Assembly (NCBI GenBank): GCA_947165145.1
Contig: CAMUZG010000005.1
Location: 1 to 64,000, forward strand
Direction of reading: 5' to 3'
DNA from: an uncultured Selenomonadales bacterium
GTDB lineage: Bacteria > Bacillota > Negativicutes > Selenomonadales > Selenomonadaceae
Length of the DNA stretch: 64,000 nucleotides
Under the pieces are notes generated by a model. The model was given only the letters and a program-made list of their open reading frames with translations. It did not search any database and was not told where the DNA came from. Shown here piece after piece: positions 1 to 64,000 of this stretch; positions within the stretch are counted from its first letter, which is position 1, and the number at the start of each line of letters is the position of its first letter. Both the position numbers and the translations under genes were made by a program.

Positions 1-55
1 AAGACACCGCCCTCTCACGGCGGGTTCAAGGGTTCGAATCCCTTAGGCGTCACCA
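1..55 (+). tRNA. tRNA-Glu (anticodon CTC), 3' part only
   Basis: Anticodon stem-loop CCGCC-CTCTCAC-GGCGG (anticodon CTC), T-arm GGGTTCGAATCCC and terminal CCA; 5' end lies outside the window. Confidence 0.85.
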
Positions 56-72
56 AATTTGCAATTTTCAAG

Positions 73-103
73 GACGTTGCGTGCGGCAGCGTCCTTTTAC
101 TTT
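73..103 (+). terminator. Rho-independent-like terminator after tRNA
   Basis: GGACGTTGC...GCAGCGTCC hairpin followed by TTTTACTTT. Confidence 0.6.
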
Positions 104-120
104 ATAGGGGGGAATCGTTC

Positions 121-984
121 ATGAAAGAACAACAAATTCGTTCAGCAATCGCCGAAGCTGTCGACGACGTGCGCGAAAAAAATCCGCTGGCTCCGTCGAT
201 AACCAACACCGTCACTCAAGATTTCGTCGCAAATGCACAGCTGGCAATCGGTGGCTCTGCGGCAATGCTCTATCTTGCTGACGAGTGTTCAGCAATCGCC
301 AAAGTCGCGCCGGCATTTTACATCAACATGGGAACCGCAATGCCTTTCTACGCCGAAACACTGCCGCAAACTGCGCGGACTCTGCACGAACTTCAAAAGC
401 CGTGGGTGCTCGACCCCGTCGGAATCGGCATGTCGGAATTGCGCACGAAAATTTTGTTGCAGTTCAAAGAGTTCAAGCCGTCAATAATTCGCGGGAACGC
501 CTCGGAGATAATCGCGCTCGCAAAACTTTGGCAACTGGTTGACGCGTCGACTGCAGGAGAAATTCACGGCGTTGACTCGACCGAAAAAGTTTCTTCCGCA
601 AAATCTTCCGCGATTGCTCTGGCGAAATTCACGGGCGGTGCGGTTGCAGTCAGCGGCGAAGAAGATCTCGTCACCGACGGCGAAGACAATATCCTCTGCG
701 CGGGAGGCTCAATTCTGTCGACGAAGATAACCGGCAGCGGCTGTGCACTCGGCGGCATGATGGCGATTTATGCGGCGGTCACGACTCCGTTTATTGCGGC
801 GTTGACGGCGACGACGATTTTCAATCAAGCCGGCTCGAAAGCTGCGGCGAATTCCGAAGGTCCCGCAAGTTTCAAAGTTCATTTCTTGGATACGCTGTAC
901 AATTTGACCGCGAACGACATCGCAGGAAATTTCCGCATCGTCGGCTCAATGGAAAGCATGTTCGATTTCAGTTTCGGCTTGTGA
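121..984 (+). CDS. thiM: Hydroxyethylthiazole kinase
   Basis: ThiM-like protein (NTVTQDFVANAQLAIGGSAAM, DPVGIG, RGNASEI, GSGCALG); next to thiE. Confidence 0.92.
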   Translation: MKEQQIRSAIAEAVDDVREKNPLAPSITNTVTQDFVANAQLAIGGSAAMLYLADECSAIAKVAPAFYINMGTAMPFYAETLPQTARTLHELQKPWVLDPVGIGMSELRTKILLQFKEFKPSIIRGNASEIIALAKLWQLVDASTAGEIHGVDSTEKVSSAKSSAIALAKFTGGAVAVSGEEDLVTDGEDNILCAGGSILSTKITGSGCALGGMMAIYAAVTTPFIAALTATTIFNQAGSKAAANSEGPASFKVHFLDTLYNLTANDIAGNFRIVGSMESMFDFSFGL

Positions 985-993
985 GGTGAGCGC

Positions 994-1344
994 ATGAACA
1001 CATTGATTGCCGTGGCAATATCGCCCGTCGGTAGCGGTGATGAGCTCAGCCGTTACGTTGCCGAAGTCGTGCGCGTAATCCGTGAATCGGGCTTGCCGAA
1101 TCGGACTTACTCCATGTTCACCGAGATTGAAGGCGAATGGGACGACGTTATGGCAGTTGTCAAGCGCGCGACGTTCGTGTTGGCTGAAAAGGGAATTCGC
1201 ACCGAAGTCGTTCTGAAAGCCGATATTCGCCCGGGTTTCGTCGGAACACTCGACAGCAAATTGGAACGCTTAGCCGAAGCACTCGACGAAGAATTTCCGC
1301 GGCAAGTAAAAGCAAAATCCAAACGCTTGGAGGTCATACGATGA
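994..1344 (+). CDS. MTH1187/YkoF-type thiamine-binding family protein
   Basis: ~100 aa protein of the YkoF/MTH1187 type (AISPVGSGDELSRYVAEVVRVIRESGL), between thiM and thiE. Confidence 0.75.
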   Translation: MNTLIAVAISPVGSGDELSRYVAEVVRVIRESGLPNRTYSMFTEIEGEWDDVMAVVKRATFVLAEKGIRTEVVLKADIRPGFVGTLDSKLERLAEALDEEFPRQVKAKSKRLEVIR

Positions 1345-2036
1345 GCATTCGTGAGCGGCTCGACACCTCGGCTTATCTCGTTGTCGGTCCCGAAAATACT
1401 GCGCGTCCTGTCGAAGAAATTGTTGCGGCGGCTGTCAGCGAAGGTTTCACTTGCGTTCAAATTCGCTCGAAAGTCGCAACTGCCCGCGAAATGATTGCAA
1501 TCCTCGACAAGAGCGCGGCGGTGATTCATGAACTCGGCAAAAGCGATTCGGTTGCGTTGCTCGTTGACGACAGGCTTGACGTTGTGTTGGCGGCGCGTGA
1601 AGTCGGAATCAAAGTTGACGGCGTGCACGTCGGACAAAGCGATATTCCCGTTGCCGTGTGCAGAAAATTTCTCGGCGAAGATTCAATCGTCGGACTTAGC
1701 GCACCAACCGAAGAGCTTATCGACTACGTGAAGACCGCAGACGTGTCGCAGATTGATTATTTCGGCGCGGGACCACTTCACGTGACGCAGACGAAAATTG
1801 ATTGCGGTAGGACGGCGGACGGTCGAATCATCACGCGCAGTTTCGACGAGATTGCCGAACTCGCCAAAGTCAGCCCGATACCCGTTGTTGTTGGCGGCGG
1901 AGTCAAGCTCAACGATATTGCCGAACTCAAAGCCACGAACGTTCAAGGATTTTTCGTCGTGTCGGCGGTTGCCGGTGCCGATAATCCTCGTTCGGCGGCA
2001 CGTGAACTCGTCTCGGCTTGGAAAAAAATTTTTTGA
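1341..2036 (+). CDS. thiE: Thiamine-phosphate synthase
   Basis: TIM-barrel ThiE motifs: VQIRSK, LLVDDRLDVVLA, DGVHVGQSD, GAGPLHVTQTK, VVVGGGV. Confidence 0.9.
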   Translation: MSIRERLDTSAYLVVGPENTARPVEEIVAAAVSEGFTCVQIRSKVATAREMIAILDKSAAVIHELGKSDSVALLVDDRLDVVLAAREVGIKVDGVHVGQSDIPVAVCRKFLGEDSIVGLSAPTEELIDYVKTADVSQIDYFGAGPLHVTQTKIDCGRTADGRIITRSFDEIAELAKVSPIPVVVGGGVKLNDIAELKATNVQGFFVVSAVAGADNPRSAARELVSAWKKIF

Positions 2037-2050
2037 AAGGAGCCGTAAAC

Positions 2051-2626
2051 TTGGACACGCAATCGGAAATTGTCGCGGAAGAAAATTCTTCGGAACAATC
2101 CAATTTAACCGCGACACTCGAAAAAATTTTGGACTTGCAACAAAAAAATTCTCGGCAACTGGTTCAATCATTGCGCGAGAACGTGAACTTCCAAAATCAA
2201 GTGCGGCTGGGCATGCAGCAGGAACTCGACGTTTTAAAAGAACAACAGCGCGGTGAACAATTCACGCCGATATTGCGGTCAATCGCGGCGGTTTGCGTTG
2301 AGTACAGGAAATTGTTGGCGGACGAGACAATCCCGCGGCGTGCGCGACGGACGTTGAAGTTGATGTTCGACGAGCTGGAAGAAATTTTATCGGAGTATGA
2401 CGCGGAAGTTTTCACATCGGCTGTCGGTGAAATTCGTCGCCCGCTACTCACGAAGATAGTCAACACAATCGCGACTGATAACAAAAATTTGCACAACACC
2501 GTTGTCCAAAGCCGTCGACCGGGCGTTATGCGCAACGGTCATCCGCTTTATCGCGAATTCGTTGACGTTTATGTTTACGACGCGACTGCAGGCATCAAAA
2601 AATCTGAATCGGTTCGCAGTGAATAA
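2051..2626 (+). CDS. GrpE-like nucleotide exchange factor (divergent)
   Basis: Coiled-coil N-terminus and GrpE-like C-terminus (NTVVQSRRPGVMRNG..VDVYVYDA); directly upstream of an Hsp70 gene; TTG start after AAGGAG. Confidence 0.5.
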   Translation: MDTQSEIVAEENSSEQSNLTATLEKILDLQQKNSRQLVQSLRENVNFQNQVRLGMQQELDVLKEQQRGEQFTPILRSIAAVCVEYRKLLADETIPRRARRTLKLMFDELEEILSEYDAEVFTSAVGEIRRPLLTKIVNTIATDNKNLHNTVVQSRRPGVMRNGHPLYREFVDVYVYDATAGIKKSESVRSE

Positions 2627-2653
2627 AAGCTAAAAAAAGGAGACAAACATTAT

Positions 2654-4294
2654 ATGAGCACATACGGCATTGACCTCGGTACAACTTATTCTTGCATTGC
2701 GCGATTGGACTCGAACGGCAACCCCGAAGTCATTCGCAACAACGAAGACGACTCCAACACCGTGGCAAGCGTGGTTTTCTTCGAGAACGAGAACAACGTT
2801 ATCGTCGGGCAGGCGGCAAAAGAAAATGTCGAGACTGACGGCGATCGCGTCGTGCAATTCGTCAAACGCGAAATCGGCAAACGCAACACTCGCACCTACG
2901 AATTCGACGGCAAAACTTATACGCCCGTGGAAATCAGCGCATTGATTCTCACGCGGTTAAAAAATCTCGTCGAAGCGCAAGGCGGCACAATCGAAGACGT
3001 TGTTATCACCGTGCCCGCTTACTTTGGACTTGAGGAACGTTCAGCGACACGTCAAGCCGGCGAACTCGCTGGACTCAACGTTTTGAGCTTGATTAACGAG
3101 CCGACTGCTGCTGCTTTGAGCTACTGCGCACGTCAATTCCAAGAAGACAGGACAATTCTCGTGTACGACCTCGGCGGCGGGACTTTCGACGTGACCGTTG
3201 TCAAAATGTCAATGGTGCAGAACGAATCGGGGCGCGACGTTCAAAAAATCACCGTGCTTGCGACGGGCGGCGATGATCGTCTCGGCGGCAAAGATTGGGA
3301 CGACAGACTTTACAATCACATTCTCCACGCTTGTTGCGACGAAAACGGTTTGACGCCCGAAGAAGTTGAGGCTGAAACTCGCCAAGATATTCGCTCCAAA
3401 GTCGAGGAGGCGAAACGTAAGCTCAGCAAGAAACAATCCGCGAAAGTTCGTATCGACGTGAACGGCTCCCGCACCGAAGTCACAATCAAACGCACCGACT
3501 TTGAGCAAATGACTTCCGACATCGTCGCGAAGACAATGAATTTCGTCGACGCCACGCTTGAAAAAGTTCCTGCCGAGGCGATTGATACTGTCCTGCTCGT
3601 CGGCGGTTCGACTTATATGCCGATGATTATCAATGCGGTTGAAAGCAAATTCCCTGGCAAAGTTCAACAGCACGACCCCGACCAAGCCGTTGCGAAAGGT
3701 GCCGCGATTTACGCAAGCATGTTGGTTGAGGAAGTCGGCTCGCTGTCCGCGCAGGGCGATGAAACTTCCGACAGTCCCGAAGGCAAAACCGTTCAGCACG
3801 CCGAACAGCTCACGAGCAAATTCACCGTTGAAGACCAAACGCCGCGTTCATTCGGTCCCGGTGTCGTCGACACCAAAGGTGCCAAGCACAAATACGTTCT
3901 GGAAAATTTCATCAAGATTGGCGAGAAAATGCCCGCAGTCTTTTCCAAAACTTATTATCCGCTTGAAGACAATCAAGAACGCGTACTGCTCCGCGCCTTC
4001 GAGAACATGTCCACTGACGACACGCTGATTCCCTGCGTCGACGAGGACGGCAATCCGCAAGCCACCGACCCTGCCCACAACGTCAAGTTGCTCGGTGAAC
4101 TCGTCGTCAATCTGCCACCGAACACAAGCCGCGACACGCCGATTAAAGTCACGTTCAAAGTTGACGCGTCGGGCGTACACGTCGAGGCTGTCAACACGCA
4201 GACTGACGAAACTTTTGAAACGTTCCTGCGCACCGAATCCGACATCGACATCGAACGCAGTGCAGTTCATCAGCTCAGAATTTCTTCCGACTGA
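2654..4294 (+). CDS. Hsp70/DnaK family chaperone (546 aa)
   Basis: Hsp70 ATPase motifs YGIDLGTTYSCIA, VITVPAYFG, NEPTAAALSY, VYDLGGGTFDVTVV, LVGGSTYMP. Confidence 0.92.
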   Translation: MSTYGIDLGTTYSCIARLDSNGNPEVIRNNEDDSNTVASVVFFENENNVIVGQAAKENVETDGDRVVQFVKREIGKRNTRTYEFDGKTYTPVEISALILTRLKNLVEAQGGTIEDVVITVPAYFGLEERSATRQAGELAGLNVLSLINEPTAAALSYCARQFQEDRTILVYDLGGGTFDVTVVKMSMVQNESGRDVQKITVLATGGDDRLGGKDWDDRLYNHILHACCDENGLTPEEVEAETRQDIRSKVEEAKRKLSKKQSAKVRIDVNGSRTEVTIKRTDFEQMTSDIVAKTMNFVDATLEKVPAEAIDTVLLVGGSTYMPMIINAVESKFPGKVQQHDPDQAVAKGAAIYASMLVEEVGSLSAQGDETSDSPEGKTVQHAEQLTSKFTVEDQTPRSFGPGVVDTKGAKHKYVLENFIKIGEKMPAVFSKTYYPLEDNQERVLLRAFENMSTDDTLIPCVDEDGNPQATDPAHNVKLLGELVVNLPPNTSRDTPIKVTFKVDASGVHVEAVNTQTDETFETFLRTESDIDIERSAVHQLRISSD

Positions 4295-4317
4295 AAATTT
4301 TTCGTTGTAAAAAATTT

Positions 4318-4352
4318 TTCGCCGACTGTTTTGTTCAGCGCGGCGATTTTTT
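4318..4352 (+). terminator. Rho-independent-like terminator
   Basis: CGCCGaCTGttttgttCAGcgCGGCG hairpin followed by ATTTTTT. Confidence 0.55.
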
Positions 4353-4420
4353 ACTTCGCTCAGATTGTCAATCGGTTGTCTTGAATATCAGAAATTTTTT
4401 TCCGAGGCTCGCGAAATTTT

Positions 4421-4450
4421 TTGTGCAAAAAGCAAATTACCTGCTATAAT
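4421..4450 (+). promoter_or_regulatory. Sigma-70-like promoter for the Hpt gene
   Basis: TTGTGC, 18 nt, TATAAT upstream of the 4485 start. Confidence 0.4.
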
Positions 4451-4484
4451 CGACGTTACAATCACACTCACGGAGGTAAGAGTT

Positions 4485-4823
4485 ATGCTTACGATTGAAA
4501 AACTTCAAAGCTACGGCGTCAACACCAAAGAAGGTCTGCAACGTTGTATGGGCATGGAGTCGTTCTATTTCCGTATGTTGGGCATGGGTCTCAAAAACGA
4601 TTCGTTTGACAAGCTCGAGGCGGCATTGGCGGCGGGCAACCTTGAAGAAAGTTTCGAGCTCAGTCACGCGCTTAAAGGTGTCGTCGGTAATCTCGCGCTC
4701 ACACCAATTTACAATCCGCTCGCCGACATGACGGAAATGCTCCGCGCCAAAAAAGACGTCGACTACGTTGAAATGTACAAGCCAATCAAGGAGATTCGCG
4801 ATAAGCTTGTCGCCGAGCTTTAA
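4485..4823 (+). CDS. Hpt (histidine phosphotransfer) domain protein
   Basis: Short helical protein with the Hpt signature (LEESFELSHALKGVVGNLAL); RBS ggagg upstream of ATG 4485; directly upstream of a hybrid kinase. Confidence 0.8.
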   Translation: MLTIEKLQSYGVNTKEGLQRCMGMESFYFRMLGMGLKNDSFDKLEAALAAGNLEESFELSHALKGVVGNLALTPIYNPLADMTEMLRAKKDVDYVEMYKPIKEIRDKLVAEL

Positions 4824-4825
4824 AT

Positions 4826-4896
4826 TCAATTAGGAATTAGGAGTTAGGAATTAGGAATTATTAATTCCACATTCCACATTCCACATTCCTAATTCT
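4826..4896. repeat. Short (TTAGGAA)n tract followed by its inverse complement (TTCCACA)n
   Basis: aattaggaattaggagttaggaattaggaatta...ttccacattccacattccacattcctaatt. Confidence 0.8.
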
Positions 4897-4913
4897 CTTT
4901 AAGGACTGGTTCT

Positions 4914-7706
4914 ATGCTGAATTTTAAGCCGAGCTTTTACGAAAAAATTTTTGACTCGCTGGACAACAACGTCTTGCTCCTGCAACTGACTGGCGACGGA
5001 AAATATTTCCCCGTGTGGTGTTCGCGCGAATTCGCCGAGATGATGGAAGGTACTGCCGAAGAATTCATCGAGCGCGAACTTGCCGAGCCTGACGCCCGAA
5101 TTCACCCCGACGACCGCGCAGAAGTCACGTACCTTTTTCAACACCGCGTCACCCGCGACGGCGATAACAACTTGACGATTCGTCAACGCACGCTGAAAGG
5201 TCATTGGCTTTGGGTCAACGTGCATTACGCTTTCGTCGAGGACGGCGGCATCGAGTACGCTTACTGCAACTGCTTCGACGTGACAAAGATTAAGCAGAGC
5301 GAACAACGCGCTAAAGTTCTTTACGAGGGCGTTCGTGCCGAACTGGACAATTTCGCCGACAGTACGTTGGTTGCTTTGCGTATGAATTTGACACAGGACA
5401 TCATCGAGGAATGTCGCGGGCGTGAACGTTGCGAAATCGATTTGAGCGGCATGAAAATTTCCGAGCGGTTTGAACAGCGCGTAAAATATTTTCCGCTTGA
5501 ACGCGACCAAAAAATTTTCCGTGAAAAGTTCACCGCAAAGAAACTCCTTCAAAATTTCGCGGCAGGGAAGAATATTCAATCGGCGGTGCTGTTCAGCCGT
5601 AGACCTAACGGGCGCGAATGTTTTGTCAATTACAGCGTCACACTTCGCCGCGACCCCGAAACTGAAGACATTATCGCCTTCATGACCGAGCAAGACTACA
5701 ACAACGAAGTCGTCAGCCGCATCGTTTTGAACAAGGCTCTTGCCGACCAGTACGACATGATAACCTACATCGTCGGCGGGAATTACGGCGTGGTCATCGG
5801 CGACGAAGAAAACATTCCCCGCGGCTCAATCTTCCCGAAAAAACGCACGGGCAGTTACGAAGAATATCTTAACGAGCAAATCAAGCCTGCGTTGACGGGT
5901 TCAGAAACTGAGCGACAAAAATTTTACACTGCGCTGACTTTGGAGCGGATTGAAAGTGCTTTGGCGATTCACGAGCCTTACGAAGTCAACATTCACTGTT
6001 TCATTGACGGCGAAATTTTTCACAAGCGTTTTGTCTTCTACCTTGTCAATCCGGAGTCGAAGTTTTATATCCTGCTCAAAAGCGATACGACAAAAATTCA
6101 GCGGGCACAGTTCGCGAAGAATGAACAGCTCCGCAACGCATTGGAGATTGCCAATCAAGCAAACGTCGCCAAAACCGCGTTCCTGTCAAGCATGAGCCAC
6201 GAAATTCGCACGCCCATGAACGCAATTATCGGATTGGATACAATCGCGCTCAGGGAACCCGGTTTGCCCGACAAAGTTCGTGAGCATTTGGAGAAAATCG
6301 GCGCAAGCGCATGTCACTTGCTCGGAATCATCAACGATATTTTGGACATGAGCCGCATTGAAAGCGGACGTCTGCTCCTCAAGCACGAAGAATTTTCTTT
6401 CGGCGGCATGTTGGAGCAGATTAACACAATGGTCAGCAGTCAGTGCCGCGACAAAGGTTTGAACTACGATTGCGCGATTCGCGGGCACGTCAACGATTTT
6501 TACATCGGCGACGACATGAAGCTCAAGCAGGTTCTTATCAACATTCTCGGCAACGCGATTAAATTCACGAACAAAGGCGGCAGTATTTTCTTTCAAGTCG
6601 AGCAGGTTGCGCAATTCGAGGACAAATCAACGCTACGTTTCGTCGTCAAGGACACGGGCATTGGTATCGACAAAGACTATCTGTCGAAAATTTTTGAGCC
6701 GTTCAGCCAAGAAGATTCTGGCACGTCGACATCTTACGGCGGCACTGGTCTCGGCATGGCGATTACAAAAAATATCGTCGAGACAATGAACGGCAACATC
6801 TCCGTCAAATCCGAAAAGGGCGTCGGCTCCGAATTTACCGTCAACGTCACGTTGCGCAATTCCCCGAAAAGTTTCGATTCGCTCAAAGGCAAAAAGATTA
6901 ACGTGCAGGATTTGAAGGTGCTGATTATCGACGATGATCCGATTGCCTGCGAACACGCCAAGCTTGTTTTGGAGGAAGTCGGCATTTCGGCGGACACTTG
7001 CTTGAGCGGCAACGAGGCTGTCGAAAAAGTTCGTCTGCGTCAAGCGCGGCATGACCTTTACAACGTTCTGCTGATTGATTTGCGTATGCCTGACGAGAAC
7101 GGAATTGACGTTACGCGGCGAATTCGCAACATCATCGGCAACGAGTCGGCGATTATAATCCTCACGTCCTACAGCTGGGACGACGTCGTTGAAGATGCAA
7201 TGGCGGCGGGCGTCGACCGATTCATGGCAAAACCGCTCTTCGCGTCCACCGTCGTCAAAGAATTTCATCAGGCGTTGGAACAAAAAAATCTCAACGAGCC
7301 GCAAAAGAAACTCGCTGAGCTTGAAGGTCGCAGAATTTTAATGGCGGAAGATATGCCCGTCAACGCCGAGATAATGATAATGGTGCTGTCGATGCGCGGC
7401 ATAATCGTCGAACACGCGCCCAACGGTCAAGACGCCGTCGACACGTTCGCGAAATCGCCGCCGAATCACTTCGACGCGGTGCTGATGGATATTCGTATGC
7501 CGATAATGGACGGGCTCAAAGCTACGGAGACAATCCGCGCACTCGACCGCCCTGACGCCAAAAAAATTCCGATTATCGCAATGACAGCAAACGCTTTCGA
7601 CGAGGACGTTCAACGCTCACTGCAGGCGGGCATGAACGCGCACCTGTCAAAGCCCGTCGAACCCGAACATCTTTTTCAAACGCTGTCAGAGCTAATCGAA
7701 CCGTAA
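4914..7706 (+). CDS. Hybrid sensor histidine kinase/response regulator (PAS-HisKA-HATPase-REC-REC)
   Basis: FLSSMSHEIRTPMNAIIG (H-box), N/G boxes (NILGNAIKFT, DTGIGID, GGTGLGMAI), two receiver domains (VLLIDLRMPDENG; VLMDIRMPIMDG). Confidence 0.93.
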   Translation: MLNFKPSFYEKIFDSLDNNVLLLQLTGDGKYFPVWCSREFAEMMEGTAEEFIERELAEPDARIHPDDRAEVTYLFQHRVTRDGDNNLTIRQRTLKGHWLWVNVHYAFVEDGGIEYAYCNCFDVTKIKQSEQRAKVLYEGVRAELDNFADSTLVALRMNLTQDIIEECRGRERCEIDLSGMKISERFEQRVKYFPLERDQKIFREKFTAKKLLQNFAAGKNIQSAVLFSRRPNGRECFVNYSVTLRRDPETEDIIAFMTEQDYNNEVVSRIVLNKALADQYDMITYIVGGNYGVVIGDEENIPRGSIFPKKRTGSYEEYLNEQIKPALTGSETERQKFYTALTLERIESALAIHEPYEVNIHCFIDGEIFHKRFVFYLVNPESKFYILLKSDTTKIQRAQFAKNEQLRNALEIANQANVAKTAFLSSMSHEIRTPMNAIIGLDTIALREPGLPDKVREHLEKIGASACHLLGIINDILDMSRIESGRLLLKHEEFSFGGMLEQINTMVSSQCRDKGLNYDCAIRGHVNDFYIGDDMKLKQVLINILGNAIKFTNKGGSIFFQVEQVAQFEDKSTLRFVVKDTGIGIDKDYLSKIFEPFSQEDSGTSTSYGGTGLGMAITKNIVETMNGNISVKSEKGVGSEFTVNVTLRNSPKSFDSLKGKKINVQDLKVLIIDDDPIACEHAKLVLEEVGISADTCLSGNEAVEKVRLRQARHDLYNVLLIDLRMPDENGIDVTRRIRNIIGNESAIIILTSYSWDDVVEDAMAAGVDRFMAKPLFASTVVKEFHQALEQKNLNEPQKKLAELEGRRILMAEDMPVNAEIMIMVLSMRGIIVEHAPNGQDAVDTFAKSPPNHFDAVLMDIRMPIMDGLKATETIRALDRPDAKKIPIIAMTANAFDEDVQRSLQAGMNAHLSKPVEPEHLFQTLSELIEP

Positions 7707-7712
7707 ATTTTT

Positions 7713-7737
7713 CCCGACATTGTCGGGATTTTTTTTG
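7713..7737 (+). terminator. Rho-independent terminator
   Basis: CCCGACAttGTCGGG hairpin followed by a T8 run. Confidence 0.8.
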
Positions 7738-7791
7738 TCGTTTGTCAAGCAATGAGTTAATCCACTGTGGCAACGCGGCATTCGCAGTGTT

Positions 7792-8361
7792 TTAGAAGTT
7801 CAAGCTTGCAAGTTCGTCGCCGCTGTCCAAGTCGAAGATTTGAATTTTGTCGTCAGTGATGATCGCGACACTTGTCCGCTTGTCCGCGCGATTGCTCAGA
7901 TATGGTGAGACTGTGCCAGGGTTGAGGAAAATTGTATTGCCGCGCTTCTCAAGGACTGTCGTGTGAACGTGCCCGCTGATGAAAATGTCCGCGTGCAAAT
8001 GAGCGGCTGTAGCGTCTTTGTCGGCGTCGGTCGGAAGTAAATGCCCGTGGTTGACAACGATACGTTTGCCGCCCGCGAAGGCGTAAGCGTACGGTGCTTG
8101 AATCGGCACTTCCAAGACAAGCTGGTCGACTTCGCTGTCGCCGTTGCCGCGTGCAATCACGAACGGAATTTTCGACGCGTTAATCATGTTCGCCAAAGCT
8201 TTGGGATTGTAGTCGTCGCCCTTGTAATTCGGATTGTTCGGTCCGTGATAGAGAACGTCGCCGGCATGCAGAATCAAATCTGCGTCGGCAAAAAATTTTT
8301 TCATCGCCATGGCAACGCGCTCAACGTAGCCGTGGGTGTCGCTGATAACTCCGATTTTCAT
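7792..8361 (-). CDS. YfcE-type metallophosphoesterase
   Basis: MKIGVISDTHG, LILHAGDVLYHG, VIARGNGD, VVNHGH, FISGHVHT; start at cat 8359-8361. Confidence 0.88.
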   Translation of the reverse strand: MKIGVISDTHGYVERVAMAMKKFFADADLILHAGDVLYHGPNNPNYKGDDYNPKALANMINASKIPFVIARGNGDSEVDQLVLEVPIQAPYAYAFAGGKRIVVNHGHLLPTDADKDATAAHLHADIFISGHVHTTVLEKRGNTIFLNPGTVSPYLSNRADKRTSVAIITDDKIQIFDLDSGDELASLNF

Positions 8362-8408
8362 GTAAAGCCCTCCGTTATCGAAAAAATTGGTTGGAAATAT
8401 TTTTGTCG

Positions 8409-11321
8409 TTAAGATTCCCATTTCATAAGCAAGGATTCTTCTTCTTCCGCACTGAGTTCGCCGCCCTGCAACATCTTCTGCGCAACGTCTTGAGCTTTGG
8501 AGAACATCTCGACGAAATTCCAATCGTAAATGTCGTCAATCTCGTCGAAAAGTTTTTGCGCCTCGTCGAAGGCAGTTTGAGAAATGTCGTTGGCAACGCG
8601 CCTGTCACAAATCATGCCGAGAGCCAAAATACAAACGCTTATCTCGACGTTGTTCAAGTTGCGCGAACGAATTACTTTGCAAAGGTCGGTTACGATTTGT
8701 TCACGCGTAACAGTCGATTGAGTCGGTCGCCCGTCAAGCTTGAATGCAACGCCGAGCGCGTGAGCCGAAATTTGAATCGAAGTGGTTGCCGCTCCAGCCA
8801 AAACTTTCGTGAAGTCGCGGCGGAATTCGCGGTAAATCCAATCAATTTCAGTCTTAGTTATCGCGTGCGTGTACAGGCTCGCCATGCGGAATTTGTCGTT
8901 GTTGTGCAGGTTGAGTAGCAGGGCAATATCGTCGTCACTGCCGCACATCGACAGCGTATAAACGGCTTGAATCTTCGTGTTCATGCGCAAACCTTGCGGT
9001 CTGCCCGTGTTTATGCCAGGATTGTAAATTTCGTCGTCGAGAATGTGCAGGCAAAGTCGCGCCAATCGCCGTTTCTGCTGAGCAGTCCAATTCATGCCGA
9101 TTTTCCGCGCAATGATGACGAGTCGAAGTTTCAACGATTCTTCCCGCGAATCTTTGACATCGTCGAGAATTTGCAGGAGCGGTTCGGCAAAATCTTTGTG
9201 GTTGCTTGCGGAAATTATCGTGTTGACATTCAAGCGGAGCGTCTGCGAAAAGCGGCTGTTCTCGTCTTTGCTGTGGCGGCGAAAGGCATCGTCGACATTG
9301 CGGCAAAGCGAACGAATCGTATTGAGCTGTGTGCGCGGATTAACATGTCCGCCGAAACGCGCGATTAATTTTGTCTTCGGACCTTTTTCAATGCCCGTGG
9401 CGATAGAAATTTCCGCCGTGCCGTGATCCATCAAATCAAAGCCGCGTTCGTCGCGACAAGTTGCGGCGTCCATGCGGATAATTTTGTCTTCGTCCATAAA
9501 AATACTGAACGTGACGAAAACATCTTCCTTGATTCGCGCGTAACGTTCGGGGAATTCAATGTTGCTCTTCGCGATGATTTTGTAAGTCCCGTCAGCCTCA
9601 CAGCGAGCAATCGGCACGCTGATAACACTTTTGCCGGGCGGCAGTCGAAAGCCCGTGAATCGCTCCGACGTGTAAGGCAACTCTTTGCCCGCGGGGATAA
9701 TCTCTTCATAATTTCCGCCGAACGTCACAAGGTAAAAGCTTTCGTTCAAAATGTTGCTGCCGAAAACCACGCCGATTGAACGGTCAGCAGCAGTGATATT
9801 CCGATTGCCCGATAAATTTCTGCGCGGCGGTGCAAAAGTTTGTCGCACAGGTTGAGACGTGGCAACGGTCGATTTAGGTTGAGCGGTCGTCTCGGTCGGC
9901 AAATCGTCTTGAACTTCGCCGGCAAGTTCTTTGTCGTATTTGTGCAAAAAATAATGGTAGACAGCCGCGCCACGAGCAACAGCTTGGTCGGGGTCGAGCG
10001 CAATAATCGGGTCGAAGCCGAAAAATTTTTTCAGCCGATTGATAACCATGTAAAAGCGCGACATGCCTCCGTTCATGATGACGGCGTCAACTTTAACGTC
10101 ATCGACTTTGAGTTTTGCGGCGGCTTTATTGAGCACGTCGAGTATCGGCAGAATGATATTCTTTTGCTTACCGAATTTTTCCGTGACGGCGGCGAGATTT
10201 TTATAATCGCTGAATTGAAGTTCTTCGCCCATGAAGTCGCGCCAAATGTCTTCAAGTTGTGCGGCGGTGAAACTGTCGCTGTACGCGTAACCGGTCGTGC
10301 CGATGTTGCCGCCGACGGGAAAATCTTCTTCGTCGTCCCACCAACCAGAATTTTCGTCGCCGAGAGCATCACTCTTCTGCGCACTGATTTCAAGCTTGAG
10401 ATTTTCGGCGTAATTGAGTAGCTGGCTCATGACGCCTCTTTCTTCGTGGCGGATTTTTTGAACGATGTCGGCGTGCGCACCGTACTGATTTAAATAATGT
10501 TGGAACATGACTTTGGCGAGACACAAATCAAAATCGTCGCCGCCGAGAAGTGTATATCGGTTTGTGGAAATGTCTTGAACCTTCAAAATTTCGGGCGCGT
10601 CTTCGCGTCGGGAAATTTCGTGCAAAGTAATATCGAGCGTGCCGCCGCCTAAATCGAAGACCATAACGTTTTTCTTCGAGCTCAAATCCAAAATCTGCGC
10701 GGCAACTTCGCCGTTATGAACTTGGTTGATAAAATCGTAGATGACGGCACGCGGCTCGGACAAAAGAATTTGTCGCGGTGAACCGTCTTTCTTTCGGATA
10801 TTGATTCCGGCAAGTTCAGCCGCTTTCAAAGTCGCTTGTCTCATGATGAAGTCGAAGTTCGCGGGCACAGTGATTACCGCGTCGTCAATCTTCTCCAAAT
10901 GATGAATCTTCGCCGCATTCCTCAACATATGCTCCAAAATTCTGGACGAGACCTGCGCGGGCGTTTTGTCGGGAATATTCGACGATAGACCTTCAGCGTA
11001 GGCGTTGCCCATTTGGCTTTTGATTGACTTGGCGACAAGATACGGGCGAAGGGGATAACGACCTTTCGCGAAATCGCCGACAATCGGCTGATAATTTTTT
11101 TCGTCGTTGTAATAGACGCAACTGGGCAATATCGGGCTTTTCTTCATCATGAACTTGTTACCTTGACCGGCGTTGAACATGTCGACGGCCCTGTCGAGCG
11201 AAACGACTTTGCTCACGATGTCGCCGTTAGGCTTGAGGTTTACCGTTGCGAGCACGGAATTTGTCGTGCCCAAATCAATTCCAACGCACAAATCGTTGTG
11301 CTCTTCTCCGTTGATTAACAT
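8409..11321 (-). CDS. Large Hsp70-family protein (970 aa) with C-terminal helical extension
   Basis: Hsp70 motifs VGIDLGTTNSVLA, AVITVPANFD, VMFDLGGGTLDITL, MNGGMSRFY; ~350 aa helical C-terminal region, possibly HEAT-like. Confidence 0.85.
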   Translation of the reverse strand: MLINGEEHNDLCVGIDLGTTNSVLATVNLKPNGDIVSKVVSLDRAVDMFNAGQGNKFMMKKSPILPSCVYYNDEKNYQPIVGDFAKGRYPLRPYLVAKSIKSQMGNAYAEGLSSNIPDKTPAQVSSRILEHMLRNAAKIHHLEKIDDAVITVPANFDFIMRQATLKAAELAGINIRKKDGSPRQILLSEPRAVIYDFINQVHNGEVAAQILDLSSKKNVMVFDLGGGTLDITLHEISRREDAPEILKVQDISTNRYTLLGGDDFDLCLAKVMFQHYLNQYGAHADIVQKIRHEERGVMSQLLNYAENLKLEISAQKSDALGDENSGWWDDEEDFPVGGNIGTTGYAYSDSFTAAQLEDIWRDFMGEELQFSDYKNLAAVTEKFGKQKNIILPILDVLNKAAAKLKVDDVKVDAVIMNGGMSRFYMVINRLKKFFGFDPIIALDPDQAVARGAAVYHYFLHKYDKELAGEVQDDLPTETTAQPKSTVATSQPVRQTFAPPRRNLSGNRNITAADRSIGVVFGSNILNESFYLVTFGGNYEEIIPAGKELPYTSERFTGFRLPPGKSVISVPIARCEADGTYKIIAKSNIEFPERYARIKEDVFVTFSIFMDEDKIIRMDAATCRDERGFDLMDHGTAEISIATGIEKGPKTKLIARFGGHVNPRTQLNTIRSLCRNVDDAFRRHSKDENSRFSQTLRLNVNTIISASNHKDFAEPLLQILDDVKDSREESLKLRLVIIARKIGMNWTAQQKRRLARLCLHILDDEIYNPGINTGRPQGLRMNTKIQAVYTLSMCGSDDDIALLLNLHNNDKFRMASLYTHAITKTEIDWIYREFRRDFTKVLAGAATTSIQISAHALGVAFKLDGRPTQSTVTREQIVTDLCKVIRSRNLNNVEISVCILALGMICDRRVANDISQTAFDEAQKLFDEIDDIYDWNFVEMFSKAQDVAQKMLQGGELSAEEEESLLMKWES

Positions 11322-11335
11322 AAAAAAATTCCTCC

Positions 11336-12409
11336 TTATTTCTCGTCGACTTCTTTCAGTCGCGGGCGTGAAATTTGAACATCTTTATTTTTATAAACCC
11401 AACCGGGCGAAAGAACTTTGACGCGCTTAATTTCGGTTGTGTTGAGGAACGGCGAGCCTTCGTAGTCGCAAGCCTCGACTTCTTCCAAACGCATGTCGTG
11501 CACCGAGCCAGGTTTCAGAATCGGATTTATTTCGCTGTCACGGATAAATTGTGCCAACCGCTCAATCAAAATGAACAGACCGCCAATTTCGGGCGGAAGC
11601 TGAACATTTTCCCTACGCAACTGACGAACGCCATTTCTTGCGCTCAAAACCGCGTCGAGAATGCAACCGTACTTTTCGGAGTTCAGGCGCGAGAAAAATT
11701 CTACCAAGTCATTTTGATGACTCTCTCTGATTCGGGCGTCGAATTCGTCCTGCAAATCTCTAAGCAACATATCGGAGCGGCTCAACATGTTTTCAAGCAA
11801 TTCAATCTTGTCCTGCTGCGAATCTTTCTTCTCGCCGCGACCGCCGCTTTTCGGCTTGGCGCACGTACTGCGGAGAAATTCGCTTGCGTCGAAAAGGAAA
11901 TGTTTCATGTAGACGTTGCCGAAGCGTTCAAGCGTGTCTGCGTCGTTGCCGCTGTCGAGTTCGGGGTGTTTGACGTAAAGCATCAAGCAAGCGATACGTT
12001 CTTGAATTTTGTAGCGTTCGTCGTCGCGCGTCTGAATATTTTTGTTGCGGAGATTGGCGAATTCGTCGAAATCTTTCTGGCGATGCGTCTCGACAGCCTT
12101 CGCGAAAGCTTTAATGGTTTCTTCCGCCCAATCGATGAGTTCGCCGCGTTTAAGCTGATAACTCAAGCGATTCGACTTCAGCAAGCGGATAACGTCTTCG
12201 CCGCTCAAATCGGTTTTGTAGCGACGATTCATTTCCTCGGCACAGGCACGCGGCGTCAACGCTTTGTCGGCGCAAAAAAGCTTGATGATTCGATTTTCCA
12301 TGATGTAATTCTCGTAGCCGGACGGAGAAAGATTTTTGTCCTTGCGCTCAATGAACTTGTGAAGGTTCTCAATAATTTTCTTTACGGTCGGGTCAGTGAT
12401 GTTTATCAT
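11336..12409 (-). CDS. Hypothetical protein with GrpE-like C-terminus, partner of the adjacent Hsp70
   Basis: 357 aa; C-terminal TEIKRVKVLSPGWVYKNKDVQISRPRLKEV resembles the GrpE beta-wing; immediately upstream of the 970-aa Hsp70 gene on the same strand. Confidence 0.5.
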   Translation of the reverse strand: MINITDPTVKKIIENLHKFIERKDKNLSPSGYENYIMENRIIKLFCADKALTPRACAEEMNRRYKTDLSGEDVIRLLKSNRLSYQLKRGELIDWAEETIKAFAKAVETHRQKDFDEFANLRNKNIQTRDDERYKIQERIACLMLYVKHPELDSGNDADTLERFGNVYMKHFLFDASEFLRSTCAKPKSGGRGEKKDSQQDKIELLENMLSRSDMLLRDLQDEFDARIRESHQNDLVEFFSRLNSEKYGCILDAVLSARNGVRQLRRENVQLPPEIGGLFILIERLAQFIRDSEINPILKPGSVHDMRLEEVEACDYEGSPFLNTTEIKRVKVLSPGWVYKNKDVQISRPRLKEVDEK

Positions 12410-12432
12410 GATAAAATTTCCTCCTTGACGTT

Positions 12433-13536
12433 TTAAAGCTCAAACGGTTCGCCTGTTTGCGGGAAGATAAAACTTGTTCGCGAATCGGGATCGTTAATCA
12501 AAACTTGTTCAAGTGTCGTGCGTGCGTGGAAAAGTTTATCGGGCGGACTGTGTACCACTACGCAAACTGTCGGGTTCAGTCGGCGGACAAATTCAACCGT
12601 CGTGATGAAGTCGTCGTGCAACGAGAAATCGCCGTTCAAAATTTCCATGCTCGAATGAAGCGGCGGCGGCATCGTCGACAAGATAACGTGTGGTCCTCGC
12701 GGCAAGACGCTCAACGGATGATTCTGTGCGCTCATTATCCGAATATGCAGGTTCTCGAAACGGTGGACGATTTTCATCACGCGCTCGTCGATAAAAATTT
12801 CGGCTTGCGGCAGGAACTTGTTTATCAGCGTGATGAGCTCGACGCCCTTGCTTATCTGCGTCACGCGACAATAAACGGATTTGCCGCGGCGCAACGCGTA
12901 ATAAATTTTTCTCAAAATTTTTTTCAGCGCGGAATCGGTGTCGCCGAATCGTCGGTAATTCGGGTGACGGGCGTGCAATCCGCACAGAATCAGAATGTCA
13001 ATCTTTACGTTCGGGAGCAATGCTGAGCCTACAAGTTGCGTTGGGAACGTTGAGTAGTCGCCCGTGTACAAAATATTTTTCCCGCGAAAATTTATCAGCG
13101 TCATCATCGCGCCTGGAATGTGTCCCGCTTGATGAAAGCTTATCGACAGCCTCGGCAACGGAATTTTTTGCAGGAAGGCGACTGATGAGATGTTTCGCTC
13201 AATCGTCGCGAATCGGTCTTCCAACTGCGCGGACAAAATTTCTCGTGTCAAATCGGTCATGTAAACGGCGGCGCGTTCGTTGAGCTCCAAAAAATCCGGC
13301 AGTGCGGCTGAGTGGTCAAGGTGCGCGTGCGACAGGAATACGTGTGAAACTTGGTGGAAGTCTTGCAGGTACGGCGTGTCGAGTAGCGCGGAAAATTGTG
13401 GTGCGAATCTTATTCCGCGTGTCGAGCCGCAACCGCAATCGAGTAGCAAATTATTTTCGCCGAGCTTGAGGAAGTAGCAACTTGCCCCGACTTCCTGCGC
13501 ACCGCCCAACGCCATAAAAATCATTCGTCCGTCCAC
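12433..13536 (-). CDS. Metallo-beta-lactamase-fold hydrolase (beta-CASP/RNase J-like)
   Basis: HVFLSHAHLDHSAALP motif, GGAQEVGASCYFL start, HQAGHIPGAMM; GTG start preceded by GGAGGTGAT. Confidence 0.75.
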   Translation of the reverse strand: MDGRMIFMALGGAQEVGASCYFLKLGENNLLLDCGCGSTRGIRFAPQFSALLDTPYLQDFHQVSHVFLSHAHLDHSAALPDFLELNERAAVYMTDLTREILSAQLEDRFATIERNISSVAFLQKIPLPRLSISFHQAGHIPGAMMTLINFRGKNILYTGDYSTFPTQLVGSALLPNVKIDILILCGLHARHPNYRRFGDTDSALKKILRKIYYALRRGKSVYCRVTQISKGVELITLINKFLPQAEIFIDERVMKIVHRFENLHIRIMSAQNHPLSVLPRGPHVILSTMPPPLHSSMEILNGDFSLHDDFITTVEFVRRLNPTVCVVVHSPPDKLFHARTTLEQVLINDPDSRTSFIFPQTGEPFEL

Positions 13537-13669
13537 GTCAATCACCTCCGCCGCAATGATAACAAAAAAATTGGTAAGTGAAAAGTGATTAGCGGTCAAG
13601 GAGCTGTAGTTTAACTCAAATATTTTTCACTGACCGCCGACCTCGAGCGATTTTGTTGAAAATTATCGT

Positions 13670-14758
13670 TTGCCTGTCTCAATTTTTTATGTTATCCTCC
13701 AAATGTTATTGATACTTTTTCTATGTAAGAGAGTGAAACTTTTGGGTTATTTATTTTCAAGATTTGGGTTGACGGTGATTTGCATAATCTTCATGGTCAT
13801 ATGGTTTTTGCAAGCGTTGCCAAAATTTAAACGTTACGTCGATGAAAATCCGTTCGGCGACTACGAACAGCCTCGAACGGCATCAATTGCTGGAGTTTTG
13901 GGAACATTTGTCGGGATTACGTGGGGACTTTTGAATTTTGATTCTTCGCCTGAAGCAATGCAAAACAGCGTTACGAATCTTTTGGGCGGAATGACGACAG
14001 CGTTTTTCACTTCGATTATCGGCATGGGAATGTCTCTTTGGTTAAAAAATGAGCAAGCAAACGCGCAAAAAAAAATTTCAAAAAATAATTTTGTCAAAAC
14101 TGATGCAACAATCGCCGACTTGATTCAATACCTTCGACAAGCCGACGCAGAAAAGTCCGCGCAAATCAAACATTTGGAAGAAATTTTGCAAGCCAACAAC
14201 GAAAATGTCATTCGTGCACTTGAAGATTTCGGAAAAAATCTGTCGGAAAACAATGCAGAGATATTTATCGACGCGTTAAACAAAACCATGATAGATTTTA
14301 ATCGAAAGCTCACGGAACAGTTCGGATCAAACTTCAAACAGCTGAATATTGCCGTCGGACGCCTTTTGACGTGGCAGGAAAATTATAAAGTGACGATTGA
14401 GCGCATTACGGAAAATCTGCAAAAGACCATCAAAGGAATTGACGCCTTAAAGAATTCTGTTGCCCAAATTGAAAAATCTGCCGCCTCGATTACGAAAAGT
14501 AGCGAACAAATTTTGAACCTTATCGTCACTGCCAACACTTATGAGCAAAAACTCCGTCAAGTTTTGAGTGAAATTCAATCCGTCAGCAAAAATACTTCAG
14601 AATCAGTCGAAGGTTTAACAAAGAGTATGTGCCACTCAATAGATAACGCAAATGAAATGACGCAAAGGATTTCTGCAATGACAAACACAGCTTTAAACAG
14701 AATTACAGATACAACCAATCAAACAATCGCCTCAATGCAGAAATGTCCGACGACCTAA
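13670..14758 (+). CDS. zorA-like: ZorA-like MotA/TolQ/ExbB-family membrane protein with long coiled-coil tail (C-terminus frame-broken)
   Basis: N-terminal TM helices, SIAGVLGTFVGITWGLLNF and GGMTTAFFTSIIGMGMSLW (MotA/ExbB core), long cytoplasmic coiled-coil; next to a ZorB-like gene. The true start may be ATG 13703. Confidence 0.78.
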   Translation: MPVSIFYVILQMLLILFLCKRVKLLGYLFSRFGLTVICIIFMVIWFLQALPKFKRYVDENPFGDYEQPRTASIAGVLGTFVGITWGLLNFDSSPEAMQNSVTNLLGGMTTAFFTSIIGMGMSLWLKNEQANAQKKISKNNFVKTDATIADLIQYLRQADAEKSAQIKHLEEILQANNENVIRALEDFGKNLSENNAEIFIDALNKTMIDFNRKLTEQFGSNFKQLNIAVGRLLTWQENYKVTIERITENLQKTIKGIDALKNSVAQIEKSAASITKSSEQILNLIVTANTYEQKLRQVLSEIQSVSKNTSESVEGLTKSMCHSIDNANEMTQRISAMTNTALNRITDTTNQTIASMQKCPTT

Positions 14759-14985
14759 GCAACGAATCATTTAAAATAACGTCAGAAACCGTCGTAAAAA
14801 TGCAAAAGATGATGGAGGCAAACGATAAAAATTTCAAAGACTCACTTGAAACGCTCGGAAAAGCGATGCTCCAAATCTCGAATAAATTTGCGCAAGATTA
14901 TACGCCATTAGCAGACAGATTGAGAGAAATTGTTAGGATTGCGGAACAAGTTCGACCTTCGGACAGAGGAGGCAGCTTATTTTGA
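14743..14985 (+). CDS. C-terminal part of the ZorA-like tail in the -1 frame
   Basis: ETLGKAMLQISNKFAQDYTPLADRLREIVRIAEQ continues the ZorA-type tail; overlaps the end of the 13670 ORF by 16 nt and the start of the ZorB-like ORF by 4 nt. Confidence 0.6.
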   Translation: MSDDLSNESFKITSETVVKMQKMMEANDKNFKDSLETLGKAMLQISNKFAQDYTPLADRLREIVRIAEQVRPSDRGGSLF

Positions 14986-15680
14986 GAAATCGCGATGATC
15001 ATTGGATGTCAATTTCGGATGTTATGTCCGGTCTCATGATTGTTTCTATGTTTATCGCAATCGCGTTCATGATGCAGGTACAAAATGAACAGCGACAGAA
15101 AAACGAGATGATTTACAACTACGCTGTCATCAAACACAAAATTTATCTGTCATTGCTTGAAGAATTTAAGGACGATTTGCCGAAATGGGACGCCGAACTG
15201 GACGAAAAAACTTTGACTGTACGATTTAAGGAGTCCGATGTTTTATTCGGCGTCGGTTCGGATTTTTTGACGCCAAAATTCCAAGAAATACTCAACGACT
15301 TTCTCCCGCGATACATTTTTGTAATTTCTCAAGCCGAATACAAGGATTATGTCGAAGAAATACGAATTGAAGGACACACAGATCCTTTTTGGGCAGGAGC
15401 CGCGACACGTCAACAGGAATATCTGAACAACATGGAGCTTTCGCAGTCGCGGACGCGAGCCGTTTTGGTTTACGCGATAAATATGCCCGCTTTGCAGGAA
15501 AATTTAGAATGGATTATCTGCAAAATCACTGTCAACGGTTTATCCTCAAGTCAGCCCGTGATTTTCGACGGAAAAATTGACGCAAAGCTTTCAAGGCGGG
15601 TAGATTTCCGAATCCGAACGAAAGCCGATGAAAAAATGAACGAACTTGCAAAAGGAATTACTCACAATGGAGAAAATTGA
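14982..15680 (+). CDS. zorB-like: ZorB-like MotB/OmpA-domain protein
   Basis: Single N-terminal TM with conserved Asp (MSISDVMSGLMIVSMFIAIAFMM) and OmpA-like peptidoglycan-binding domain (IRIEGHTD, LSQSRTRAVLVY, SRRVDFRI). Confidence 0.85.
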   Translation: MRNRDDHWMSISDVMSGLMIVSMFIAIAFMMQVQNEQRQKNEMIYNYAVIKHKIYLSLLEEFKDDLPKWDAELDEKTLTVRFKESDVLFGVGSDFLTPKFQEILNDFLPRYIFVISQAEYKDYVEEIRIEGHTDPFWAGAATRQQEYLNNMELSQSRTRAVLVYAINMPALQENLEWIICKITVNGLSSSQPVIFDGKIDAKLSRRVDFRIRTKADEKMNELAKGITHNGEN

Positions 15681-16410
15681 CTTTTTAAACTGCGACGAAT
15701 TTAAATCGATAAAAAAACTCATGGGAATATCCGATGGCGATAAAACTCCAGACTTCACCATGGATATACGCGCCGACGATCCAAATCTTGAAATATCGCC
15801 AGAAGGAATCACTTACAAAGGGCGCAGAGTAATTTTGTATATTCGCGACCAAGTTCAATACGGCGACAAGCCCAGAGAATATAAATTCCATTTAGTCGAT
15901 TGCACGACGCTCAAAATCATGCGTAACCAGAATCGCTATGGTAAATATGTCGTTTCGACTTCGACAACGGGAAAATTCAAGGTAAATCGAATCATAAATA
16001 ATCGTCCAATAGAAATTGAAAAGGAATTGCACGTCTACAAGCACTGCCTTAAAAAATTAAAGCGTCGAGGATATAATTTTACCTACAAGAATTTTTCTAT
16101 CGAAGAATTTTTCAAAGTTATGAACGAGGATAACAGTGGAAATTTTGCGACTTTGCCGAATGAAAATGATTCAACCGCTCCGACAAATGTTTATCCCGAA
16201 AATTGGAACGAAATATCTCGTCGCTTGAAGGAGAAATATAATTACACTTGTCAAGGATGCGGCAGAAATTTTTTTTACCGTAAATCCCTGCTACACGTTC
16301 ATCATAAAAACGGACTTAAAAACGACTGTAGAGAATCAAATTTGGAAGTTTTGTGTCGTGATTGTCATCAAGCGAAACATAATCACAAAATTGGCGGGAG
16401 CATTGCCTAA
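15667..16410 (+). CDS. HNH endonuclease, ZorE-like effector candidate
   Basis: C-terminal HNH: CQGCGRNFFYRKSLLHVHHKNGLKNDCRESNLEVLCRDCHQAKHNH; overlaps the ZorB-like gene. Confidence 0.8.
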   Translation: MEKIDFLNCDEFKSIKKLMGISDGDKTPDFTMDIRADDPNLEISPEGITYKGRRVILYIRDQVQYGDKPREYKFHLVDCTTLKIMRNQNRYGKYVVSTSTTGKFKVNRIINNRPIEIEKELHVYKHCLKKLKRRGYNFTYKNFSIEEFFKVMNEDNSGNFATLPNENDSTAPTNVYPENWNEISRRLKEKYNYTCQGCGRNFFYRKSLLHVHHKNGLKNDCRESNLEVLCRDCHQAKHNHKIGGSIA

Positions 16411-16477
16411 AAATTTTAACTAGCCACCAACCGCTTTTTCTGATATAATCGCGAAAAATTTTTGGAGAGTGATTAAT

Positions 16478-16684
16478 ATGTTTGGTATCGGAGTGCCCGA
16501 ACTTATTTTGATTTTGATTATCGGCTTGGTTGTCTTCGGTCCTGGCAAATTGCCTGGCGTCGGTAAAGCTTTGGGGCAAAGCATTAAAGAATTCAAGCAG
16601 GCGAACGCTGACGACTCTAAAACCGTCGACGTGACCGAGCAAAAGAAACTCAACGCAGAAAAAGTTGACGCCGATAAAAAATGA
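16478..16684 (+). CDS. tatA: Twin-arginine translocase subunit TatA
   Basis: [40 protein letters not shown]. Confidence 0.93.
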
Positions 16685-17436
16685 CCGACAACGAAAAAAA
16701 TTCTGAGCAAGCCGCGCAGGACACCGTTCCGCCCGAAGATGACGGCAGTATGTCGCTGACGGCGCACCTTGAGGAACTTCGCTCGCGGATAATCAAATCG
16801 TTGCTGGCGGTTGTCTTCGGTAGCGGCGTCGCGTACCTATTTCTCGACGAAATCACGAATTACTTGACGTTGCCCGTCGGCAAACTCTACTACATGCGAC
16901 CAGGCGAAGCGTTCTTCACGTATCTTAAAATCGACATAGCGGCGGGCTTTCTGATTGCCTTGCCGATAATTTTTTATCATGCGTGGAAATTTTTTTTGCC
17001 TGCGCTCACACGCAACGAACGCGCCGTTCTCGGAGTTTTGGTGCCCGCGTCGGTGATATTGTTCTTCACGGGATTGGCGTTCTCGTTCTTCTTGATATTG
17101 CCTTTCGCGCTGAAATTTTTCATGGGCTTCGGCGAAGAGACTGAAACTTTGCAATCAATGTTCTCGTTCGCCAGTTACTTCGAGTTCGTGATAATGTTCG
17201 TGTTGCCGTTCGGCTTCGTGTTCGAGTTGCCGCTGGTCATCATCGTCTTGGGCAAACTCGGCTTGTTGACTAGCGAAACTTTAGGGAAATATCGCCGCTA
17301 CGTGACATTCTTTTCATTCGTTATTGGCGCGTTTGTAACGTCGCCCGATATCATCACGCAAATCGCCGTAGCAATCCCCGTCATGTTGCTCTACGAAGTC
17401 GGCTATTTCGTCGTGAAATACGTCTTAAGAAGGTGA
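16681..17436 (+). CDS. tatC: Twin-arginine translocase subunit TatC
   Basis: [18 protein letters not shown], multispanning protein, [15 protein letters not shown]; overlaps tatA. Confidence 0.93.
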
Positions 17437-17440
17437 CGGT

Positions 17441-18295
17441 TTGGAGGATAAAGTCTTAATCAAACAGAAATTCTTGAAAGCCTTGCAAGCCTTTGCTACG
17501 TCTCTTACTGCAGAAATATCTTTGAATGATGAATGGACTATGCGCGGCGTCATTGACATATTCAAAGAAGTTTATCCTTTGCCGACCGATACAAAAGTTA
17601 TCTCAAAAATTTTCGAGTTACATTTGTTGCCACACTTCCTGCAATTTGCCAAGCTTGGAAACTTTCGTTTGGAACCTGCCGAACACCAGAATTGGTATCC
17701 CGATTTAACATTCGTTTTAAAGCAAGATCCTGCTGTCAAGTTCGCGGTTGACTTGAAAACGACGTACCGTAACGAAAAGAATCCAAATTTTTGCAACGGT
17801 TTTACCTTAGGTTCTCATGGCGAATATTTTGTTGAAAGAGATAGCAAAAAAAACGTTCAATATCCTTACGGCGATTATCTCGGTCATTTTTGCGTCGGGA
17901 TAATTTATAATCGCAAGTCTCAGCGCAATACAAAAAAGCCGCAAAGCTTTTCTGTAAAGAATTTGTCAAAAATTCCTGCGGTAGCGGAGAATCTCCTAAT
18001 CTTCGCTGAAGAGAAATGGAAAATCGCCTCGGACAGTCAAGGTAGCGGCAACACGGCAAACATAGGCAGTATCAAATGCATAGAAGATATTATCGCGGGC
18101 AGAGGCGTATTTTCTTTGGCGGGTGAAGAACTTTTCGATGAGTATTGGATTAACTTTGGACATTTAAAAGTTCCCGACAAAAAAGGCGGTTATAAACCTC
18201 TCTCGACTTTTGAAGAATTTCTTGACTTCAGAGGCTTGCCGTCGGATTTGCTTTATCCAAAGCGAAGCAAAAAACGGAGTACATCTGATGGATAA
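17441..18295 (+). CDS. EcoRV-like type II restriction endonuclease (predicted GATATC)
   Basis: Recognised similarity to R.EcoRV along its length: YPLPTDTKVISKIFEL, QNWYPDLTF, FAVDLKTTYRN (PD..DxK), SGNTANIGSI. Confidence 0.85.
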   Translation: MEDKVLIKQKFLKALQAFATSLTAEISLNDEWTMRGVIDIFKEVYPLPTDTKVISKIFELHLLPHFLQFAKLGNFRLEPAEHQNWYPDLTFVLKQDPAVKFAVDLKTTYRNEKNPNFCNGFTLGSHGEYFVERDSKKNVQYPYGDYLGHFCVGIIYNRKSQRNTKKPQSFSVKNLSKIPAVAENLLIFAEEKWKIASDSQGSGNTANIGSIKCIEDIIAGRGVFSLAGEELFDEYWINFGHLKVPDKKGGYKPLSTFEEFLDFRGLPSDLLYPKRSKKRSTSDG

Positions 18296-19151
18296 AATTT
18301 TTGTACCACCCATAAAAATCCAAGGCATAAAAACACAAATCGTGCCGCTCATAAAACAAAATATCGCATTGGACGATGATTTTCTTTGGGTAGAGCCTTT
18401 CATGGGGTCGGGCGTTGTCGGATTCAACATCAAGCCGCGCCGCGCCTTGTTTGCAGACAATAATCCGCATTTGATAAACTTTTACAATGCGCTTAAAACC
18501 GAAGAGATTTCTTCCCGCAAAGTAAAATCCTTTTTGACGGAACAAGGTAATTTGCTTTCCAAAAATGGAGAAGAACATTATTATCTGGTGCGCGAACGTT
18601 TCAATAAATTTCACGAGCCGTTAGACTTTCTTTTTTTGAACCGTTCATGCTTCAACGGATTGATTCGTTTCAACGGAAGGGGAGAATTCAACGTTCCCTA
18701 TGGTCATAAACCTCAACGCTTTTCAAAAGCTTATGTAACCAAAATAGTTAATCAAATTCGTTACGTCGAGTATTGTCTTTCGGTTTTTGATTGGCAATTT
18801 CGTTGTCAAGAATTTCGAGAAACACTAACCGACTTGGATAAATCAGAGCAAATTTTTATCTATTGCGACCCGCCGTATATCGGGCGACATGTTGATTATT
18901 ATAATTCTTGGAACGATGAGGACGAACGTGCGTTGTGTAGTATGCTTAAAGAATTGAAGAAAAGATTTATGCTTTCTACATGGGTTGAAAATAAATTTCG
19001 CGTGAATCCTTATGTTGAAAACATTTGGGCGTTTTGTCGCAAAGTCACTCTAGAACATTTCTATCACGTCGGAGCCAAGGAAATTAATCGAAATTCTATG
19101 ATTGAAGCTGTTTTGATGAATTATTCTTCGGAGGAGAAAGATGGCTTATAA
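18288..19151 (+). CDS. D12-class N6-adenine DNA methyltransferase (cognate of the EcoRV-like enzyme)
   Basis: VEPFMGSGVVGFN (motif I), FLNRSCFNGLIRFN, YCDPPYIGRHVDYYNSW (motif IV DPPY). Confidence 0.9.
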   Translation: MDKIFVPPIKIQGIKTQIVPLIKQNIALDDDFLWVEPFMGSGVVGFNIKPRRALFADNNPHLINFYNALKTEEISSRKVKSFLTEQGNLLSKNGEEHYYLVRERFNKFHEPLDFLFLNRSCFNGLIRFNGRGEFNVPYGHKPQRFSKAYVTKIVNQIRYVEYCLSVFDWQFRCQEFRETLTDLDKSEQIFIYCDPPYIGRHVDYYNSWNDEDERALCSMLKELKKRFMLSTWVENKFRVNPYVENIWAFCRKVTLEHFYHVGAKEINRNSMIEAVLMNYSSEEKDGL

Positions 19152-20598
19152 AGATTTGCGCGAATTCATTGACGAGTTGGAGCGGCGCGGACTGCTCAAG
19201 CGTATAAAAATTCCCGTGAGCGCGGAACTTGAGATAACCGAAATCACCGACCGCGTGTCGAAATTCAAAGACGGGCGCAACGTCGCGCTGCTGTTCGAGA
19301 ACGTTCGCGGCTACGATATGCCCGTGCTAATGAACGCGTTCGGCAGTTATGAACGTATGGCTTTGGCTCTCGGTGTGGAAAAACTCGACGACGCAGCCGA
19401 CGATATCCGCGAAATAATGCAACTGCCTTATCTGTCGTTCAAGAACCGCTCAAATATTTTTTCAATCGTGTCGACCGCGCACAAGGCAATCAACTTCCCG
19501 AAGTACGTCAAGAACGCGCCGTGTCAAGAAGTCGTCGAGGTCAATCCGTCGCTGGACAAGATACCGATTTTGAAATGCTGGCCAAATGACGGCGGAGCCT
19601 TCATAACTTTGCCGCTGGTCTTCACGAAAAATCCCAAGACAGGTAAACGCAACGTCGGCATGTATAGGTTGCAGAAATACGACGCGCGGACAACCGGCAT
19701 GCATTGGCACATTCACAAGAATGGCGCAGAAAATTTCCGTGACGCAAAAAATCTCGGTTCAAACAGAATTGAAGCAGCCGTCGCAATCGGTACCGACCCT
19801 GTCGTCACGTATGCCGCAACCGCACCGTTGCCCCGCGATGTTGACGAGATGGTTTTTGCCGGCTTTTTACGCAAAAAATCCGTTGAGCTCACCAAGTGCA
19901 AGACCGTCGACCTTGAAGTTCCCGCGACTGCCGAAATTATTTTGGAAGGCTACGTTGCGACAGACGAACTCCGCCGCGAAGGACCTTTTGGCGACCACAC
20001 AGGCTATTACTCGCTCGCTGACGATTATCCCGTTTTCCACGTCACTTGTATCACTCACCGCAAAAATCCGATTTATTCAGCAACCGTCGTGGGCAAGCCG
20101 CCAATGGAAGATTGTTACATGGCGAAGGCGACCGAAAGAATTTTCCTGCCGCTACTGCAACAACTCCTGCCCGAAATCGTCGACATCAACATGCCGCTTG
20201 AAGGCGTCTTTCATGATTGCGTTATCGTCTCGATAAGAAAACAATTCCCCATGCACGCCCGAAAAGTCATGCACGCGTTATGGGGGCTCGGTCAAATGAT
20301 GAACGTCAAAATGATTGTTGTCGTCGATTCGCACGTCAACGTTCAAAATCTCGGTGAAGTCGCTTGGCGCGTCTTCAACAACATTGACGCCGAACACGAC
20401 CTTGAAATTGTTCACGGTCCGCTTGACGTTCTCGATCACTCGTCGCCGTATGCAAAATGGGGCGCGAAACTCGGTATTGATGCGACAAAAACTTGGGCGG
20501 AAGAAGGTCACGTTCGCGAATGGCCCGATGAAATCGAGATGTCGCCCGAAGTCAAAGCGCGTATTGATTCTGTTTGGCATTCGTTGGGGTTGTCATGA
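19141..20598 (+). CDS. UbiD-family decarboxylase
   Basis: DLREFIDELERRGLLKRI, GMYRLQKYDARTTGMHWH, EGPFGDHTGYYS. Confidence 0.9.
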   Translation: MAYKDLREFIDELERRGLLKRIKIPVSAELEITEITDRVSKFKDGRNVALLFENVRGYDMPVLMNAFGSYERMALALGVEKLDDAADDIREIMQLPYLSFKNRSNIFSIVSTAHKAINFPKYVKNAPCQEVVEVNPSLDKIPILKCWPNDGGAFITLPLVFTKNPKTGKRNVGMYRLQKYDARTTGMHWHIHKNGAENFRDAKNLGSNRIEAAVAIGTDPVVTYAATAPLPRDVDEMVFAGFLRKKSVELTKCKTVDLEVPATAEIILEGYVATDELRREGPFGDHTGYYSLADDYPVFHVTCITHRKNPIYSATVVGKPPMEDCYMAKATERIFLPLLQQLLPEIVDINMPLEGVFHDCVIVSIRKQFPMHARKVMHALWGLGQMMNVKMIVVVDSHVNVQNLGEVAWRVFNNIDAEHDLEIVHGPLDVLDHSSPYAKWGAKLGIDATKTWAEEGHVREWPDEIEMSPEVKARIDSVWHSLGLS

Positions 20599-21215
20599 AC
20601 GAAAAAATTTTATCCGAAGAACTCCGCATTTTGGAGGAAACTTATCGCGGGGCAGTGCCGCAACTTGAATTCGGCTCGACGTACGAACTTTTAATCGCCG
20701 TGATTTTGTCGGCTCAATGCACCGATAAACGCGTCAACCAAGTCACGCAAGAACTTTTCCCGCTGGCGAACACTCCAGAAAAAATTTTGCAACTCGGTCA
20801 GTCGCGGCTCGAAGAAATTATCAGACCGTGCGGATATTTTCGCGCAAAAGCTAAACACATCATCGCAACGTCGAAAATTTTGCTTGACGATTACAACGGT
20901 GAAGTCCCGCGCGAATTCGACGAGCTGATTAAACTGCCTGGCGTCGGGCGCAAAACCGCAAACGTCGTGACAAGCGTCGCATTCAAAACACCCGCAATCG
21001 CCGTCGACACGCACGTTTTTCGGCTGGCGAATCGTTTGAAACTCGCTGAGGGCAACACGCCGTTGGAAGTCGAACTCGGCTTGCAGAAAATTATCCCCCG
21101 CGAAAAATGGTCAGACGCTCATCACTGGCTGATTTGGCACGGGCGCGAAGTTTGCAAAGCCCGCAACCCAAAATGTGACGTCTGCCCGCTGTCGAACGTC
21201 TGCCCTTCCGCTTGA
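20595..21215 (+). CDS. nth: Endonuclease III
   Basis: LLIAVILSAQCTDKRVNQVT, LPGVGRKTANVV, VDTHVFRLANRL, [4Fe-4S] CxxxxxxCxxCxxxxxC C-terminus. Confidence 0.95.
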   Translation: MNEKILSEELRILEETYRGAVPQLEFGSTYELLIAVILSAQCTDKRVNQVTQELFPLANTPEKILQLGQSRLEEIIRPCGYFRAKAKHIIATSKILLDDYNGEVPREFDELIKLPGVGRKTANVVTSVAFKTPAIAVDTHVFRLANRLKLAEGNTPLEVELGLQKIIPREKWSDAHHWLIWHGREVCKARNPKCDVCPLSNVCPSA

Positions 21216-21289
21216 TATAGACATTTGCCGCGAAAAGTGTTATCGTTAACCGTGTGCAACGTCCACCACGGAGGAAAGGAGGATGCACA

Positions 21290-21901
21290 TTGGAAATAAA
21301 TTACCCGAAGCTTAAAAGCACGCTTGAATCGTTGGGCTACGGCGTCACGTGTTTCAACACGGCAGAAGACGCTACTGACTATCTTGACGAAAAAATCCGC
21401 AACAAAACGGTGGGCTTCGGCGGTTCGGTCACGCTTGAGCAAATGGGGCTTTACGACAGGCTCGCGTTCAACAACGAAGTTTTCTATCATCGTCGACTGC
21501 CAGGCGGCAAAACTCCCCGCGACGTTTGCAACGACGCCAAAGACACGCAGGTTTACATCTCGTCGGTCAACGGACTGGCTCAAACGGGCGAAATCGTCAA
21601 CATCGACGGCAACGGCAATCGCATCGCGTCAATTCTTTACGGGCACGAAGACGTTTACTTCGTTATCGGCAAGAACAAAATCGCCGAGAACTACGAGCAG
21701 ACATTGTGGCGAGTGCAAAACATTGCCGCGCCGAAAAATGCTCAACGCGTCAAGGCAAAGACACCTTGCGCCGTTCACGCCGACAAATGCTACAACTGTT
21801 CGGGACCAAACAGAATTTGCCGAACAATGTCCGTTATGTACGGACCGCCGTTTCACAGTAACTTCGAGATAATTTTGGTTCAAGAGGAGCTGGGATTCTG
21901 A
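21290..21901 (+). CDS. LUD-domain (lactate-utilisation-like, LutC/YkgG) protein
   Basis: VGFGGSVTLEQMGL, VNGLAQTGEIVNIDGNGNRIAS, CYNCSGPNRICR; TTG start after ggaggaaaggagg. Confidence 0.82.
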   Translation: MEINYPKLKSTLESLGYGVTCFNTAEDATDYLDEKIRNKTVGFGGSVTLEQMGLYDRLAFNNEVFYHRRLPGGKTPRDVCNDAKDTQVYISSVNGLAQTGEIVNIDGNGNRIASILYGHEDVYFVIGKNKIAENYEQTLWRVQNIAAPKNAQRVKAKTPCAVHADKCYNCSGPNRICRTMSVMYGPPFHSNFEIILVQEELGF

Positions 21902-22041
21902 ATTGAACACGATCAATCTCAACAAAAAAATTGCGGGCGTCCAAGGCTCACGAAAATTTTTTCAGCGGTGCAGTGACGTTGCACGCTTAACCGACGCCGT
22001 TAATTTGTTCAAGCTTATTCGCAGACCCGCGCAAAAAAATT

Positions 22042-22081
22042 CGGGCGACCTCACATGGAGGCAACCGCCCGTGTTTTTTTT
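22042..22081. terminator. Bidirectional terminator between the LUD gene and lysC
   Basis: GGGCGaCCTCacatgGAGGcaacCGCCC nested hairpin, T-rich on both strands. Confidence 0.75.
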
Positions 22082-22130
22082 TGATACGAACCGATAAACT
22101 TGAAACTATAACGCGCCGCAACGTGACGCT

Positions 22131-23366
22131 CTACTTGTCGGGGAAAAATTCATCGTGAATGCTGTTGACCGCCTCGGTGACCTGCGAACCTTTGACCAGG
22201 CACGAAACGCTTATCTCCGACGTGCTGATGATGTCGATGTTGACGTCCGCACGAGCCAACGCGCCGAACATTCTTGCCGCAACACCAGGACTGCCTAACA
22301 TGCCCGCGCCGACGATTGAAACTTTCGCCATGTCTTCTTCAAACAGAACGGTGATTGCGTTAATCTTCTCGCTGACCACGGCGATAACTTTTTTCGCTTC
22401 GGGCAAATCGTGCAGGGCAATCGTGAAGACGATGTCGTTGATGTCCCTGTCGATGTTGCGAATGCTTTGGACAATCATGTCAACGTCAATGTTCGCGTCG
22501 GCAAGTGATTGAAAGAGCGTGTGCGCAATGCCAGGGCTGTTCGGTACGCCGAGCACCGAAATTTTTGCGACTTTCGTATCGTGAGCTACGCCGCGTATTT
22601 CAAAATCTTTTTCTTCCACCGTGTAGTCCTCCCTGATAATCGTGCCCGAATCTTTGGTGAAAGTCGAGCGAACGTGAATCGGAATGTTGAAGAATTGCCC
22701 CATTTCGACGGAACGCGGTTGCATGACGCCTGCGCCGAGTCTTGCCATCTCCAACATTTCAAAGTAAGTGATTTCTTTCATCTTGCGAGCACTTTTGACG
22801 ATGCGCGGATCTGCGGAGTAGACGCCGTCAACGTCCGTGAAAATTTCGCACTCGTCGGCTTTCAGCGCACCAGCCAACGCAACCGCTGATGTGTCCGAAC
22901 CGCCGCGTCCCAATGTCACGGGGTCGCCCAAACTGTCAGCACCTTGGAAGCCCGCCACGACGACGATATTGCCGCGATTGAGTTCCTCGTGGACGCGCTT
23001 AGGTTTGATGTCGAGAATTCTGCCTTTGGTGTGCACGGAATTTGTTTTCATGCCGACCTGTGCGCCCGTCAGCGAAATTGCTGGGTGTCCGAGTTTTTTG
23101 AATGCCATTGCCAACAGCGCGATTGAAACTTGTTCGCCCGTCGTCAGCAACATGTCCAATTCACGCAGGTAATCCGCTTTGTAAGGTTCCGAGTCGATGT
23201 CGCTCGCTAACGTCAACAAATTGTCCGTGGTCTTGCCCATTGCCGAGACTACCACGACGATTTTGTCGTCGGAATTTTTTTCGGAGAGAATTCTTTGTGC
23301 CACCGCCAAAATTTTTTCTGTCGTTGCAACCGAAGAGCCGCCGAATTTTTTTACAACAAGAGCCAT
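22131..23366 (-). CDS. lysC: Aspartate kinase
   Basis: MALVVKKFGGSSVATTEKI, GRGGSDTSAVALA, tandem ACT domains. Confidence 0.95.
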   Translation of the reverse strand: MALVVKKFGGSSVATTEKILAVAQRILSEKNSDDKIVVVVSAMGKTTDNLLTLASDIDSEPYKADYLRELDMLLTTGEQVSIALLAMAFKKLGHPAISLTGAQVGMKTNSVHTKGRILDIKPKRVHEELNRGNIVVVAGFQGADSLGDPVTLGRGGSDTSAVALAGALKADECEIFTDVDGVYSADPRIVKSARKMKEITYFEMLEMARLGAGVMQPRSVEMGQFFNIPIHVRSTFTKDSGTIIREDYTVEEKDFEIRGVAHDTKVAKISVLGVPNSPGIAHTLFQSLADANIDVDMIVQSIRNIDRDINDIVFTIALHDLPEAKKVIAVVSEKINAITVLFEEDMAKVSIVGAGMLGSPGVAARMFGALARADVNIDIISTSEISVSCLVKGSQVTEAVNSIHDEFFPDK

Positions 23367-23387
23367 GCCGTTAAGCCTCCTCTGTCA

Positions 23388-23424
23388 AAAAAATTTAGTG
23401 GTTAGACTGACTAACCACCAATGC
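23388..23424 (-). terminator. Rho-independent terminator (minus strand) downstream of the 23442 gene
   Basis: On the minus strand: TGGTTAGtcagtCTAACCA followed by a T7 run. Confidence 0.65.
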
Positions 23425-23441
23425 CTTCGTTCGAATCGGCT

Positions 23442-23699
23442 TTATTTCTTTGTAGAAACTTTTGCGGGCTTTTCGGCAGATTTGGCGGGTGCTGGTGCCG
23501 CAGTCAGTTCTTGAAGAATGTCCACGAGCGCAACTTTTACTACGCCCAACACGTCGTTCAACACCGCGTTGTACAGGTCGCCGCCGTCAGTGACGCCACG
23601 TCCGTTCGCCGTGATGAAAAATTTTTTCGGATGTTCGCTAGCCGCAAATGCCGCGTCGATTTTGTCTGCAACCAATTTTGCAAGCTGGTCTTTGTTCAT
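23442..23699 (-). CDS. Small conserved-looking hypothetical protein (85 aa)
   Basis: Isolated ORF with its own downstream terminator and lysine/proline-rich tail; no recognised family. Confidence 0.55.
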   Translation of the reverse strand: MNKDQLAKLVADKIDAAFAASEHPKKFFITANGRGVTDGGDLYNAVLNDVLGVVKVALVDILQELTAAPAPAKSAEKPAKVSTKK

Positions 23700-23821
23700 C
23701 AGCTGTCAACTCCCAAATTATTTTTTAACAAACTTTCTACGCGCCGCTGAAAATTCCTGCAAATGATTCGAGGCATGTTGTCAATCACACTGCGGCAGCT
23801 GTATAAACAGTCGGAAGGGAT

Positions 23822-23850
23822 TTGCCCGCGCTCAAATTATTTGCTATGAT
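23822..23850 (+). promoter_or_regulatory. Sigma-70-like promoter of galU
   Basis: TTGCCC, 17 nt, TATGAT. Confidence 0.5.
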
Positions 23851-23878
23851 AAAAAAAATTTCATGAGGAGCGATTGCA

Positions 23879-24769
23879 TTGAAGGTTCGCAAAGCAGTTA
23901 TCCCCGCCGCAGGACTCGGCACCAGATTTTTGCCCGCGACGAAGTCTCAGCCGAAAGAAATGTTGCCAATCGTCGACAAGCCGACAATTCAATATATCAT
24001 CGAGGAAGCAGCGGCGGCTGGCGTCGAAGACATCATCGTCGTCACGGGGCGCAACAAACGTTCCATTGAAGATCATTTCGACCGCTCAATCGAATTGGAA
24101 CTTGAACTTGAGCGCAAAGGCAAGGAAGATCTTCTGCAGATTGTCAAGGCAATTCCCGAAATCGCCAACATACACTTTATCCGCCAAAAACAGCCGCTCG
24201 GTCTCGGTCACGCGGTTTTGACGGCAAGCCACTTCATCGGCAACGAACCCTTTGCCGTGCTGCTCGGTGATGATGTCGTTGTCTCCCGCAAACCTGTTCT
24301 TCGGCAGATGGTCGAGGTCTTCAACGAATACAAGACTTCGATTCTCGGCGTGCAGGAAGTCGCCGACGAGGTCGTTCCTAAATACGGCATCGTTGACGGA
24401 AGGATTGTCGACGAAAATATTTTCAAGGTCAAAAATTTGGTCGAGAAGCCCGCGTTGGAAGTCGCGCCCAGTCGGATTGCGATTCTCGGACGATATATCT
24501 TGACGCCGACGATTTTTTCTTATTTGGAGACGCAAGAGCCTGGTGCTGGCGGAGAAATTCAGCTCACCGACGGGCTTAAACGTTTGGCACTGAACGAGGC
24601 AATGTACGCGTACATTTTCAGCGGTCATCGCTACGACGTCGGTACTAAGATAGGCTTTCTGCAGGCGAACATCGAATTTGCCCTGCGCAATCCCGAAGTC
24701 GCTGGCGATTTGAAAAATTATCTTGCCACGTTGCACGATAATATGGACAAAATGCTTGACTACGATTGA
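23879..24769 (+). CDS. galU: UTP-glucose-1-phosphate uridylyltransferase
   Basis: RKAVIPAAGLGTRFLPATKSQPKEMLPIVDKPTIQYIIEEA. Confidence 0.95.
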   Translation: MKVRKAVIPAAGLGTRFLPATKSQPKEMLPIVDKPTIQYIIEEAAAAGVEDIIVVTGRNKRSIEDHFDRSIELELELERKGKEDLLQIVKAIPEIANIHFIRQKQPLGLGHAVLTASHFIGNEPFAVLLGDDVVVSRKPVLRQMVEVFNEYKTSILGVQEVADEVVPKYGIVDGRIVDENIFKVKNLVEKPALEVAPSRIAILGRYILTPTIFSYLETQEPGAGGEIQLTDGLKRLALNEAMYAYIFSGHRYDVGTKIGFLQANIEFALRNPEVAGDLKNYLATLHDNMDKMLDYD

Positions 24770-24811
24770 CGAAATTTAATTCAAACGCAACTCAGACAGG
24801 AGGAAATTGAT

Positions 24812-26017
24812 TTGAAAAACGTATTCGACACGCTCACGGAACGCGGCTTTATCGCGCAATGCACCGACGTCGACGAAGTAAAAAAATTGCTCGGCGAAAA
24901 GAAAGTCACGTTTTACATCGGCTTCGACCCGACTGCTGACAGCTTGCACGCGGGACATTTTATCGCGCTAATGGCAATGGCTCACATGCAACGCGCAGGT
25001 CATCGCCCGATATGTCTTGTTGGCGGCGGCACCGGCACAATCGGCGATCCTTCCGGACGTAGCGATTTGCGCAAAGTCATGACTGACGAGACAATCGAAC
25101 ACAACTGCAACCGTTTCAAAGAACAAATCGCCCGCTTTATCGATTTCAGCGACGGCAAAGCTCTGATGGTCAACAACGGCGATTGGCTCCGCAAACTCGG
25201 CTACATCGACATTTTGCGCGAAGTCGGCGCACATTTCACGGTTAATCGCATGCTCGCCGCTGAATGCTACAAACAGCGTTGGGAGAAGGGCTTGACGTTC
25301 CTGGAGTTCAATTACATGGTCATGCAGGCGTACGACTTTTACAAGCTCAACGGCGATTACGATTGCGTCTTGCAAATGGGCGGTGATGACCAATGGTCGA
25401 ACATCATCGCAGGCGTCGAATTGACACGTCGCAAGACAGGACGCGTTGCTTACGGCTTGACGAACAAATTGTTGCTCAAGAGCGACGGCTCGAAGATGGG
25501 CAAGACTGCTGGCGGTGCACTCTGGCTTGACGCGGACAAAGTTTCGCCGTACGATTTCTATCAGTATTGGCGCAACGTCGACGACGCGGACGTTAAAACC
25601 TGCTTGAGTTTGCTGACGTTCGTGCCAATGGACGAGGTCAACCGCTTGAGCAGTCTCGAAGGTGCGGCAATCAACGAGGCTAAAAAAGTTCTGGCTTACG
25701 AAGTCACGAAACTCGTCCACGGCGAAGACGCTGCCAATCAAGCGCAACAATCTGCCGCAGAAATTTTCGCGGGTCAAGGCTCCGACAACATGCCGACAAT
25801 CGAAATCATCGACGCCGTCGGCAAAAAACTTCTCGACGTGTTGGCTTCCGCAAAAATCATCGGCTCTAAGGCTGAAGGTCGTCGACTCATTGCACAGAAC
25901 GGTTTGACGCTCAACGACGCGAAGGTCACCGACGTTGACTGTGTCCTTGCCGAAAACGATTTGCCCGCCGTCGTCCGCATCGGCAAGAAAAAATTCTTCA
26001 AGGTGATCAACGCATGA
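24812..26017 (+). CDS. tyrS: Tyrosyl-tRNA synthetase
   Basis: [16 protein letters not shown] (HIGH), [11 protein letters not shown] (KMSKS-type), C-terminal S4 domain. Confidence 0.95.
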
Positions 26018-26610
26018 TTAAAAAATTTTTCGCGGCGATTGCAGGAGGTTTGCTCATGATGAATTTGACGCCCGCGCAGGCTGTCGATTCCCGCGTCGAA
26101 TCCGCTGTGCAATGGGCGATTGAAATTGCCAACGACGAAACTCACGGCTATTCGCAAGGCGCGGAGAACGCTACGCCTTCACACCCGTACACAGGTTCCC
26201 GCGAAGGTCCCGATTATGATTGTTCGTCGCTGGTCTATCACGCTTTCGAGCACGGCGGCTTTAAAATTATCGAGGCTTGGCGCAAAAATCCCGCGTACAT
26301 GTCGCGCTACAACGGCAGACAATTCAGCGGCGACGCTGACACGATTTGGGACGATTTGCGCGTTGACGGCGGCTGGCAAAAATTTTCGTGGAACGAAATT
26401 AAAGATAATCTTCAGCGCGGCGATATTCTCTGTCGTCCACAATTTCACGTAGCGATTTACATCGGCGACGGCAAAACGGTCGAGGCTCGCGGCGTGAACA
26501 ATCCGACTGGGCGCGGTCGATACGAGACTGGCGATCAGGGCGGCGAAATTGATTTCTACCACGCGCACGGTCGCGGCTGGACTGAAGTTTATCGCTTTGT
26601 CGGCAACTAA
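26014..26610 (+). CDS. Secreted NlpC/P60-like peptidoglycan amidohydrolase
   Basis: Signal peptide, [16 protein letters not shown] (catalytic Cys), [19 protein letters not shown]. Confidence 0.75.
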
Positions 26611-26623
26611 GGAGGAAAATTTT

Positions 26624-27658
26624 ATGAAACGATTCAACACGGCAATCGTCGGCGCAACGGGCGCAGTCGGTCAAGAATTCTTGAAACTCATCGAGGAACG
26701 CAACTTCCCATTCGGCGAACTGAAAATGTTGGCGTCGTCACGTTCGGCGGGCAAGACAATAAATTTCATGGGCAAAGATTATACTGTCGAGGAGACCACG
26801 GAAAATTCCTTCGACGGCGTGCAATTCGCATTGTTCGCGGGCGGCGCGGCAAGCAAACTCTTCGCACCGGCAGCAGTGAAATCGGGCGCAGTCGTCATCG
26901 ACAATTCGTCAAATTTCCGCATGGATCCAAACGTCCCGCTCGTCGTGCCCGAAGTCAATCCTCAAGCAATCGCGCGGCACAAAGGCATCATCGCAAATCC
27001 GAACTGCTCAACAATTATCATGGTCATGGCACTCAAACCGCTTTACGATTTGTCGCGAATCAGGCGCGTTGTCGTGTCGACTTATCAAGCAGTCAGCGGC
27101 GCAGGTCGTGAAGGCATGGACGAACTTAAAACGCAACTTGAGGCTTTGGCACGCGGCGAAGAAATTCAAGCCAAAATTCTGCCTGTCGCCAAACTCGACA
27201 AGCACTATCAAATTGCGTCGAACCTTCTGCCGCAAATCGATGTTTTCATGGACAACCTTTATACCAAAGAGGAAATGAAGATGGTCAACGAGACGCGCAA
27301 AATTATGGAAGACGACGAACTTCGCGTGACTGCAACGACGATTCGCGTGCCGGTCTACCGTTCACATGCCGAAAGCGTCAACATCGAGTTCGAGGACGAA
27401 ATTTCGGTTGAGGCTGCTCGCAATGCGTTGGAGAAATTCCCTGGCGTCATCGTGCGCGACAATCCCGCCGAAATGATTTATCCGCAACCGCTTGAGACTT
27501 CCGGCAAAGATGATGTCGAAGTCGGACGCGTCCGCAAAGATTTTTCGATTGAGCACGGCTTAAACTTGTGGGTTTGCGGCGACCAAATTCGCAAGGGCGC
27601 GGCTCTCAACGCTCTGCAAATCGCCGAATACATGATTGCCAACGACATGGTCTTTTGA
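26624..27658 (+). CDS. asd: Aspartate-semialdehyde dehydrogenase
   Basis: NTAIVGATGAVGQEFL, SGAVVIDNSSNFRMDPNVPLVVPEVN, GIIANPNCSTI. Confidence 0.95.
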   Translation: MKRFNTAIVGATGAVGQEFLKLIEERNFPFGELKMLASSRSAGKTINFMGKDYTVEETTENSFDGVQFALFAGGAASKLFAPAAVKSGAVVIDNSSNFRMDPNVPLVVPEVNPQAIARHKGIIANPNCSTIIMVMALKPLYDLSRIRRVVVSTYQAVSGAGREGMDELKTQLEALARGEEIQAKILPVAKLDKHYQIASNLLPQIDVFMDNLYTKEEMKMVNETRKIMEDDELRVTATTIRVPVYRSHAESVNIEFEDEISVEAARNALEKFPGVIVRDNPAEMIYPQPLETSGKDDVEVGRVRKDFSIEHGLNLWVCGDQIRKGAALNALQIAEYMIANDMVF

Positions 27659-27697
27659 GATCGTAAAATTAAAATCACTTTCGGGAGGACTTAACAC

Positions 27698-28915
27698 ATG
27701 ACAGCAACACACGCGGCAGGCAGGAAGCTCAAAGACGCAATCTTCGACGCGAACCAGGCTTGCAACGAGGCAATAAAAATTCACGGCGCGGACAAAGTCA
27801 CCAATGCGACAATCGGCGTTGTACTCGACGAAGAAGGTAAACTCGCCACGTTGCCGACTGTCGAAAAAATTTTCAGCTCAATGGATTTCAGCGAACTGGT
27901 TGCCTACGCGCCGATAAGCGGTCTACCCGCGTATCTCGACGCCGTGATTGATTTGACATTCGCCGACAACAAACCGACTGCGCATTTCGGAGCGGTTGCG
28001 ACTGCTGGCGGTACAGGTGCGATTCATCACGCGATAGCCAACTACGCCGAACGTGGCGACGCCGTTCTGACAAGCGATTGGTGTTGGGGCACGTACAACG
28101 TCATCTGCGTCGAGACGGGCAAACGTCTTGAAACGTTCAAACTCTTCGACGACGCGCTGAACTTCAACACAAACGATTTTGCCGTCAAGGTCGACGCGCT
28201 CTGCAAGAATCAAAATTCTCTGCTCGTGATAATCAACACGCCTGCGCACAATCCGACAGGTTACGCGCTCAGCTCCGACGAATGGGACAAAGTTCTTGCC
28301 GTGCTCAAAGCTCAAGCTTCCGCAGGCAAAAATATTTCGTTGCTCGTTGACATCGCTTACATTGACTTTGCGGGCGAAAAAAATTCCACGCGGGCTTTCA
28401 TGAAAAAATTCAGCGACTTGCCCGAAAATCTTTTCGTGATGATTTCGTTCAGCATGTCGAAGAGCTACACTTTCTACGGACAGCGGACGGGCGCGTTGAT
28501 TGGCGTGTCGTCGAGTGCGGACGTTATCGACGAATTCAAGAATGTCGGCAAATATTCCAGTCGCGCCGCCTGGTCGAATGTCAATCGCGGTGCTCAAGCG
28601 TTGTTGGTCAAGCTCGCCGCCGATAAAAATCTTACGCCGATTTATGAGGCTGAACGCACGAAACTTTACGAGATGGTCAAACGTCGCGCTGATGTTTTTG
28701 TCGCCGAAGCTGATTCTTGCGGATTGCGTGTTGTGCCATACAAGGGCGGATTTTTTATCGCGGTGCCTGCCGACAATCCTGCCGCTGTCTGCCGCAAACT
28801 TCACGACGAATTGATTTTTGCCGTCCCGCTGAAATTGGGCATTCGAGTCGCTGCCTGTTCAACATCTTTCGAGAAAATGCACGGCGTCGCAGAAAAAATT
28901 CTCCGCGCAATGTGA
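27698..28915 (+). CDS. Class I/II PLP-dependent aminotransferase (aromatic/aspartate type)
   Basis: NTPAHNPTGYALSSDEW, SMSKSYTFYGQRTGALIG (PLP lysine region). Confidence 0.85.
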   Translation: MTATHAAGRKLKDAIFDANQACNEAIKIHGADKVTNATIGVVLDEEGKLATLPTVEKIFSSMDFSELVAYAPISGLPAYLDAVIDLTFADNKPTAHFGAVATAGGTGAIHHAIANYAERGDAVLTSDWCWGTYNVICVETGKRLETFKLFDDALNFNTNDFAVKVDALCKNQNSLLVIINTPAHNPTGYALSSDEWDKVLAVLKAQASAGKNISLLVDIAYIDFAGEKNSTRAFMKKFSDLPENLFVMISFSMSKSYTFYGQRTGALIGVSSSADVIDEFKNVGKYSSRAAWSNVNRGAQALLVKLAADKNLTPIYEAERTKLYEMVKRRADVFVAEADSCGLRVVPYKGGFFIAVPADNPAAVCRKLHDELIFAVPLKLGIRVAACSTSFEKMHGVAEKILRAM

Positions 28916-28975
28916 CGGCTGATCATCGTGGCGTTCAAAAGGAACGCTGACGAATGAATTCAAAGGAGTATCCTT

Positions 28976-29755
28976 ATGGCTGATAAACATTTGCTCGAGA
29001 CAACAGACGTGTCCGAAGTCTTCGGCGGGCTGAAGGCGGTCTCGGACTTCAACATTTACATTGACAAAGGCGAACTCATCGGGCTCATCGGACCGAACGG
29101 CGCGGGCAAAACTACGGCGTTCAATCTGATAACGGGCGTCTACGTGCCCACGACGGGCGAAATAACTTTTGACGGCAAATCAATCGTCGGGCTCAAGCCT
29201 TACGAGATAACCAAGCGCGGTATCGCACGCACATTCCAAAATATTCGGCTGTTCAGTGAACTCAGCGTTCTCGACAACGTCAAGATTGCTTATCATTGCC
29301 ACGTCAAATACGGCTTGCTCGAAACGATTCTGCGCGTTGGGCGATATTTCGGCGAAGAAAGTTCAATCGAACGTGAGGCTCTCAACCTGCTGAAAATTTT
29401 CAAGCTCGACGGACATGCTCACGAAGTCGCGAAAAATTTGCCGTACGGTGCACAACGTCGATTGGAAATTGCTCGTGCGCTTGCCGCCAAACCAAAGCTG
29501 TTGCTACTCGACGAACCCGCCGCCGGCATGAATCCGCAAGAGACGCAAGAACTTATGGAAATGATTCGCTGGATACGCAAGCAATTCGGCTTGACGGTGC
29601 TTTTGATTGAACACGACATGAGTTTGGTCATGGGCATTTGCGAGCGAATCTACGTCCTTGAATACGGCATGATAATCGCTGACGGCACGCCCGCCGACAT
29701 TCAGAACGACCCCGAAGTCATTCGCGCTTATCTCGGTGCGGAAGCGATTAATTAA
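28976..29755 (+). CDS. livG: Branched-chain amino-acid ABC transporter ATP-binding protein, LivG type
   Basis: GLIGPNGAGKTTAFNLITGVY, GIARTFQNIRLF, LLLLDEPAAGMNPQET, LIEHDMSLVMGICERIYVLEYG. Confidence 0.88.
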   Translation: MADKHLLETTDVSEVFGGLKAVSDFNIYIDKGELIGLIGPNGAGKTTAFNLITGVYVPTTGEITFDGKSIVGLKPYEITKRGIARTFQNIRLFSELSVLDNVKIAYHCHVKYGLLETILRVGRYFGEESSIEREALNLLKIFKLDGHAHEVAKNLPYGAQRRLEIARALAAKPKLLLLDEPAAGMNPQETQELMEMIRWIRKQFGLTVLLIEHDMSLVMGICERIYVLEYGMIIADGTPADIQNDPEVIRAYLGAEAIN

Positions 29756-29769
29756 GCGTTGCACAAAGT

Positions 29770-29798
29770 TTGACTGCGCGTCGCGTCTGCTGTAGAAT
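29770..29798 (+). promoter_or_regulatory. Sigma-70-like promoter
   Basis: TTGACT, 17 nt, TAGAAT, upstream of the ORF at 29825. Confidence 0.6.
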
Positions 29799-29824
29799 TA
29801 TTTCAAACTTAAGGAGGCAATTTT

Positions 29825-30142
29825 ATGGACGCCAATTTGAAAATCGTTTTGGATCAATACTTCGAGGGAGCCGCCAAACTCAAGCCGAATGTTTTCGTGC
29901 CCGTGCGTGACAATCGCGTTCAAGAGCCGCTCATTGACGCTTTCTTCAGCGAGACCGAAGGCAGTACGCTTATCATGAGCGATTCGCAGGAAATTTTCGA
30001 GGGCGACATTCTCGTTTATCCGAAGACGCGCCAATTCTGCTACGTCGACGACATTCGCCACATCACAGGCAAAGGGATTTACATCGTCCACTACCACACG
30101 AAATATCAGCGCAAAGCCAAGACGCCTTTCGACGCGGATTAA
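29825..30142 (+). CDS. Hypothetical protein (105 aa)
   Basis: ORF with its own promoter and terminator; no recognised family. Confidence 0.6.
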   Translation: MDANLKIVLDQYFEGAAKLKPNVFVPVRDNRVQEPLIDAFFSETEGSTLIMSDSQEIFEGDILVYPKTRQFCYVDDIRHITGKGIYIVHYHTKYQRKAKTPFDAD

Positions 30143-30162
30143 TCAATCGACTCCAAACAAAA

Positions 30163-30202
30163 AACGCCCTCCGAACGCTCGGAAGGTGTTTTTTTTGTTT
30201 TT
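30163..30202. terminator. Bidirectional terminator between the 29825 ORF and potD
   Basis: ACGCCCTCCGAacgcTCGGAAGGTGT hairpin, A-run on the left and T8 on the right. Confidence 0.85.
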
Positions 30203-30212
30203 GCAGACAATC

Positions 30213-31274
30213 TCAAGAATCGACTCTGACTTGCATCCAAAGATTGTTGTAGTACTCGTCCATTTGGTTGCCGAGATATTTGTAAGTTTCTTGACCGCTG
30301 TAGACTTCCGGCGACGGGAAGGCAATCGGCGAATTCTTCAGCTCTTCATCTTCGACAAGGTCACGAACAGCGATATTCGGCGTGGAGTAGCCAAGGTGTT
30401 CAAAGTTTTGTGCGGCGATGTCGGGGCGGCACATGAAGTTGATAAACTTGTGCGCGTTGTCGACGTTCTGCGAATCCTTCGTGATGACCCAACCGTCAAT
30501 CCAAAGGTTTGTGCCTTCCTTCGGAATTGAGAACGCCATGTTCGGGTTTTCTTTCAAAATAATCGGAGCCTCGCCGCTGAATACGACGCCCATTGCCGCT
30601 TCGGAGTTGATGAGTTTTTCTTTGACTTCGTCGACGACGTAAGCTTGAACGAGCGGCTTTTGAGCCTTGAGCATCGCTTGAGCCTGCGCCAAAACGTCTT
30701 TGTCAGTTTCGTTCATGCTTTTGCCCATGAGTTTAAGCGGAATCATCATCGCGTCGCGGGCGGAATCTTGCATAAGAATTTGTCCTGAATATTTTTCGTT
30801 CCAAAGAATGTTCCAGCTGTCGACGGGGTCGGTGACTTTGGTCTTGTCATAGATTATACCGACAGTTCCCCAGCAATACGGCACGGAATATTTGTTGCCG
30901 GGGTCGAAGCTTTCAGCCTGCTTGAAAAAATCTTCGCCGATATTTTTTTTGGCTTCGGGTAACTTGTTGAAGTCGAGCGGCTGAAGTAGATTGTTGCTGA
31001 TCATTTTCTGAATCATGTAGTCCGACGGGCAGATGACATCGTAATGAACTGCACCTTCCGCCACGCGCGGATACATGCTCTCGTTGGTGTCGAACTCGTC
31101 AAGCACGACGTGAATGCCCGTTTCTTTCTCAAAAGTCTTGAGAACTTCGGGATCAATGTAGTCGCCCCAACTGTAGACGTAGACGACGTTGTCCTTCTTG
31201 TCGCCGCCACCGCAACCCGCAATGCCGATTGCCAAGCAACTCACCAGAAGGAGCGCAAGAATTTTGAACTTCAA
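30213..31274 (-). CDS. potD: Spermidine/putrescine-binding lipoprotein
   Basis: Lipobox (CLAIGIAGC), VYVYSWGDYIDPEVLKTFEKETGI, YCWGTVGIIYD. Confidence 0.93.
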   Translation of the reverse strand: MKFKILALLLVSCLAIGIAGCGGGDKKDNVVYVYSWGDYIDPEVLKTFEKETGIHVVLDEFDTNESMYPRVAEGAVHYDVICPSDYMIQKMISNNLLQPLDFNKLPEAKKNIGEDFFKQAESFDPGNKYSVPYCWGTVGIIYDKTKVTDPVDSWNILWNEKYSGQILMQDSARDAMMIPLKLMGKSMNETDKDVLAQAQAMLKAQKPLVQAYVVDEVKEKLINSEAAMGVVFSGEAPIILKENPNMAFSIPKEGTNLWIDGWVITKDSQNVDNAHKFINFMCRPDIAAQNFEHLGYSTPNIAVRDLVEDEELKNSPIAFPSPEVYSGQETYKYLGNQMDEYYNNLWMQVRVDS

Positions 31275-31294
31275 TTAAATAACCTCCCTTGTTT

Positions 31295-31374
31295 TAATTA
31301 GGAATTAGGAATTTGGAATTAGGAATTGAACGGCGTCAAATAATTCCACATTCCTAATTCCCAATTCCAAATTG
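31295..31374. repeat. (TTAGGAA/TTTGGAA)n tract with inverse-complement arm
   Basis: taattaggaattaggaatttggaattaggaatt...aattccacattcctaattcccaattccaaatt between potC and potD. Confidence 0.8.
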
Positions 31375-32160
31375 TTAAATCGCTTCCTCGATATGTTTGA
31401 GTTTGCGACGATTAATCGCGAACAGGATAACAAATATCAGCACGCAGAAGAAAACCAGCGTCGATAGCGCGTACATTTCGGGGTGAATGCCGATTTTCAG
31501 TTCAGCGTAAATCTCCGTTGTCAAAGTGTCAACGCCCGCGCCTTTCGTGAAGTGCGTGATTATAAAATCGTCCGCCGACATGGTGAACGCCAATAAAAAT
31601 CCCGCGAAGATACTCGGACGCAATTCGGGCAAAATGACGCTCGCAAAGGCTTTGAACGGACTTGCGCCCAAATCCAACGCCGCTTCGTAAAAACTTTTAT
31701 CCAACGTCATGAGTTGCGGCATTATGCATAAAATCACGTAAGGCACGTTGAAAACGATATGCGCCAACAAAATCGACACGTAGCCGAGCTTGAGCCCTAA
31801 GCCCATGAACAGCAACATCAACGAGATACCCGTGACGATGTCCGCGTTGAGTATCGGGACGTTCGTAATGCTCATGAAAGTCGCACGCCATTTGCGGCTG
31901 AATTCTTTCATTGCAACGCACGTTATCAAGCCGAGAATTGTCGCAATGCCCGCCGATAACAAACCGATTGACAGCGTGTTTGACAGCGCGTCAGCAATTC
32001 GTTCGTCGTTGAAAAGTTTCGTGTACCAATCAAGCGTGACGCCCGTCCAATGTCCGCGATAACGGCTTGCGTTGAACGATTGAGCAATCAGCACACCGAT
32101 TGGCGCGTACAGAAACAGGAAGATTGTCGCCAGATAAATTTTTTTTATGTAGCGCATCAA
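31375..32160 (-). CDS. potC: Spermidine/putrescine ABC permease
   Basis: Multispanning permease with EAALDLGASPFKAFASVILPELRP EAA loop. Confidence 0.92.
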   Translation of the reverse strand: MMRYIKKIYLATIFLFLYAPIGVLIAQSFNASRYRGHWTGVTLDWYTKLFNDERIADALSNTLSIGLLSAGIATILGLITCVAMKEFSRKWRATFMSITNVPILNADIVTGISLMLLFMGLGLKLGYVSILLAHIVFNVPYVILCIMPQLMTLDKSFYEAALDLGASPFKAFASVILPELRPSIFAGFLLAFTMSADDFIITHFTKGAGVDTLTTEIYAELKIGIHPEMYALSTLVFFCVLIFVILFAINRRKLKHIEEAI

Positions 32161-32990
32161 CCGTCACCTTCTTCCTTGAGCGGGTCGAATGCCGCCGTCA
32201 ACAGCATGTTCATCACAATGAAAATCATCAAGATGACTGACAACGCGCAACCAACGTGCCAATCGTATTGGAAGGTGAATTCTTGTTCGATGATGTTGCC
32301 GATTAGTAGCAATTTGCCGCCGCCGAGCAATGCGCTGATAACAAACGTCGTGAGCGCGGGAATAAAAACCATTGTGATTCCGCTTACTGCGCCTGGGATT
32401 GTGAGCGGCAAAATCACGCGGAAGAATGTTTGCCACGAATTCGCACCTAAATCCTGCGCGGCTTCCAAAATGCTTTTGTCAATCTTCGACAGCGAAATGA
32501 ACAGCGGCAAAACCATGTACGGCAGAAAATTGTAGACCATGCCGACGACGATTGCGCCCTGCGTGTTAATCATGTTGAACGTCGGAAGATCAAGCAGTCG
32601 CATAAGCTGATTGATGATACCGTTGCTTTCAAGAATTGTTTGCCAGGCCATCGTCGACAGCAGCGAATTCATCCACAGCGGCAAAATAAACAGCAGTGAA
32701 ATTATCGTCGTGTTGTCGCGCCTGTTTTCGGTCAAGATTAAGCACAGCGGGTAAGCAAGTATCAGACAGACAACCGTGCTTATCAGAGCGAGTTCAACCG
32801 ACAATTTCAACGCGGCGAGATAACCGCGCTCAAAAATTAGGCTCATGTTGTCGAGCGAAAAATTTCCGTCGTAATCCGTCACGCCGTACCATACAATACA
32901 AATCAGCGGCACAAAAATAAAAAGCACTGCCCAAATCAGAAACGGTGTAAGCAGGACGTTGCGCGTCATGGTGTTAAACATCGGCGGCAA
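32157..32990 (-). CDS. potB: Spermidine/putrescine ABC permease
   Basis: EAAQDLGANSWQTFFRVILPLTIPG EAA loop; within the pot operon. Confidence 0.92.
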   Translation of the reverse strand: MPPMFNTMTRNVLLTPFLIWAVLFIFVPLICIVWYGVTDYDGNFSLDNMSLIFERGYLAALKLSVELALISTVVCLILAYPLCLILTENRRDNTTIISLLFILPLWMNSLLSTMAWQTILESNGIINQLMRLLDLPTFNMINTQGAIVVGMVYNFLPYMVLPLFISLSKIDKSILEAAQDLGANSWQTFFRVILPLTIPGAVSGITMVFIPALTTFVISALLGGGKLLLIGNIIEQEFTFQYDWHVGCALSVILMIFIVMNMLLTAAFDPLKEEGDG

Positions 32991-34044
32991 CCTCCTCGTC
33001 TTCGGATTGAGGCTTGCTCATTATCTGAATATTTTCGGGCGCGACGTGCAAGCTAACTTCCTCGCCAACAGTTCGTCCCGTCGTCGATTGAATCAGCCAT
33101 TCGAAGCCGTCCGCCTCGACGTTAATATCATACGACATGCCCCAGAACACGACGCGAGTCACAACGCCGTTAAAAGCACCTTCGCGCGGCGCGGCAAGCT
33201 TGATGTCTTCAGGGCGAATCTGCACGTCAACGGGACACTCGGCGGGAAAACCCGTGTCGACGCAGGGATATTCTCTGCCGAAAATGCGCACAATTTTATC
33301 GCGAACCATAACGCCGTCGATGATGTTGCTGTCACCGATGAAGTCCGCGACGAATGCGTTTTCCGGCTCATTGTAAACATTTTCGGGCGTGCCGACCTGT
33401 TGAATGTAACCTTGGTTCATGACGACAACGCGATCGCTCATCGACAAAGCCTCTTCCTGGTCGTGCGTGACGAAAATAAACGTTATGCCCGTCTCTTTGT
33501 TGATTCCGACGAGTTCGCGGCGCATATTCCGACGCAATTTCAAATCCAAAGCACTCAACGGTTCGTCGAGCAACAAAACTTTCGGCTCATTGACAACGGC
33601 GCGAGCAATGGCGATACGTTGCTGTTGACCGCCGCTGAGTCGGGTGACGTCGTGTTTTTCGTAGCCTTCGAGATTAACGAGTTTGAGCGCGTATTTGACT
33701 TTGTCGCGAATGTAATCGGCGGATTTGCCCGCGATTTTCGGTCCGAACGAAATATTTTCCTCAACGTTCATGTGCGAGAACAGTGAATACTTTTGGAAGA
33801 CTGTGTTAATTGGTCGTCGATTCGGCGGTAATCGGGTGATGTCTTTGCCGTCGAAGAGGACGCGCCCCGTGTCAGGCATCTCGAAGCCGCCGATAATCCG
33901 TAGCATTGTCGTCTTGCCGCAACCCGACGGTCCCAACAGCGTGATGAATTCGCTTTCGTAAATCGACAGGTCAATTTCGTCAAGCACGAGCAAATTGCCG
34001 AACGACTTGGCAATATTTTCCAAATGTATCAGTTCCCGTTTCAT
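32974..34044 (-). CDS. potA: Spermidine/putrescine ABC ATP-binding protein
   Basis: LLGPSGCGKTTMLRIIGGF, RLSGGQQQRIAIARA, LLLDEPLSALD, TOBE-like C-terminus. Confidence 0.94.
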   Translation of the reverse strand: MKRELIHLENIAKSFGNLLVLDEIDLSIYESEFITLLGPSGCGKTTMLRIIGGFEMPDTGRVLFDGKDITRLPPNRRPINTVFQKYSLFSHMNVEENISFGPKIAGKSADYIRDKVKYALKLVNLEGYEKHDVTRLSGGQQQRIAIARAVVNEPKVLLLDEPLSALDLKLRRNMRRELVGINKETGITFIFVTHDQEEALSMSDRVVVMNQGYIQQVGTPENVYNEPENAFVADFIGDSNIIDGVMVRDKIVRIFGREYPCVDTGFPAECPVDVQIRPEDIKLAAPREGAFNGVVTRVVFWGMSYDINVEADGFEWLIQSTTGRTVGEEVSLHVAPENIQIMSKPQSEDEEVAADV

Positions 34045-34060
34045 TTCCCAGCAACCTTTC

Positions 34061-34103
34061 GTTTAATTTGGAATTAGGGATTAGATTGCTAGTCCCTAGT
34101 CCA
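34061..34103. repeat. Degenerate (TTTGGAA/TTAGGGA)n tract in the potA leader
   Basis: tttaatttggaattagggattagattgctagtccctagtcc. Confidence 0.6.
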
Positions 34104-34118
34104 AAAAAAATTTCCCGC

Positions 34119-34147
34119 ATTATACAGAAAAGCGGTGCTTCAAGCAA
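34119..34147 (-). promoter_or_regulatory. Sigma-70-like promoter of the pot operon
   Basis: Minus strand: TTGCTT, 17 nt, TATAAT. Confidence 0.6.
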
Positions 34148-34158
34148 GAAACACCGCC
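34128..34158 (-). terminator. Terminator of the lytic transglycosylase gene
   Basis: Minus strand: GGCGGTGtttcttgcttgaaGCACCGC followed by TTTTCT. Confidence 0.6.
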
Positions 34159-34175
34159 CAAAAATTTTTTATGCT

Positions 34176-34811
34176 TCAAAGTGAAAGATTTTTCAATCGA
34201 GCAAAGCGCAACTCATGCAGAGCAATCGGCGTGGCACCGAGACTTTGCGAGCTGTAGAGCTTGGCATATTTTTCGCGGCAATGAAGAACACGTTTGACAT
34301 AGTCGCGAGTTTCGGCGTAGGGGATTTTGTCGACGTCGGAAAAATTTTCTTGCCAACGATTTTTTTTCATCCACTCACGCACGTTGCCGCGACCAGCATT
34401 GTACGCCGCCAAAGCCAAAACGTCGTTGCCGTTGAATTCGTCTTCGAGTTCGGCAAGATACCATGTGCCGTAGCGGATATTCGTTTCGGGGTCGCGCAGA
34501 TTTTTTATGTCGTCGGCAATTTCGTCGGGAGCTTCGCCCAGTTGGTAGGCAATCCACGCGGCAGTTTCGGGCATGATTTGCATTAAACCGATTGCGCCGC
34601 TTTGTGAGCAAGCTGCCTCGGTGAAATTGCTTTCGACTTTCATGACCGATATTGCCAGGAATTTATCGACCTTCCAGCGCGACGAATAATTTTCTATCGT
34701 CGAACGATACGGGAACGGATACAAAAATTTTTTCTGCACCGCCGGCAAGCTCATCACCGCGTATATTGCGAGCATTGCCGCGCAGATTGTCAAGATTTTT
34801 TTCAGTGTCAA
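34176..34811 (-). CDS. Soluble lytic murein transglycosylase-like protein
   Basis: SVMKVESNFTEAACSQSGAIGLMQIMPETAAWIA, LALAAYNAGRGNVREWM. Confidence 0.92.
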   Translation of the reverse strand: MTLKKILTICAAMLAIYAVMSLPAVQKKFLYPFPYRSTIENYSSRWKVDKFLAISVMKVESNFTEAACSQSGAIGLMQIMPETAAWIAYQLGEAPDEIADDIKNLRDPETNIRYGTWYLAELEDEFNGNDVLALAAYNAGRGNVREWMKKNRWQENFSDVDKIPYAETRDYVKRVLHCREKYAKLYSSQSLGATPIALHELRFARLKNLSL

Positions 34812-34965
34812 TCCACCTCCGCGCGTTTTGATGAATTTTAAATGATTAAAGCGTTGCTGTCAAATTTTCGGTAGCGGTAAAAAAATTTTTCAGTCGCTAT
34901 CCATTCGCTAAGAATTTTTATGTTATAATGTTGCGCCGTAAGGAATTGACTATGGGGGTGGCGCG

Positions 34966-35739
34966 TTGCTGACGAAATTTTTTGAGACGATCGGCGCGTT
35001 CGTGATAAAACGTTTTGAGGAATTCGGCACGATAATTTTGCTGTACGTCGACACGATGAAGCAGCTCAAGAGCAAGCCGCGTATCAAGCACATTGTCGCG
35101 CAAATGTCGCATCTCGGCGTCGACTCGCTGACAATCGTCTCATTGACGCTGTTGTTCACGGGCGTAGTCTTCACGTTGCAGACTGCTCACGAATTTATTC
35201 GATTCGGCGCACAATCGACGGTCGGTGGAATAATTGCAATCGCAATCGGCAGAGAGCTTGGACCGGTTTTAGTCGGCGTAGTCTGTGCGGGTCGTGTCGG
35301 TGCGGCAATTACGGCGGAAATCAGCACGATGAAAGTCACCGAACAAATTGACGCTTTGCGCGTTATGGCGGTCAGTCCCGTGAATTATCTGATTGTCCCG
35401 CGCATGATTGCCTGCATGATAGCAGTACCGTTGCTCACGGTTTTCGGCGACATTGTTGGCGTATTCGGCGGCTGGCTCGTCGCAACGCAGTATTCGGGCA
35501 TCAGCTCCTACATGTTCATCAATTCGATTAAGATGTTCGCGAATATTTACGATTTGACGGGCGGAATGATTAAGGCGATTTTCTTCGGCAACGTGATTGC
35601 GGTGCTCGGTTGCTACTACGGCTTGAATTGTCCCGACGGCGCGGAAGGCGTCGGCAAGGCGACAACTAAAACCGTCGTCACGAGCATCATCGTTATCTTC
35701 TTCCTCAACGCGCTGCTGACGTTCATAATTTACAGGTGA
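34966..35739 (+). CDS. mlaE: MlaE-type phospholipid ABC transporter permease
   Basis: MlaE family: ELGPVLVGVVCAGRVGAAITAEISTMKVTEQIDALRVMAV. Confidence 0.93.
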   Translation: MLTKFFETIGAFVIKRFEEFGTIILLYVDTMKQLKSKPRIKHIVAQMSHLGVDSLTIVSLTLLFTGVVFTLQTAHEFIRFGAQSTVGGIIAIAIGRELGPVLVGVVCAGRVGAAITAEISTMKVTEQIDALRVMAVSPVNYLIVPRMIACMIAVPLLTVFGDIVGVFGGWLVATQYSGISSYMFINSIKMFANIYDLTGGMIKAIFFGNVIAVLGCYYGLNCPDGAEGVGKATTKTVVTSIIVIFFLNALLTFIIYR

Positions 35740-35776
35740 AACATTTCTAGCGTTTGAAATTAACTTAAATTTTGAT

Positions 35777-35949
35777 GATCAACTTTTCTTTGCATGCCCA
35801 AAGAAAAGTTGCAAAAGAAAAGGCACCTCGCAGGGGCGGTTACTCGTAAAACTAAGTTCGCCGTTTGATAGCCGCGAGGTGTCGCCTTCGAAAACATCCT
35901 GTTTTCTGGGCGACGTAAGGCCGACGTCCTGTCGGCCTCAAAGTTCGTT
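35777..35949 (+). repeat. Dispersed multi-hairpin repeat, copy A
   Basis: Matches the reverse complement of 55598-55778; hairpin arms CAACTTTTCTTTG/CAAAGAAAAGTTG, CACCTCGC/GCGAGGTG, GTCGCC/GGCGAC, GGCCGAC/GTCGGCC. Confidence 0.9.
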
Positions 35950-35963
35950 TTTCTGGTGATTTT

Positions 35964-36689
35964 ATGATTAAACTTATCAATGTAACAAAAAAGTTCGGGC
36001 AGAAATTTGCGCTCAAAAGCATAAACCTTGAGATTGCTGACGGCGAAACACTTGCGATTATCGGCGGCTCAGGCTCAGGCAAATCGACGCTACTGCGCTT
36101 GATGATTGGCTTGATTCAACCTACTGCCGGCGAAATTTGGATTGGCGACGACGAAATTTCCCGACTCGACGAAAAGGAAATGATGCGTGTCCGTCTGCGT
36201 ATGGGCATGGTCTTTCAATACAGCGCACTGTTCGATTCAATGACCGTCGGCGACAACGTTGCCTTCGGTCTCGTCGAACACACGAACTACAGCCGCGAAA
36301 AAATTCAATCAATCGTCCGCGAAAAATTGGAGCAAGTTGGTTTGGAAGGCGTGGAAAATCGTATGCCCAACGAACTCAGTGGCGGCATGAAAAAGCGTGT
36401 CTCTTTGGCGCGGGCAATCGCTTTTGGTCCCGAAATTATTTTCTACGACGAGCCGAGTAGCGGTCTTGACCCAGTCACGACGAACACAATCGACGAGCTG
36501 ATTATCAAAATGCAACGCACCTTGAACGTCACGAGCATCGTAGTAACTCACGATATGGTTAGCGCGTGTCGCATTGCCGACCGTATTGCTATGGTCTACA
36601 AAGGCGAACTCATTGCCGTCGACACGCCCGAAAACTTCAAAAAAATTGATGACAAGCGCATAAAAGCGTTTTTCCGCCTGATTGATTGA
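35964..36689 (+). CDS. mlaF: MlaF-type phospholipid ABC transporter ATP-binding protein
   Basis: IIGGSGSGKSTLLRLMIGL, ELSGGMKKRVSLARAIAFGPEIIFYDEPSSGLDPVT. Confidence 0.93.
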   Translation: MIKLINVTKKFGQKFALKSINLEIADGETLAIIGGSGSGKSTLLRLMIGLIQPTAGEIWIGDDEISRLDEKEMMRVRLRMGMVFQYSALFDSMTVGDNVAFGLVEHTNYSREKIQSIVREKLEQVGLEGVENRMPNELSGGMKKRVSLARAIAFGPEIIFYDEPSSGLDPVTTNTIDELIIKMQRTLNVTSIVVTHDMVSACRIADRIAMVYKGELIAVDTPENFKKIDDKRIKAFFRLID

Positions 36690-36701
36690 GGAGAAATTTT
36701 T

Positions 36702-37544
36702 ATGTCTAACATAATCGACGCGATTATCACTCTCGTTAAAAGAAATCAATTTATTTTGATTGACTCAACCATGAGCAATAATCGGGCAAACAGTCGCGGC
36801 AATGCGCTTGAAATTTACGTTAAGGATCTTTTTGCTGATACTTTTAATCATTCGGAGATTGAACGATTGGAGAAATGGAGCAAAACTTTCTCGTGGCTCG
36901 GCAATAATGCAAATCCGCCCGATTTTATGTTGCAAAACGGTGACGCCGTTGAAGTCAAGAAGATTGAATCTCCCGACGTCGCGCTGGCATTAAACAGCAG
37001 TTATCCAAAACAAATTCTCAAAAGTTCAAGTCCGCTCATTTCAAACGCCTGTCGTGAGGCAGAGAATTGGGCGCAAAAAGATATAATCTACGCGGTCGGC
37101 GTTGTCGGTGGCGATAAGCTTAAACATTTATGTTTGGTTTACGGGCAAGATTATTGCGCGTCTGATGAATGTTACAGCCGAATTCGACAGAGAATAAAGA
37201 ACGGCGTCGAAACCATCTCAAACGTTGAATTTGCTCAAACCAGAGAGCTGGGCAGAGTTAATCGCGTAGATCCACTCGGAATAACTTATATGCGAATTCG
37301 CGGCATGTGGCACATTGAAAACCCGTGGAAAGTTTTTGACTATGTTTATCGGCGAAACTTTCAAGCAGAATTTAATTTCATGTGCATAATCAATGCCGAT
37401 AAGTGGGACCGGTTAGAAAATCGCCAAAAACTTATCGAACTTCAAAATCATTGCCCCGGTTTAGAAATTGTCGACGTTAAAATAAAAAATCCCGATAATC
37501 CTTCTAAACTAAAACCGGCAAAGCTCATTCGTTACGAAATTTGA
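36702..37544 (+). CDS. NgoPII-like type II restriction endonuclease (predicted GGCC)
   Basis: Recognised NgoPII-family sequence: NNRANSRGNALEIYVKDLF, GNNANPPDFMLQNGDAVEVKKIESPD, RVDPLGITYMRIRGMWHIENP. Confidence 0.85.
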   Translation: MSNIIDAIITLVKRNQFILIDSTMSNNRANSRGNALEIYVKDLFADTFNHSEIERLEKWSKTFSWLGNNANPPDFMLQNGDAVEVKKIESPDVALALNSSYPKQILKSSSPLISNACREAENWAQKDIIYAVGVVGGDKLKHLCLVYGQDYCASDECYSRIRQRIKNGVETISNVEFAQTRELGRVNRVDPLGITYMRIRGMWHIENPWKVFDYVYRRNFQAEFNFMCIINADKWDRLENRQKLIELQNHCPGLEIVDVKIKNPDNPSKLKPAKLIRYEI

Positions 37545-37553
37545 GGTGATATT

Positions 37554-38543
37554 TTGAAGGTTATCAGTTTGTTCAGCGGTTGCGGCGGTCTCGATTTGGG
37601 TTTTGAGCGTGCGGGATTTGACATTCCTGTTGCCAATGAATTTGACTCTTCCATTTGGCAAACGTTCAGATTTAATCATCCCAACTCCGCGCTTCTGACT
37701 CAAGATATTCGGAAATTGTCCGTTGATTCTTTTCCAAACGACATTGACGGAATTATAGGCGGACCGCCTTGTCAATCGTGGTCGGAAGCAGGTGCGCAAA
37801 GAGGAATTCAAGATTCAAGAGGACAACTTTTTTTCGACTATATAAGACTTTTAAAAGCCAAGCAACCAAAATTTTTTTTGGCGGAAAATGTCAGCGGTAT
37901 GCTCTCGAATCGCCACACGGAAGCGGTAAAATCCATAACGGAATTGTTCAAAAGTTGCGGGTATGATTTAACTATCACCTTAGTCAACGCCAAAAACTAC
38001 GGCGTAGCTCAAGAACGCAAACGAGTTTTCTACATCGGTTTCCGTCAAGATTTGGGAATTAACTTCAAATTCCCTTGCGGCTCAACCGAAATGGATTCAA
38101 AAAAATTGACGTTGCGCGATGTCATTTGGGATTTACAATTCACGGCAATTCCTTCGGCTGTCGGCAATTCTCATAACGAGCAAGCTGACAACAACAACGA
38201 ATTTTTCACGGGGAATTTTTCTACGATTTTCATGAGCCGTAATCGTGTAAAGTCGTGGGATGAGCAAGCTTTCACCGTTCAAGCCTCGGGGCGACATTGT
38301 CAACTGCACCCGCAAGCTCCCAAAATGGTTTTCTTTGGTCAAAACGACCGCCGCTTTGTGAAAAACAAAGAACATTTATATCGACGCATGACGGTCCGAG
38401 AAATTGCCCGTGTTCAAGGATTTTCTGATGATTTTAAATTTATCTATTCAAATGTTGATGATGCTTACAAGATGATTGGCAATGCTGTTCCCGTGCCGCT
38501 GGCATACGAAATTGCCGTTGCCATAAGAAAATATTTGTCCTAA
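37554..38543 (+). CDS. Cytosine-C5 DNA methyltransferase, M.HaeIII/M.NgoPII-like (predicted GGCC)
   Basis: [84 protein letters not shown]. Confidence 0.92.
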
Positions 38544-38561
38544 AAAACAGGAGGCGAGGCA

Positions 38562-39866
38562 ATGTCAGTTGAAGCCAAAGTCGGAGCGTTCACCGTCGGC
38601 GGATTGATGCTTTTGGGCGGCGCGACGACCGGACTCGGCAATTTCAATTTCGGACCAAGCAGCGATTACACTTTGTACGCGGGCTTTAAACAAGTCGCGG
38701 GTGTTCAACCGCAAACGGACGTTCGATTGAGTGGCGTTTTGGTCGGCAAAGTCACAAAGATTGCCAACGAAGGTACAGGCGTCACCGTCACGATGGGAAT
38801 CAATCCCGACGTGAAAATCCCTAAGCAGTCGAGAGTTGCCATTTCGTCGAGCGGCGTTATGGGCGAGAAGTTCATCAACTTCCAACCGAAGATTGACAAT
38901 GGCGAATATCTTCAGAACGGCGACTACCTTAACGGTGTTGACGAAGCTGGTATGGACGCGATGTTCGACGGCTTGAGCAAAGTTATGGACGAGGTTGACA
39001 CGCTCTTAAAGGACGTGCACGCGATTATCGGCGATGAAACTTTCAAAAAATCCGTCGTCGAGATGAGCAAGAATATGCAGGAAGCGTCCGAACATATGAA
39101 CGCGATGATGGCGACCTTGGACAAAACCGTCGCGGGCAATGAAGGTGCCTTCAACAACATGATTGAACAGCTTGAAGGCGCGGTGCAGGGCATGAACAAC
39201 GCAATGGCGAACGTCGAGAACATGACGTCAAATCTTGACAAGTTCGCTGGAGATCCGAGGACTGTCGAGGAATTGCGCACGACCCTTGACAATATCGCCG
39301 CAACGTCGAAGAATGTCGCGAACATGGCGGATAACATGAACAAATTCGCGGGCGACCCCAAAGTTGCCGAAGATCTCAAAGCCACAGTCAGCAATGCACG
39401 TTCAATCACCGAACGCGCCGATAAAATTTTAGACAAGGTTCAAGGCACCGCCGACAAAGTTTCAAAGATTGACGTAACGCCCTCTGTTGATATACTATAC
39501 AGCGGCAAGGCGCACGATTGGAACACGAATTTCAATTTGGACGTGACGAGCGACGACAAATCTTTGATTCTCGGCGCAGAAGACATCGGCGACCACACGC
39601 GACTCAATCTGCAGGGCGGCAAACGTTTCAGCAAAAATTTCGGAGCACGTGCGGGAATCATCGCGGGCAAACCTGGTATTGGGCTTGATGCCTACGCCGG
39701 TGACAGATTCAAATTTTCCGCCGAAGCTTACGACTTCAACGACGGCAAAGTTCGCCTAAAGTCTCAGTTCCGCGTCGCCGATTCGACTTACCTTCTCGGC
39801 GAATGGCACAACGTCAACAAGAAACGCGACCGCGCCTTCTACTTCGGCATAAAGCAGGAGTTTTGA
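38562..39866 (+). CDS. mlaD: MlaD/MCE-domain protein with C-terminal beta-barrel-like region
   Basis: N-terminal MCE domain (GVQPQTDVRLSGVLVGKVTKI), central helical region, C-terminal alternating strands ending in Phe. Confidence 0.87.
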   Translation: MSVEAKVGAFTVGGLMLLGGATTGLGNFNFGPSSDYTLYAGFKQVAGVQPQTDVRLSGVLVGKVTKIANEGTGVTVTMGINPDVKIPKQSRVAISSSGVMGEKFINFQPKIDNGEYLQNGDYLNGVDEAGMDAMFDGLSKVMDEVDTLLKDVHAIIGDETFKKSVVEMSKNMQEASEHMNAMMATLDKTVAGNEGAFNNMIEQLEGAVQGMNNAMANVENMTSNLDKFAGDPRTVEELRTTLDNIAATSKNVANMADNMNKFAGDPKVAEDLKATVSNARSITERADKILDKVQGTADKVSKIDVTPSVDILYSGKAHDWNTNFNLDVTSDDKSLILGAEDIGDHTRLNLQGGKRFSKNFGARAGIIAGKPGIGLDAYAGDRFKFSAEAYDFNDGKVRLKSQFRVADSTYLLGEWHNVNKKRDRAFYFGIKQEF

Positions 39867-39899
39867 TTAATTTGGAATGAGGAATTTGGAATTTGGAAT
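39867..39899. repeat. (TTTGGAA)n tract
   Basis: ttaatttggaatgaggaatttggaatttggaatg, overlapping the start of the next gene. Confidence 0.6.
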
Positions 39900-40929
39900 G
39901 AAAAAAATTTTAACCGCGTTGCTCTTCGTGACGACGATTTTTTTTGCCGCGTGCTCCAATCAGCAACCGCCCGTTGAAGTCACCGCAACAAAAGTTCTCG
40001 CTGTCGACGGAAGCATGACGCTCACTCACGACGGGAAAATTTCCTTGAGCGACGAATTAAAAGTTTTGTCGCCCGTCAGCGGCAACGTCGTCGCAACATT
40101 TTTCGAGGACGGCGCGTCAATCGAGGAAGGTCAACCGCTCTTTCAAATCGGCAAACAACAGGACGCAACGTCGCTGATTCAAGCCAAAGCAGCTCTCGCC
40201 GAATCAATGACGGCTCTGGCGCGAGAAATGTCCGAACTTCAACGCGCGGAAGTTCTGCTCAAAAAAAATTCCGTGTCCGCGCAGGAAGTCGCTGATAAAC
40301 GTGCCGCTGTTCAAGAACGACAAGCTGAACTTGCCGAACGTCAAGCACGCGTCAAACAGCTTGAAGACGACGCTACGGCAAATATCGTCTTCGCGCCGAT
40401 AAGCGGACAACTCAACATTGAATGCGTCCAACTCGGTGCTGCGGTCACGGCGAACGAAACTGTCTTGACGACAATCGGCAGTAGCAATCCCGTTGCAATC
40501 CGCTTTGAAATTTCCGACACGGAAAAAAATTTGCTGACGTCGTCCGCCGCGCTCAAAGTCAATCTCAAACTCAACGACACGATTTATCCGCACGAAGGCA
40601 AGCTCAGCTTTGTTGAGGCGTCGATGGTTGAAGTGACATTCGACAACGCGGACGGTCTGTTGACTTTGGGCGACACGGCTCAAATCGTGCTTGACGGCTT
40701 GAACGTCCCGAAAACTCTGCTCGTTCCTGAAAACGCCGTTCAACTGCGCGGCGAGGACAATTACGTTTTCGTCGTCGATTCAAATAAAGAAGCCGCCTTG
40801 AAAAAAATTTCGCTCGGCGGCAAGCTCGGAAGATATTTCATTGTTAATGACGGCTTGAAAGCAAATGATTCGGTTATTGTTGACGGTCTGACGAATCTGC
40901 GCGAAGGCACGCCGCTTTTAATTAATTAG
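39898..40929 (+). CDS. RND/HlyD-type periplasmic adaptor lipoprotein
   Basis: Lipoprotein signal (FFAACSNQ), coiled-coil hairpin flanked by lipoyl-like and beta-barrel domains. Confidence 0.85.
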   Translation: MKKILTALLFVTTIFFAACSNQQPPVEVTATKVLAVDGSMTLTHDGKISLSDELKVLSPVSGNVVATFFEDGASIEEGQPLFQIGKQQDATSLIQAKAALAESMTALAREMSELQRAEVLLKKNSVSAQEVADKRAAVQERQAELAERQARVKQLEDDATANIVFAPISGQLNIECVQLGAAVTANETVLTTIGSSNPVAIRFEISDTEKNLLTSSAALKVNLKLNDTIYPHEGKLSFVEASMVEVTFDNADGLLTLGDTAQIVLDGLNVPKTLLVPENAVQLRGEDNYVFVVDSNKEAALKKISLGGKLGRYFIVNDGLKANDSVIVDGLTNLREGTPLLIN

Positions 40930-40955
40930 GAATTAGGAATTTGGAATTAGGAATT
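40918..40955. repeat. (TTAGGAA/TTTGGAA)n tract
   Basis: ttaattaattaggaattaggaatttggaattaggaatt. Confidence 0.75.
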
Positions 40956-40993
40956 GTTTCCGGTTCGTGGTTCCTTAACGAGGAGTGATTGAA

Positions 40994-42496
40994 ATGAGAA
41001 TTGCCAACCGTATCAAAAAAACTTTTCGCAGAAAGCTGGCGGCGATGCTGGTCGCGGGCATGATGACTTTTTCAGTCGGCGTCACAGATGTCGACGCGGC
41101 GGAAATCGTCAACATCACACTTGACGAAACGATTCAACGCGCCCTTGAGAACAACCGCTCGATTAAAGAATCAATCGCTAACCGCCAAGAAGCTTTCTGG
41201 AGTTTAAGCGAGGCTCGTCGTCAAGCCAACCCGCAATTAACGTGGAGTTTCAGCGCGGCAAGACGTGGCGGCATTTATTACGGCGGAACGGGCAACGCAT
41301 TCTCGAACACCGGCTCAATCAGCATGCCAATTTACCAAGGCGGTCGCTTGAAGGAAGGTCGTCGTTCAGCACGCTACGCTTTGAGCGCGGCGGATTTGTC
41401 TTTGGAAAATACAATGCAGACCGTTCGCCTGCAGTCGACAATTTATTATTTCAACGTCCTGCAGTACCGCAACTTGATTGAAGTTTACGAAGAATCCGTT
41501 TTGACGCTGGAAGAACATTTGCGCAACGTTAGTGCTCAATTCCGCGTCGGTACAGTCGCAAAAGTCGACGTGCTTGAATCTCAAGTCGAACTTGCCAACG
41601 CTCAACAAAATCTCGTTAACATTCAGCGGCAATACGACGTTGCCGTTGCCGAACTGAACAATTACATCGGCTTGCCCGCAGATACAATCATTCGTCCGCA
41701 AGACACCCTGACTTATCAAAGGTACGACATGAAGTTGGGCAATTGTACAGCTTTCGCGCTGGAAAATCGTGCTGATGCCGCAATGGCAGATTACGCCGTC
41801 AAACGCGCCGAATCCGCTAAAAATTCCGCAAAAGCTGGTTGGCGTCCCAGTGTCAGCGCAGGCATTTCAAAGGAAATCGATACGTCCAATATGTTCAGCC
41901 ACAAGACTTCCGATCAATGGCGGGCGGGAGTCAGTGCGTCGTGGAATATTTTTGACGGCGGCATCACTCGTGCGCAAGTCAATCAAGCAGACGCCGCGCT
42001 CATAAAAGCACAGGAAGAGGCTGCCGCAATTCGTGAGCAAATTCAGCTCGAAGTGCAATCATATTATCTTCAACTCCACGCCGCAGAAAAAAATATCGGC
42101 ACAACTCATGCGTCCGTTGCCCTTGCCGAAGAAAATTATAAAATTGCTCAAGTCCGTTACGCTGCCGGCGTCGGCACGAACCTTGACGTCATGGACGCTT
42201 CCCGCAAATTGACCGAGGCTCGTTCAAATTATTTCACCGCGCTTTACAACTACAACACCGCAAGAGCCTCACTCGAACGTTATATGGGCGTGCCGGTTGA
42301 AATTGATGTTGTGCGTTACGTCGAATCCGAACAGGAAGGCAAGAAAGCAGATCAATCTCGCGAAGACGCCGCATTGACCACCGAGGCAGCCGCTGTCCCG
42401 AAAGCCGAAGAAGTCGCGCCGGTCGTCATGATTGATTTTGAAACTGATTCGCCGTCACCTTCCGAGAACGTCGAACGCGAAAAAGCCTTTCAATGA
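40994..42496 (+). CDS. TolC-family outer membrane efflux protein
   Basis: Duplicated TolC helices (ALENNRSIKESIANRQEAFW; VGTVAKVDVLESQVELANAQQNLV; AGVGTNLDVMDASRKLTEARSNYFTALYNYNTA). Confidence 0.9.
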   Translation: MRIANRIKKTFRRKLAAMLVAGMMTFSVGVTDVDAAEIVNITLDETIQRALENNRSIKESIANRQEAFWSLSEARRQANPQLTWSFSAARRGGIYYGGTGNAFSNTGSISMPIYQGGRLKEGRRSARYALSAADLSLENTMQTVRLQSTIYYFNVLQYRNLIEVYEESVLTLEEHLRNVSAQFRVGTVAKVDVLESQVELANAQQNLVNIQRQYDVAVAELNNYIGLPADTIIRPQDTLTYQRYDMKLGNCTAFALENRADAAMADYAVKRAESAKNSAKAGWRPSVSAGISKEIDTSNMFSHKTSDQWRAGVSASWNIFDGGITRAQVNQADAALIKAQEEAAAIREQIQLEVQSYYLQLHAAEKNIGTTHASVALAEENYKIAQVRYAAGVGTNLDVMDASRKLTEARSNYFTALYNYNTARASLERYMGVPVEIDVVRYVESEQEGKKADQSREDAALTTEAAAVPKAEEVAPVVMIDFETDSPSPSENVEREKAFQ

Positions 42497-42561
42497 ATTA
42501 GGAATTAGGAATTTGAAATTAGGAATTATAATTCCACATTCCTAATTCCACATTCCACATT
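42494..42561. repeat. (TTAGGAA)n tract with inverse-complement arm
   Basis: tgaattaggaattaggaatttgaaattaggaattataattccacattcctaattccacattccacatt. Confidence 0.8.
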
Positions 42562-42572
42562 AAAAAAAAGGG

Positions 42573-45500
42573 GTGCTCGCCGTGTTGGCAGTTCTGAAAA
42601 TCCTGGTCGGCGCGTTGAGTGTTATCGTACTAGGCGGCGGGCTTTACATAAATTCACAGCGGACGGCGATTATCGAAAAGGCACTGTATTCGGCGGAAGA
42701 AACTGCCTCCAACGCGTTGGGCGTGCCCGTCAAAATCGGTTCCGTCGACGTGAGCAACATGGATTTTTTCAACCTCAACGACAACAGCGACGTGGTTGTT
42801 CGCGACGTTGAAATTTTCGATAAGCGTAATGAGCTACTCGCCCGTGTTGATGAGGCTAAAATTAATTTCAAGGTGCTTGCTCTGCGCAATTTATTTTCCT
42901 TGCATTATCTGAGCGACTTGGTTTCCTTGCGCAACGATTTTATCGCCACACTGGACAAAATAAAGCTCAACGGCGCAACACTCAACCTCAAACAGCGCGA
43001 TGACGACATGTGGAATTTCAACGACATCAAAACGACCAGCGAAGGCGATTCAACTTTCGGCGCGAAAATTTTCCTTGAACGCGGCATTGTCAACGCATCC
43101 TTCGACGGGAAAAATATTTCGGTTGAAGACATCATCGCCGAAGCGGACTGCGCGGACTTGAACGCCATAGTTGCCACGCTCAACGCAAAAACTCTCGGCG
43201 CGAACGTCAAAGCATCGGGAACTGTCGGTTCGGAAAAACAAATCATAAACGCCGAAGTCGACAAGATTTTTTTCGATAAAGTTCTGCCGTACCTGCCCGC
43301 CGATAAAATTCCCGAAGGCGTTGAAATTTTGAGCGGCGCGGCTCATGATACGACGATTCATCTTCTGCGGCGCGACGACACTTTGACTTACACCGGCTCA
43401 ACGAAAGTCAGCGGCGCGTCAGTTAAAATTGAGCAGACGAACGTTGAGGACATCAATGGCAACATTACTTTCAACGAACGCCAAATAATTTTGGACGCCT
43501 CGGCGACGGCAAACGGTCAACATGCAGCGGCAAGCGGCACGATTCGTTTGGACACCGACGAGACGTTCTTTGACGTTCATGCGGAATCCGACAACTTCAC
43601 TCCCACCGCAATCCTCAGCGACATCGGCATTGACGGTTCGGCTTCCATTCGCGCTCATCTCGTCGGCACGGCGAAAAATCCTCAAGTCGACGCAGAAATT
43701 TTTTCAGACCGTCTTGGTTACGACAACTTGTCCGCGCAGAATATTTCAACCAAGCTCCGTTACGTCGGCGAAATGATTTATCTTAGCGACGCAAGCGCAA
43801 ACGTTTTCGGCGGGCACGCAGAAGGCACCGTCGAAATTAAAACGTCCGACCGGTCTTTTAATGCGCACATCAAAGCGAACGGTATTGACGCGGCGACTTT
43901 GTGCGAACTCGGCAGTTCACCCCAAATCGTTGACGGCAGACTTTCTGCGGACATCGGCATTAACGGCGTGGCGGGCGATTGGGAGCACATGAAAATTTAC
44001 GGCAACTCTAGTGCGGCGGCTATCGACTTCAACGGTATGCACGTCAACGAAGCGAACGCCTCTTTTTATTGGCGCGACAACGATTTGACGCTCGACTATC
44101 TCAACGCGAAACTTCCGAATCGCGGCACGCTCGGCGTCGAAGGTACAATCACCGACTTAAATAAGCTTGACCTGAATTTTTACGGCGCACACGTCGACAT
44201 GACGATTGCTAAGAAAATCAACGACGCGTTGGACATGAGCGGGCTTGCAGACTTCCGCGGCGAAATTCACGGCAACAAAGACAATCCCGATTTGACATTG
44301 CACCTTTCGGCAATCGACCTCTCGGAAGACAGTGCACAGTTCGCGGGCAGATTGTTTAAGCAACCGTATGATTCGATTCAACTTGTTGCGTCGGGTAGCC
44401 TCGACGGCGTCAATATCGAAACTTTTAACCTCGAACGTGACGGCAAACTAAAATGGAAAGTCATTGAAGGCAACGTCGGCTTGACGGGCGACAAGAATAT
44501 CAATCTTGAATTGGAGACGACGCAGGCTCGCGCCGAAAATATCATCGAACTCCTTGCACCCGAATTTGAACTTACGGGCAACGTGTCAAATACCGTCAAG
44601 ATAACCGGCACCATCGACAACCCGCATGTCGCCGGAAACGTCAAATTCAATCGCGGCAGTTTGTTCGGCGTCATATTGGTCAGCAGTGTCAGCGGCGATT
44701 ATTTCTTTGAAGGCGACACCCTTCAACTGCAAAACTTCGAGATTACTTCGCCGATGGTCGACATGGTCGTTGACGGCTCGATACACTTCCCCGCGCCGAT
44801 TACCGAAATGATTTCAAGCGGGACGATAAGCCCAAGTTCAATGATGATGGATTTCAAAGTTCACGGCAGAGATATTCGTTTGGAGCGTTTCAAGTCGAAG
44901 TTACCCGAAAATTATGTCGCCACGGGGCACACGACTTTTGAAGGCAACGTCACAGGCACGCTTGAACATCCGCTTTACGACGGCGAACTCACTGCGGAAG
45001 AAATCTTTTTGAACGGCGTTTTGCTCACGAATGTTTACGGGCATATCGCGGGCAACGGCATGAATGTTTACCTTAAAGACTTCCACTTCAACGACGGCGA
45101 CGGTCAATATCAACTCCAACTCGGAATTAATCTGAACGACAAGACAGTCGGCGGCGAAGTTGACGTGAAAGGCGCGGACATTGCTCACATGCTCACCATT
45201 GCCGACAAGAAAACCGACCTCGTCACTGGCACGCTCGACAGCAAAATTTCATTGAGCGGAACTCTTGACAAACCAACGGGCTCACTTCGCGGCGAAATTC
45301 TGCGCGGCACCTTCGCGACATACGACATACACGACATAAAAGTCGGCGTGAGTCTGCTCGACAATACGGTTTACGTCAATCAGCTTGAAGGCAAGCAGGG
45401 CGACAAGGGCACGATTAAATTGCTCGGCACGGCGAACTTGAACGGCGCACTTGATATGAATTTGACGGCGCGGGAAATTGCGCTCGGCATGTTCACCAAG

Positions 45501-47087
45501 GCGGCGGGCTACAATGTCGACATGGTCGGCACGTCTAACATTGACGCAAAAGTTGGCGGGACTGTCGACGACCTGACGGGCGAAGTAGCTTTAAAGGCGA
45601 CGGGCGGCATCAAAGGCTCGACGTTCGATCTTCTGCGCGGACAGTTCACGTTGAAAGATCGGCGCGTCACTGTCGAAGAACTCAGCGTTCAACGTGAACT
45701 CAGCGGGAAAAATTACGGTGCAAGCGTCAAAGGCTACGTGCCGCTGAAAGCCGTTATGACTCGCACGAAAGAAAATCTTCCCGACGACGAACAGCTGAAC
45801 TTGACCGTTTCACTCGACGGCGCGGATTTAAGTCTCTTACCTATCTTGATGAACGATCACGTCACGATGGGCGTCGGCGAATTGAAAGGCTCGGTTGTCA
45901 TAACGGGCACGGCGGCTCATCCGCAAATCAACGGGAAAATTTCCCTCAACGACGGCTCCGTCAAAGTCAAGGAGATTAAAAAGCTGATTGAGCACATCAA
46001 CATTGCAACGGTCTTCAAGGGCGAACGTTTTGATGTGGAAAATTTTTCGGGCAACATCGGCGAAGGTATCTTCACGGTAAAGGGCGGCTTCAACTTTCCT
46101 GGCTTGACAATCAGCGACTACAATTTCGACATCTCCGCCGTCAACCTGGACATCGACAGCCAAGCCTATCGCGGACTCCTCAACGGTCATTTCACGTTCA
46201 ACGAACACACGTTCAGGCATTGGAAAATGCCCAGGCTTGCGGGCAAAATGAACTTTGAAAATTGTCGTTTCAGCGTGCCGAATCTTTCCGACGAAGAAAC
46301 AACGTACCCAAACATTTTACTGGACATTGCGGTTAATTTGGGCGACAAAGTTCATTTCTACAACTCAATGTACGGTTTCAAGATTGACACATACTTGACG
46401 GGCAACATGAACTTGAAAGGCACGCTCAACAAACCGCAACCTTCCGGCGTAATAAACTTTGAACGAAGAGGCACCTTGACTTATCTTGAATCAGTGTTTA
46501 ATATTCAAACGGGCTCGGTACTCTTCAATCAGTTGGGTACATTCCTGCCGACGGTGAATTTCTTGGCAGATACAAAGATTGACCGCACGAAAATCACTTT
46601 GAAAGTCGACGGACCGCTCAACTCAAAAGATTTGAAGTTCAGCCTCACCTCAAGCCCCGAAATGACCGAAACGGAAATTATGCGATTGCTCACGTTGCGC
46701 AAAGTTTATTCCGAAACTGGCGAAAACAACGTTTCGGCGGCGGACGCGTTGGCAATCGGTTTGCAGATGACAATTCTCTCCGACATTGAAAACGCTTTGA
46801 AACGTTCGATTGGCATTGACGAATTCACAGTTTCGCGCGGCACTGGCTCCAAATTCGAGCGTCGCACCACCGAAGAACGTCTCAATTCCGACGACAAGAA
46901 AGACTACAACATCACTATCGGCAAATACATAAACGACAAGCTGATGATTCGTTACACGCGCGGATTCGGTAGCCACAAATTGAATCGCTACGGCATTCAA
47001 TACGACTTCAATGACAACCTCGGCATCACGATTGAGCGCGAAGGCAAAGATTACATCTTCAGCTTTGAAGCGCGTTATAAGTTTTAG
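42573..47087 (+). CDS. TamB/AsmA-like (DUF490) translocation and assembly module protein
   Basis: 1504 aa, one N-terminal TM, repetitive beta-rich body, C-terminal TamB domain (LTSSPEMTETEIMRLLTLRKVY..). Confidence 0.88.
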   Translation: MLAVLAVLKILVGALSVIVLGGGLYINSQRTAIIEKALYSAEETASNALGVPVKIGSVDVSNMDFFNLNDNSDVVVRDVEIFDKRNELLARVDEAKINFKVLALRNLFSLHYLSDLVSLRNDFIATLDKIKLNGATLNLKQRDDDMWNFNDIKTTSEGDSTFGAKIFLERGIVNASFDGKNISVEDIIAEADCADLNAIVATLNAKTLGANVKASGTVGSEKQIINAEVDKIFFDKVLPYLPADKIPEGVEILSGAAHDTTIHLLRRDDTLTYTGSTKVSGASVKIEQTNVEDINGNITFNERQIILDASATANGQHAAASGTIRLDTDETFFDVHAESDNFTPTAILSDIGIDGSASIRAHLVGTAKNPQVDAEIFSDRLGYDNLSAQNISTKLRYVGEMIYLSDASANVFGGHAEGTVEIKTSDRSFNAHIKANGIDAATLCELGSSPQIVDGRLSADIGINGVAGDWEHMKIYGNSSAAAIDFNGMHVNEANASFYWRDNDLTLDYLNAKLPNRGTLGVEGTITDLNKLDLNFYGAHVDMTIAKKINDALDMSGLADFRGEIHGNKDNPDLTLHLSAIDLSEDSAQFAGRLFKQPYDSIQLVASGSLDGVNIETFNLERDGKLKWKVIEGNVGLTGDKNINLELETTQARAENIIELLAPEFELTGNVSNTVKITGTIDNPHVAGNVKFNRGSLFGVILVSSVSGDYFFEGDTLQLQNFEITSPMVDMVVDGSIHFPAPITEMISSGTISPSSMMMDFKVHGRDIRLERFKSKLPENYVATGHTTFEGNVTGTLEHPLYDGELTAEEIFLNGVLLTNVYGHIAGNGMNVYLKDFHFNDGDGQYQLQLGINLNDKTVGGEVDVKGADIAHMLTIADKKTDLVTGTLDSKISLSGTLDKPTGSLRGEILRGTFATYDIHDIKVGVSLLDNTVYVNQLEGKQGDKGTIKLLGTANLNGALDMNLTAREIALGMFTKAAGYNVDMVGTSNIDAKVGGTVDDLTGEVALKATGGIKGSTFDLLRGQFTLKDRRVTVEELSVQRELSGKNYGASVKGYVPLKAVMTRTKENLPDDEQLNLTVSLDGADLSLLPILMNDHVTMGVGELKGSVVITGTAAHPQINGKISLNDGSVKVKEIKKLIEHINIATVFKGERFDVENFSGNIGEGIFTVKGGFNFPGLTISDYNFDISAVNLDIDSQAYRGLLNGHFTFNEHTFRHWKMPRLAGKMNFENCRFSVPNLSDEETTYPNILLDIAVNLGDKVHFYNSMYGFKIDTYLTGNMNLKGTLNKPQPSGVINFERRGTLTYLESVFNIQTGSVLFNQLGTFLPTVNFLADTKIDRTKITLKVDGPLNSKDLKFSLTSSPEMTETEIMRLLTLRKVYSETGENNVSAADALAIGLQMTILSDIENALKRSIGIDEFTVSRGTGSKFERRTTEERLNSDDKKDYNITIGKYINDKLMIRYTRGFGSHKLNRYGIQYDFNDNLGITIEREGKDYIFSFEARYKF

Positions 47088-47124
47088 GAACCGCCCGTAG
47101 TTCCCGACTCCCAAGGAGGTTTTA

Positions 47125-49158
47125 TTGTTGAAAGCCCAAAGATTTTTTCGCAGAAAGCGAGCGACATTCATTGCGGCGGCGATGACTTTGCCTTTGATAT
47201 TCGGCTTTAAAGTCGGCGAGGCGGCTCCCACAGTCAGTCAACCGTTTGAAGACATTGAAGAAAACGCTCAGTCTGCGGAACCTGTTCAGCCTGCGGAATC
47301 CGTTCAGCCTGCGGAATCCGTTCAGCCTGCGGAACCTGTTCAGCCTGCGGAATCCGTTCAGCCTGCGGAACCCGTTCAACCGACGGATAATCCCGTTCAA
47401 CCGACGGATAATCCTGTTCAGCCTGCGGAGAACTCGAACACTGAATCTGAACAACAACTGCCCGAACCTTATCGTTCACAAGTCGAATCGAAAATTCTCG
47501 ATTATCTCAAGCAGTATGAAGGCAAAACCATCGTCGACATTGAATTTGAAGGCGCAAGCGATGCGACTCTGCCAACAGTAAAGACGGCGGTTATCGAAAA
47601 TGTTGGCGACACCTTCAACTCTGCCGCTGCTCTGCGCGACCGTCGAGCATTAATCAACACTGGCTATTTCTACGAGGCTTATCAAACCTTCGAAACGATA
47701 CCCGAAGGCGTCGTCATTACCTTCCACGTCATGGAAAACCCGATACTCAAAGACGTCGTCTTCACCGGCAACACGCTTTACACCAAAGCTGAACTTGACG
47801 AATTCGTGACAATGAAAAAGGGCGAAATTCTAAACAACAACACTCTGCACGACAATATCGCCAAAATTCAAGAAGATTACCACAGCGAAGGCTTTGTTCG
47901 CATGAAGGTAACCGACATTAACATGGACGATAACGGCGTGCTCACGCTCAAGATTAACGAAGGCATTTTGGAAGGTTACACCGTTAAAGGCAACAAGAAG
48001 ACCAAAGACTACGTTATTCTTCGAGAGATGCGCCAAGAAGCCGGCACGCCTTTCAACGCCAAACTTGCTCGTCGTTCAATGCAACGCGTCTACAATCTCG
48101 GTTTTTTCGAGGACGTCAACGTCGTTCAAAAACCTGGCGTCGAACCCAACGCAATAGTTTTGGAAATCAACGTTAAAGAAAAACGCACGGGCACATTCGG
48201 TATAGGCGCGGGCTATTCAACGTCCGACGGCATCATCGGCATGGTCAGCTTGAGTGAAACGAACTTCCGTGGACGCGGCGACGCAGTTCAAATCGTCTAC
48301 GAAAAGAGCGGCGACGAGACCGACGCTCACGGCTACAGCTTCACCTATCGTCACCCGTGGATGGATCGTCACGAGACTGCACTTCGTTTCCAGTTGTACA
48401 ACCGCACCTACGCTTACAACGACTACGACACGAACGGACGCTTCAAGGAAGAATACATGCGCAAATATTCCGGCGGCGAGATAACTTTCAGCCGACCCAT
48501 CAGCGAATATTCCACCAACTACATTACCTTGCGCAACCGCAAAGATAAATACGTTCGCCACGTTTCAAGCGGTAATGCCGGCAATCGTAGCACTCCAGAA
48601 TATCACGATTGGCGCAAGAATAATTTCGGCTTGACTCGTTCGATTATCCTTGAACACACTACCGACACCCGCGACAGCATTTACACGCCCACCCAAGGCA
48701 ACAGAGTCAACATTGCTTTGGAAGTTGGCGCGTTCGGTGGCGATTTCGACTACCAAAAAGTTTCGCTCGATCATCAAACTTACCGCAAGGCGGGCGATCA
48801 CAATCAAGTTTGGGCAGTACGCGGCATGGTCGGCTACGGGCGCGGCGATTTGACGGAGTTCAACCAATTTCGTCTCGGAGGACAAGGTTCACTGCGCGGC
48901 TATCGCGATGACCAATTCCGCGGCAATCGATTATTGCTCGGCTCGATTGAATATCGTTTCCCGCTTCACAAAAGAATTCAAGGCGCATTCTTCACGGACT
49001 TCGGCAGTGCATGGAACGACGGCTTTCGTCCACGTGATTTCAAAGCAAGCATAGGTTTTGGCGTCGCGCTCAACACACCAATGGGACCGTTGCGCTTGGA
49101 TTACGGTCGCGGCTCACAAGGCGGCAGATTCCATTTCTCGGTCGGCACGTCTTTCTAA
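47125..49158 (+). CDS. bamA: BamA/Omp85-family outer membrane assembly protein with POTRA domains
   Basis: POTRA-like repeats, barrel with FRLGGQGSLRGYRDDQFRGNRLLLGSIEYRFPL and C-terminal FHFSVGTSF. Confidence 0.9.
   Translation: MLKAQRFFRRKRATFIAAAMTLPLIFGFKVGEAAPTVSQPFEDIEENAQSAEPVQPAESVQPAESVQPAEPVQPAESVQPAEPVQPTDNPVQPTDNPVQPAENSNTESEQQLPEPYRSQVESKILDYLKQYEGKTIVDIEFEGASDATLPTVKTAVIENVGDTFNSAAALRDRRALINTGYFYEAYQTFETIPEGVVITFHVMENPILKDVVFTGNTLYTKAELDEFVTMKKGEILNNNTLHDNIAKIQEDYHSEGFVRMKVTDINMDDNGVLTLKINEGILEGYTVKGNKKTKDYVILREMRQEAGTPFNAKLARRSMQRVYNLGFFEDVNVVQKPGVEPNAIVLEINVKEKRTGTFGIGAGYSTSDGIIGMVSLSETNFRGRGDAVQIVYEKSGDETDAHGYSFTYRHPWMDRHETALRFQLYNRTYAYNDYDTNGRFKEEYMRKYSGGEITFSRPISEYSTNYITLRNRKDKYVRHVSSGNAGNRSTPEYHDWRKNNFGLTRSIILEHTTDTRDSIYTPTQGNRVNIALEVGAFGGDFDYQKVSLDHQTYRKAGDHNQVWAVRGMVGYGRGDLTEFNQFRLGGQGSLRGYRDDQFRGNRLLLGSIEYRFPLHKRIQGAFFTDFGSAWNDGFRPRDFKASIGFGVALNTPMGPLRLDYGRGSQGGRFHFSVGTSF
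47272..47430 (+). repeat. In-frame tandem 18-bp repeats (PAESVQ/PAEPVQ/PTDNPVQ) in bamA
   Basis: Repeated cctgttcagcctgcggaa/tccgttcagcctgcggaa units. Confidence 0.9.
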
Positions 49159-49169
49159 CGTGAACAAAT

Positions 49170-49215
49170 TGAAAACACCTTCCGCTCGCGTTGAACGTGA
49201 AGGTGTTTTTGTTTG
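49170..49215. terminator. Bidirectional terminator between bamA and ftsZ
   Basis: AACACCTTC...TGAAGGTGTT hairpin with A-run and T-run. Confidence 0.75.
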
Positions 49216-49230
49216 TCTGTACTCGTCCCC

Positions 49231-50394
49231 TTATTTACGAGTGCGCATCCAATGGGGAATGTCGAGTTCGACGTTGTTATTGCTCTGTTGAGTGTTGATG
49301 TTGCCGAACGGCGCGTTGAAGTTGCCGAAAGTCGGAGCTTGACGTTGCGGAATATCTTGGACACGACGCGGCTGATCATCAAAGACTTGCGGGCGAACCG
49401 GCTCGCGTTCAATGATAGGCTCGACTTCTTCTTCGGCATCGTCGAAACGCGTAGCAATGACCGTGACGCTGACTCTGTCGCCCAAAGTCTCGTCGACACT
49501 GACGCCCCAGATAATTTCCGCGTCGGGGTGAGCAGCCTCTTGCACGGTGGTTGACGCCTCGTTGACTTCCATCATCGACAGCGAATCAGTCGCGCCCATG
49601 ATGTTGAGCAATACGCCGCGTGCACCTTGCAAACTCGTTTCGAGCAACGGAGAATCGATTGCGGCTTTGACTGCGTCGACGGTTGCATTTTCGCCAGACG
49701 CCTCGCCGATACCCATTAACGCGGAGCCGGCATTGCTCATAATCGATTTAACGTCCGCGAAGTCCAAATTAACCAGACCAGGCACGGCGATTAAATCCGA
49801 GATACCTTTGACGCCTTGACGGAGAATATCATCAGCAATGGTGAACGCTTGAGTCATTGGCGTCTTTTTGTCGACGACTTGGAGCAAACGGTCGTTAGGT
49901 ATCGTGATAATCGTGTCGACGTTGCGTTTAAGATTTTCAATGCCGATGTCCGCATTTTTCTTACGTTTGGGACCTTCAAAGGTGAACGGGCGGGTAACAA
50001 CGCCGACGGTCAACGCGCCGATTTCGCGAGCACATTCCGCCACGACGGGAGCCGCACCTGTACCTGTACCGCCGCCCATGCCTGCCGTAATAAAAACCAT
50101 GTCCGAGCCGCGCAGGGCGTTGATGATGTCTTCGCGACTTTCCATAGCCGCTTTCTGCCCGATTTCGGGACGAGCACCCGCACCGAGTCCACGAGTCAAT
50201 TTTTCGCCGATTTGCATACGTTTTGGAGCAAGGGCGTTAAGAAGTGCTTGCGCGTCGGTGTTGACGGCGATAAACTCCACGCCTTCAAGTCCGAGAGAAA
50301 TCATTCGGTTGACAGCGTTATTGCCGCCGCCGCCTACGCCGATGACTTTAATCTTGGCGAACTGTTCTAAAGTGTTGTCATCAATTTCAAACAC
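49231..50394 (-). CDS. ftsZ: Cell division protein FtsZ
   Basis: [35 protein letters not shown]-terminal [11 protein letters not shown]. Confidence 0.96.
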
Positions 50395-50633
50395 AATTCA
50401 TGCCTCCATAAATTTATTAGACTCCGAGGAGAAAACTTTCGTTGAACGTTCGCCGCCATTGTACTATAAAAGTTTTATTTGTAAAAGACTTGGCGTCATA
50501 TTTTTTTCAGGCAGTGTAATTGGCGTTAAAGCTGTAAGAATCGTATCGGGCTTTTTTTGTGTTGGTCACGATTGAAGGAACTGTTCGTTACGTGTCGAAG
50601 GTTAGCGCGACAAAAGATTAGGAGGAAAAAATT

Positions 50634-52922
50634 TTGAACACTTTTGAAATGGAACTCGGCGGCAGAAAGTTGATCGTCGAACACGGCAAAATGGCAAAGC
50701 AAGCTAACGGGGCAGTCCTCGTGCGTTACGGCGACACTGCGGTTTTGGTTGCGGCAACGATGTCAGCTGAACCCCGCGAAGGCGTCGACTTCTTCCCGTT
50801 GACTGTCGATTACGAAGAAAAAATGTATTCTGCAGGCAAAATCCCAGGCGGTTTCATCAAACGCGAAGGTCGTCCGCAAACAAGCGCAATCCTCAAAAGT
50901 CGTCTGATTGATAGACCGATTCGCCCGCTCTTCCCCGACGGTTTCCGCAACGACGTTCAGATAATCGCAACGGTCATCTGCTTCGACGAGGACAACGCGC
51001 CCGAAATTGCCGGCATGATTGGCGCAAGCTGTGCCCTGTGCGTCAGTGATATTCCCTTCGGCGGACCGATTGCTGGCGTGCACGTCGGACGCATTGACGG
51101 TCAATTCATCATCAATCCGACAAAAGAACAGCTTGACGTTTCCGAAATGGATTTGATTGTCGCGGGCTCGAAAGACGCCGTGATGATGGTTGAGGCTGGC
51201 GTTAACGAATTGCCTGAAGATGTCGTGCTTGAGGCGATTTTGTTCGGTCACGAGGAAATAAAAAAAATTGTCGCATTCCAAACGGAAATTGCGGCGGCTG
51301 TCGGCAAAGAGAAAAAAGACGTTACGCTCTTCAAACCGAACGAAGATATTGCTACTGCCGTTCGAGAACTTGCGCTTGAAAAAATTGATACGGTCATTCG
51401 CAACCCCGACAAACTTGCGCGTGAGGCGGCACTCAACGAAGTCAAAGCCGAGGTCGTCGCGACTTTGCTTGAAAAATTCCCCGCCGAAGATTATCCCAAC
51501 GTGGAGAAAGACATTGGCGCGGTCTTTTACAAGCTCGAAAAAGAAGTTGTCCGCAAAATGATTACGCATGAAAAAATTCGCCCCGACGGTCGCGAACTCG
51601 AAGAAGTACGCCCGATAAGTTGCGAGGTCGGTTTATTCGCCAGAACGCACGGTTCAGGACTGTTCACGCGCGGACAAACGCAGGTGCTTACGATAACGAC
51701 GCTCGGCTCAATCGGCGACGAACAGATTATCGACGGACTTGAGCCCGAATTCACGAAGCATTACATTCACCATTACAATTTCCCAGGCTACAGCGTCGGC
51801 GAGGCTCGTCCTTCACGCAGTCCCGGTCGTCGTGAAATTGGTCACGGTGCTTTGGCGGAACGTGCGCTTGTGCCCGTCATTCCGTCGATTGAAGATTTTC
51901 CCTACACGATTCGCCTTGTCTCGGAAGTTTTGGAGAGTAACGGCTCAAGTTCGATGGGTAGCGTCTGCGGTAGCACGTTGAGCTTGATGCAAGCGGGTGT
52001 TCCGATTAAACGACCTGTTAGCGGCGTGGCAATGGGTCTCGTCAAGGACGGCGACGCACACACGATTTTGACGGATATTCAAGGCATGGAAGACGCGCTC
52101 GGCGATATGGACTTCAAAGTTGCGGGCACAACCGAAGGCGTCACGGCGATTCAAATGGACATCAAAGTTGCTGGCATTTCGCGCGAAATTTTGGCGGACG
52201 CTCTCGCACAGGCTAAACGCGGCAGAAGTTTCATTCTCGGCAAAATGTTGGAAGTCATCAGCGAACCCGCGGCTGATTTGTCGCCCTATGCTCCACGCGT
52301 CCGCACGATTAAAATTGCTGTCGACAAGATTCGCGAAGTCATCGGCACGGGTGGCAAAGTCGTCAACAAAATCATCGAGGAAACTGGCGTTGAAGTCGAC
52401 ATTCACGAGGACGGTCAAATTTTCGTCACGAGCAAGAACGTCGAAGGTATCGACCGCGCCATTGAGATTATCGAACAGATTGTTCACGAGGTCACCGTCG
52501 GCGAAGTTTACGAAGGCACCGTTACGCGACTCATGCCGACTGGCGCGTTCGTCGAAATTTCTTTCGGCAAGGAAGCTCTTTGTCACATTTCGCAACTGTC
52601 TGATAAACGCGTCGCGACCGTTGAAGACGCCGTGAAAGTTGGCGACAAGCTCACCGTCAAAGTCACCGAGATTGACGACAAGGGCAGAATCAACGTCAGC
52701 CATCGCGCACTGATTGAAGGTGATTCGCCACGTCCGCCACGCAATGACAGACCGCCGCGCAGTTCGGGAAGTTATGATCGTCCGCGCAGTGACCGTAGCT
52801 CAAATTCCGACCGTCCGCCGAGAAATCCCGATCGTCCGCGCAATGAATCACGAACTTTCAAAGACCTTAGAGACTTGCGGAATGCTCGTGACCGTGACGG
52901 GCGTCGTCGCCGCGACAACTAA
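50634..52922 (+). CDS. pnp: Polynucleotide phosphorylase
   Basis: Two RNase PH domains, KH ([20 protein letters not shown]) and S1 domains; TTG start after aggagg. Confidence 0.96.
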
Positions 52923-52925
52923 GCC

Positions 52926-53258
52926 ATGCTCAAAGCTTTAATCGGTTTGATTGCGGGGATTGTCGCGGGCTGTATGTTTCCGCTTGCAATGTCGGGCGCG
53001 TACATGAAATTATTTTCTGTCGTGCTGTTCGTCGCGATTGATTCGGTTTTCGGCGGCTTGCGTGCCATGCTCAACAATCAATTCGACGACACGGTTTTAA
53101 TCACTGGCTTTGCGATTAACGCGTTGTTCGCGGCGTTCTTGGTCGTTCTCGGCGACAATATCGGCTTGGATTTGTATTACGTCGCGTTGCTCGTCTTCGG
53201 CTTTAGGATTTTCAAAAATCTTGCGGGACTTAGACGATATTTGCTGAAAAATTTTTAG
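52926..53258 (+). CDS. Small basic family protein (DUF1290/Sbp-like)
   Basis: 110 aa membrane protein: VVLFVAIDSVFGGLRAMLNNQFDDTVLITGF. Confidence 0.75.
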   Translation: MLKALIGLIAGIVAGCMFPLAMSGAYMKLFSVVLFVAIDSVFGGLRAMLNNQFDDTVLITGFAINALFAAFLVVLGDNIGLDLYYVALLVFGFRIFKNLAGLRRYLLKNF

Positions 53259-53270
53259 GAGATGTTTTGA

Positions 53271-55007
53271 TTGAAAGAACTCATGTTGGGCAACAAAGCA
53301 CTTGCCCGCGGCTTGTGGGAAGCTGGCGTTAAATTCGTCTCAAGCTATCCCGGCACGCCGTCAACTGAAATAACCGAAGAGGCCGTCAAGTTCGACGACA
53401 TCTATTGCGAGTGGGCACCAAATGAAAAAGTCGCAATGGAATCGGCGTTCGGAGCGTCGTTGGCAGGTCGTCGCGCTTTCTGCGGTCAAAAACACGTTGG
53501 CTTGAACGTTGCGGCTGATCCGTTGTTCACGCTTAGTTATACGGGCGTCAACGCGGGACTTGTGATTGTCGTCGCTGATGATGCGGGAATGCACTCGTCG
53601 CAGAACGAACAGGACAGCCGCCATTACGCAATCGCCGCAAAAGTTCCCATGCTTGAGCCGTCGGACAGTGCTGAGGCTTTGAACTTCGCCAAACTTGCCT
53701 ACGAAATTTCCGAGCAGTTCGACACGCCCGTGATTATTAAGATGTGCACCCGCGTCGCGCACAGTCAATCCGTTGTCGAGACGGGCGAACGCGTCGAATT
53801 TTCCACGGCTTACGAAAAAAATATTGCAAAGTACGTAATGATGCCTGGCAACGCTAAAAAACGTCACCCGATTGTTGAGGAACGCACGCGTCGACTGATT
53901 GAATACGCTGAGACCACACCAATTAACCGCGTCGAATTCACGACGGACGAACTTGGAATCATCACGTCGTCGACAAGTTATCAATACGTCAAAGAAGTTT
54001 TCGGCGAATCGGCAAGCGTCCTCAAACTCGGCATGATTAATCCGTTGCCCGTTGAGCTGATAAAAAATTTCGCGGCGAAGGTCAAACGTCTGGTCGTCGT
54101 CGAAGAACTTGACCCGATAATCGAAACGCATGTTAAATCGCTCGGCTTGACGGTCGAAGGTTCGGAACTTTTGCCGCGTATCGACGAGTTCAGCCAAAAT
54201 CTTATCGCGCAAGCATTCGGCAAATCAATTCCAAACTCCACATTCCAAATTCCAAATTGCCCGCCACGTCCGCCCGTGATGTGTGCAGGTTGTCCTCATC
54301 GCGGATTATTCTACGCGCTCAAGAAACGCAAATGTACAGTTCTCGGCGACATAGGTTGTTACACGCTCGGAGCAGTCCCGCCGCTGTCGACGATTGAAAT
54401 GACGTTGTGCATGGGCGCGAGTATCGGCGCAACTCACGGCTTTAACAAAATGCTCGGCAGTCAAAGCGAATCAAAAACCGTCGCGGTTATCGGCGACTCG
54501 ACGTTCATGCATTCGGGCATGACGGGTTTGGCGAACGTCGCTTACAATCAATCGAATTCGACCGTCATAATCCTTGACAACTCAATCACGGGCATGACGG
54601 GACATCAACAGAATCCGTCGACAGGCTTGAACATTAAAGGCGACCCTGCGGGCAAAATCGACCTTGAGGCTTTGTGCCGCGCAATGGGAATTAATCGCGT
54701 TCGCGTCGTCGATCCGTACAATCTAGCCGAATGTGACGTTGCAATCAAAGAAGAGCTTGCCGCGCAGGAACCGAGCGTTATCATTTCGCGCAGACCGTGT
54801 GCTTTGCTCAAGACCGTCAAACATAAACCGCCGCTTAAAGTCGACGCGGACAAGTGTATCGGTTGCAAATCGTGCATGAAAATCGGATGTCCAGCAATCA
54901 GCATGGTGAACGGCAAAGCGGTAGTAGACCAGACACAATGCGTTGGTTGCGGCGTCTGCAGTCAACTTTGCCCGAAAAAAGCGTTCGTCAGCACTAAGGA
55001 GGCTTGA
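53271..55007 (+). CDS. iorA: Indolepyruvate:ferredoxin oxidoreductase alpha subunit
   Basis: LGNKALARGLWEAGVKFVSSYPGTPSTEI, MCAGCPHRGLFYAL, TPP-binding GDSTFMHSG, two 4Fe-4S motifs. Confidence 0.94.
   Translation: MKELMLGNKALARGLWEAGVKFVSSYPGTPSTEITEEAVKFDDIYCEWAPNEKVAMESAFGASLAGRRAFCGQKHVGLNVAADPLFTLSYTGVNAGLVIVVADDAGMHSSQNEQDSRHYAIAAKVPMLEPSDSAEALNFAKLAYEISEQFDTPVIIKMCTRVAHSQSVVETGERVEFSTAYEKNIAKYVMMPGNAKKRHPIVEERTRRLIEYAETTPINRVEFTTDELGIITSSTSYQYVKEVFGESASVLKLGMINPLPVELIKNFAAKVKRLVVVEELDPIIETHVKSLGLTVEGSELLPRIDEFSQNLIAQAFGKSIPNSTFQIPNCPPRPPVMCAGCPHRGLFYALKKRKCTVLGDIGCYTLGAVPPLSTIEMTLCMGASIGATHGFNKMLGSQSESKTVAVIGDSTFMHSGMTGLANVAYNQSNSTVIILDNSITGMTGHQQNPSTGLNIKGDPAGKIDLEALCRAMGINRVRVVDPYNLAECDVAIKEELAAQEPSVIISRRPCALLKTVKHKPPLKVDADKCIGCKSCMKIGCPAISMVNGKAVVDQTQCVGCGVCSQLCPKKAFVSTKEA
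54229..54259. repeat. (TTCCAAA/TTCCACA)n tract inside iorA
   Basis: ttccaaactccacattccaaattccaaattg matches the intergenic repeat family and encodes IPNSTFQIPN. Confidence 0.7.
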
Positions 55008-55010
55008 ACC

Positions 55011-55586
55011 TTGGAAACTAAAAATATAATCATCGTCGGCGTCGGCGGACAAGGCTCGTTGCTCGCCAGCAAAATTCTCGGACACCTGCTGTTGAACGCG
55101 GGCTTCGACGTGAAAGTTTCGGAAGTTCACGGTATGAGCCAACGCGGCGGCTCCGTGATAACTTACGTTCGGTTCGGCGATAAAGTTTATTCGCCCGTCG
55201 TCGACAAAGGTCAAGCGGACTTCATCGTTTCGTTCGAGATTTTGGAAACTGCGCGTTGGCTGTCGTGTTTGAAGTCGGACGGACAAATCGTCACGAACAC
55301 GCAACAAATTGACCCAATGCCCGTCATCACGGGCGCGGCAGAATATCCTCAAGGGCTCGTCGAAAAAATTCGTGAGCAGGGAATCAAAATCGACGCAATG
55401 GACTGTTTGACGCTCGCAAGACAAGCCGGTTCGCCCAAAGCCGTCAACATCGTCCTGCTCGGCAGATTGTCGCATTACTTCGACATTGCGGAAGAAGCGT
55501 GGCAAAACTCATTGAAAGCGAACGTCCCGCCGAAATTTTTGGAACTGAATCAACGCGCGTTTGAACTCGGCAAAAATTTTTCGTAA
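55011..55586 (+). CDS. iorB: Indolepyruvate:ferredoxin oxidoreductase beta subunit
   Basis: IIIVGVGGQGSLLASKILGHLLLNAGFDVKVSEVHGMSQRGGSV. Confidence 0.93.
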   Translation: METKNIIIVGVGGQGSLLASKILGHLLLNAGFDVKVSEVHGMSQRGGSVITYVRFGDKVYSPVVDKGQADFIVSFEILETARWLSCLKSDGQIVTNTQQIDPMPVITGAAEYPQGLVEKIREQGIKIDAMDCLTLARQAGSPKAVNIVLLGRLSHYFDIAEEAWQNSLKANVPPKFLELNQRAFELGKNFS

Positions 55587-55597
55587 CGTTCAAGCTT

Positions 55598-55778
55598 AAA
55601 AACTTTGAGGCCGTCAAGGATGACGGCCTTACAGTCGCCCCGAAAACGTGATGTTTTCGAAGGCGACGCATCGCGGTTATCGCAACGTGAACTTAGCTTT
55701 ACGAGTAACCGCCCCTGCGAGGTGCCCTTTTCTTTTGCAACTTTTCTTTTGGGCACGCAAAAGAAAAGTTGATCAATA
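55598..55778 (-). repeat. Dispersed multi-hairpin repeat, copy B (inverted relative to copy A)
   Basis: Reverse complement aligns end to end with 35777-35949. Confidence 0.9.
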
Positions 55779-55802
55779 AAGTCAAACTGAAACTCAAAAC
55801 TC

Positions 55803-55837
55803 AAGATCTCTCGCACACTGCGGGAGGTCTTTTACTT
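55803..55837 (+). terminator. Rho-independent-like terminator
   Basis: GATCTCTCGCacactGCGGGAGGTC hairpin followed by TTTTACTTT. Confidence 0.65.
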
Positions 55838-55888
55838 TGCAAAAAAAAATCGCCGACGTGTTGCCGACGGATTTCAATCAATCAAACT

Positions 55889-56449
55889 TCAATTATACGG
55901 AGCCGCGTGCCCGAAGGCGAAGCGATAGCCGACCAGGAAACATTCTTCCAGGAAAGCTTTATCCGCCTCGTCCGTCAAGGTAGCCAGCTCATTTTTGGTT
56001 CCGCTTGAATTGTAAAACTTGCCGCCCGTAAGGCAGAAAGTTTGATGCGTTGCCTTCGCGTTCTTCGGAGAAAATTTTTTTGTTATCGGGAAAATTTTTT
56101 GTTGCCAGACTTGCTTGCCGTCGACGTTCTTACGGACTTTGATTGAATACTTGTCCAGAAAATAGGGCGCGTCGTTGTAAAAGGCGATGAAGATGAAGTT
56201 TGGATCCGCCGCAACACGAATCGGGTCGTCGGGAGCAAGTCGTTCTCCAGTTGCCAAGCGGGCTTTAATTTTTTGCTCGAAAAGCTCCGCGCTTGTCCAG
56301 TCGCTTTTGAGTGTTGGACCGCTTTTTTGCTTTGCAGTCGTTGATATTTTTTTATCGGGCTTAACTTTCGGCAGGTCATAAGCTTGAGCCGTGCCGCATG
56401 ACATGAGCAAGCTTATCAGCAGAGCCGCCGCCGAAAATTTTTTTAGCAT
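55889..56449 (-). CDS. Secreted hypothetical protein
   Basis: MLKKFSAAALLISLLMSCGTAQAY signal peptide; SD ggagtg upstream of the 56449 start. Confidence 0.65.
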   Translation of the reverse strand: MLKKFSAAALLISLLMSCGTAQAYDLPKVKPDKKISTTAKQKSGPTLKSDWTSAELFEQKIKARLATGERLAPDDPIRVAADPNFIFIAFYNDAPYFLDKYSIKVRKNVDGKQVWQQKIFPITKKFSPKNAKATHQTFCLTGGKFYNSSGTKNELATLTDEADKAFLEECFLVGYRFAFGHAAPYN

Positions 56450-56462
56450 ACGGCTCACTCCT

Positions 56463-56942
56463 TTACAAAAGCTCCGCGTCAAATTTTGGCGAGTCGATTT
56501 TGGGAACGTCTGGTTCGTTTTTTTTTGGGGCAACGGTATCTTGGATAAGCAATTCGGGATTGTCGAAGCGGTTGCCCAAAATCGTTATCTTCCAATTCTG
56601 CGTGTCGTACAGGGTTTGGCGTATATTGTCAGCGTACTCGAGAACGAAACAGCCGCCGTGAAAGGTCACCACTCCGACGCGCCCGTCCTCCAAGGAAACG
56701 ATGTCGTCTTCGTAGATTTCTTTGCCGGTGCTGTCGACCAAGCCCGTGAACTGCCCGATTGTTTTCGGATCGACACGGTAACCTTCGTAGCCGTTCTCGT
56801 AAACGAAAATATGAGCTTGCGGACCAGGGTCGCCGTACGTTCCGCGCTTAAGATAGAAACCGTAGATCCAAACGCTTTTCTCTTCGCCGCTGAATATTTG
56901 AAAAGTTTTTAAGCCGCGATATTTAATTTCACGTTCAGCCAT
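56463..56942 (-). CDS. YopX-domain protein (phage-associated family)
   Basis: REIKYRGL, IGQFTGLVDSTGKEIYEDDIVSLEDGRVGVVTFHGGCF is characteristic of the YopX domain. Confidence 0.75.
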   Translation of the reverse strand: MAEREIKYRGLKTFQIFSGEEKSVWIYGFYLKRGTYGDPGPQAHIFVYENGYEGYRVDPKTIGQFTGLVDSTGKEIYEDDIVSLEDGRVGVVTFHGGCFVLEYADNIRQTLYDTQNWKITILGNRFDNPELLIQDTVAPKKNEPDVPKIDSPKFDAELL

Positions 56943-56998
56943 GAAAGACACCTCCGACTTTAAACACAGATCAAAATTTCATGTCCGCAACTTTACCA

Positions 56999-57019
56999 CC
57001 GTGGAAAATTTTTCCACGG
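56999..57019. promoter_or_regulatory. Perfect inverted repeat CCGTGGAAAA-T-TTTTCCACGG
   Basis: 10-bp arms, 1-nt spacer, just upstream of the YopX gene start. Confidence 0.6.
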
Positions 57020-57223
57020 AAGTTTTTGCGCTGCTTTGGATTGGCGGGCGTCAGCGAGATAAAATTGTTTTAACCTTCGATGTTAGTCACCCCCTTCGTT
57101 GTCTCAAAAAAATTTCTTAAGCTCATTCAGGATTTCCACATGTAAAAAAACCTGTAAACCAAAATTTTTCATGCGCCAAAAATTGTGCAACTTGACGGCG
57201 AAAATTTTTCGACCAAATGATTT

Positions 57224-57237
57224 CGTTTACGTAAACG
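57224..57237. promoter_or_regulatory. 14-bp perfect palindrome CGTTTACGTAAACG (operator-like)
   Basis: Seen directly in the long intergenic region before aroA. Confidence 0.5.
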
Positions 57238-57337
57238 TCTGTTTCCAACGTGATTCACACGCATGAAGTTTCCACGTATAATAACGAATCATACTTGAAT
57301 TGTAAAGCGGTGAAACAAACTTTTTATGTAATATCTG

Positions 57338-57366
57338 TTGAAAATTTTTTGAGCGCGTGATATAGT
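57338..57366 (+). promoter_or_regulatory. Sigma-70-like promoter of aroA
   Basis: TTGAAA, 17 nt, TATAGT. Confidence 0.5.
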
Positions 57367-57489
57367 TCGCGCACTTGTTAGACAGTTTCGTTAACGCGAT
57401 GTTCTGTCGTTCGCGCCAAATTTACATACAAAGCCAACCGCTTTTTCTAGAGCGCGGCGAATTCTCACACAACGTTAGGAGAATGTTTT

Positions 57490-58773
57490 ATGAAAAAAAT
57501 TTTGCCGTCGACACACGGACTGCGCGGCGAACTCGAAATTCCAGGCGACAAATCAATTTCGCACCGCAGCATAATTTTATCGGCGTTGAGCGATTCAACC
57601 GTCGAAGTGTCGAATTTTTTGGCGGGCGCGGATTGTCTGTCAACCGTCGCGTGCATGAGGTCACTTGGCGCGAAAATCGAACGATTCGGCGAAAAAATTC
57701 TCGTCACGGGCAACGGACTGCACAATCTGCGCGAACCCGAAAATATTTTGGACGCGGGCAACTCCGGCACGACGCTCCGATTGCTAATGGGTCTGCTTGC
57801 TCCGCAAAAATTTCTGACGACGTTCACGGGCGACGATTCGCTCCGCCGCAGACCGATGGCTCGCGTGATTCAGCCGCTCACGATGATGGGCGCGTTGATT
57901 TTCGGTCGCAACGTCAATCGCAACCTGCCAATAACAATTCTGCCCTCCGTCAAAAATCTGCGCGGAATCAGCTACGAAATGCCCGTCGCCAGCGCACAAG
58001 TCAAGTCAGCGATACTTTTGGCGGGACTTTACGCCGATTCGCCGACGATCGTCATTGAGCCCGCGCCGTCACGTGACCATACCGAAAAAATGCTCGCGGC
58101 GTTCGGTGTACAGCTTGAACGTGTCGGCAACGCGATAAAAATTTTCCCCGCCGAAAAACTCATTGCGCCCGAAAAAATTTCCGTGCCGAGTGATATTTCT
58201 TCTGCGGCATATTGGCTCGTGCTCGCGACGATTCTTGACGGTTCCGACGTGACGATTAAAAATGTCGGCGTCAACGAAACGCGAACGGGGATTCTCGACG
58301 TGCTCCGCGATATGGGCGCGACGTTTGAATTGCTCAACGTGCGGACTTCGGGCGGCGAACGTGCGGCTGATATTCGCGTTGTCAGCTCGAAACTGCGCGG
58401 CGTCGAATTCGGCGGCGAAATGATTCCGCGACTGATTGACGAAATTCCCGCGTTGGCAGTGGCGGCGGCATTTGCTGAGGGCACGACGATTATCCGCGAC
58501 GTGGGCGAATTGCGCGTCAAGGAGACTGACCGGCTCGCGGCGATTGTCGACGAGTTCAACAAAATTTCGCCCGAAACTTTCACGGCGACGGACGACAGCT
58601 TGATTGTTCGCGGCGGACGTGAAAAATTTTTCGCAGAATGCAAGACGCGTGCCGATCACCGAATGGCAATGTCGGTGTCGATATTCGGTGCGGCGGCGAA
58701 TGGCGTTGTGCTCGACGACGATTCTTGCGTAAAAATTTCCTACCCGAACTTTTTCGACGTGCTGAAAAATTGA
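57490..58773 (+). CDS. aroA: 3-phosphoshikimate 1-carboxyvinyltransferase
   Basis: GELEIPGDKSISHRSIIL, LDAGNSGTTLRLL, RVKETDRLAAIVDE, DHRMAMSVSIFG. Confidence 0.95.
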   Translation: MKKILPSTHGLRGELEIPGDKSISHRSIILSALSDSTVEVSNFLAGADCLSTVACMRSLGAKIERFGEKILVTGNGLHNLREPENILDAGNSGTTLRLLMGLLAPQKFLTTFTGDDSLRRRPMARVIQPLTMMGALIFGRNVNRNLPITILPSVKNLRGISYEMPVASAQVKSAILLAGLYADSPTIVIEPAPSRDHTEKMLAAFGVQLERVGNAIKIFPAEKLIAPEKISVPSDISSAAYWLVLATILDGSDVTIKNVGVNETRTGILDVLRDMGATFELLNVRTSGGERAADIRVVSSKLRGVEFGGEMIPRLIDEIPALAVAAAFAEGTTIIRDVGELRVKETDRLAAIVDEFNKISPETFTATDDSLIVRGGREKFFAECKTRADHRMAMSVSIFGAAANGVVLDDDSCVKISYPNFFDVLKN

Positions 58774-58814
58774 GCGTCGACCGCAACAAAAAAGTGCAGA
58801 TGAATTTCATCGCG

Positions 58815-59879
58815 CTATTTTTTGTTTGTCGCCTGATTGAGCCACTCGCGCAGATAATCGCCGATTGCTTTGACAACTTGCGACTCGCGAATTTTCGTCG
58901 TTATGCAAATGAGTTTAAAGCTGCCGTTGAAAATGTATTTGCCGATAAGTTCGCCGATTTTGTCCGCAATCATTCGCGCAACGACGAACAGGATTAACGA
59001 AACTTTGATGCCCAAAACCGTGAGCGCGATGCCGCCGAACAGTGGTAGCAGGAAAATCATTGCCAATTTTATCAGCAGGAACGAGAACGCCACGCTGACC
59101 GTTGCCCGCGACAATCTGATGAACAGCGGAGCTTTGTTGCGAATGTTTTTGCGCACGTCATCAAAGGCAAGCCGCGGGTGTCGAATCGCTTTGACTGAAA
59201 AATTTGCCGTTCGTTTCGCGTAATAGGTAAAGAATTCGCCGACCTTTTGAATCAGCTTGTTGATGTCCGTCGGAATGCTCGTGACCGTTGCCATTACCAT
59301 TTGCGGATTAACTTCCGTGACAAAACTGCGCATTGAACGGAATGCTTCGCCGAAAATTGCGGGCGGCTTGCTCATGTTCGCGACGGCGTCGGGTATCGGC
59401 AGCGCGGGAATGAACGCCATCACAATGTAAAGCACGATTGCCAAGATTCGCCCTAAAATCATTCCGAGAAAATATTTTATGACGGCTTTTGGATTTCGTT
59501 TGAACGCGGCGGGGAAGTTCCGAATTCTGCGCGGGACTTTCTTCTTGACTTTGTCGATTTTCTTTTCACGCGGTTTGGAACGTTCTTCTTCGCGGGCAAT
59601 TTGTTCCTCGTTTTCAATTTCAAGCGAACGCGACAGCCGAATCATCTTTTGGAAGGCGTCGGCGATATTTTTTTCCTGTGCCTTTTCCTGTTCCTCAAGT
59701 TGCTGGTCAAACGAGCGCGTGACGTGAATCATCTTCTCGAAGGCTTGCCGCAGATCATTTGAGCGCGTGGTTTGAATCATTCGCTGAAGTGCGCGTTCAA
59801 TGTCCGACTGCTTTGTCGTGCGAATCATCTTTTGAAAATTTTCCTGCAAGTCACAGGAATTTTTCTTTTTGAGATCCAT
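58815..59879 (-). CDS. Membrane protein with repetitive helical N-terminus
   Basis: Repeats FQKMIRTTKQSDIERALQRMIQTTRSNDLRQAFEKMIHVTRSF; several TM segments; no recognised family. Confidence 0.6.
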   Translation of the reverse strand: MDLKKKNSCDLQENFQKMIRTTKQSDIERALQRMIQTTRSNDLRQAFEKMIHVTRSFDQQLEEQEKAQEKNIADAFQKMIRLSRSLEIENEEQIAREEERSKPREKKIDKVKKKVPRRIRNFPAAFKRNPKAVIKYFLGMILGRILAIVLYIVMAFIPALPIPDAVANMSKPPAIFGEAFRSMRSFVTEVNPQMVMATVTSIPTDINKLIQKVGEFFTYYAKRTANFSVKAIRHPRLAFDDVRKNIRNKAPLFIRLSRATVSVAFSFLLIKLAMIFLLPLFGGIALTVLGIKVSLILFVVARMIADKIGELIGKYIFNGSFKLICITTKIRESQVVKAIGDYLREWLNQATNKK

Positions 59880-59903
59880 CGCATCACCACCGAACGCAGA
59901 TTT

Positions 59904-59934
59904 GAGCTGTCAGCTTTTAGCTTTCAGCTTTCAG
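59904..59934. repeat. (CAGCTTT)n heptad tract
   Basis: gagctgtcagcttttagctttcagctttcagg. Confidence 0.6.
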
Positions 59935-60052
59935 GAGAGCTTGCAGACTGCTAAAAATTTTTAATGGGATTATAAAATCTGCCACGAATTTTATCAAGGT
60001 ACAATCGGCGGCGTTCATCAAAACTTCATTGTTTAAAATTGTTTGATAAAAA

Positions 60053-60080
60053 TTGACAAAAAAATTGCGGGCAGTATAAT
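60053..60080 (+). promoter_or_regulatory. Sigma-70-like promoter of the Tad pilus operon
   Basis: TTGACA, 16 nt, TATAAT. Confidence 0.75.
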
Positions 60081-60127
60081 TCAAAATCAAATTGATATTG
60101 TTTGACGTGGCGAGAGGAGGCTTGCCG

Positions 60128-61216
60128 ATGTTCCAAAGGTTACTCGATAAACTAAATAATCTGTCTTCCAAACAGTTGCTTGCAATGGCAGGCGTCGCGG
60201 CAGTCCTGATGTTCGGGGCAATATACGCGGGCATGACGCTTTTAGCGGAAAGCAACAAGCCAATTCAACCGCCGCCCGAAGAAAAAGTCGTCGAGACTGT
60301 CGCGGTCGTCGTCGCCAAAAACAACATTCACCCGCGCACGCGTATTCAAGAGAGTATGCTCCAAATCAAAGAGTTGCCTGCCGACATTGTCCCCGAAGGC
60401 GCGATTAAATCTTTCACCGACGTGGTCAACGTTCAGGTCAAAGTCTCAATCTTCGCGGGCGACATCTTGACGATTCAAAAAGTTTTCGCTGAAGGTGGCG
60501 ACGAAGGTTTCACCGGCTCAATTCCCGCCGATTGCCGCGCAGTTTCGATAAGCGTCAACGACATCACGGGCGTTGCAGGTTTTGCCAAGCCAGGCGATCG
60601 TGTCGACTTGCTACTTGTCGAGAAAGGTAAACATCGCGCAATGACCGAATTGCTCCTGCAGAACGTGCCGCTACTCAGCATCAACCAAGACGCGGGCGGC
60701 GGAATTCCCGTCGACAAAAACGGCGTGCCGACTGGAGCAATCGCCAACCCGTCAATCGCAACGTTCGCATTGCAACCTAAAGAAGCTCTCAAGCTGATTT
60801 CTGCGGCGAAAATCGGAGAAATTTACATCTCACTGCGTCCGAGCAAACCGCAAAGTGCTTACGTCGAGCCAATGGAATACACAATCGAATCGATAGAAGC
60901 ACCGAAACCCGAACCTGTTCGTGAACCTGCGCCGGTCATACCGTCTAATCCTGCACCGCAAATTCCCGTAGCACCCGTAGCACCTGTAGAACCACCGCAG
61001 CCGAAAATCGAAATCATTGCGGGTGACCAAGTCGTTCAGAGTGCCACACCGACTTTGCCAGCAGGCGGACCGATAAATCCGCCGAATCAGCCGAATCAGC
61101 CGACGACATCGCAACCGTTGCCGGCAATCCCGTCGCGTGGTGTCCCGCAAGAATTTTCCGCACCGCCCGTGCCTCACGTGCCGTTAGCTGATTCTCCCGT
61201 CGTTCGCACTAAATAA
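60128..61216 (+). CDS. cpaB: Flp pilus assembly protein CpaB (SAF domain)
   Basis: N-terminal TM, VAVVVAKNNIHPRTRIQESMLQIKELP (SAF), RAVSISVNDITGVAGFAKPGDRVDLL. Confidence 0.88.
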   Translation: MFQRLLDKLNNLSSKQLLAMAGVAAVLMFGAIYAGMTLLAESNKPIQPPPEEKVVETVAVVVAKNNIHPRTRIQESMLQIKELPADIVPEGAIKSFTDVVNVQVKVSIFAGDILTIQKVFAEGGDEGFTGSIPADCRAVSISVNDITGVAGFAKPGDRVDLLLVEKGKHRAMTELLLQNVPLLSINQDAGGGIPVDKNGVPTGAIANPSIATFALQPKEALKLISAAKIGEIYISLRPSKPQSAYVEPMEYTIESIEAPKPEPVREPAPVIPSNPAPQIPVAPVAPVEPPQPKIEIIAGDQVVQSATPTLPAGGPINPPNQPNQPTTSQPLPAIPSRGVPQEFSAPPVPHVPLADSPVVRTK

Positions 61217-61230
61217 TTTGAGTATAGGAA

Positions 61231-62913
61231 ATGTTGATTATGAGTTGTTCATTTTTTCAAAAGTTTTGTCTGGCAGTGACGGTGCCGCTTTGTCTGTCAG
61301 CAAGCACTGTTCAAGCCGCCAACGTCGAAACGCTCACCATCAAGAAACAAACGTCGCACTACATGAACCTCGGACAGACAATCACGCGAATCGCCGTAGG
61401 CAATCCCGATATTGCTTCGGTCGTTCAGTTACCAGGTTCTACAAGCGAATTTCTCATCGTCACGAAGACAACCGAGAGTTCAACCGCGTTGTTCGTGTGG
61501 ACGGCTGACGGTGTGCGCCACGAATATTTGATTATTGTTTCGCCCGAAGACCCGGGTCGTGCAATGCTAATTGAACAGGCTATCAATCTGCCTGATGTTC
61601 ACGTCAAAATTGTCGGCGAAAGAATTTTGCTCACGGGCACTGTTGAAAATCAATACGAAAAAAATCAAGCTCTCCAAACTGCGCGGCTCTTCGTCGACGG
61701 CAGCACGGAAAGCAGTCTTCTCGTCGGCAGCGGCTTTGACATGAAACTTGATACCAGCACCGCTCAAAGTGCAACCAGCGGCAGGTCGGAAGACATTGAA
61801 CTCGCTAAATCCGAGAACAAGGGCAAAATTATTGATCTTATTCAAATTCTTCACCCGACGCAAATTCGCCTTGAGGCTCAGATAATCGAAATCAATTCCG
61901 AAGACGCAAAAGACCTCGGCTTTCAATACAGCACAAGCGGCAATGCTCCAGGCATTTTCACTTTCGGCGAAGATTACGCCAGAACAAATACAGCCATATC
62001 GGAAAGTTATTCCGACAGTAGCTCAACTGCCCGCAACGGTTCATGGTCTTACAGCGGCAACAGATCGAATTCCTACAGCGACAGCGATGATTATTCTTCA
62101 AACAGCAGAGACAACAGCTTTTCAGGCAACGGCGGCAGATCGGGCAATAGTAGTTCGTCGTTCAGCCGCAGTGTAACTTCCACGTGGTACGACATGGTGC
62201 AATTCGGCAATAATCCGCTCAAATGGATAGGTCAACACTTCGCGCCCGTTAACGTCACAATTTCCGCACTGGTCACTAAAGGCAAAGCGCGTATTCTTTC
62301 ACGACCAAGCGTCATTACGTTGAGCGGCGAACAGGCTACAATCCAAATCGGCGGCGAAATCCCCTACACTACGACCAATTCAAACGGCTGGTCCAATACC
62401 AGCTTTAAAAATTACGGTATCATTTTACAGTTCAAGCCCGTTGTTGACGCGCAGGGCAGAATAAATTCGGGCGTTCATGCCGAAGTCAGCAACATCAGCG
62501 GGCAGAGCGTCAACGGGCAACCGATAATTTCAACGCGCAGTGCCGATTCTGTTATCAGCTTATATTCGGGCTCGCCAATCGTCATCGGCGGCTTGATGGA
62601 CTCATCCGAAACAAAGAACGTGCAGAAAATCCCGTTGCTCGGCGACATTCCGATTCTCGGCGAATTCTTCAAGTATACGTCCAAATCCCGTGACAAACGC
62701 GAATTGATAATCGTCGTGACGCCACATCTTGTCGGCGAAGAAGACGTGTCGCGGTCGCCCATGAGCGAGGCAATGCGTCAGTGGTACGAGCAAGAGCAGC
62801 GTTATCGCGACGCAATGGAAAGTTTCGACTTCAACCGCCCCGTCGAAGAATTCACGCCCGACGAGGAGGAAGAATCAAAACCCGACAGTACCAACAAGCC
62901 TTTCAAAAAATAA
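61231..62913 (+). CDS. cpaC: Type II/IV secretion secretin, CpaC/RcpA-like
   Basis: N-terminal pilus domain, secretin domain (GKARILSRPSVITLSGEQATIQIGGEIPY; VIGGLMDSSETKNVQKIPLLGDIPILGEFFK). Confidence 0.92.
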   Translation: MLIMSCSFFQKFCLAVTVPLCLSASTVQAANVETLTIKKQTSHYMNLGQTITRIAVGNPDIASVVQLPGSTSEFLIVTKTTESSTALFVWTADGVRHEYLIIVSPEDPGRAMLIEQAINLPDVHVKIVGERILLTGTVENQYEKNQALQTARLFVDGSTESSLLVGSGFDMKLDTSTAQSATSGRSEDIELAKSENKGKIIDLIQILHPTQIRLEAQIIEINSEDAKDLGFQYSTSGNAPGIFTFGEDYARTNTAISESYSDSSSTARNGSWSYSGNRSNSYSDSDDYSSNSRDNSFSGNGGRSGNSSSSFSRSVTSTWYDMVQFGNNPLKWIGQHFAPVNVTISALVTKGKARILSRPSVITLSGEQATIQIGGEIPYTTTNSNGWSNTSFKNYGIILQFKPVVDAQGRINSGVHAEVSNISGQSVNGQPIISTRSADSVISLYSGSPIVIGGLMDSSETKNVQKIPLLGDIPILGEFFKYTSKSRDKRELIIVVTPHLVGEEDVSRSPMSEAMRQWYEQEQRYRDAMESFDFNRPVEEFTPDEEEESKPDSTNKPFKK

Positions 62914-62950
62914 TCGGCTTTGAAATTTCAGCGGAATGGAGGTTTTTTCA

Positions 62951-63799
62951 ATGGCAATCGCAACATATACCGGCAGCGAACGCACAAGTATCATAATCAG
63001 CGTTTTCAGCACGACGCCTGGCATCGGCAAGACAATCATCGCGATAAATCTGGCGTCAGGACTCGCCACGCACGGGTACAAAGTCTGCCTTGCCGATCTC
63101 GATTTGCAGTTCGGCGATGTGTTGAACTACTTGCAATTAAAATCCCCCGTTACCGTGGCGGGCGCACAACGTGCATTGCTCGACAACCGTGAAAATTTCG
63201 ACGTCCGCAACTTTCTATTCGATTATCAAAACGGCTACGTTACTTTCTCGATTCTGCCCGCGCCGCTCTACATTTACGACGCTTATCAAACGGACGTTAA
63301 TCTCGTCACGGAAATTATCCAAGACTTGAGCTACTTCGATTACATCATCGTAGACTTAAACTCAATGTTCAGCGCGTTGAATTTGGCGATTCTCGACATC
63401 AGCACGGTCATAAATTACGTCGGCGTTATCGACTTCCTGCCCGCGTTGAAAAATTACAAAGTCGGCTACGACACGCTGATTCGATTCAATTACGAAGAAA
63501 AGAAAATTCGTCTTGTCGAGAACCGCGCCGATTCTCAAAAACTGATTGAGAGCCGCGACGTTGAAAGACTTATCGGCGAGCCGTTCTATTTCAAACTGCC
63601 CAACGATTATGCTTCCGTTAAAAAGGCAATCAATTCGGGTCAACCGCTGATGTTCGCCGCGCCTGAGTCCAAGTTAACCAAGAGCTTTGATGACCTTGTC
63701 GGGCTTTACTCCAATCGCAAGATTGATAATTCGCAAGACGATAGCGTAATTCAACCTAGCGGCATTTTAAAAAGTATCAAAAAATTTTTAGGCTTCTGA
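62951..63799 (+). CDS. cpaE: CpaE/MinD-like pilus assembly ATPase
   Basis: P-loop variant STTPGIGKTIIAINLASGLATHGYKVCLADLDLQFGDV; between the secretin and a response regulator. Confidence 0.82.
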   Translation: MAIATYTGSERTSIIISVFSTTPGIGKTIIAINLASGLATHGYKVCLADLDLQFGDVLNYLQLKSPVTVAGAQRALLDNRENFDVRNFLFDYQNGYVTFSILPAPLYIYDAYQTDVNLVTEIIQDLSYFDYIIVDLNSMFSALNLAILDISTVINYVGVIDFLPALKNYKVGYDTLIRFNYEEKKIRLVENRADSQKLIESRDVERLIGEPFYFKLPNDYASVKKAINSGQPLMFAAPESKLTKSFDDLVGLYSNRKIDNSQDDSVIQPSGILKSIKKFLGF

Positions 63800-63832
63800 T
63801 TGACGTAACATCGCGGCAAAGGAGGTTTTCCC

Positions 63833-64000
63833 GTGGCTTATCAAGTTACCATAGTTGAAGACGATTCCGACATGTTGAACGACATGGTTGGAATTTTGCG
63901 CAAATCAGCAGACTTCGACGTGACTTCGACTTATAAAAACGTAAAAGACGCGCTCGGGCAGGCGGGCATGTTTCGCCCCGATTTGTTCTTTATCAACGTG
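63833..64000 (+). CDS. Response-regulator receiver domain protein (truncated by window end)
   Basis: VAYQVTIVEDDSDMLNDMVGILRK...FRPDLFFINV; GTG start after ggagg. Confidence 0.75.
   Translation, partial: MAYQVTIVEDDSDMLNDMVGILRKSADFDVTSTYKNVKDALGQAGMFRPDLFFINV

Follow-up and report, generated by a model that had tools for sequence, protein, structure and literature searches.

A mobile non-coding repeat with AnGGA hairpins and a predicted triple-helix pseudoknot between mlaE and mlaF of an uncultured Selenomonadales bacterium

In the 64,000-nucleotide stretch of DNA analysed here (the window), homologues of the permease gene mlaE and the ABC ATPase gene mlaF are separated by a non-coding element of about 175 bp, a second copy of which lies elsewhere in the window in inverted orientation (copies A and B; Table 1). 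Genes were called with a simple script based on codon usage. The interval between mlaF and an mlaD-like gene (36702-38543) holds a 280 aa ORF, possibly a restriction endonuclease from its translation, beside a DNA cytosine methyltransferase-like ORF (37554-38543, also from translation), and together they may be a restriction-modification pair that has entered the mla operon.

Table 1. Positions in the window of the mla genes, the flanking duplication and the parts of the two element copies
Feature	Position	Strand	Remarks
mlaE homologue (permease)	34966..35739	+	ORF; 58/60 same-genus genomes; named from the original prediction and operon order
CAGGTGA, left copy of duplicated target	35733..35739	+	End of mlaE
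Copy A of the element	35777..35949	- (probable functional strand)	Between mlaE and mlaF
Copy A arms, CAACTTTTCTTTG/CAAAGAAAAGTTG	35780..35792/35799..35811
Copy A S2 3' purine arm, CAAAGAAAAGUUG	35780..35792	-
Copy A S2 loop with S1 3' strand, GGCAUG	35793..35798	-
Copy A S2 5' pyrimidine arm, CAACUUUUCUUUG	35799..35811	-
Copy A L1, U-rich candidate third strand, UUUUCUUUUG	35812..35821	-
Copy A S1 5' strand of pseudoknot, UGCC	35822..35825	-	Family covariation
Copy A AnGGA-tip hairpin 2	35881..35914	-	Tip AAAACAGGATGTTTT on minus strand
Copy A AnGGA-tip hairpin 1	35919..35937	-	GGCCGACAGGACGTCGGCC on minus strand
CTGGTGA, right, slightly changed duplicate	35953..35959	+	mlaF ribosome site
mlaF homologue (ABC ATPase)	35964..36689	+	ORF; named from the original prediction and operon order
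Copy B of the element	55601..55774	+ (probable functional strand)
Copy B AnGGA hairpin, GGCCGTCAAGGATGACGGCC	55609..55628	+
Copy B second hairpin, tip ACGTGATGT	55634..55667	+	Without GGA
Copy B triple-helix pseudoknot (predicted)	55723..55771	+	S1 55723-55727, L1 55728-55737, S2 55738-55751/55758-55771
Copy B arms, CAACTTTTCTTTTG/CAAAAGAAAAGTTG	55738..55751/55758..55771

The original prediction, made from the letters of the window, described an inverted repeat whose stems differ by compensatory changes, and this description held. Copy B is 88% identical to copy A; its first stem carries one added base on both sides, and its last hairpin shows a paired swap (GGCCGAC/GTCGGCC in copy A, GGCCGTC/GACGGCC in copy B). 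Both copies fold better than shuffled sequences (z of -5.0 and -6.2). The stems had thus been read correctly, but it is probably the opposite strand that is functional. Two features had gone unnoted: the first hairpin forms part of a larger fold, its loop pairing with the GGCA that follows the linker, and the linker is a mirror image of the purine arm. The prediction was to fail if no further copies existed, which does not hold because at least 32 distinct places with a substantial match to the element were found in the genome of the window, an assembly of 1.94 Mb in 43 contigs that is 82.8% complete. All 30 of the copies that were fetched from it and aligned are full length, and they are mosaics of several versions of each hairpin.

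On the strand first read, an A-rich linker separates the first hairpin from the bases with which its loop pairs to give an H-type pseudoknot. In the alignment of own-genome copies, the loop and post-linker bases change jointly (TGCC/GGCA, TGTC/GACA, GCGCAC/GTGCGC), and 80% of 127 distinct copies have 4 or more bases of complementarity between loop and partner, compared with 19% of shuffled pairings. In a gapless alignment of 59 distinct copies, 4/4 pairs of this loop stem (S1) change on both sides across phyla, 97.9% of its cells are paired as against 48-57% with the partners slid, and its covariation score is 0.383 against 0.094 for shuffles. Covariation, the loss of which with more sequences would have counted against the original prediction, is therefore strong, and it supports the pairing of both S1 and the main stem S2. 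The selection on folded structure that the prediction proposed is supported, on a folded single strand. The central tract does not vary in alignment A1, having been fixed by the pattern used for selection. Visual inspection had suggested an outer stem closing the element through its 5' and 3' flanks, but this did not prove consistent.

The linker is a mirror of the purine arm, not a direct repeat of it. In 181 of 190 distinct copies, as many As follow the G of the arm as precede the G of the linker (mean of 99 and maximum of 118 under shuffling), whereas the direct-repeat rule fits 54 of them. These counts, anchored at the G, replaced a longest-common-substring test (mirror 72, direct 35, tie 109) in which the S1 pyrimidines probably lengthen the tract. 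Variants recovered through the Rfam family TwoAYGGAY (see below) obey the mirror rule by scan (TTCTTTT/AAGAAAA, TTCTCTTT/AAGAGAAA, CTTCTTTT/GAAGAAAA and TTCTTTTT/AAGAAAAA), and by eye shorter T tracts at these loci go with matching A tracts. One genome holds both the CTTTCTTT/GAAAGAAA and the TTTTCTTT/AAAAGAAA tract pairs. This parallel course of linker and purine strand is what a third strand would show. On the complement it would form a U-rich first loop lying parallel to the S2 purine strand, which is the geometry of a major-groove triple helix, and a helix of U.A-U and C+.G-C triples is accordingly predicted. To our knowledge, long pyrimidine-type RNA triplexes have rarely been described in bacteria.

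Several asymmetries indicate that the complement is probably the functional strand. Outside the Selenomonads, stem mismatches on the read strand comprise 25 A.C and 1 G.T, many of them in one column and so not independent, which places the wobble pairs on the complement. AnGGA hairpins occur on the complement in 30/30 own-genome copies and on the read strand in 0/30. They often read CATGGATG or ACAGGATGT, and in some copies, such as copy B, the second hairpin has no GGA. The Rfam TwoAYGGAY model matches the same strand in other genomes. The functional strand of copy A is antisense to mlaE and mlaF. That the strand acts as RNA is what we infer, as single-stranded DNA would show the same asymmetry.

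A pattern in which the stem and linker were set, and the loop and its partner left free, matched at least 120 stretches across genomes. Most were from Pseudomonadota, Bacteroidota and Bacillota, and other phyla contributed single MAGs. A Fusobacteriota copy (Ilyobacter) was recovered by similarity search, and the knot was not found in the phages or E. coli genomes searched. The most heavily loaded genome, G403 (98% complete), holds at least 63 copies by one pattern alone. Element length varies from about 175 bp here to about 105 bp in a relative. The searches started from a single tract, which leads to undersampling of the real diversity and overstates the invariance of that tract; clade structure further inflates the counts.

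The AnGGA hairpin tip is the CsrA/RsmA-binding motif. CsrA was found in 61/66 genomes of the genus of the window, its own included, so that host CsrA and AnGGA hairpins on the predicted RNA, as expected of a CsrA decoy, occur together. In a wider sample, the sampled element carried an AnGGA hairpin in 10/15 genomes with CsrA and 1/23 without it (Fisher p 6e-5, not phylogeny-corrected); the copy sampled had no such hairpin in the other 5/15 CsrA genomes. The association is clade-structured, the CsrA-less set being mainly Bacteroidota and Burkholderiales, and CsrA absence in incomplete assemblies may be false. Two Clostridia, one with CsrA and one without, fit the rule.

Among the known systems closest to the element is the TwoAYGGAY RNA (Rfam RF01731), which was listed as probably an RNA and neither cis-regulatory nor a riboswitch (Weinberg et al., 2010, PMC2864571). 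Binding of TwoAYGGAY by CsrA has been proposed from motif matches (PMC4333381). The two have in common a pair of GGA-tip hairpins on the same strand, with AYGGAY-like tips on one strand of our element, and many copies in some genomes (58 in G383). The Rfam search gave no match to any family at threshold for the window element or ten own-genome copies, TwoAYGGAY (gathering threshold 43 bits) included. In a strict scan, the knot follows closely on the 3' side, in the same strand, at most of the 30 loci found with the TwoAYGGAY model, and further loci have shorter or degenerate knots by eye. Two Pseudomaricurvus loci (L213 and L218) carry an insert of about 30 bp that interrupts the knot at an identical point in both. 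Four matches in Stenotrophomonas maltophilia (L203, L211, L216, L220) have no knot and a different outer stem, and are perhaps a separate subfamily. The element differs from the family as described in that the 168-position Rfam model stops before the knot in the matches examined, and in that the knot is also found without AnGGA hairpins, in genomes without CsrA. We know of no description of a 3' pseudoknot and third strand in TwoAYGGAY. In G383, a Halothiobacillaceae MAG, many of the matches (e.g. L217, L221) are clustered about 640-685 bp apart or in alternating orientation.

Comparison of orthologous sites bears on how the copies arose. The gap between mlaE and mlaF amounts to a few bases in most genomes of the genus (as in TACAGGTGACGCATG); the window and G029 have the element there, flanked by CAGGTGA/CTGGTGA and CAGGTGAC/CAGGTGAC, respectively. 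A second site holds different versions of the element in three genomes and is empty in G016. A third, between convergent genes, is filled in G021 and G403 (with TTCATTCGCTGA and GATTAAATC, respectively, on both sides) and empty in the own genome. Three places have empty orthologous sites, and two of them show duplications of about 7 to 12 bp when filled; together this indicates that the element is mobile, in keeping with the transposition side of the original prediction. The lengths of the duplications vary; they may have been made by insertion, or selected since they restore gene ends. The check for target-site duplications that had been suggested gave a mixed result, since flanking direct repeats of 30 own-genome copies showed no excess over shuffled pairings and most of these copies have no duplication. 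Y1 transposase (PF01797) had no match in the own genome or G403, and any match in 8/66 genomes of the genus; reverse transcriptase had no match in G403. Both were rejected as the mover, being absent from G403 with its many copies.

Other repeat arrangements were seen in the course of these searches. At two G403 loci (L268 and L278), the element sits between directly repeated stretches of host DNA of about 45-70 bp, in one case the end of the neighbouring gene. In Paraburkholderia (L098 5666-6086; L092; L131), two inverted knots without AnGGA hairpins lie about 350-480 bp apart and resemble the terminal inverted repeats of a longer element. The mlaE-mlaF junction carries other repeats (TTAGC-type arrays and others), often with AGGTGA on both sides, in several relatives (L044, L058, L059, L060, L055 and L069), and looks like an insertion hot spot.

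We favour, with slightly better than even confidence, a non-coding mobile element whose function lies in the folded form of a single strand, the complement. Read 5' to 3', this strand would begin with a pair of hairpins, one or both AnGGA-tipped, followed by a variable middle and an H-type pseudoknot. The U-rich first loop of the knot would run alongside the main-stem purine arm, parallel to it, and could form U.A-U and C+.G-C triples. The AnGGA hairpins would bind CsrA as a decoy or tether, and the triplex knot may stabilise the RNA end, serve as the handle of a mobility or processing enzyme, or both. This reading draws on the sequence-level record of dispersed copies, filled and empty sites, covariation of the pseudoknot and third strand, strand asymmetry and co-occurrence of AnGGA hairpins with CsrA. 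A broader proposal, which we put forward tentatively and regard as rather doubtful, is that of a class of mobile elements in several phyla in which the conserved triplex pseudoknot is the mobility handle and, where the host has CsrA, the copies together act as a CsrA sink spread over the whole genome.

The rival that survives best, possible although unlikely, is a passive MITE- or REP-like DNA parasite with no RNA role, for which the single-stranded DNA fold and the AnGGA tips would be a transposase signal. In its favour are the gains or losses, with short duplications, at orthologous sites, indifference to gene orientation, BIME-like inverted pairs in several genomes and the copy load of G403. 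However, neither the own genome nor G403 has a Y1 transposase, there is no fixed target duplication, and a dependence of the AnGGA hairpins on CsrA is not predicted by it. REP/BIME sequences with RAYT and IS200/IS605-type MITEs are likewise short, intergenic, palindromic and dispersed, sometimes as inverted pairs, whereas our element has a pseudoknot and third strand, is most abundant in genomes without Y1 transposase, and has no conserved GTAG foot in the own-genome copies.

The original prediction also proposed that the element could act in cis on the mlaE-mlaF mRNA, in processing or attenuation. The position between two genes of one operon and the stable hairpins speak for such a role, but it now appears very improbable: the genes adjoin tightly in most same-genus relatives, where the site is empty, and the mla mRNA would carry the non-functional strand. 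Copies are intergenic, in either orientation, beside unrelated genes, and precede some terminators and follow others. A cis role in mRNA was first suggested by the orientation bias of the own genome (18 sense, 3-4 antisense), but the bias is missing in the other sampled genomes of the genus (14 sense, 19 antisense), so that a general role of this kind is unlikely. Because copy A is an antisense insertion, its effect on mla expression is probably incidental. Still less probable is an H-DNA (intramolecular triplex) signal in double-stranded DNA. The purine tract of the element is a mirror repeat, the classic signature of H-DNA, yet H-DNA needs neither the inverted arm nor S1, both of which covary, and the strand-specific wobble points to one folded strand. 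The least credible reading, a strand-switch RNA in which the similar linker and arm tracts compete for one partner as two alternative, attenuator-like hairpins, is already disfavoured by the mirror rule and by S1 covariation.

With the one-strand mobile element as the preferred reading, its likeness extends to two further known systems. In telomerase-RNA-type H-type pseudoknots, a U-rich first loop parallel to the stem 2 purine strand is able to form U.A-U major-groove triples. The fold predicted for the present element shares this geometry; the element has no known homology to them, adds predicted C+.G-C triples and is a bacterial mobile repeat. Decoy RNAs of the CsrB/RsmZ type also present AnGGA-tip hairpins on one strand, but are one gene with many sites, whereas our element occurs as many dispersed copies with one or two candidate sites each and has the predicted triplex knot at its 3' side.

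TwoAYGGAY has so far stood as an orphan RNA family, for which CsrA binding was a published guess. To this are added a covariation-supported pseudoknot with a third strand, the mobility of related copies, the probable assignment of the active strand and a cross-genome test of the guess. The predicted triplex, common to Pseudomonadota, Bacteroidota, Fusobacteriota and Bacillota, lends itself readily to structure determination and prompts the question of which machinery moves the element. Literature searches on the literal sequence and the topic returned nothing. Two further Rfam matches were observed: a weak one to Bacillaceae-1 at 35870-35935 of the window (14.9 bits, cut-off 35), the reverse complement of which has also been proposed as CsrA-binding (PMC4333381), and a RAGATH-18 RNA (RF03064) above threshold at 2046-2107 of L115, a rumen Selenomonadaceae contig.
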